Source of the DNA: a virus
Reading direction: 5' to 3' (one strand)
Virus record (IMG/VR): IMGVR_UViG_3300032265_000894
Location: 1 to 21,687 of that record
DNA length: 21,687 nucleotides
Both the position numbers and the translations under genes were made by a program. Positions 1 to 21,687 of the stretch are shown one piece after another. A model generated the notes under the pieces. The model ran no database searches. It saw nothing but the letters and a program-made list of their open reading frames with translations, and had not been told where the DNA came from. Position 1 is the stretch's first letter. Each line of letters starts with the position of its first letter.

Positions 1-62
1 CGCCCAGGCCCAGGCTCGCCCAGGCCCTCGAGCGCCCAGGCTCGAGCGCCCAGGCCCAGGCC
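1..62. repeat. Short tandem repeat at left window edge
   Basis: The octamer CGCCCAGG occurs at 1-8, 17-24, 33-40 and 47-54. A 14-base unit, CTCGAGCGCCCAGG, is repeated exactly in tandem at 27-40 and 41-54, and CCCAGGCC occurs several times. The array reaches the first base, so it may continue to the left. It has no open frame that looks like a gene. Such direct repeats just upstream of a small terminase gene could be terminase binding sites, but a low-complexity artefact at a contig edge is an equally simple explanation. Confidence 0.7.
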
Positions 63-292
63 GCTACCATGGGGGGCGCTCCCACCGGCGTGGGGAGGGG
101 GGGTCCAACTTTCCGCCCCCGGAGGGGGGGCAGACCGCACGTTCAGGCCCCGCACGCCGTCACAAGTTGGATCGAAAAACACCTTGAGCCCTATTGGCTC
201 GAACTCCACAGGTCGTGACTGTCAGCACCAGGGTTGTCCTTTTCTGTAGGCTTAGGAATGGGTGATTGTACGGCGCGAATTGGAGATGGGAA
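63..292 (+). other. Non-coding leader ahead of the terminase genes, possible packaging-site region
   Basis: I see no convincing gene here. The stretch holds runs of G (71-76, 92-103, 124-130), a C-run/G-run hairpin (116-120 with 124-128), an 8-base inverted repeat (TCCAACTT at 104-111 and AAGTTGGA at 164-171), and a hairpin with a 7-pair stem including one wobble (184-190 with 196-202, loop CTATT). None is followed by a T-tract, so intrinsic terminators are not supported. In HK97-like phages the cos or pac site often lies just upstream of terS. That is the only reason to suspect one here, and I cannot see a defined cleavage site. Confidence 0.35.
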
Positions 293-502
293 GTGGCCTA
301 CCTGTCATCGAACGAAGATTTCGGGAAGCAAATCTGTCTCGCGCTGGGCCTTGACCCAGTTGGCGTCGTTTCGGTCAACCTCCGCATCGCGGCGGGCGAC
401 CTCGTCACCGCAGAGGTCAAGCGGTTTTTGTCCAAAGACGAGGCAGAGGCCGTCCTCGAGGTCGTCGCCAGCGAGAAGTTCGTTCTGGAGAAGCGCCCAT
501 GA
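293..502 (+). CDS. Small hypothetical protein upstream of terS
   Basis: A protein of 69 residues that I do not recognise. It starts at GTG 293, which has a good ribosome binding site (GGAGATGGGAA, 282-292). A TTG at 266 opens the same frame directly after a stop and would add 9 residues, but it lacks a clear binding site. The protein is rich in Val, Ala and Leu with a charged C-terminal half that should form a helix (SKDEAEAVLEVVASEKFVL). There is no signal peptide or membrane segment. Its stop overlaps the start of the small terminase gene as ATGA (499-502), so it is translationally coupled to terS and probably belongs to the packaging operon. No function can be assigned from sequence alone. 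Confidence 0.7.
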   Translation: MAYLSSNEDFGKQICLALGLDPVGVVSVNLRIAAGDLVTAEVKRFLSKDEAEAVLEVVASEKFVLEKRP

Positions 503-990
503 CTCGGCCCGGCCCTCCCCCGAAGCCCAAGCACGTTCTCGCCCTGGCAGACTCCTGGCGGGCCGATTACCGCGAGGAGCTTGGCGAGTTCTACGAATCC
601 CTGCCCGAACCGCCGCCTTTCCTGCGAGATCGGGCCAAGGAGTTCTTCCGCGAGGCGTGCCTGAACCTCGACAAGATGGGGGTTCTGGCGAAGACCGACA
701 CTCACACCGTCGTCCGGTACGCGGCCACCTTGGATCGGTGGTACTCGGCCGAAGAAGAGATGGCAAAAAGCGCCATCCACTACTACGCAATGGCTGGCCG
801 GCAGGGAGAGGAGAAGGCTGCGAAGCCCTCTCCGTTCTTCGCGCAGTCTGCCGCCTGCCACGACCATCTCCGGCAACTCGAGGCTGTTCTCGGGTTCACT
901 CCGGCAGATCGCGCCCGGCTCGGAATGGCCGTGATCGAAAAGGGCAAGGGCGCCTCTGACCCCATGGGGAAGCTCCTTGGCAGCGGGTAG
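499..990 (+). CDS. terS: Phage terminase small subunit, P27 family
   Basis: A protein of 163 residues that should recognise the phage DNA packaging site and load the large terminase. Family-like features are the basic, proline-rich N-terminus (PPPKP, residues 6-10), a helical middle, and the C-terminal LGFTPADRARLG motif (about residues 134-145), typical of the P27-type small terminase of HK97-like phages. The length fits the family (about 130-180). The start overlaps the upstream small gene as ATGA, and the end overlaps the large terminase by 14 bases, so the packaging genes appear to be one translation-coupled unit. Family assignment rests on the C-terminal motif and on position immediately before terL. 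Confidence 0.85.
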   Translation: MTRPGPPPKPKHVLALADSWRADYREELGEFYESLPEPPPFLRDRAKEFFREACLNLDKMGVLAKTDTHTVVRYAATLDRWYSAEEEMAKSAIHYYAMAGRQGEEKAAKPSPFFAQSAACHDHLRQLEAVLGFTPADRARLGMAVIEKGKGASDPMGKLLGSG

Positions 991-2509
991 CGTAGACATC
1001 CGCGCGTTCATCGAGTGTCTTCGGCACTCTCGAGGTGAACACGCAGGAAAACAGTTCGTCCTGTTTCCGTGGCAGGCCGAATACCTCGACCGGCTCTACA
1101 ACACGAAGCGGCCAGACGGCCTGCGTCAATACAGAACCTCTCTGCTTGCCTGCCCGCGAAAACAAGGCAAGACGCAGATTTCCGCAGGCGTCGGGATCTA
1201 CGGAGTCGCCGCCGACAACGAGCCTGGAGCAGAAGTCATCTGCGTGGCCGGCGACCGAGAGCAGGCGTCGATTCTGTTCGACGCCGCGAAGCAGATGGTC
1301 GAGGGGAATCAGACGCTCACGAAGCTGTGCAAGCTCTACCGCAGGGCGATCGCCATCCCCGAGACGAACAGCGTCATGAAGGTGATTTCCTCGGAGGCCG
1401 CAAGCAAGCACGGATATAACCCATCGACCATCCTTTTTGATGAGTTTCACGTTCAGCGTGATCGAGAGCTTTACGACGTACTCGTCACGGCCACCGGCGC
1501 CAGACGTCAGCCAATGACCGTCCTGATTACGACAGCAGGCTTTGATCGCGAGAGCATCTGCTACCAGTTGTGGCAATACGCCGAGAAAGTCCGCGACGGC
1601 CTGATCGATGACCCCACGTTTCTTCCCTGCATCTACAGTGCGCCGCAGGACGCAGACCCGTTTGAGGAAGCCACGTGGCGAGTCGCGAACCCGAACTACG
1701 GAGTCACGATCAAGAAGGACTACTTCGAGAAGATGGCGACCGAGGCCAGGGCCTCGACGGCAGCAGAGATGACCTTTCGCCGCCTCCATTTGAACCAATG
1801 GACGAACTCCGAAACGCGATGGATGCGTCACGGAGCCTGGGAAAAATGCTCCGGCGAGCTTCGCCCGCCAGCCGGAAGGCCGTGTTACTGCGCTCTCGAC
1901 CTTGCTTCGACCTACGACACGACGGCTTTCGTGGCTGTGTGGCCCGACGAGGACGGGAGCTTCGACGTCTACGCGCACTTCTTCATCCCAGAAGAGAACG
2001 CGGAACAGCGGTCGAAGCAGGACCGGGTGCCCTACCTTGACTGGGCAAAGGCCACAGCCAAGGGAGGGCCGTTTGTTACACTTACATCAGGCGACATCAC
2101 TGACTTTGATGTCGTTCGCGACTTTGTTCTTGACTTCGCGAGCAAGAACTGGGTCAAGGGAGTAGCCATCGACAGATGGAACGCCGCGCACCTCACGACG
2201 CAATTGGTGTCGGAGTCCATCCATGTGGTTCCATGGGGGCAAGGGTTTGCCTCCTTGAGCGCGCCCAGCAAGCTGCTCGAAACCTTGACGCTGTCGGGGA
2301 GACTGAGGCACGGCGGAAATCCGACGTTGGCGTGGCAAGCGAGCAACGTGCAGATCAAGACCGACGACGCGGGAAATATCAAACCCACGAAGAAGCACTC
2401 ACATTCCATTGGTCGTATTGACGGCGTAGTCGCCCTGGTCATGGCTCTTGGCATCGCCAGTTCCGAAACTCACGGCCCGCAGGCTGAACCCGAAATCATG
2501 GTGATCTAA
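977..2509 (+). CDS. terL: Phage terminase large subunit (packaging ATPase and nuclease)
   Basis: A protein of 510 residues that drives DNA into the prohead and cuts the concatemer. The N-terminal ATPase has a Walker A-type loop, ACPRKQGKT (about 58-66), a Walker B with catalytic glutamate, TILFDEFH (D155, E156), and a coupling motif, LITTAGFD (about 180-187). The C-terminal RNase H-like nuclease has an acidic residue at D308 (CALDLAST), a second near D399 (VAIDRWN) and a third at D482 (RIDGVVALVMA), giving the usual metal-binding set. The start is TTG 977 with GGGGA at 966-970. An in-frame ATG alternative would remove the conserved N-terminus. The gene overlaps terS and is followed 3 bases later by the portal gene. 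Confidence 0.95.
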   Translation: MAAGSVDIRAFIECLRHSRGEHAGKQFVLFPWQAEYLDRLYNTKRPDGLRQYRTSLLACPRKQGKTQISAGVGIYGVAADNEPGAEVICVAGDREQASILFDAAKQMVEGNQTLTKLCKLYRRAIAIPETNSVMKVISSEAASKHGYNPSTILFDEFHVQRDRELYDVLVTATGARRQPMTVLITTAGFDRESICYQLWQYAEKVRDGLIDDPTFLPCIYSAPQDADPFEEATWRVANPNYGVTIKKDYFEKMATEARASTAAEMTFRRLHLNQWTNSETRWMRHGAWEKCSGELRPPAGRPCYCALDLASTYDTTAFVAVWPDEDGSFDVYAHFFIPEENAEQRSKQDRVPYLDWAKATAKGGPFVTLTSGDITDFDVVRDFVLDFASKNWVKGVAIDRWNAAHLTTQLVSESIHVVPWGQGFASLSAPSKLLETLTLSGRLRHGGNPTLAWQASNVQIKTDDAGNIKPTKKHSHSIGRIDGVVALVMALGIASSETHGPQAEPEIMVI

Positions 2510-2512
2510 GCG

Positions 2513-4069
2513 ATGCAGACCAGCGACATCGAGGAGATCATCGAGCTTCGCGGCAGCATCTCACGGGTGTTCGAGGAGATCACTGAAACTCGGCGGACAG
2601 TGGCCGGCGTCTCGGTATCGCCAGAGACGTCACTTCAGTGCAGTGCGGTTCTGGCTTGCGTTCGTGTGATTTCTGAGTCGGTGGCTGCGCTGCCGTTTTC
2701 CCTGTTCAAGAAGCTCCCAGATGGCGGCAAGGAGCTTGCGTTTTCGACCCCGATGCACCGGATTTTGTCCGATGCGCCGAACGGGTGGATGACGAGCTTC
2801 GAGTTCAGGGAACTCATGCAGTCCTGGCTGCTTCTGTGGGGGAACGCCTACGCCGAGATCGTCCCTGGAAAGTACGGCTCAGTGACCGAATTGATCCCCC
2901 TTCACCCGTCGCGAATGACGGTGAAGAGGGTCGAAAACGGGAGACTGCGGTATATGTACCTCGAGCCGGGTCAGTCGACGCCGACTCCGTACAACCAGGG
3001 GCAAATCTTTCACATTCGCTGGTTGACTCAAGACGGCGTGAGCGGCTACGTGCCGACGACGCTATCGCGAGATGCGATTGCCCTCGCTCGAGCCACGGAA
3101 CTGCACTCAAGCGCGTATTTCGGCAACGGCGCGCGGCCTGGGACAGTCATGGAGGTCGACTCTCCGCTGAAGCCCGAGACGGCCGAGAGGCTTCGACAGT
3201 CCTGGGAGGAGATGCACCGAGGACCGGAGCGCTCATCGAAGACCGCTGTACTCCCGCACGGGGTTCACATCAAGGAACTCACTGCAAACAATGAGTCCAG
3301 TCAACTGATTCAGACCCGGCGGTACCAAGTCGAGGAGGTCGCGCGGTCGTTCAGAGTCCCGGCCTACATGATTGGCGATCTGACGAAGAGTTCGTACTCG
3401 TCAGTCGAGCAGCAGGGCCTGGACTTCGTCACTTTCTCGCTTGTGCCGCATCTTCGTCGGTGGGAAACGGCTGTTCGTCGCGACTTGCTCCCTGAAGGCG
3501 ACGATTATTTTGCCGAGTTCGACGTTCGCGGGCTGATGCGAGGCGACAACGCCGCCCGCGCTCAGTATTACCGCGAGCTTTGGGGCCTGGGAGTGCTGTC
3601 GATCAACGAGATCCGCACCGCGGAGGGCATGAACCCCATCCCAGAGGGCGAAAAGAGGTTCGTGCAGGTCAACATGGCCCTGCTCGAGTCGTTCACGCCG
3701 CCCGAAGAGGCCCCGCCGGAGGCCGAAACGCCGCCGCCGGAGGCCGAAGCAACCCCTCCACAACCGCAGGAGGAGTCGAGAAACGCCTCCGATCTGCTGT
3801 TTCGCGCGACCGTTCGGAAGCTTGCCGCGGTCGAGTCGGGTGGCATTCTCGAGCGCCGAAACCGCCCCGCGAAGCTCAAGGCGTGGCTCGAAGCCCACGA
3901 AAAGAGGATGAAGACCGAGCTTTTCGAGGTTTGCGAGGCTACAGGCCGCGACATTGACCAGTTCGTGAACGGTTGGATGGAGAAGTCCAAGGACCTGCTC
4001 CTCGACTGCCATCGAAGCGGACGGGAATACGAATCAGTCACCGAGGAGTGGTGCGAGAGGCACCTGTAG
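2513..4069 (+). CDS. HK97-family portal protein with C-terminal extension
   Basis: A protein of 518 residues that should form the dodecameric ring at the unique capsid vertex through which DNA passes. HK97-type portal features are SAVLACVRVISESVAALP (about 44-61), the WGNAYAEI motif (about 109-116), the HIRW segment after the wing, VARSFRVPAYMIGDL with TKSSYSSVEQQ in the clip/stem part (about 276-305), and INEIRTAEGMNPIPEG near the end of the core (about 364-379). After the core comes a Pro/Glu-rich linker (about 396-422) and a charged helical tail of roughly 95 residues ending in a Trp/Cys-containing segment. The usual family core is near 400 residues, so the tail is an addition. The ATG lies 3 bases after the terL stop. 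The ferritin-like gene follows 2 bases after its stop. Confidence 0.93.
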   Translation: MQTSDIEEIIELRGSISRVFEEITETRRTVAGVSVSPETSLQCSAVLACVRVISESVAALPFSLFKKLPDGGKELAFSTPMHRILSDAPNGWMTSFEFRELMQSWLLLWGNAYAEIVPGKYGSVTELIPLHPSRMTVKRVENGRLRYMYLEPGQSTPTPYNQGQIFHIRWLTQDGVSGYVPTTLSRDAIALARATELHSSAYFGNGARPGTVMEVDSPLKPETAERLRQSWEEMHRGPERSSKTAVLPHGVHIKELTANNESSQLIQTRRYQVEEVARSFRVPAYMIGDLTKSSYSSVEQQGLDFVTFSLVPHLRRWETAVRRDLLPEGDDYFAEFDVRGLMRGDNAARAQYYRELWGLGVLSINEIRTAEGMNPIPEGEKRFVQVNMALLESFTPPEEAPPEAETPPPEAEATPPQPQEESRNASDLLFRATVRKLAAVESGGILERRNRPAKLKAWLEAHEKRMKTELFEVCEATGRDIDQFVNGWMEKSKDLLLDCHRSGREYESVTEEWCERHL

Positions 4070-4071
4070 TC

Positions 4072-4542
4072 ATGCCCGATCCGTACAGCGACGACATTGT
4101 TCCGGCGCTCCAGGCTTCCTTGAAGCTGCACTTCTCGCAATGGGAGGCGTACGAAGGGCAGGCGAACCACTTCGAGCGGTGGGGCTACTCACAGCTTGCG
4201 AAGCTCTGGTTCGCGTACGCAAAAGAGGAGCGCGGGCACGCTCGAACTCTCATCGAACGCCTCGAGTTCTACGACATCGCGCCGGATTTGGCACACGATC
4301 CAATCGTTTGGCCGCGCCACGACTTCGAGGGGATCCTCGGCTCGAACTACGAAAGCGACCGGCAGTCTGCGGAGGCCGAGCGGGCCGGGTACGTGACCTG
4401 CGAAGAGGCCGGCGATGCCAGCGGTGCCACCATTTTTCGCGAATTGCTCAAGGGTAGCGAGGACTCGATGGCCGGCATTGAGGCCACCCGTAAGACGATC
4501 GAGCAGATTGGTCTGGACAACTACTTGGCAAACAAGGTGTAG
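4072..4542 (+). CDS. Bacterioferritin-like (ferritin-superfamily) protein
   Basis: A protein of 156 residues, almost the length of E. coli bacterioferritin (158). I start it at ATG 4072, just after the portal stop, with GAGAGG at 4055-4060. An upstream in-frame ATG lies inside the portal gene and is not needed. It looks like a four-helix bundle: HFERWGYSQLAKLWF then YAKEERGHARTLIERLEF (about 33-66) follows the bacterioferritin NWGLKRL..EMKHADRYIERILF pattern, and RELLKGSEDSMAGIEATR to IGLDNYLANKV (123-156) follows its EILRDEEGHIDWLET..IGLENYLQ end. By hand alignment E53 and H56 match iron ligands E51 and H54, and E103 could match E94. The E18 position is His (H20), the E127 and H130 positions are Ser (S129, S132), and the haem-ligand Met52 is Arg. 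A full ferroxidase centre and haem site are therefore doubtful. Its position between portal and protease suggests a structural or packaged role. The family call is firm, the function open. Confidence 0.8.
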   Translation: MPDPYSDDIVPALQASLKLHFSQWEAYEGQANHFERWGYSQLAKLWFAYAKEERGHARTLIERLEFYDIAPDLAHDPIVWPRHDFEGILGSNYESDRQSAEAERAGYVTCEEAGDASGATIFRELLKGSEDSMAGIEATRKTIEQIGLDNYLANKV

Positions 4543-4544
4543 GC

Positions 4545-6164
4545 ATGGAAATCGAGCGCCGTATCGTTGATGTCCCGTGCGAAGTCCGCTGCGAGATGCA
4601 GGATGGCGGCAAGAAGCGGCACATCATCACGGGGTACGCGGCCACTTTTGGCACCGAATCGCGGATGCTCCCAGGCGGCTTTGTTGAGACGATCAACAAA
4701 GGCGCGTTCGATGAGGTCCTTGCGACCAATCCGGACGTCGTTGGAACCTACAACCACGACAAGAACTACCTACTTGGCAGGACCGCCAACGGAACGATGA
4801 AGCTTTCGGTCGACGCTCGAGGGCTGAAGTACGAAATCTGGGCACCAGAAAGCCGCGCTGACGTCATCGAGAGCATCGAGCGGGGCGATGTTGTCGGCTC
4901 GAGCTTCGCGTTCAAGGTTCCTCGCGGGTTTGAGTCCTGGGGCGAGAACGAGCGCGGCATTCGCAAGAGATCCATCGACAAGGTTGGCATCCTTGAGGAT
5001 GTCGGCCCCGTTGTGCGACCGGCGTACGGCTCCTCGACCGTGATCGTGAGTCGACGGGCCATCGAAGAGGCTGTCGGGGAATCGTTTCGCCCCAACCAGA
5101 CCATGGCGAACGCCGCCAAGCGTGGCCTGAAGCTCGCTTCGGGGCGTGAAGGCGTCGATCAAAGCCTTTTTCCGATCGCGGAACGGCTTCAGCAGCGGGA
5201 AATCGTCTCCCCAGAAGAGGTCGAATACCTCGCCGCAACGCACCAAAGGCTCGCTGAATTGCGTTCGTCGTCGTGGAATGGCACCTCGGCGTGGGTCGAA
5301 TATCAGCTTGCGGGGGGTGAATCGGGCGAGAAATGGCTCGCCAGGCGCATGGAATCGCCCATTTTCGAGGAGCGCGAAGACGGTTTGCGGCCAACGGCTG
5401 GCATGGCGGCCTCCGCACGACGCGGACTGAAGCTCCATGAGGCGGGCCGGTCGGGTGACGGGCTCAAGCCAGAGACGGTCGCTCGAGCCGGGAAGATCGC
5501 AGCCAGAGAGTCGCTCACCGAGGACCACGTTCGCGAGATGAGCGCCTGGTTCGCGCGTCATGCGGTCGACCGTCGCGAGGGCTGGGACAAGGCTGGCGAA
5601 GAGACTCCGGGTTTCGTGGCCTGGGAACTCTGGGGTGGAGACTCCGGCAGGTCGTGGTCGGATGCTGCCGTCGAGCGAATGGACAAGGCAGAGGGGCGAG
5701 CGGTCGAGGTTGAGCTTGCTGCGGAGAAAATGTCTGAGGTTGAAGAGGAAGAAGAGACGAGCGCCGGAGAACTCTCGCCCCAAAACTACGATCTCTTCGA
5801 GGCAATCAAGCAGATCGCAACGCGAGAGGGGCCGTGGAGCCAGGATGCCGCCGATGGCGCGCACTACCTGCCCGACAGCCCGTTCGCAGAACAAGGCATC
5901 AGGTGCGAGAACTGCGTTTTCTGGAATGCGGAAAACAACTGCGACGTTGTTGACGGCGCAATCGCCCCAGGCGGCATCTGCAAGCTCTGGGTGATCCCCG
6001 AGGATCGCATGACTGCGAAGGATCAAGACCAGCCGGCTGAACTTGAGGAGCCACCGGCAGTCGAGCCTATGATGACGAAGAGAAGCGATGTGGACGCGGC
6101 CCTCACCGCCGTCGCGAGGCTCAAGGCGCAATCCCTGGAGGCCGCCGCCATTGGACGCGCCTGA
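4545..6164 (+). CDS. HK97-type prohead protease with duplicated accessory domain and Cys4 cluster
   Basis: A protein of 539 residues. Residues 1-175 form an S78-family prohead protease: GYAATFG (30-36), GGFVETINKGAFDE (44-57), catalytic His71 in YNHD, catalytic Ser in GSSF (S120 preferred), and a third acidic residue near D152 before GPVVRPAYGSS. It should trim the capsid scaffold domain during maturation. Two copies of a GLKL-type domain follow (187-269 and 287-380), each starting MAxxAxRGLKL and ending GG(E/D)SGxxW. Copy 2 keeps the helix MSAWFARH and the VAWELWGGDSG core seen beside phage proteases, while copy 1 is diverged. After an acidic linker (398-404) a C-x2-C-x8-C-x12-C cluster (C454, C457, C466, C479, followed by KLW) resembles a small iron-sulphur or zinc site of HiPIP-like pattern. 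Usual proteases of this family are 150-250 residues. The last 14 bases overlap the next gene. Confidence 0.88.
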   Translation: MEIERRIVDVPCEVRCEMQDGGKKRHIITGYAATFGTESRMLPGGFVETINKGAFDEVLATNPDVVGTYNHDKNYLLGRTANGTMKLSVDARGLKYEIWAPESRADVIESIERGDVVGSSFAFKVPRGFESWGENERGIRKRSIDKVGILEDVGPVVRPAYGSSTVIVSRRAIEEAVGESFRPNQTMANAAKRGLKLASGREGVDQSLFPIAERLQQREIVSPEEVEYLAATHQRLAELRSSSWNGTSAWVEYQLAGGESGEKWLARRMESPIFEEREDGLRPTAGMAASARRGLKLHEAGRSGDGLKPETVARAGKIAARESLTEDHVREMSAWFARHAVDRREGWDKAGEETPGFVAWELWGGDSGRSWSDAAVERMDKAEGRAVEVELAAEKMSEVEEEEETSAGELSPQNYDLFEAIKQIATREGPWSQDAADGAHYLPDSPFAEQGIRCENCVFWNAENNCDVVDGAIAPGGICKLWVIPEDRMTAKDQDQPAELEEPPAVEPMMTKRSDVDAALTAVARLKAQSLEAAAIGRA

Positions 6165-7719
6165 CCTTCCCGGTTCGCCAGAGGAGTACCGCGCTCGCTT
6201 CGGCGCCGGCAAGAGGGCCGGAGGCAAGCCGAAGAAACCGAAGCGCGCGAGCGTTGGCTACAACAAGTTCAAGTACGCCCCTGGCTCGGGATGCGGCACG
6301 GGGTCTGGTGGCTTCAAGTCGGGCAACAACTGCTCGCAAGGCGGCGGTTTCAACACGCCAGGCGCGCCCAAGCCGCACGGCACGCCAGCAGGCGGCACCA
6401 AGCCGACCCCGACGAGAAAGCCGATTGCAGGCTTTGGCGGCAGCAAGGGCGCAACTAGCTCAATGCCCGTGAAGGCGAGCGACCTCAAGCTGGCCGTGGC
6501 TGAAGCGACGATTGCGAAAGCAGCCGCAACGGCCGCAAAAAAAGCCGCAGCCAGAGCCGCAAGGATTGCGGCAAAGAAGGCGCAGCGCAAGGCCGCCAAG
6601 AAAACCGCGAGGCTCGCCGCCAAGAAAGCCGCGAGGCTCGCCGCCAAGAAGGCCGCTCGCAAGCAGCAGAAACTGAGCGACCGTCAGGCTGCTCGCAGAG
6701 AGAGGCTGGATGACCTCGCTGATTACGTGGCAAAAGAAAAGGTCGCAAAGGGCAGGGAGAAACGAGCGAGAGCGAAGGTTGCGCCGCGGGGTGCGAACGA
6801 GACGCACGTGGACTACACGAAGCGCGTGTACGCCAAGGACATCGAGAAGCTGCATACGAAGCTCGACACTCTCGAGGCAAAACACACAGCAGCAATCGAC
6901 GCAAAGAACAAAGCAGTTCAAAAAGCGAGCGACGACGTATGGGACGCTCAGAAGGCCGGAGACTCGGCCCGCGAGGCTCATCACACACAGATTCGCAAGA
7001 CTGCAATCGCAGAATACGAGGCCGCCAAGAAAGCAGCAGTCGAGGAGTTTCATGCCGAAATCGCCAAGTTCACACAGGTTGACGGCGCTCCTCGCCTTGC
7101 TGACTTCAGGACGCAAAAGAACGTCAAGGGCACTGTCGTAAGAGAGTCTGATTACGCCACTCTCGACCCAGAAAAAAAGGTTCTTGTCGACAAGGCGAGG
7201 GATTTTTACAGGTCGATGGCGAGTTTTCGGCTGGCGGACGTCGTCAACAGAGTGAAATACAGCAACGACGCCCCGATGGATGGAGCAGCTGGATCGCATC
7301 ACCAAGGCGTTGTCAAGCTCCGCAATGACACGCACGACGGCACGGCGATTCATGAGGTCGCACATGCCGTGGAGCATGGCGACCCCGCGCGCACTTTGCG
7401 ATCTGCTGCTCTTGCGGACTATGATGCAAGAATGCTTGCGTACAAGACGAAGAACCCAAACGGCAGATGGGAAAAGCATCCCACTTTCAAGCACTACGAC
7501 GCTCCCTCGCGGATTGATCCAAGCAAGCAGGCAGACGAATGGCACTCTGAGTTGGGGTACGTTCGGCGGTACTGCGACTACACGGTGTCGGGGCGTGGGG
7601 GCATGGAGGTTGTGTCTGTTGGCATCGAGGAGCTACACATAAGGCCGAATCGCATGAGGCGAGAAGCTCGCGATCACTTCGATTTCATGCTCCTCACGCT
7701 CGCAGGAAGGTTTCACTGA
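6151..7719 (+). CDS. Head-module protein: histone-like Lys/Ala region plus HExxH metallopeptidase-like domain
   Basis: A protein of 522 residues. I choose TTG 6151, which has GGAG at 6137-6140 and gives the sensible N-terminus LDAPDLPGSPEEYRARFG, rather than an ATG at 6088 deep inside the protease gene. In order: an N-terminal Gly/Pro/Lys-rich stretch with GSGCGTGSGGFKSGNNC (about 45-61), a Lys/Ala/Arg-rich block (about 128-180) with KKAARLAA repeats like histone H1 tails, a charged coiled-coil region (about 210-330), and a C-terminal zincin-like domain. The latter has H401-E402-x-x-H405 (AIHEVAHAVEH) and, about 90 residues later, SVGIEELH with E493/E494, a plausible third metal ligand. No exact family is recognised. 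It may be a minor head protein that binds DNA or scaffold and processes or anchors capsid parts. Catalytic activity is inferred from the motif only. Confidence 0.75.
   Translation: MDAPDLPGSPEEYRARFGAGKRAGGKPKKPKRASVGYNKFKYAPGSGCGTGSGGFKSGNNCSQGGGFNTPGAPKPHGTPAGGTKPTPTRKPIAGFGGSKGATSSMPVKASDLKLAVAEATIAKAAATAAKKAAARAARIAAKKAQRKAAKKTARLAAKKAARLAAKKAARKQQKLSDRQAARRERLDDLADYVAKEKVAKGREKRARAKVAPRGANETHVDYTKRVYAKDIEKLHTKLDTLEAKHTAAIDAKNKAVQKASDDVWDAQKAGDSAREAHHTQIRKTAIAEYEAAKKAAVEEFHAEIAKFTQVDGAPRLADFRTQKNVKGTVVRESDYATLDPEKKVLVDKARDFYRSMASFRLADVVNRVKYSNDAPMDGAAGSHHQGVVKLRNDTHDGTAIHEVAHAVEHGDPARTLRSAALADYDARMLAYKTKNPNGRWEKHPTFKHYDAPSRIDPSKQADEWHSELGYVRRYCDYTVSGRGGMEVVSVGIEELHIRPNRMRREARDHFDFMLLTLAGRFH
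6605..6650 (+). repeat. 24-base tandem repeat encoding KKAARLAA
   Basis: A 22-base sequence is present at 6605-6626 and again at 6629-6650, a period of 24 bases. It encodes an eight-residue KKAARLAA unit inside the Lys/Ala-rich block of the surrounding gene. A diverged third unit (KKTARLAA) begins just upstream. The in-frame period suggests recent duplication within a basic, histone-like segment. Confidence 0.8.
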
Positions 7720-8006
7720 TGCTCCCTACTCGAAAGATCGTCGGCAATGGCTGGGCACTTCAAGTCAATGCCGCAGAATTGAAGTACGACTCGTCCGGTG
7801 ACGCCGATGTTGTTTTCGGCATGGTGGAAAACGAGTTCCCGTCGTACGAAGCGATCCCGCTCTACTCGACACAGTTCGAGTCTGGAGACGCGGCGGGCCA
7901 CCTGCCCGAAGCAATCGTCGCCTTCCTTGGCCGATGGGGGATTGAGGCTCATCTCGAGCCAGAATATCTTTCTGCAAAGATCACTGACCCAGACACTCTC
8001 ATATAG
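7719..8006 (+). CDS. Small acidic hypothetical protein upstream of the capsid gene
   Basis: A protein of 95 residues with no recognised family. The ATG overlaps the previous stop (TGATG at 7717-7721), so it is translationally coupled. The sequence alternates short predicted strands and helices (WALQVNAAELKY, ADVVFGMVENEFP, EAIVAFLGRWGIEAHL), is acidic, and has no membrane segment, signal peptide or cysteine. It is the last gene before the 178-base intergenic gap that precedes the major capsid gene. A minor head or accessory role is likely from context only. Confidence 0.7.
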   Translation: MLPTRKIVGNGWALQVNAAELKYDSSGDADVVFGMVENEFPSYEAIPLYSTQFESGDAAGHLPEAIVAFLGRWGIEAHLEPEYLSAKITDPDTLI

Positions 8007-8184
8007 GTTGCACGACAGCAGCCGCTTTCGATACTCTACAGATATGAACTTCGCCTTGCGGTGGAAACCGCAGGGAGCAGTGCGAGCGACTTGAGGATTC
8101 AAGCGCGGCGTGCTTGCGGGACCTACACCCGCCAGCCGTCGCGTTTTGTGTTGACGGCTGGCCCCAACCGGAGCCAAAACCGTC
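8007..8184 (+). promoter_or_regulatory. Structured leader RNA region upstream of the major capsid gene
   Basis: This is the only long gap (178 bases) inside an otherwise packed gene array. Four hairpins can be drawn in succession. One is a 9-pair stem (one wobble) closed by a GGAA tetraloop (8054-8062 with 8067-8075). The second is GCG(A)CTTGA with TCAAGCGC and loop GGAT (8086-8094 with 8099-8106). The third is GCGGG with CCCGC (8116-8120 with 8128-8132). The fourth is a perfect 10-pair stem (8131-8140 with 8153-8162). The third and fourth share two bases, so they compete at the edge. A weak promoter candidate, TTGCAC at 8008-8013 with TACTCT at 8032-8037, precedes them. A 16-codon frame without a ribosome binding site (8044-8094) reads MNFALRWKPQGAVRAT. 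The region probably boosts or tunes capsid mRNA stability, start or translation; the exact role is inferred. Confidence 0.55.
8131..8162 (+). other. Perfect 10-base-pair hairpin ahead of the capsid ribosome binding site
   Basis: GCCAGCCGTC at 8131-8140 pairs exactly with GACGGCTGGC at 8153-8162 around a 12-base loop. It ends 6 bases before the CGGAG of the capsid ribosome binding site (8169-8173). The bases after it are CCCAACC rather than T's, so a rho-independent terminator is not supported. A 5' stabiliser, processing site or translation switch fits better. Confidence 0.7.
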
Positions 8185-9528
8185 ATGTCGAAGAACCTCA
8201 AGCGCCTTCAGGACCGTGCCGCTGCGATCTCCGCGCGGATCAACGAAATCGCTGACCTCGAGACTCGCTCCGAGGATCAGACCGTCGAGCTTCGCAAGCT
8301 CTCGGACGAGGCCGACACGGTCAAGTCTGACCTCGAGTTCGAGCAGAAGCTCGCCGCCAAGGAGGCCGAGCTTCGCACTGTGGTCGAGCGGGCTGCCCCC
8401 GCGAGCGTCACGGCCCCGGCCCAGAAGGCTACGCAGAGCGACAAGCTCGAGATCCGCGGCATCAGCACCAGCCACACCTCGCTCAAGGCTTTCAACGAGA
8501 GCCGTGAGGACGTCGAACAGGCGTACAAGGTCGGCCGGTGGCTTCGCGGCACCATCCTCCGCAACTCGGACGACCTTCGGTGGTGCCAAGACCATGGCAT
8601 TGAGACTCGCGCCCTCTCGGAAGGCGTGAACTCGGCCGGCGGAACCCTCGTTCCCGAGATCCTCGCTGATCGCGTCATCCGGCTCGTTGAGCGGTACGGG
8701 ACCTTCCCGCCCGCCGTCGAGAACATGACGATGAGCCGCGACACGCTCGTCATCCCCAAGCGACTCACGGGCACCTCGGCGTACTTCGTCGGGGAGAACG
8801 GGGCCATCACCGAATCGGAGCCGACCTACGGCAACGTGCAGTTGATTGCCCGCAAGCTCGCCGTCTCCTGCCGCCTCTCGACGGAGGTTGTGGAGGACGC
8901 ACTTATCAACATGGCAGATGCCGTAACGGTCGAGTTTGCCACTTCGCTCGCGCTGAAAATTGACCAGTGCGGATGGCTGGGCGACGGGTCGCAGGCGACC
9001 TACGGCGGCCTCTACGGCATCACCACGAAGATCAACAACGGCAACTACGGTGCCAGCGTTGTAACGGCCGCTGCTGGTGGCACCTCCTTCGGTGCCCTCG
9101 CCCTGAGCGACTTCCTCAACGTGATGGGCAAGGTTCCGCTCTACGCTCGCCAAGGGGCGGCTTGGTATGTGAGTCCTGCTGGCTACGCTGCCTCGATGGC
9201 TCGCCTGAAGTATGCGGCTGGCGGAAATGCCGTCACGCAGATTGGTGGCCCCGCTGGCGAGACGTTCCTCGGATACCCGGTGAACCTCGTCCATGTCATG
9301 AACAGCAACCTCGCCACCGACTCGGGTGCGGTCAAGGTCCTGTTCGGCAACATGGCCCTGTCCTCGATCCTGGCTCGCCGCCGGGAGTTCTCGGTGAAGC
9401 TCTACGATCAGGTCTACGCGACCACGGATCAGCTTCTCCTCCAGGGAACGATGAGGTTCGACATTAACCATCACTCCCTCGGGGACGCCAACACGGTCGG
9501 CCCGGTGGTTGCTCTCAAGACTGCCTGA
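8185..9528 (+). CDS. HK97-fold major capsid protein with N-terminal scaffold (delta) domain
   Basis: A protein of 447 residues that forms the icosahedral shell. Residues 1 to about 75 are a charged coiled coil (RLQDRAAAISARINEIADLE onward) like the delta domain that acts as internal scaffold and is removed by the prohead protease. The mature part probably begins near residues 142-153, where RALSEGVNSAGGTLVPE matches the place and style of the HK97 cleavage region. After that come typical features of the family: LVPEILADRVIRLV (about 154-167), ENGAITESEPTYG, the LSTEVVEDA helix, IDQCGWLGDGS, and the C-terminal FLGYPV and FDINHHSLGDAN segments. The ribosome binding site is CGGAG at 8169-8173. 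Upstream lies the structured leader, as expected for the most abundant virion protein. The cleavage point is inferred by analogy. Confidence 0.93.
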   Translation: MSKNLKRLQDRAAAISARINEIADLETRSEDQTVELRKLSDEADTVKSDLEFEQKLAAKEAELRTVVERAAPASVTAPAQKATQSDKLEIRGISTSHTSLKAFNESREDVEQAYKVGRWLRGTILRNSDDLRWCQDHGIETRALSEGVNSAGGTLVPEILADRVIRLVERYGTFPPAVENMTMSRDTLVIPKRLTGTSAYFVGENGAITESEPTYGNVQLIARKLAVSCRLSTEVVEDALINMADAVTVEFATSLALKIDQCGWLGDGSQATYGGLYGITTKINNGNYGASVVTAAAGGTSFGALALSDFLNVMGKVPLYARQGAAWYVSPAGYAASMARLKYAAGGNAVTQIGGPAGETFLGYPVNLVHVMNSNLATDSGAVKVLFGNMALSSILARRREFSVKLYDQVYATTDQLLLQGTMRFDINHHSLGDANTVGPVVALKTA

Positions 9529-9558
9529 ACCATCCAGTAGCACAGGAGACTCTCGCTC

Positions 9559-9996
9559 ATGCTTTGGTCTGCAAATCAAAAGGTCGTGGCTTCGATGGAC
9601 ACCGCCACCACGGCCTCCAGCGGAACCGCCACCCTGACGATCGACCGTCTGGATTACGACCACGCCAGCATCGCTGTTGTGCGTGCGTCGAACTCCGCGA
9701 CCGGCTTCGCCACGGTCCTCAAGGTTCAGGAGTCGGACGACAACTCGACCTTCTCCGACGTCACGGCTTTCGTGGGCGGCGGGACTGGCGGGTTCACGAT
9801 CCCGACCGTCAGCAATACCAATGCTGCCGCGATCGTGAAGTTCGACATCGACTGTCGCGCCAAGAAGCGTTACCTCAAGGTGCTTTACACCCCCACTACG
9901 GCGGTGAATTGCTTCATCGAGGCCCGGCTCGGTCGGCCCCATGCTTCTCCGGCTTCGGCCGCAGATGCGGGCTGCATCGGGCTCGTCAGCGGCTGA
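9559..9996 (+). CDS. Probable capsid decoration or auxiliary head protein
   Basis: A protein of 145 residues with a strong ribosome binding site (AGGAG 9544-9548), placed directly after the major capsid gene where decoration proteins usually sit. It appears to be nearly all beta strand, rich in Thr, Ser and Ala (TATLTIDRLDYDHASIAVV, ATVLKVQESDDNSTFSDV, KKRYLKVLYTPTT), with a short C-terminal Ala/Gly tail. The pattern of a strand, an ESDDNSTFSDV turn and RYLKVxYTP is common in small phage head proteins that I cannot name more closely. No signal peptide or membrane segment is seen. Role assigned mainly from position and fold impression. Confidence 0.6.
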   Translation: MLWSANQKVVASMDTATTASSGTATLTIDRLDYDHASIAVVRASNSATGFATVLKVQESDDNSTFSDVTAFVGGGTGGFTIPTVSNTNAAAIVKFDIDCRAKKRYLKVLYTPTTAVNCFIEARLGRPHASPASAADAGCIGLVSG

Positions 9997-10005
9997 AAAC
10001 ACGCG

Positions 10006-10023
10006 GGACGGCCATGGACGGCC
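10006..10023. repeat. Short direct repeat GGACGGCC in the spacer before the glycosyltransferase-like gene
   Basis: GGACGGCC occurs at 10006-10013 and 10016-10023, separated by AT. It lies in the 73-base spacer after the decoration gene, which otherwise carries only the ribosome binding site AAGGAG (10057-10062). Because GGCC is self-complementary the pair could also form a small stem. No role is apparent. Confidence 0.5.
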
Positions 10024-10069
10024 GACAAGGCGCACGGAAGCGCGCCCGCTCCACACAAGGAGCGATCCC

Positions 10070-10798
10070 GTGCTGATTCGACTTGGAAGTGTCGAGGCGA
10101 ACCTCAAAGTCGCGGCGGTCATGAGTACCCCGCGACTTGGATTCACCGACAACTTCTTCTGCGTCTCCCAAGCCCTCGCACCCCATGGGATCGCTCCCGT
10201 GAAGGTGACGGGGGCTTTTTGGGGCCAATGCCTCCAGCGGGCCATGGAGACAGTGTCCGATGACCACGACCTCATCGTGACCATCGACTACGACACCATC
10301 TTCACCGCGAAGACGCTCGAGGCCCTGGTCGTCCTGCTGATGCACAGCGGAGTCGACGCCATCGCGCCGCTCCAGACGAAACGCGAAAGCAGTTCGGTCA
10401 TGTTTGCCCTGTCTGGAAACACGCCAGAGCAGAAAACGTCTGTCTCTGATGACTGGTTCGGCAAGCCAGTGCAGCTTGTCGAAACGGCGCACTTCGGGCT
10501 GACCTGCATCCGCACTGAGGCTCTCCGCAAGACGCCGAAGCCGTGGTTCCAGGCCAAGGCGAACAAGAAGGGCAAGTACGACGGCGGGCACGTTGATGAA
10601 GACATCGCATTCTGGAAATCGTTTGCCAAGGCCGGCAACAAGCTTGGTGTTGCCACTCATGTCAGCGTCGGCCATGCAGAACTGATGGTCACGTGGCCGT
10701 CGCGCGCCGTCGAGGGCGGCAAAGTCCAGCAGCACACAAGCGACTACTGGGTCAACGGGCAGAACGCACCAGAGCAAGCGTGGGGTCATGTAAAATGA
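10070..10798 (+). CDS. Glycosyltransferase-like protein (GT-A fold candidate)
   Basis: A protein of 242 residues. I start it at GTG 10070 with an excellent ribosome binding site (AAGGAG 10057-10062); an in-frame ATG at 9941 lies inside the preceding gene. It begins with a Rossmann-like KVAAVMSTPRLGFTDNF. It has a DxD motif in LIVTIDYDTIF (D73-Y74-D75), expected to bind a metal and a nucleotide sugar, followed by ALVVLLMHSGVDAIAPLQ, and further on an acidic HVDEDIAFWKSF (D176-E177-D178) and VSVGHAELMVTWP. This order resembles family-2-type glycosyltransferases. It sits between the decoration protein and the head-tail connectors and overlaps the next gene as ATGA, so it is part of the structural operon. 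It may glycosylate a virion protein. Donor and acceptor cannot be read from sequence. Confidence 0.62.
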   Translation: MLIRLGSVEANLKVAAVMSTPRLGFTDNFFCVSQALAPHGIAPVKVTGAFWGQCLQRAMETVSDDHDLIVTIDYDTIFTAKTLEALVVLLMHSGVDAIAPLQTKRESSSVMFALSGNTPEQKTSVSDDWFGKPVQLVETAHFGLTCIRTEALRKTPKPWFQAKANKKGKYDGGHVDEDIAFWKSFAKAGNKLGVATHVSVGHAELMVTWPSRAVEGGKVQQHTSDYWVNGQNAPEQAWGHVK

Positions 10799-10998
10799 AG
10801 ATTCGAGTGTTGACTGATTTCGATGCGTACACGGCCGGGGCTGAGTTCGACTGGGACCGGGGATACGCAGAGCTTCTGATTCAGCGCGGGCTGATTGAAG
10901 AGGTCAAGGAAGACGAGCCGCTCGAGACGGCGTCGGCCGAGAGTGCCGCCGACGAGCGTGCCATGATCGACCACAAGCATGGACGCAAGAAACGATGA
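10795..10998 (+). CDS. Small acidic hypothetical protein
   Basis: A protein of 67 residues starting at ATG 10795, which overlaps the preceding stop, and ending in overlap with the next start (10995-10998). It begins MKIRVLTDFDAYTAGAEFDW, followed by a helix (AELLIQRGLIEEV), an acidic stretch (KEDEPLETASAESAADE) and a basic tail (DHKHGRKKR). This mix is typical of small phage head-tail region proteins that carry a short beta-type element about ridding or replacing residues before a charged tail, but no function is known to me. The ATGA couplings on both sides indicate it is truly translated. Confidence 0.7.
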   Translation: MKIRVLTDFDAYTAGAEFDWDRGYAELLIQRGLIEEVKEDEPLETASAESAADERAMIDHKHGRKKR

Positions 10999-11678
10999 GC
11001 GGTTACAACGCTGACTACTCGTCGCCGCAGAGTCCTTCTGTGATGACGACTGTCGTCTACGGGCTCCCCCGGAAGCCCAACACTGGCCTGACGCCTTTGC
11101 GCAGCCTCCGAAGGCTCGTCCAGCCCGTCATCGAGCCGGTTTCCCTGGCGGAAGCCAAGGCGCACGTCCGCGTCGACACTGAGGCCGACGATTCCTACAT
11201 CCAGGGGCTGATTTCATCCGCGCGTGCGTATTGCGAGGACATCCTCGACGCCACCTTCGTCACGACGACCTGGGAGGCGAAATACAACGCCTTCCCGCTC
11301 TGGGAGATCGTCCTCCCGCGTCCACCCATGCAGGCAGCGACCGTCACGGTCCTGTATCGCGACCAAGAGGGCGTTACGAACACGCTCGTCAGCACTTCCG
11401 AGGCGTTTCAAGTTGACTCAGCCGTCGTTCCAGGCCGGATCTACCCCCCGTACGCCGGCTTCTGGCCGCCAGTGCGGGGCGACGAAAACAGCGTCACAGT
11501 CCAGTGGAAAGCCGGTTTCGGGGACAGCAAAGACTCAGTGAATCCCATGATTCGCCACGCCATTCTTCTTCTTGTGGGCCACTGGTATGTCAATCGCGAG
11601 GCCGTAGGCAGCGGCGAGAGCCTGCCCCTTGCGTTCCAGACGCTCATCCAGGCCGCTGACTTTGGGGTGTACCGATGA
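10995..11678 (+). CDS. Head-tail connector protein (gp6-like adaptor)
   Basis: A protein of 227 residues of the phage head-tail connector group, which forms a ring under the portal. The N-terminal 45 residues are a variable basic and proline-rich stretch. The core begins with EPVSLAEAKAHVRVDTEADD (about 47-66), then the two-helix motif YIQGLISSARAYCEDIL, the strand VTTTWEAKYNAFP, LPRPPMQAATVTVLYRDQ, and the C-terminal MIRHAILLLVGHWYVNREAVG. This order is the standard one for the gp6-type connector. It overlaps the genes before and after it by 4 bases (ATGA). The typical family length is 100-200, so the N-terminal extension is an addition. Confidence 0.85.
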   Translation: MSGYNADYSSPQSPSVMTTVVYGLPRKPNTGLTPLRSLRRLVQPVIEPVSLAEAKAHVRVDTEADDSYIQGLISSARAYCEDILDATFVTTTWEAKYNAFPLWEIVLPRPPMQAATVTVLYRDQEGVTNTLVSTSEAFQVDSAVVPGRIYPPYAGFWPPVRGDENSVTVQWKAGFGDSKDSVNPMIRHAILLLVGHWYVNREAVGSGESLPLAFQTLIQAADFGVYR

Positions 11679-12001
11679 GCGTCAACTCAAGACTCGACAT
11701 CGACCTCGTCTACCACAACGCCACCGACACCACGTTCGAGGTGGGGGTGCTTTCGGAGCATCTGGCATCGACGGCGGCGGTTGGCTCCGTTACAGGGACA
11801 GTCGGGACGAGCGCGGTGAGCATCGGATCTACGGGCTCGATGTCCACGATTGCGGTCAAGAACATTGGCAGCACGGTTCTGCGTCTCGGCGGGGCTGTGT
11901 CGATTCCGGCCGGGCGCCTGGCCGTCATCCCGGCCACGGCAGTAGTGTCGATTGCGTCTATCTCTGGCGTTGGCTCGCACTCCTCAATCTGGGTGGGCTG
12001 A
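11675..12001 (+). CDS. Small beta-rich hypothetical virion protein
   Basis: A protein of 108 residues made of Ser/Thr/Val/Gly-rich strands (VSIGSTGSMSTIAVKNIGSTVLRL) with no helix, cysteine or membrane segment. Both ends overlap the neighbouring genes (ATGA at 11675-11678, TGATG at 11999-12003). It resembles in style and partly in sequence the 124-residue protein encoded at 19341-19715, which has VSISTATLSSVGLAYLQNIS in the equivalent place, so the two may be paralogues used in different parts of the particle. It sits between the connector and the head-tail adaptor, so a minor structural role is likely. No function is recognised. Confidence 0.7.
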   Translation: MSVNSRLDIDLVYHNATDTTFEVGVLSEHLASTAAVGSVTGTVGTSAVSIGSTGSMSTIAVKNIGSTVLRLGGAVSIPAGRLAVIPATAVVSIASISGVGSHSSIWVG

Positions 12002-12318
12002 TGCAATCCGCTGGTTCCATGAGAGAGCGGGTCACGATCCTCGCCCCCAGCGAGTCGAAGAACGCATTTGGCGAGTCGAGCATCAGTTTCGTGGAGGCCG
12101 ATACGGTCTGGGCGAGCGTCATGGGGCTTTCAGCGCGCGAAGTCCTCCAAGCCATGCAGGCCAACGCGATCATCACTCACAAGATTCGCATTCGCTTCTA
12201 CCCAGACATCACGTTTCAGCATCGGCTGTCGTGGCGGGGCCGCATCCTCGAGATTGCGTCGGTTGTCGAGCGCGACGTCCGCACGATCCACGAACTCCTC
12301 GCCCGCGAGGTGCAGTGA
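12001..12318 (+). CDS. Head-tail adaptor / stopper protein
   Basis: A protein of 105 residues of the phage head-tail joining family (SPP1 gp16-like), a small barrel that closes the connector channel after packaging. Features: N-terminal MRERVTILAPSES, the strand VWASVMGLSAREVLQAMQ (about 36-53), THKIRIRFYPDI (about 58-70), and LSWRGRILEIASVVERDVR (about 74-92), all in the order typical of that family. The length matches (about 100-115). The ATG at 12001 overlaps the preceding stop by one base, and the next gene starts on its own stop (TGATG at 12316-12320). Confidence 0.83.
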   Translation: MQSAGSMRERVTILAPSESKNAFGESSISFVEADTVWASVMGLSAREVLQAMQANAIITHKIRIRFYPDITFQHRLSWRGRILEIASVVERDVRTIHELLAREVQ

Positions 12319-13058
12319 TGTCGTTCAAATCAGCAGCCGAAGCGTTCGCGCGAGTCAAGGTCACGGGCGTGCGAGAGGTCTTGGCCGTTTTTGACAACGT
12401 CATTGCCGCAATGGATCGGGCCGACGTCCTCGAGAAAATCGTGAAAAAGGCTGCCGAGCCAGTTCGTCACGACTACGCAACCATTGCGTCCCGTCATGAC
12501 CAGACCGGCAACCTCGCAAAGTCGACCACGATCAAGACGAAGAAATACAAGTACGCCGCGGTTGCTATCGCAGGGCCTCGGCAGACTGGCAGGATGGGTG
12601 CGACAGGTGACGTACCCAGTGGAAATCATAGCTGGCTTTTTGAGTTCGGATCTCACGGCGCCAGAACGCCAGGGACGGCAAAGAAAAAGGCGTATATCAA
12701 CGTCCACAAGTCCATCAACGGCAAGATGACCATTCATCGCCGCCTCGAGGACGCCGATCGTTTTCATCGCCGCAGCAGCGGGTACTACTTCCTGATGTCG
12801 TCGTTTCTCGAGCCGACGAGGCTTGCCCGCCGCGGGAAAGGGTACTCCCATGACTTCATGCCTGCCGGATCAAACGGCAACAACAAGATTCACCCGTTCA
12901 CGCTTCACCCTGGCGAGACGTACGGCGCCATGCCCGCCTATCACGTAATGGAAGACGTCATTCTCGCAAACCGCAAGGAAGTGTCAGACCTGCTGCGGTC
13001 TGGGCTCATCAACGCCGTCAACGCGCACCTTCTCAAATCACTTTCTGGAGCGCCGTGA
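12318..13058 (+). CDS. HK97 gp10-like tail completion / neck protein
   Basis: A protein of 246 residues. The N-terminal half fits the HK97 gp10-like group: an N-terminal helix (VREVLAVFDNVIAAMDRADVLEKIVKKAAEPVR, about 18-50), then a TGNLAKSTTIK motif (about 62-72) where gp10-like proteins have a similar DTGNLxxS signature, then strands. Usual family members are 110-160 residues, so this one carries an insertion or extension of about 90 residues rich in basic and aromatic residues (HRRLEDADRFHRRSSGYYFL, FEFGSHGART). The end, AYHVMEDVILANRKEVSDLL, matches the family's closing helix. It probably joins tail to head. It overlaps both neighbours by one base. Confidence 0.78.
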   Translation: MSFKSAAEAFARVKVTGVREVLAVFDNVIAAMDRADVLEKIVKKAAEPVRHDYATIASRHDQTGNLAKSTTIKTKKYKYAAVAIAGPRQTGRMGATGDVPSGNHSWLFEFGSHGARTPGTAKKKAYINVHKSINGKMTIHRRLEDADRFHRRSSGYYFLMSSFLEPTRLARRGKGYSHDFMPAGSNGNNKIHPFTLHPGETYGAMPAYHVMEDVILANRKEVSDLLRSGLINAVNAHLLKSLSGAP

Positions 13059-13486
13059 TGGTGATTTCGCCCGAAAAGCACGTTCGCCTGCGGTTGGTGA
13101 CGGCCCCAAACGTCGCCCGACTGATTGGCTTTCAGTGCTATCCGCTTGCGGTCCCGAAGACCAACGCGGCCCTGCCGTTTGTGATCTACCGCCGACAGAA
13201 CATCGTTCGCGAACCGCATCTGGCTGGCCCGAACTTCAAGCCGCTGGTCATGCTCCAGATTTCGTGCTGGGCGCAGTTCTACGACGACGCCCGCGAGCTT
13301 GGAGACGAGGTCCGGATCGCCCTGGATGGTCACATCGGCGCGCTTGCCGGTGCTACAATTGAGGACATGAGGTTGACCGCAGAGACGGACGATTACATCG
13401 ACCCCGTTTCGACCGGCACTCAACTTCCCCCCGCTTACGAAGTCCGGCAGATTTATCAGATTCGGTGGCAAGAGGCTACTGAATAA
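13058..13486 (+). CDS. Tail terminator-like protein
   Basis: A protein of 142 residues from ATG 13058 (a GTG at 13055 is in frame and would add one residue). Layout fits the small alpha/beta tail terminator group: a helix near the N-terminus, then PLAVPKTNAALPFVIYRRQN (about 27-46), the strand LVMLQISCWAQFYDDARELG followed by the helix ELGDEVRIALDGHIG, and a final strand RQIYQIRWQE. Such proteins cap the tail tube and join it to the neck. Its place just before the tail tube genes agrees. The start overlaps the previous stop by one base. A spacer of 26 bases with a strong ribosome binding site follows. Confidence 0.72.
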   Translation: MVISPEKHVRLRLVTAPNVARLIGFQCYPLAVPKTNAALPFVIYRRQNIVREPHLAGPNFKPLVMLQISCWAQFYDDARELGDEVRIALDGHIGALAGATIEDMRLTAETDDYIDPVSTGTQLPPAYEVRQIYQIRWQEATE

Positions 13487-13512
13487 GACAATGAGCGCAA
13501 GGAGGCGCAGAC

Positions 13513-13848
13513 ATGGCTGGTGTTTCCGCACAGGGACTGACGTTCACCTTCGGTGGCACGACCATGACGGTGACGAGCGTTCAGATCAGCGACTCTCAGG
13601 ACCTTGTGGACGGCAGCCACCTCGGCATCGCCCCCAACGGTCGCAAGGAGTTCGTTGGCGGCTTCACCTCGCAACGAGAGGTGAATGTTGACGTCATTTC
13701 CACCACAATCACGACCGTCGGCGCTTCGGGCGTCATGTCGATTGCTGGTCCGCTGGCCTTCAGTGGCAATGCCACCGTTGTGTCTGCGAACATCGGCGGC
13801 TCGGTTGGCGATCTCGTCAAGGGAAGTCTCGTCCTCCGACTTGCTTGA
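13513..13848 (+). CDS. Tail tube-like protein, paralogue 1
   Basis: A protein of 111 residues, all beta by appearance, with an almost ideal ribosome binding site (AAGGAGG 13499-13505). It begins with SAQGLTFTFGGTTMTVTSV and ends with GPLAFSGNATVVSANI and VGDLVKGSLVLRLA. The next gene has the same start (SSQGTTLSFG...TVTSV) and the same end (GPYSFSGPATCVSSAI...VGDVVRGTAGFR), so the two are clear tandem paralogues. Place and fold impression suggest a major tail protein that stacks as hexameric rings to form the tube. The strong start signal suggests this is the most highly made of the three. The tail tube name is an inference from context. Confidence 0.65.
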   Translation: MAGVSAQGLTFTFGGTTMTVTSVQISDSQDLVDGSHLGIAPNGRKEFVGGFTSQREVNVDVISTTITTVGASGVMSIAGPLAFSGNATVVSANIGGSVGDLVKGSLVLRLA

Positions 13849-13860
13849 TTGGGGTGATCC

Positions 13861-14211
13861 GTGGCGACGAGTTCACAGGGGACAACGCTGTCCTTCGGCG
13901 CCGTCGCATACACGGTCACTTCTGTCTCTGTCGGGTACGGACAGGAGCGGGGCCGCGCTGGAATCCCTCACATGGGGATGGGCGCGAACGACGTCGAGGA
14001 CATCGTCTACACCCACAAGACGCAAGAGAACTACCCGACCGTGGAGGTCGAGTACCTGGGCAACAGTCCCCCTGTTGTCCAGGCTTCTGGGACGCTCGCG
14101 ATCGGCGGGCCGTACTCGTTCTCCGGCCCGGCCACTTGCGTCTCGTCCGCGATTCGGCTTGCCGTGGGTGACGTCGTTCGAGGGACGGCTGGCTTCCGGG
14201 TTGCGACGTAA
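13861..14211 (+). CDS. Tail tube-like protein, paralogue 2
   Basis: A protein of 116 residues with a GTG start at 13861, 12 bases after the previous stop and preceded by GGGGTGA. It shares with the first copy the N-terminal SSQGTTLSFGAVAYTVTSV and the C-terminal ASGTLAIGGPYSFSGPATCV followed by VGDVVRGTAGFR. The middle differs (NDVEDIVYTHKTQENYPTVE), where ring contacts or surface loops would lie. The GTG start and weaker binding site suggest lower expression than copy 1. It could be a tail tube variant, a tube cap or a ring component used at one end of the tail. Confidence 0.63.
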   Translation: MATSSQGTTLSFGAVAYTVTSVSVGYGQERGRAGIPHMGMGANDVEDIVYTHKTQENYPTVEVEYLGNSPPVVQASGTLAIGGPYSFSGPATCVSSAIRLAVGDVVRGTAGFRVAT

Positions 14212-14213
14212 CC

Positions 14214-14585
14214 ATGGCAAAACCAGCAATCCCGTATTCCGCCACGTTCACGTACGGGACGTTCTCTGGATACGTGACTGGACTCAGCGTGGAACACCCC
14301 ACGGCCGAAACGATCGACATGACGGGTACGAACGACCCGCTCGGGAGCTTCTATCTGGTACCCACCGGAGAGAAGCGAGGCGGAAGCATCTCGGTCGATT
14401 TCATGCACAACGGAACCTACGACGTTGCGTCTTTGATTGGGACCTACGGGACCCTGGCGTTTTCGTCGTCCGCGTACTCCGTGTCGAAGAGCGTCATCTG
14501 CGAAACGGCTTCAATGGAAGCAAGGACCGCAGAAGTTGTTCGCGGCACGCTGAAGTTTTTGATGACTGATTACACCGGAGGTTGA
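14214..14585 (+). CDS. Tail tube-like protein, paralogue 3 (diverged)
   Basis: A protein of 123 residues, 2 bases after the previous stop and without a clear ribosome binding site, so it probably depends on coupling. It keeps the plan of the other two copies: N-terminal YSATFTYGTFSGYVTGLSV, middle TIDMTGTNDPLGSFYLVP, and C-terminal FSSSAYSVSKSVICETASM then AEVVRGTLKFLM. The TGTNDP stretch is similar to the loop in many phage major tail proteins. Overall identity with copies 1 and 2 is low but the order of strands is the same. Its stop sits within the ribosome binding site of the next gene (GGAGG 14577-14581). Confidence 0.6.
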   Translation: MAKPAIPYSATFTYGTFSGYVTGLSVEHPTAETIDMTGTNDPLGSFYLVPTGEKRGGSISVDFMHNGTYDVASLIGTYGTLAFSSSAYSVSKSVICETASMEARTAEVVRGTLKFLMTDYTGG

Positions 14586-14588
14586 TCC

Positions 14589-14963
14589 ATGGCTGGGTTG
14601 AGCAAGTCAGCAATTCTGGCGGCAAACGACGCGCAGGTCGAGAAGTTCGACGTCAAGGAGTGGGGCGGAAGCATCTACGTTCGCACGCTCACCGGCACGG
14701 AGCGAGACGCCTTCGAGGACGCCTACGCCGAGAGCAAGACCAAGTCGTTCCGCGAGCGGTTTCTTGTCCTCGCGATCTGCGACGAGTACGGCGCCCGGCT
14801 TTTCACGGACGCAGAGATCAGCGACCTCGGCAAGAAGAGCGCGATGGTCCTCAATCGCGTGTTCGACAAGGCGTGGTCGATCAACGCCTTCAAACCGGAG
14901 GACGTTGATGCCCTGGGAAAAGATTCCTCGAGCGCCCAGAGCGAAGGTTCTACCTCCGCCTAG
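14589..14963 (+). CDS. Tail assembly chaperone (gpG-like)
   Basis: A protein of 124 residues with a strong ribosome binding site (GGAGG 14577-14581). It resembles the tail assembly chaperones that coat the tape measure protein during tail building: a strand-rich start VEKFDVKEWGGSIYVRTLTGTERDAFED (about 18-45), a helix KSFRERFLVLAICDEYG, then ARLFTDAEISDLGKKSAMVLNRVFDKAWSIN (about 75-104), which is the family signature. Its position between tail tube and tape measure genes is exactly that of lambda G. Near its end is the slippery sequence that lets a fraction of ribosomes read on into the T part. The unshifted product ends at 14961-14963. Confidence 0.85.
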   Translation: MAGLSKSAILAANDAQVEKFDVKEWGGSIYVRTLTGTERDAFEDAYAESKTKSFRERFLVLAICDEYGARLFTDAEISDLGKKSAMVLNRVFDKAWSINAFKPEDVDALGKDSSSAQSEGSTSA

Positions 14964-15229
14964 CCCTGGCGCTCGGCGGAATGACCGTCAAGGAAATGCT
15001 CGCAAGAATGGATTCGAGGGAGCTTTCCGAGTGGTATGCGTACGACCAGCGGTGGCCGCTGCCAGACGGCTGGCAGCAAACGGCGAGGCTGTGTCGAGTC
15101 ATGATGGCTGCGTCTGGGAACTACAAGCGGGGCGATCTGCCGGACGACATCGATTTCATGCCGGTGGCCGTCAAGCCAGAGCAGTCGCAAAACCAGATCG
15201 TCGCTGAGTTGATGAAGTTGAAACAGTGA
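14589..15229 (+). CDS. Tail assembly chaperone G-T fusion made by -1 frameshift
   Basis: This is the predicted long form. Ribosomes read frame 0 to AAA at 14919-14921, slip back one base, and continue with the codon at 14921 to a stop at 15227-15229, giving about 213 residues (111 from G and 102 from T). The T part starts RFLERPERRFYLRLALALGG and goes on MTVKEMLARMDSRELSEWYA, a pattern known from gpT-type extensions. The T part has no good start of its own. An in-frame ATG at 14981 lacks a ribosome binding site and would lose the FYLRLALALG segment. As in lambda, the long form should be rarer than the short and bind both the tape measure and the tail tube protein. Confidence 0.82.
14915..14975 (+). 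promoter_or_regulatory. Programmed -1 ribosomal frameshift element (slippery site and stem)
   Basis: The heptamer GGGAAAA at 14915-14921 is in the correct frame (G GGA AAA), obeying the X XXY YYZ rule, and differs from the lambda G/T site only in the last base. Seven bases downstream, CGAGCGCC at 14929-14936 pairs perfectly with GGCGCTCG at 14968-14975 (8 GC-rich pairs, 31-base loop). A small inner stem AGGT/ACCT (14945-14948 with 14952-14955) fits in the loop. Spacer length and stem strength are those expected of a stimulatory structure. The -1 frame stays open for 102 codons after the slip. Confidence 0.85.
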
Positions 15230-15236
15230 GGCACGG

Positions 15237-18200
15237 ATGGCCGCATACCTTGGGAAGATCAGCGCTGTCATTTCTGCGAACACGCAGGATTTCACGCGCA
15301 AGCTGTCTACCGCCAAGGACGACGTCGATCGCTTCAAGAGCAAGCTCGACGGGATGCGGCTCAACCTCAACACGAGGGCGCTGGATGGCACCCTCACGAA
15401 GCTTCAGTTGTTCCAACGGACGTTGCAGGAAGCTCGTCAGCTAAAGATCGACGTCACGGACCTGCGGCGCATGTACCGTTTGTTCGAGGACGTTGGCCGG
15501 CCGCTGACGAACGTCAAGAATCAGGTCGAGGGGCTGTCCGTTGCCGTTCAGGCGCAGCTTTACCCGTCCCTAGGTCTGGCCCAGAAGGGCTTTCAGGACC
15601 TCTACCGGCGAGTGCAGGCAGGCGGAAAAGCGTCCAGAGATGAAGTGAACGCGCTCATCGCCCAGGTCGAGCGGCTGGACGCCAGCCTGTCTGTCGTGAA
15701 GGGAATCGCGTCCCTCAACAGCGCCGTCTCAATCGGGAACGCCGGCCCGACGTTCGTGCAGGGGCGAGCCCAGGACGCCCTGATGAACGCCGCCAAGGCG
15801 AGGGCTGCCGCCGGGAAGCTCCCTGGCGGTGTTCGCGAGGATCCGTTTTTCCAGACGGTAGCCTCGCAGACGGCGACCGCCGGAAACCAAATCGAGGTCC
15901 TGACTGCAAAAGTCGAAAAGTTCAAGCTCGCGCTTTCAAACACGCCAGGGCTCTCAAGCAATCCGAAGTTCATGCAGGGTTTCGCAGACGCGCAGTCTCA
16001 GCTAGACGCTACGGCCGAGCATCTGAGCAAGCTCAACGCAATGCTGTCTGGGCGCACAGGCAACATCGCTGTCACGGGGACCATGAACGACAAGCTGAAG
16101 GAGATGCTTCCGGCGAAAGACGCTGCCAGACAGCAGATCATTCAGAACTATCGCGACACGCTTCGGGGGATTGCGGCCGGCGGGGGCAGCACCGCAGACA
16201 GAGTCGCCGCCAAGGCCGAAACGAGGACAGCGCTCAACGCGGAGTCTGTTGTTTCTGGGCCAGCCGTTCGTGCCCAGGAACTCATTGAGCGCGCTGGAAA
16301 GCTGAAAAACCCCGGACTGTCTGCCGAGGGCGAAAACCTCAAGAGCCTTGCCGCCGACACGCAGGCTGCTGCCGGCAACACGGTAATGTTCAAGGCCAAG
16401 ATGGACGCCTTGAACAGCACGCTCGACGCATTCGAGGGCAAGGTTGCAAAGTCAGAGCGAGTGACGAAGCAGTTCTCCATGTTCATGGCGGCGGCCGGGA
16501 ACTCTGCTTCCAAACTCGATCCTCAACTCGAACACGCGGTGGCGGCTGTGCAAACTGCGCGGCAGCTTCGCGGAAACTACGGCTCCGACAACCTTTCCGG
16601 CCGTATCAACATGACCGCAGCCATCAGCGGCCATTCAGAGAGAATGCAGCGCCTCATCGAGCAGAGAGACGCTATCGGTGAGATGAAAATAAGCGACAAG
16701 GGCGGAAAGACGGCAGAGCAGCGGCGAGCAGCGGCGCTTGTCCGCGCTCAAGAGAAGATGGAGAAAGAAAACGTCGACCTCGTCAAGAAATCCGCCTCCG
16801 AAAGCAAGGGCGTTTTCAACGAACAGCAGGCGATGAGGACCTACGGAAATGCGAAGAAGAACCAGGGGTCGATGGGAGCAGGCCGATTCGCGGGAGCGGA
16901 TTTGGCATTCCAGCAGGCCGCGTTTGCCGTCGATGACTTCATGTCCGCCACTGGTGGCGTCGAATACAAGATCCGCGCAATCTCCAACAACATCACCCAG
17001 ATGGGCCTGATGCTCGGGACCTCTGGAGTCATTCCTTGGTTGACGGCCACCAAGGGGCTTTTCATCGGACTCGGCGTCGTGATGGGCGGGCAGCTTGCCG
17101 TCCAACTGATGAAGCACTCGAAGTGGTTTCAAGAGTACGAAAAGAGAGGCGAGGTCCTCAATGAAGTCCTCCAGAAGCAACGAGACAGAGCGCAGTCTGC
17201 CGCTGCTGCTTTCGGCAAGCTAGCGGACGCTATCAAGGACGCCTCATTCAGCGGCAGCGGTGGCGTCGGAGTTGATCGTCGTCTTCAGGCGAGCGAGCTT
17301 TTCCGCAAGAGCCGCGAGTCCCTCGAGGACAGGGTTGCCATGCAGGACACAGCCTACGTCGGAAACCTGGCGCAGCAAAATGCGCTGCGAGAGCAGCAAA
17401 AGAAATCAAACGACCCAGCGCGAATCGCTGGTCTTGAAATGCTGATTCGCGACCTCGAGAACGCGGCGCCGCGGCTGCGGCGGGAAGCGCTTGCGGCAGC
17501 CCAGGTCGGAAAGGGCGGCAACAACAATCTCGGAAAAACGCTGGCTGCATTCGAGAAGGAGCGAATCGAAGCTCGGCTCTCAGGAGAACTCTTCAACGCC
17601 GCAACTGGCGGTCGCGGCGCCGGCGCCGTCGCAAAAGCGGCGAGAGAACGGGCGCAGCGCGACATTGAGGCCATTGACCCCAATCGCGCTTTTGCAGACT
17701 CGGGAGAAGCGCTCAAGGCGTTCGAGGACGAGCTTCGCAAGGCTGCTGAATTGCAACAGAAGCACGCCGGAATGCTCGGCAGCCCAATGGCTTTCCGGCA
17801 GGCCGGCGAAGAGATCGCGAAACTCGAACGAGTCATTGCGGCTTTGAAGCTCGAGGCGCTCGAGGAAGGTTTCGCGAAGCTCGCCAAGAATATCTACGCC
17901 GCAGCAGATGACATCGACTCAGCCCAAAAGAGGCTCGCTACCGCTGTCGAGGCTGGCGTGCCAATGGCGCTGACCCTTCAGGTAGAACTCAACTCGCTGG
18001 CAGAGGAATTGCAATCCGCGCTGAAAGAGTCTCAACGGCTTCGCGATGCCAAGGACTTTGAGGGAGCGGCCGAATCTGACCAGCGTGCCCTGGAAATCGC
18101 CAACCGCCGCGGAGACGTTGTCGGCCGCGCGAGGGCTGTTGGTGAAACCGCGCGAAGCCAGCCGTTGTCGTTCTTTGGCGGGATGGCAGAGGCACAGAGG

Positions 18201-19325
18201 GCTCAGGCCGAGACGGTGGTTTCCAAGAGGACAGCTTTCATCAACGAGAGTAATAGGCTCGTCTCGGAAGAGTTGAACCGTAAGGCACAAATCTCAGGCA
18301 ACCCGTTTGACTTGCAAAACGCCGAGGACTTCAACCTTCAAATGAAGGACATTGCCGAAAGTTTTCTTGTCGCAACGATGGCGTCAAACGAGTTCGGCAA
18401 AGCGCTCGAAAAGTTTGCTACTGGCCTGGGCAACACCGTTGTCAATGAACTACAAGGCGAGGAGGACAAGGCAAGGAGGGCGGTCAACAAAGCCGAGGCA
18501 GGTTTTCGTCAAGGCGTGGTCGGGACAGGGCCGAGGCGCGCGTTTGACGCCGCTGAAGCGGATGCGAAAACGATCCGCAACGACAGAAAAAACGCCGAAG
18601 ATCGCAACCTCTCCATTCAGCAAGAGCTTGAGCGCGCGCGCGATAGGTTCGAGCGTGGCATCGATGCCGGCACCGGCGCAAAAGAAGACGTCGATCGCGC
18701 CAGAAAGATTCGTGCGCTTGATGAGCGTGCTGCTGATATGACGCTGCTGCCAAGCGAACAGCTTGCGGCGAAGCAAGAAGCGGAGCGGCTTCGTCTCGAC
18801 CAGCAGCGAGCTTTTGAGAACACGCCTCAGGCAAGGGCGATGAGGGCAGACGCAAACGACCTCGATGCCACGCAGCAGGCGACGATGCAGAAGATAGAGA
18901 GGCTCCAGCGTGGCCGCGAGATGGTCGTCTCCGACACCCAGAAGCGACGAGAGGAAGCAGAGCGAAAGGCCGCCGATGCCGTTGAGGCTCTCATGGAACG
19001 GCGCGACGGCAAGGACGTCTTTGCCATCGGCAAAGATCGAAACGACGCAGCCAAAACGGCCATGGCCGCAATGGCCCGCGAGATCGCCCCGGCGTTTGTC
19101 GGGTATGGCGAAGAAGTGAAGAACGCACAGCTTGGCGGGCCGTCCCGCCAGGCGCTCAACGCCTCCGACATCACCACCATGCAAGGGCAGAGCGAATTGA
19201 GCCGACTGCTTCGCGGCGACGACCCGTCGAAAGACATCAACCTCGTTGAGCTTCAGAAGCAGACTGCCGCACTCGAAGGGATCGAGAAGATCCTCGAAAA
19301 TCAAGCTGTTGTCGACTTCCGCTGA
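15237..19325 (+). CDS. Tape measure protein
   Basis: A protein of 1,362 residues, the longest in the window, placed after the G/GT chaperones. It sets tail length: at about 0.15 nm per residue the tail would be near 200 nm. The N-terminus MAAYLGKISAVISANTQDFT followed by RKLSTAKDDVDRFKSKL is typical of tape measure proteins. Most of the chain is Ala/Glu/Lys/Arg-rich and coiled-coil-like. A hydrophobic stretch at about 589-624 (MGLMLGTSGVIPWL, then GLFIGLGVVMGGQLAVQLM) may insert in the host membrane at DNA delivery. I see no lysozyme, peptidase or transglycosylase motif. The C-terminus (LVELQKQTAALEGIEKIL) is a helix like that of many tape measures. The start is 7 bases after the GT stop, with GAGGCACGG before the ATG. 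Confidence 0.9.
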   Translation: MAAYLGKISAVISANTQDFTRKLSTAKDDVDRFKSKLDGMRLNLNTRALDGTLTKLQLFQRTLQEARQLKIDVTDLRRMYRLFEDVGRPLTNVKNQVEGLSVAVQAQLYPSLGLAQKGFQDLYRRVQAGGKASRDEVNALIAQVERLDASLSVVKGIASLNSAVSIGNAGPTFVQGRAQDALMNAAKARAAAGKLPGGVREDPFFQTVASQTATAGNQIEVLTAKVEKFKLALSNTPGLSSNPKFMQGFADAQSQLDATAEHLSKLNAMLSGRTGNIAVTGTMNDKLKEMLPAKDAARQQIIQNYRDTLRGIAAGGGSTADRVAAKAETRTALNAESVVSGPAVRAQELIERAGKLKNPGLSAEGENLKSLAADTQAAAGNTVMFKAKMDALNSTLDAFEGKVAKSERVTKQFSMFMAAAGNSASKLDPQLEHAVAAVQTARQLRGNYGSDNLSGRINMTAAISGHSERMQRLIEQRDAIGEMKISDKGGKTAEQRRAAALVRAQEKMEKENVDLVKKSASESKGVFNEQQAMRTYGNAKKNQGSMGAGRFAGADLAFQQAAFAVDDFMSATGGVEYKIRAISNNITQMGLMLGTSGVIPWLTATKGLFIGLGVVMGGQLAVQLMKHSKWFQEYEKRGEVLNEVLQKQRDRAQSAAAAFGKLADAIKDASFSGSGGVGVDRRLQASELFRKSRESLEDRVAMQDTAYVGNLAQQNALREQQKKSNDPARIAGLEMLIRDLENAAPRLRREALAAAQVGKGGNNNLGKTLAAFEKERIEARLSGELFNAATGGRGAGAVAKAARERAQRDIEAIDPNRAFADSGEALKAFEDELRKAAELQQKHAGMLGSPMAFRQAGEEIAKLERVIAALKLEALEEGFAKLAKNIYAAADDIDSAQKRLATAVEAGVPMALTLQVELNSLAEELQSALKESQRLRDAKDFEGAAESDQRALEIANRRGDVVGRARAVGETARSQPLSFFGGMAEAQRAQAETVVSKRTAFINESNRLVSEELNRKAQISGNPFDLQNAEDFNLQMKDIAESFLVATMASNEFGKALEKFATGLGNTVVNELQGEEDKARRAVNKAEAGFRQGVVGTGPRRAFDAAEADAKTIRNDRKNAEDRNLSIQQELERARDRFERGIDAGTGAKEDVDRARKIRALDERAADMTLLPSEQLAAKQEAERLRLDQQRAFENTPQARAMRADANDLDATQQATMQKIERLQRGREMVVSDTQKRREEAERKAADAVEALMERRDGKDVFAIGKDRNDAAKTAMAAMAREIAPAFVGYGEEVKNAQLGGPSRQALNASDITTMQGQSELSRLLRGDDPSKDINLVELQKQTAALEGIEKILENQAVVDFR

Positions 19326-19340
19326 TTCACAGGAGCCCCC

Positions 19341-19715
19341 ATGCCCGACGTCACCTACAACCTCTCGCTCCGCGCCTCGCGGGACAACCTCAACGTCCTC
19401 ACGCAAGTCTCTGGCGTGACGGCCAGCATGAGCGTCTCGGGGATGTCCAGCGTGGTCCTTCCGCTGGCGGCCACGACCGTCAGCATCTCAACGGCCACGC
19501 TCAGTTCCGTGGGCCTCGCCTACCTCCAGAACATCTCCACCGACACCGTGACGATCACGACGGCCAAGGTGGGCATCGTGGCAAGCGGCACCTTCTATCC
19601 GTTCACGACGCTCCTCCCTGGCGAGGCCGCGCTCCTGCGGCTTGCCTCTGGCAGCCAATTCGCCGCCCAGGGGTCCACCGCTGCCCGGCTCCGCGTTGAC
19701 ATCCTCGAGGGCTGA
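19341..19715 (+). CDS. Small beta-rich hypothetical virion protein, possible paralogue of the 11675 gene
   Basis: A protein of 124 residues with a strong ribosome binding site (AGGAG 19331-19335). It is entirely strand-like and rich in Ser, Thr, Ala and Val (TASMSVSGMSSVVLPLAATT, VSISTATLSSVGLAYLQNIS), ending FAAQGSTAARLRVDILEG. The central part resembles that of the 108-residue protein at 11675-12001 and the two may descend from one gene. Here it lies just after the tape measure gene and 2 bases before the next gene, where distal tail or baseplate proteins are expected. No catalytic motif is seen. Function is not recognised. Confidence 0.7.
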   Translation: MPDVTYNLSLRASRDNLNVLTQVSGVTASMSVSGMSSVVLPLAATTVSISTATLSSVGLAYLQNISTDTVTITTAKVGIVASGTFYPFTTLLPGEAALLRLASGSQFAAQGSTAARLRVDILEG

Positions 19716-19717
19716 AC

Positions 19718-20803
19718 ATGACTCGCGCCGTCAAAGAACTCGCCCAAGGGCAGGCATTCGGCCGCACGGTCGATAGCGCGCAGGCCGCCGACACCTCGGA
19801 GCGAAACTTCCGCGTCGTGCTGTCATCTCCCAACGAGGTCTACAGCCCGCAAAGCGTTTGTGGCGTGTATGTTGGCGACCGGCATCCGCTGAACCCGTAC
19901 ATGACTTGCTCTGGGTTTGACGCCAAGTTCGAGAGCGACAGCCGCCTCGTCAATATCATCACGTTCAAGTACGGCTCCAATCCAGGCCAAGAGGATACGA
20001 AGCAGCAGGAGCCCAGCGTTCGGCCGCCTCTTTGGTCGACAAGCACCTCGCTTCAGGAAACGCCAGTCATCGTCTGGAAGCGGATGATTTCCGACACGGC
20101 GAGCTACGACGGCAAGTGGACAGCGCCTGTCAATCCGGCCGGAGATAGGTACGAAGGGATCTCGAAGCTCGAGCCGATCACCACCATCTCGGTCGAGCAG
20201 TACGAAGCCATAGATCCCACCCGCAACATCAAGTACGTGGGGCGAGTCAACTCAACGGCGATGGCGCTTGGCTCCCTCGTCATGCCGCCAAGGTCGGTCA
20301 TGCTTCGCGGGTTGCAGAGCAAGCCGCACGTTGAGCCATTTGGCAATCTGGTTTGGCGAGGTTGGATCTGCACCTATGAGTTCGCATTTCGCGACAACTT
20401 CACAACCTACTACGGCGCCTACGGCGAAAGCCGAGACTCCATCGGCTGGGACATCACCCAGATTGTTGAGGGGTACAACATCATCAACACTGGACTCGAT
20501 GACGCCGCAGTCGACCAGGGGGCGCTGGCCTACACCCTGGACGAATACGGCGCTGTGACGCCAAGCTGGGGCGCGAGGACGCTTGTCGAAACCAACAAAA
20601 AATACCGGGCGTGCGTGAAGGTGTCAGCGCCTGGCGGCGACCCCAACAGGAAGATTTCGCAGCGGCCATCCGCCCAGCCCGTGGCACTGAATGCAGACGG
20701 GAGCCCTCGAGACGTCAACAGCCAGACGCCGAAGGTTCTCGTCTGGCGCTACCAAATCTACGAAGACTGCAACTTCAAGGCAGTCCTGGGACTGAGGTTC
20801 TGA
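19718..20803 (+). CDS. Unidentified distal tail region protein
   Basis: A protein of 361 residues that I cannot place in a family. It is rich in aromatics, Pro and Asn and looks mainly beta. Notable stretches are SPQSVCGVYVGDRHPLNPYM (about 42-61), FKYGSNPGQEDTKQQEPSVR, SVRPPLWSTSTSLQETPVIV (about 100-119), FGNLVWRGWICTYEFAFRDN (about 209-228) and the closing KVLVWRYQIYEDCNFKAVLG. No signal peptide, membrane helix or enzyme motif is visible. It starts 2 bases after the preceding stop, and its own stop overlaps the next ATG by one base. Its position right after the tape measure block is where distal tail, baseplate hub or adsorption proteins lie in siphoviruses, so a tail tip role is a reasonable inference. 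Confidence 0.7.
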   Translation: MTRAVKELAQGQAFGRTVDSAQAADTSERNFRVVLSSPNEVYSPQSVCGVYVGDRHPLNPYMTCSGFDAKFESDSRLVNIITFKYGSNPGQEDTKQQEPSVRPPLWSTSTSLQETPVIVWKRMISDTASYDGKWTAPVNPAGDRYEGISKLEPITTISVEQYEAIDPTRNIKYVGRVNSTAMALGSLVMPPRSVMLRGLQSKPHVEPFGNLVWRGWICTYEFAFRDNFTTYYGAYGESRDSIGWDITQIVEGYNIINTGLDDAAVDQGALAYTLDEYGAVTPSWGARTLVETNKKYRACVKVSAPGGDPNRKISQRPSAQPVALNADGSPRDVNSQTPKVLVWRYQIYEDCNFKAVLGLRF

Positions 20804-21153
20804 TGGCTCAAGAACGCTACCTGATTGGCCCTGGCTTGAAAGACAAGCTTGGCGAGGTAATTCGCCGGGTAGACGGCGGCGCCACGCCTGGGTTCAGCGT
20901 GACGCCTTCGAGCGTGAGGTTTGAAGAGCCGTTTCGAGGTCGCGGGGACTTCTTCCGCATCGGCACCTACGGCACGGCCGCCTGGGCGCTGAACGCATCA
21001 GCGACCGTCACTCTGACAAACGTCTCTCCGACCGGCTCCACGGTTCTTGTCACCAATGTCTTTGGTGCGCTCTCGACAGCAACGGCGTCGAGAAACGTCG
21101 GCATCGCGAAAGACGGGACGCAGTGGTATTTGATTCAAGCGCAGTGTCCGTGA
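20803..21153 (+). CDS. Small hypothetical distal tail protein
   Basis: A protein of 116 residues starting at ATG 20803 with GAGG at 20794-20797. A longer in-frame start lies inside the previous gene and is rejected. The N-terminal 30 residues form a helix (GPGLKDKLGEVIRRVDGG), and the rest is beta-rich and Thr/Ser-rich (FRIGTYGTAAWALNASATVT, TGSTVLVTNVFGAL). A helix-then-strands plan is common in small tail tip or fibre-attachment proteins, but I do not recognise a family. It is coupled to the 361-residue gene before it and followed after 9 bases by the cysteine-rich gene. Confidence 0.65.
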   Translation: MAQERYLIGPGLKDKLGEVIRRVDGGATPGFSVTPSSVRFEEPFRGRGDFFRIGTYGTAAWALNASATVTLTNVSPTGSTVLVTNVFGALSTATASRNVGIAKDGTQWYLIQAQCP

Positions 21154-21162
21154 GGTGACAGC

Positions 21163-21687
21163 ATGGCTTTTGGTCTCGGGATTCCTTGCGGCAAGTGCGG
21201 GTGCGAAAAGCCGTGCGAAGCCTGCACTCGCACCTGCCAGAATCCGCACAGCGGCGCGGCGTTCCAAGAGGTGTACCGCGGTTATTCGTTCGGTTCCGTC
21301 AACGGCCTCGCCAGCGACGGCTACCTGACGTTTTCCGGTGACGAGGACAACCCCGCGTTTATTCCAGGCGGCGGGCCGTTTCACCAAGCAATTGGCGGGT
21401 CGTTTTACTTGAGCAGCGCACAGACTCGTTTCCCGTGTTCGCTCTCCGTGTCGTTCTGGCGCACACTCTTCCCAGCAGACGCCACAACAGATACCGCGTT
21501 GTCATCAAACACAGTGACATTTACTTGCGTCACAGGGCAGTTCTTTCTTCCAACGGTTGGAGTGACACTAAACCCAGGCGACACCTACACGTTTTCAAAT
21601 GCCGTCCCGCTTGTTTCGCTTTTTAGCGGCGATCCTCGATCATCGGTTGGGTCGTTTGGGGGATTCGCAACGTGCGACAACACGCAA
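21163..21687 (+). CDS. Cysteine-rich N-terminus tail or virion protein, partial (cut by window edge)
   Basis: An open frame of 175 codons runs from ATG 21163 to the last base with no stop, so the C-terminus lies outside the window. It has GAGGT at 21152-21156 as ribosome binding site and follows the previous stop by 9 bases. The first 25 residues hold six cysteines (C9, C12, C14, C18, C21, C25) in MAFGLGIPCGKCGCEKPCEA then CTRTC, a spacing suggesting a zinc or iron-sulphur knuckle or a disulphide knot. The remainder is strand-like, Gly/Ser/Phe/Thr-rich (GSFYLSSAQTRFPCSLSVSF, TVGVTLNPGDTYTFSNAV), as in tail fibre or receptor-binding proteins. Function is not recognised. Confidence 0.75.
   Translation, partial: MAFGLGIPCGKCGCEKPCEACTRTCQNPHSGAAFQEVYRGYSFGSVNGLASDGYLTFSGDEDNPAFIPGGGPFHQAIGGSFYLSSAQTRFPCSLSVSFWRTLFPADATTDTALSSNTVTFTCVTGQFFLPTVGVTLNPGDTYTFSNAVPLVSLFSGDPRSSVGSFGGFATCDNTQ

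Follow-up and report, generated by a model that had tools for sequence, protein, structure and literature searches.

The major capsid protein gene of a group of uncultured phages is preceded by a promoter and an RNA leader of approximately 140 nt which probably acts in cis and sets capsid translation by adopting one of two mutually exclusive folds. Comparison of the leader among relatives provides strong evidence for such a switch, and that the switch acts on translation is suggested by the modelled folds.

Occurrence of the leader

The analysed stretch of DNA, here called the window, is a virus record of 21.7 kb in which the leader lies directly 5' of a gene for an HK97-type major capsid protein.

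8185..9528, + strand: major capsid protein gene, HK97 type, 447 aa (PF05065, E 2e-31; phrog_10 major head protein)

In a nucleotide similarity search of isolated phages no similar DNA was detected, and the capsid protein was only distantly similar to proteins of isolated phages. Well over 160 IMG/VR contigs encode a related capsid protein, and the same leader is present in nearly all of those whose upstream sequence is long enough. The leader-bearing relatives were reduced to 49 non-redundant leaders (alignment A2), all of which are located 5' of the same capsid gene. A covariance model of the leader (R1) was used to scan contigs and identified one copy in each of 25 larger contigs, again before the capsid gene. 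It also recovered the leader in those pattern-matched contigs that carry it; matches to the short DNA pattern used on viral contigs were either full leader carriers or apparently due to chance. No convincing second copy was found elsewhere in the phages (two further R1 matches, E 0.02-0.05), and in Rfam, searched with strict and loose thresholds, the leader had no match at the gathering score (single chance hit, E 1.1).

Among planctomycete genomes, the leader was not found beside distant capsid homologues (25-42% identity). One leader match is present in the Planctomycetaceae genome UBA4655 (MAG), where it belongs to a prophage relic (L292) and is interrupted, with matches to two separate pieces (2512-2638 and 4217-4380); the frame between them appears transposase-like by our own reading rather than by a family search. 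In this relic (2512-4472) the capsid gene is broken after about 30 codons. A second genome of the same order encodes a capsid protein with 63% identity and has a divergent leader (77.7 bits). Because of these genome copies, the hosts of phages with this leader are most likely Planctomycetota.

Promoter and predicted transcript

The first-pass annotation had described 8007-8184 as a multi-hairpin RNA leader. The structured leader was confirmed, but its first part (8007-8043) is a promoter.

8008..8013, + strand: -35 element TTGCAC, at a fixed distance from the -10 element in relatives (rarely TTGCAG, TTGACC and similar)
8032..8037, + strand: -10 element TACTCT (consensus TANNNT), 18-base spacer to the -35 element

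The 18-base spacer was detected by script in 35 of the 49 relatives and, when the printed sequences were read by eye, also in the remaining ones except L003 (17 bases). A sigma-70 consensus promoter scan of the window gave no match, so the promoter assignment rests on this conservation; the transcript would be expected to start near 8044. Sequence 5' of the promoter varies between lineages and the leader stays constant. The small gene just 5' of the promoter (7719-8006) matched no family of Pfam or PHROGs.

That the region holds more structure than expected by chance was borne out (8007-8184: z -2.85, none of 200 shuffles as good). With the promoter part excluded the folding signal became stronger, as the predicted transcript (8044-8187) reached z -4.01 and was better than all 200 shuffles. 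The suggestion of a promoter combined with a stabilising leader is upheld for the promoter, by its constant spacing, and for a structured leader, by covariation; the stabilising role is considered below. Nothing was found in favour of a processing site. A terminator scan found no terminator, which does not favour transcription attenuation. The 16-codon frame pointed out at 8044-8094 exists, but it is not conserved among the 49 leaders, and a conserved upstream reading frame was therefore rejected: its ATG, which coincides with the predicted transcript start, occurs only in the window, L002 and L277.

Upstream hairpins P1 and P2

8054..8075, + strand: P1 hairpin, 9 pairs, GGAA loop (GGAN in relatives), two-sided changes in 9/9 pairs
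8090..8103, + strand: P2 hairpin, 5 pairs, GGAU loop, two-sided changes in 4/5 pairs

P1 is the 9-pair stem with a GGAA loop noticed earlier (8054-8062/8067-8075), and P2 is the CTTGA-GGAT-TCAAG stem, present at 8090-8103. The covariation check which had been proposed was run on the 49 relatives and revealed compensatory changes in both hairpins. The covariation totals of P1 and P2 exceeded all 500 shuffles and every slid version of the pairing, and in a swap test, in which partners are exchanged between relatives, P1 scored z -16.4 (shuffle and swap tests were computed without correction for relatedness).

While the stem sequences change, the GGA loops are kept. GGA is found in the P1 loop of 48/49 leaders; the P2 loop is GGAU or GGAC in 44/49 and UGAU in one, and the hairpin is absent in four (L004, L075, L102, L281). 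In the divergent copy from a planctomycete genome (L303) both loops are GGAU. The idea that GGAA is there as a GNRA tetraloop was rejected, because GGAU, GGAC or GGAG is found in its place in most relatives.

Five segments and two exclusive folds

Downstream of P1, five segments, an apical stem and the ribosome-binding site were delineated.

8079..8087, + strand: segment X (AGUGCGAGC), partner of Y when the site is freed; 97.4% of cells paired
8104..8114, + strand: segment Y (CGCGGCGUGCU), pairs with X or A; each pairing kept in >95% of cells
8116..8132, + strand: apical stem GCGGG/CCCGC with a 7-base loop, in 48/49 relatives
8131..8143, + strand: segment A (GCCAGCCGUCGCG), pairs with Y (8104-8114) or B (8153-8162)
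8153..8162, + strand: segment B (GACGGCUGGC), partner of A (site freed) or of A' (site hidden)
8170..8173, + strand: ribosome-binding site GGAG, 11 bases before the AUG, mostly paired in the hidden state
8173..8184, + strand: segment A' (GCCA...CCGUC), forms with B the hairpin P4, which hides the ribosome-binding site

The two remaining stems of the first-pass annotation were located as well: GCGGG/CCCGC at 8116-8120/8128-8132, and the 10-pair stem GCCAGCCGTC/GACGGCTGGC at 8131-8140/8153-8162, with 7 bases between its end and the GGAG at 8170-8173. As had been stated, they compete at their edge, where 8131-8132 are common to both. Two features had been missed: the stem of which GCGGG/CCCGC forms the tip extends further (8104-8120/8128-8143), and AGCC...CCGTC, before the AUG, is a second pairing partner for the 3' arm of the 10-pair stem. 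L003 has CGAGG/CCUCG in place of the apical stem. In segment X, AG and CGAG are nearly invariant.

In the model, the chain X, Y, A, B, A' would adopt two exclusive states, either X:Y with A:B (site freed) or Y:A with B:A' (site hidden). These mutually exclusive pairings support the switch that had been raised as one possibility. A:B is paired in 99.5% of cells with a compensatory change at 2 pairs, and the Y:A stem is paired in 95.6%. In the swap test, again uncorrected for relatedness, A:B was weakened with z -6.4 and B:A' with z -10.6, and three control pairings were not weakened; Y:A (z -2.4) and X:Y (z -1.3) vary too little for strong covariation. The alternative pairing of a single strand, B with A and B with A', is thus kept by compensatory change. 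This can be followed at position 8159 of B, which co-varies with 8134 in A and with its A' partner: the triple is G-C-G in 35 and A-U-A in 11 leaders, the A' side is unpaired in 3, and mixed cases do not occur. On the capsid tree at least 4 switches of this triple are placed, which is too few for significance in a sign test on independent switches. Because the A' partner was taken from the fold predicted for each sequence, it is a standard pair by construction, and the swap test serves as the independent check.

Ribosome-binding site and energetics

The distance from GGAG to AUG is 8-11 bases in 48 leaders. In 49/49 leaders the stretch from B to the AUG is predicted to fold into P4, including the ribosome-binding site, with a mean of -17.9 kcal/mol compared with -8.1 for 153 other gene starts on the same contigs. 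The site-hidden fold is the predicted ground state in nearly all relatives, and forcing the site-freed pairing A:B carries a mean penalty of 8.5 kcal/mol (3.2 in the window). With A:B forced, some of the models, that of the window among them, still do not leave the GGAG unpaired. Since the on state is the less stable one, either a binder or kinetic trapping is needed to reach it.

Predicted pairing was also followed along the length of the transcript, as an equilibrium calculation for each length and not as a kinetic simulation. Before B is transcribed, Y:A is predicted in 46/49 leaders; once B is present, the pairing flips to X:Y with A:B (A:B predicted in 38/49); and in the full leader, with A' present, Y:A is predicted again in 45/49. 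The window values for the same three lengths are about 1.0, 0.98 and 1.0. In the off state, which would be the ground state, Y:A would form and hence B:A', locking the GGAG in P4. In the on state X:Y and A:B would form, A' would lose B and the ribosome-binding site would be released. P1 and P2 with their conserved GGA loops would be the likely sensor, and CsrA of the phage itself or of its host might read them and bias the switch.

csrA genes of the leader phages

GGA in hairpin loops is a hallmark of CsrA/RsmA binding (PMC7652899; PMC4005645), and because of the conserved GGA loops of P1 and P2, csrA was looked for in the leader phages. One copy was found in each of the 15 leader phages of at least 38 kb, in none of 10 shorter leader contigs and in 1 of 29 unrelated control contigs of 31-135 kb. 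In the 21.7 kb fragment of the window itself csrA was not seen. Among the 50,697 phage records of an isolate collection, a match to one of these CsrA proteins is found in 69, and about 1% of phages surveyed carry csrA genes (PMC7366521). The csrA genes of the 15 relatives (L320-L334) have about 44-87 codons. Near their start the proteins retain a T-R pair, and they also retain the arginine that corresponds to R44; exceptions are one CsrA ended by the contig end and small changes in the copy of L004, a lineage which has kept csrA although its P2 GGA hairpin is missing. All 58 planctomycete genomes searched (order of G001) contain csrA, in 2 to 14 copies per genome.

Upstream of the phage csrA genes a similar promoter type is found (TTGNNN...TAGGCTAC). 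In many csrA leaders a stem can be discerned whose loop holds AAGGAG, ACGGAG or AAGGAC; the stem sequence differs while pairing is kept, and the ribosome-binding site lies within the ANGGAN loop. The computed fold of the short csrA leader is a hairpin of the ANGGAN type in some relatives and another fold in the rest. A hairpin at this position suggests that csrA represses itself.

GGA hairpins before other genes

A second conserved leader (10009-10069, folding z -5.0) precedes the gene at 10070, the second gene after the capsid gene, which has a GTG start and a weak glycosyltransferase-like match. It contains two ANGGAX hexaloop hairpins (10014 and 10034) and, adjoining the hexaloop, a hairpin over the ribosome-binding site (10048-10065). 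In 44/46 relatives an ANGGAX hexaloop on a four-pair stem corresponds to the one at 10034; its A and GGA never vary, and its N and X do so freely. As the search required A and GGA, the information lies in how often the hexaloop is met at this single place and in the variability of N and X. This pattern of fixed and free positions matches the published CsrA/RsmE rule ANGGAX (PMC4005645). Only before the gene at 10070 does the same ANGGA core occur at a recurrent position. The coding strand of the window has four such hairpins, three of them immediately before a gene start. A further possible CsrA site is GCGC-AAGGAG-GCGC at 13495-13515, an ANGGAX hexaloop that contains the ribosome-binding site of the gene starting at 13513.

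CsrA as candidate effector of the capsid leader

The spacing of 29 bases between the GGA of P1 and that of P2 falls inside the range of 10-63 bases for binding by one CsrA dimer (PMC7652899). The two hairpins are not high-affinity ANGGAX hexaloops placed directly on a stem, as the bases flanking GGAN are usually paired; an A two bases before GGA is found in 32/49 P1 loops, the window not among them, and P2 lacks the N. Variants of lower affinity are permitted under the published rule (PMC4005645). Since P1 and P2 are not textbook sites, P2 is lost in four lineages and the window fragment is without csrA, we infer the link to CsrA. On balance CsrA is the most likely effector of the capsid leader, and binding of CsrA to P1 and P2 is a serious candidate to which we give slightly less than an even chance. 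The co-occurrence with csrA could instead reflect that csrA is common in planctomycete phages, as planctomycete genomes carry several csrA genes.

CsrA usually acts by repression until late. This may also be the direction of its effect on the capsid leader. Extended to the phage as a whole, we tentatively propose that phage CsrA represses the mRNA from which it is made and, through leaders with GGA hairpins, sets the timing of head and tail protein synthesis; the capsid leader would then be a CsrA-gated two-state switch, which may soak up CsrA once late transcripts accumulate. In a literature search of open-access papers no report of a CsrA-controlled phage capsid gene or of this leader was found.

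Alternative explanations

A ligand-free kinetic timer is a real though lesser possibility. New transcripts would form A:B, be loaded by ribosomes and then relax into the hidden fold, and output would track the transcription rate. The double flip with transcript length and an off state that is the ground state are just what such a timer requires, and it would account for A:B being kept despite its instability at equilibrium; it leaves unexplained why the GGA loops of P1 and P2 persist on stems that change, including in the divergent L303. Autoregulation, in which excess capsid or another virion protein binds P1 and P2 and locks the off state in the manner of the coat-protein operators of RNA phages, would fit the strict one-to-one linkage of leader and capsid gene. 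We consider it unlikely, as the textbook CsrA-type sites before the 10070 gene and csrA point to another protein, and CsrA is the better-evidenced candidate of the two.

Many strongly expressed mRNAs have stabilising 5' hairpin leaders. P1, as a 5'-terminal hairpin, would be suitable for guarding the capsid mRNA from decay; a plain stabilising or insulating leader that does not switch is nevertheless quite improbable, because it has no need for a B segment matching both A and A', nor for a ribosome-binding site hidden in 49/49 relatives. The alternating segments also obey the logic of an expression platform, and P1, P2 and X might be read as the aptamer of a metabolite riboswitch. Such a riboswitch is very improbable, given that no known aptamer was matched in Rfam, P2 is missing in four lineages, few unpaired bases are conserved and the target is a capsid gene rather than metabolism. 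That the region, which does hold a promoter, acts only as DNA (promoter and protein-binding site) with incidental folding is scarcely credible and already contradicted by the pair counts, as compensatory changes span the transcript 3' of the promoter and slid and shuffled controls are far lower.

Comparison with known systems

The leader switch, with CsrA as its candidate effector, resembles the CsrA/RsmA leaders of glgC, hcnA, phz2 and moaA in its GGA hairpin loops 5' of the ribosome-binding site, the GGA at the site itself and the one-dimer spacing (PMC7652899; PMC4005645), and the regulator is encoded by related phages; textbook sites are located at csrA and before 10070 in the same phage group. 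For phz2 and moaA, CsrA/RsmA binding has been proposed to uncover a site that is otherwise hidden (PMC7652899; PMC4005645). The capsid leader differs from these systems in that P1 and P2 are GGAN loops closed by pairs and not clean ANGGAX hexaloops; in its built-in five-segment exclusive fold; and in its target, a phage capsid gene.

Alternative or delayed folding hides or frees the ribosome-binding site in the lambda cIII mRNA and the MS2 maturation-gene leader. The capsid leader is similar as a phage mRNA with predicted alternative folds at this site; the targets there are a lysogeny regulator and a minor protein, and neither GGA-loop hairpins nor a linked csrA are known for them. A sequence relation between these leaders is not expected. 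Translational riboswitches follow the same logic, as antisequester and sequester share one strand, but the capsid leader has neither a known aptamer nor an Rfam match.

For phage-encoded CsrA, the targets discussed have been host processes (PMC7366521; PMC11879866), whereas here the candidate targets are in the structural operon of the phages. Knock-down of one phage csrA reduced plaque formation, and according to the same 2025 paper the role of phage csrA in the phage life cycle had previously been untested (PMC11879866). Taken together, the leader represents a conserved RNA family, without a match in Rfam, from a group of uncultured planctomycete phages, with the logic of two states written in its sequence. 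It makes the role of phage csrA directly testable, with the phages' own structural genes as candidate targets.
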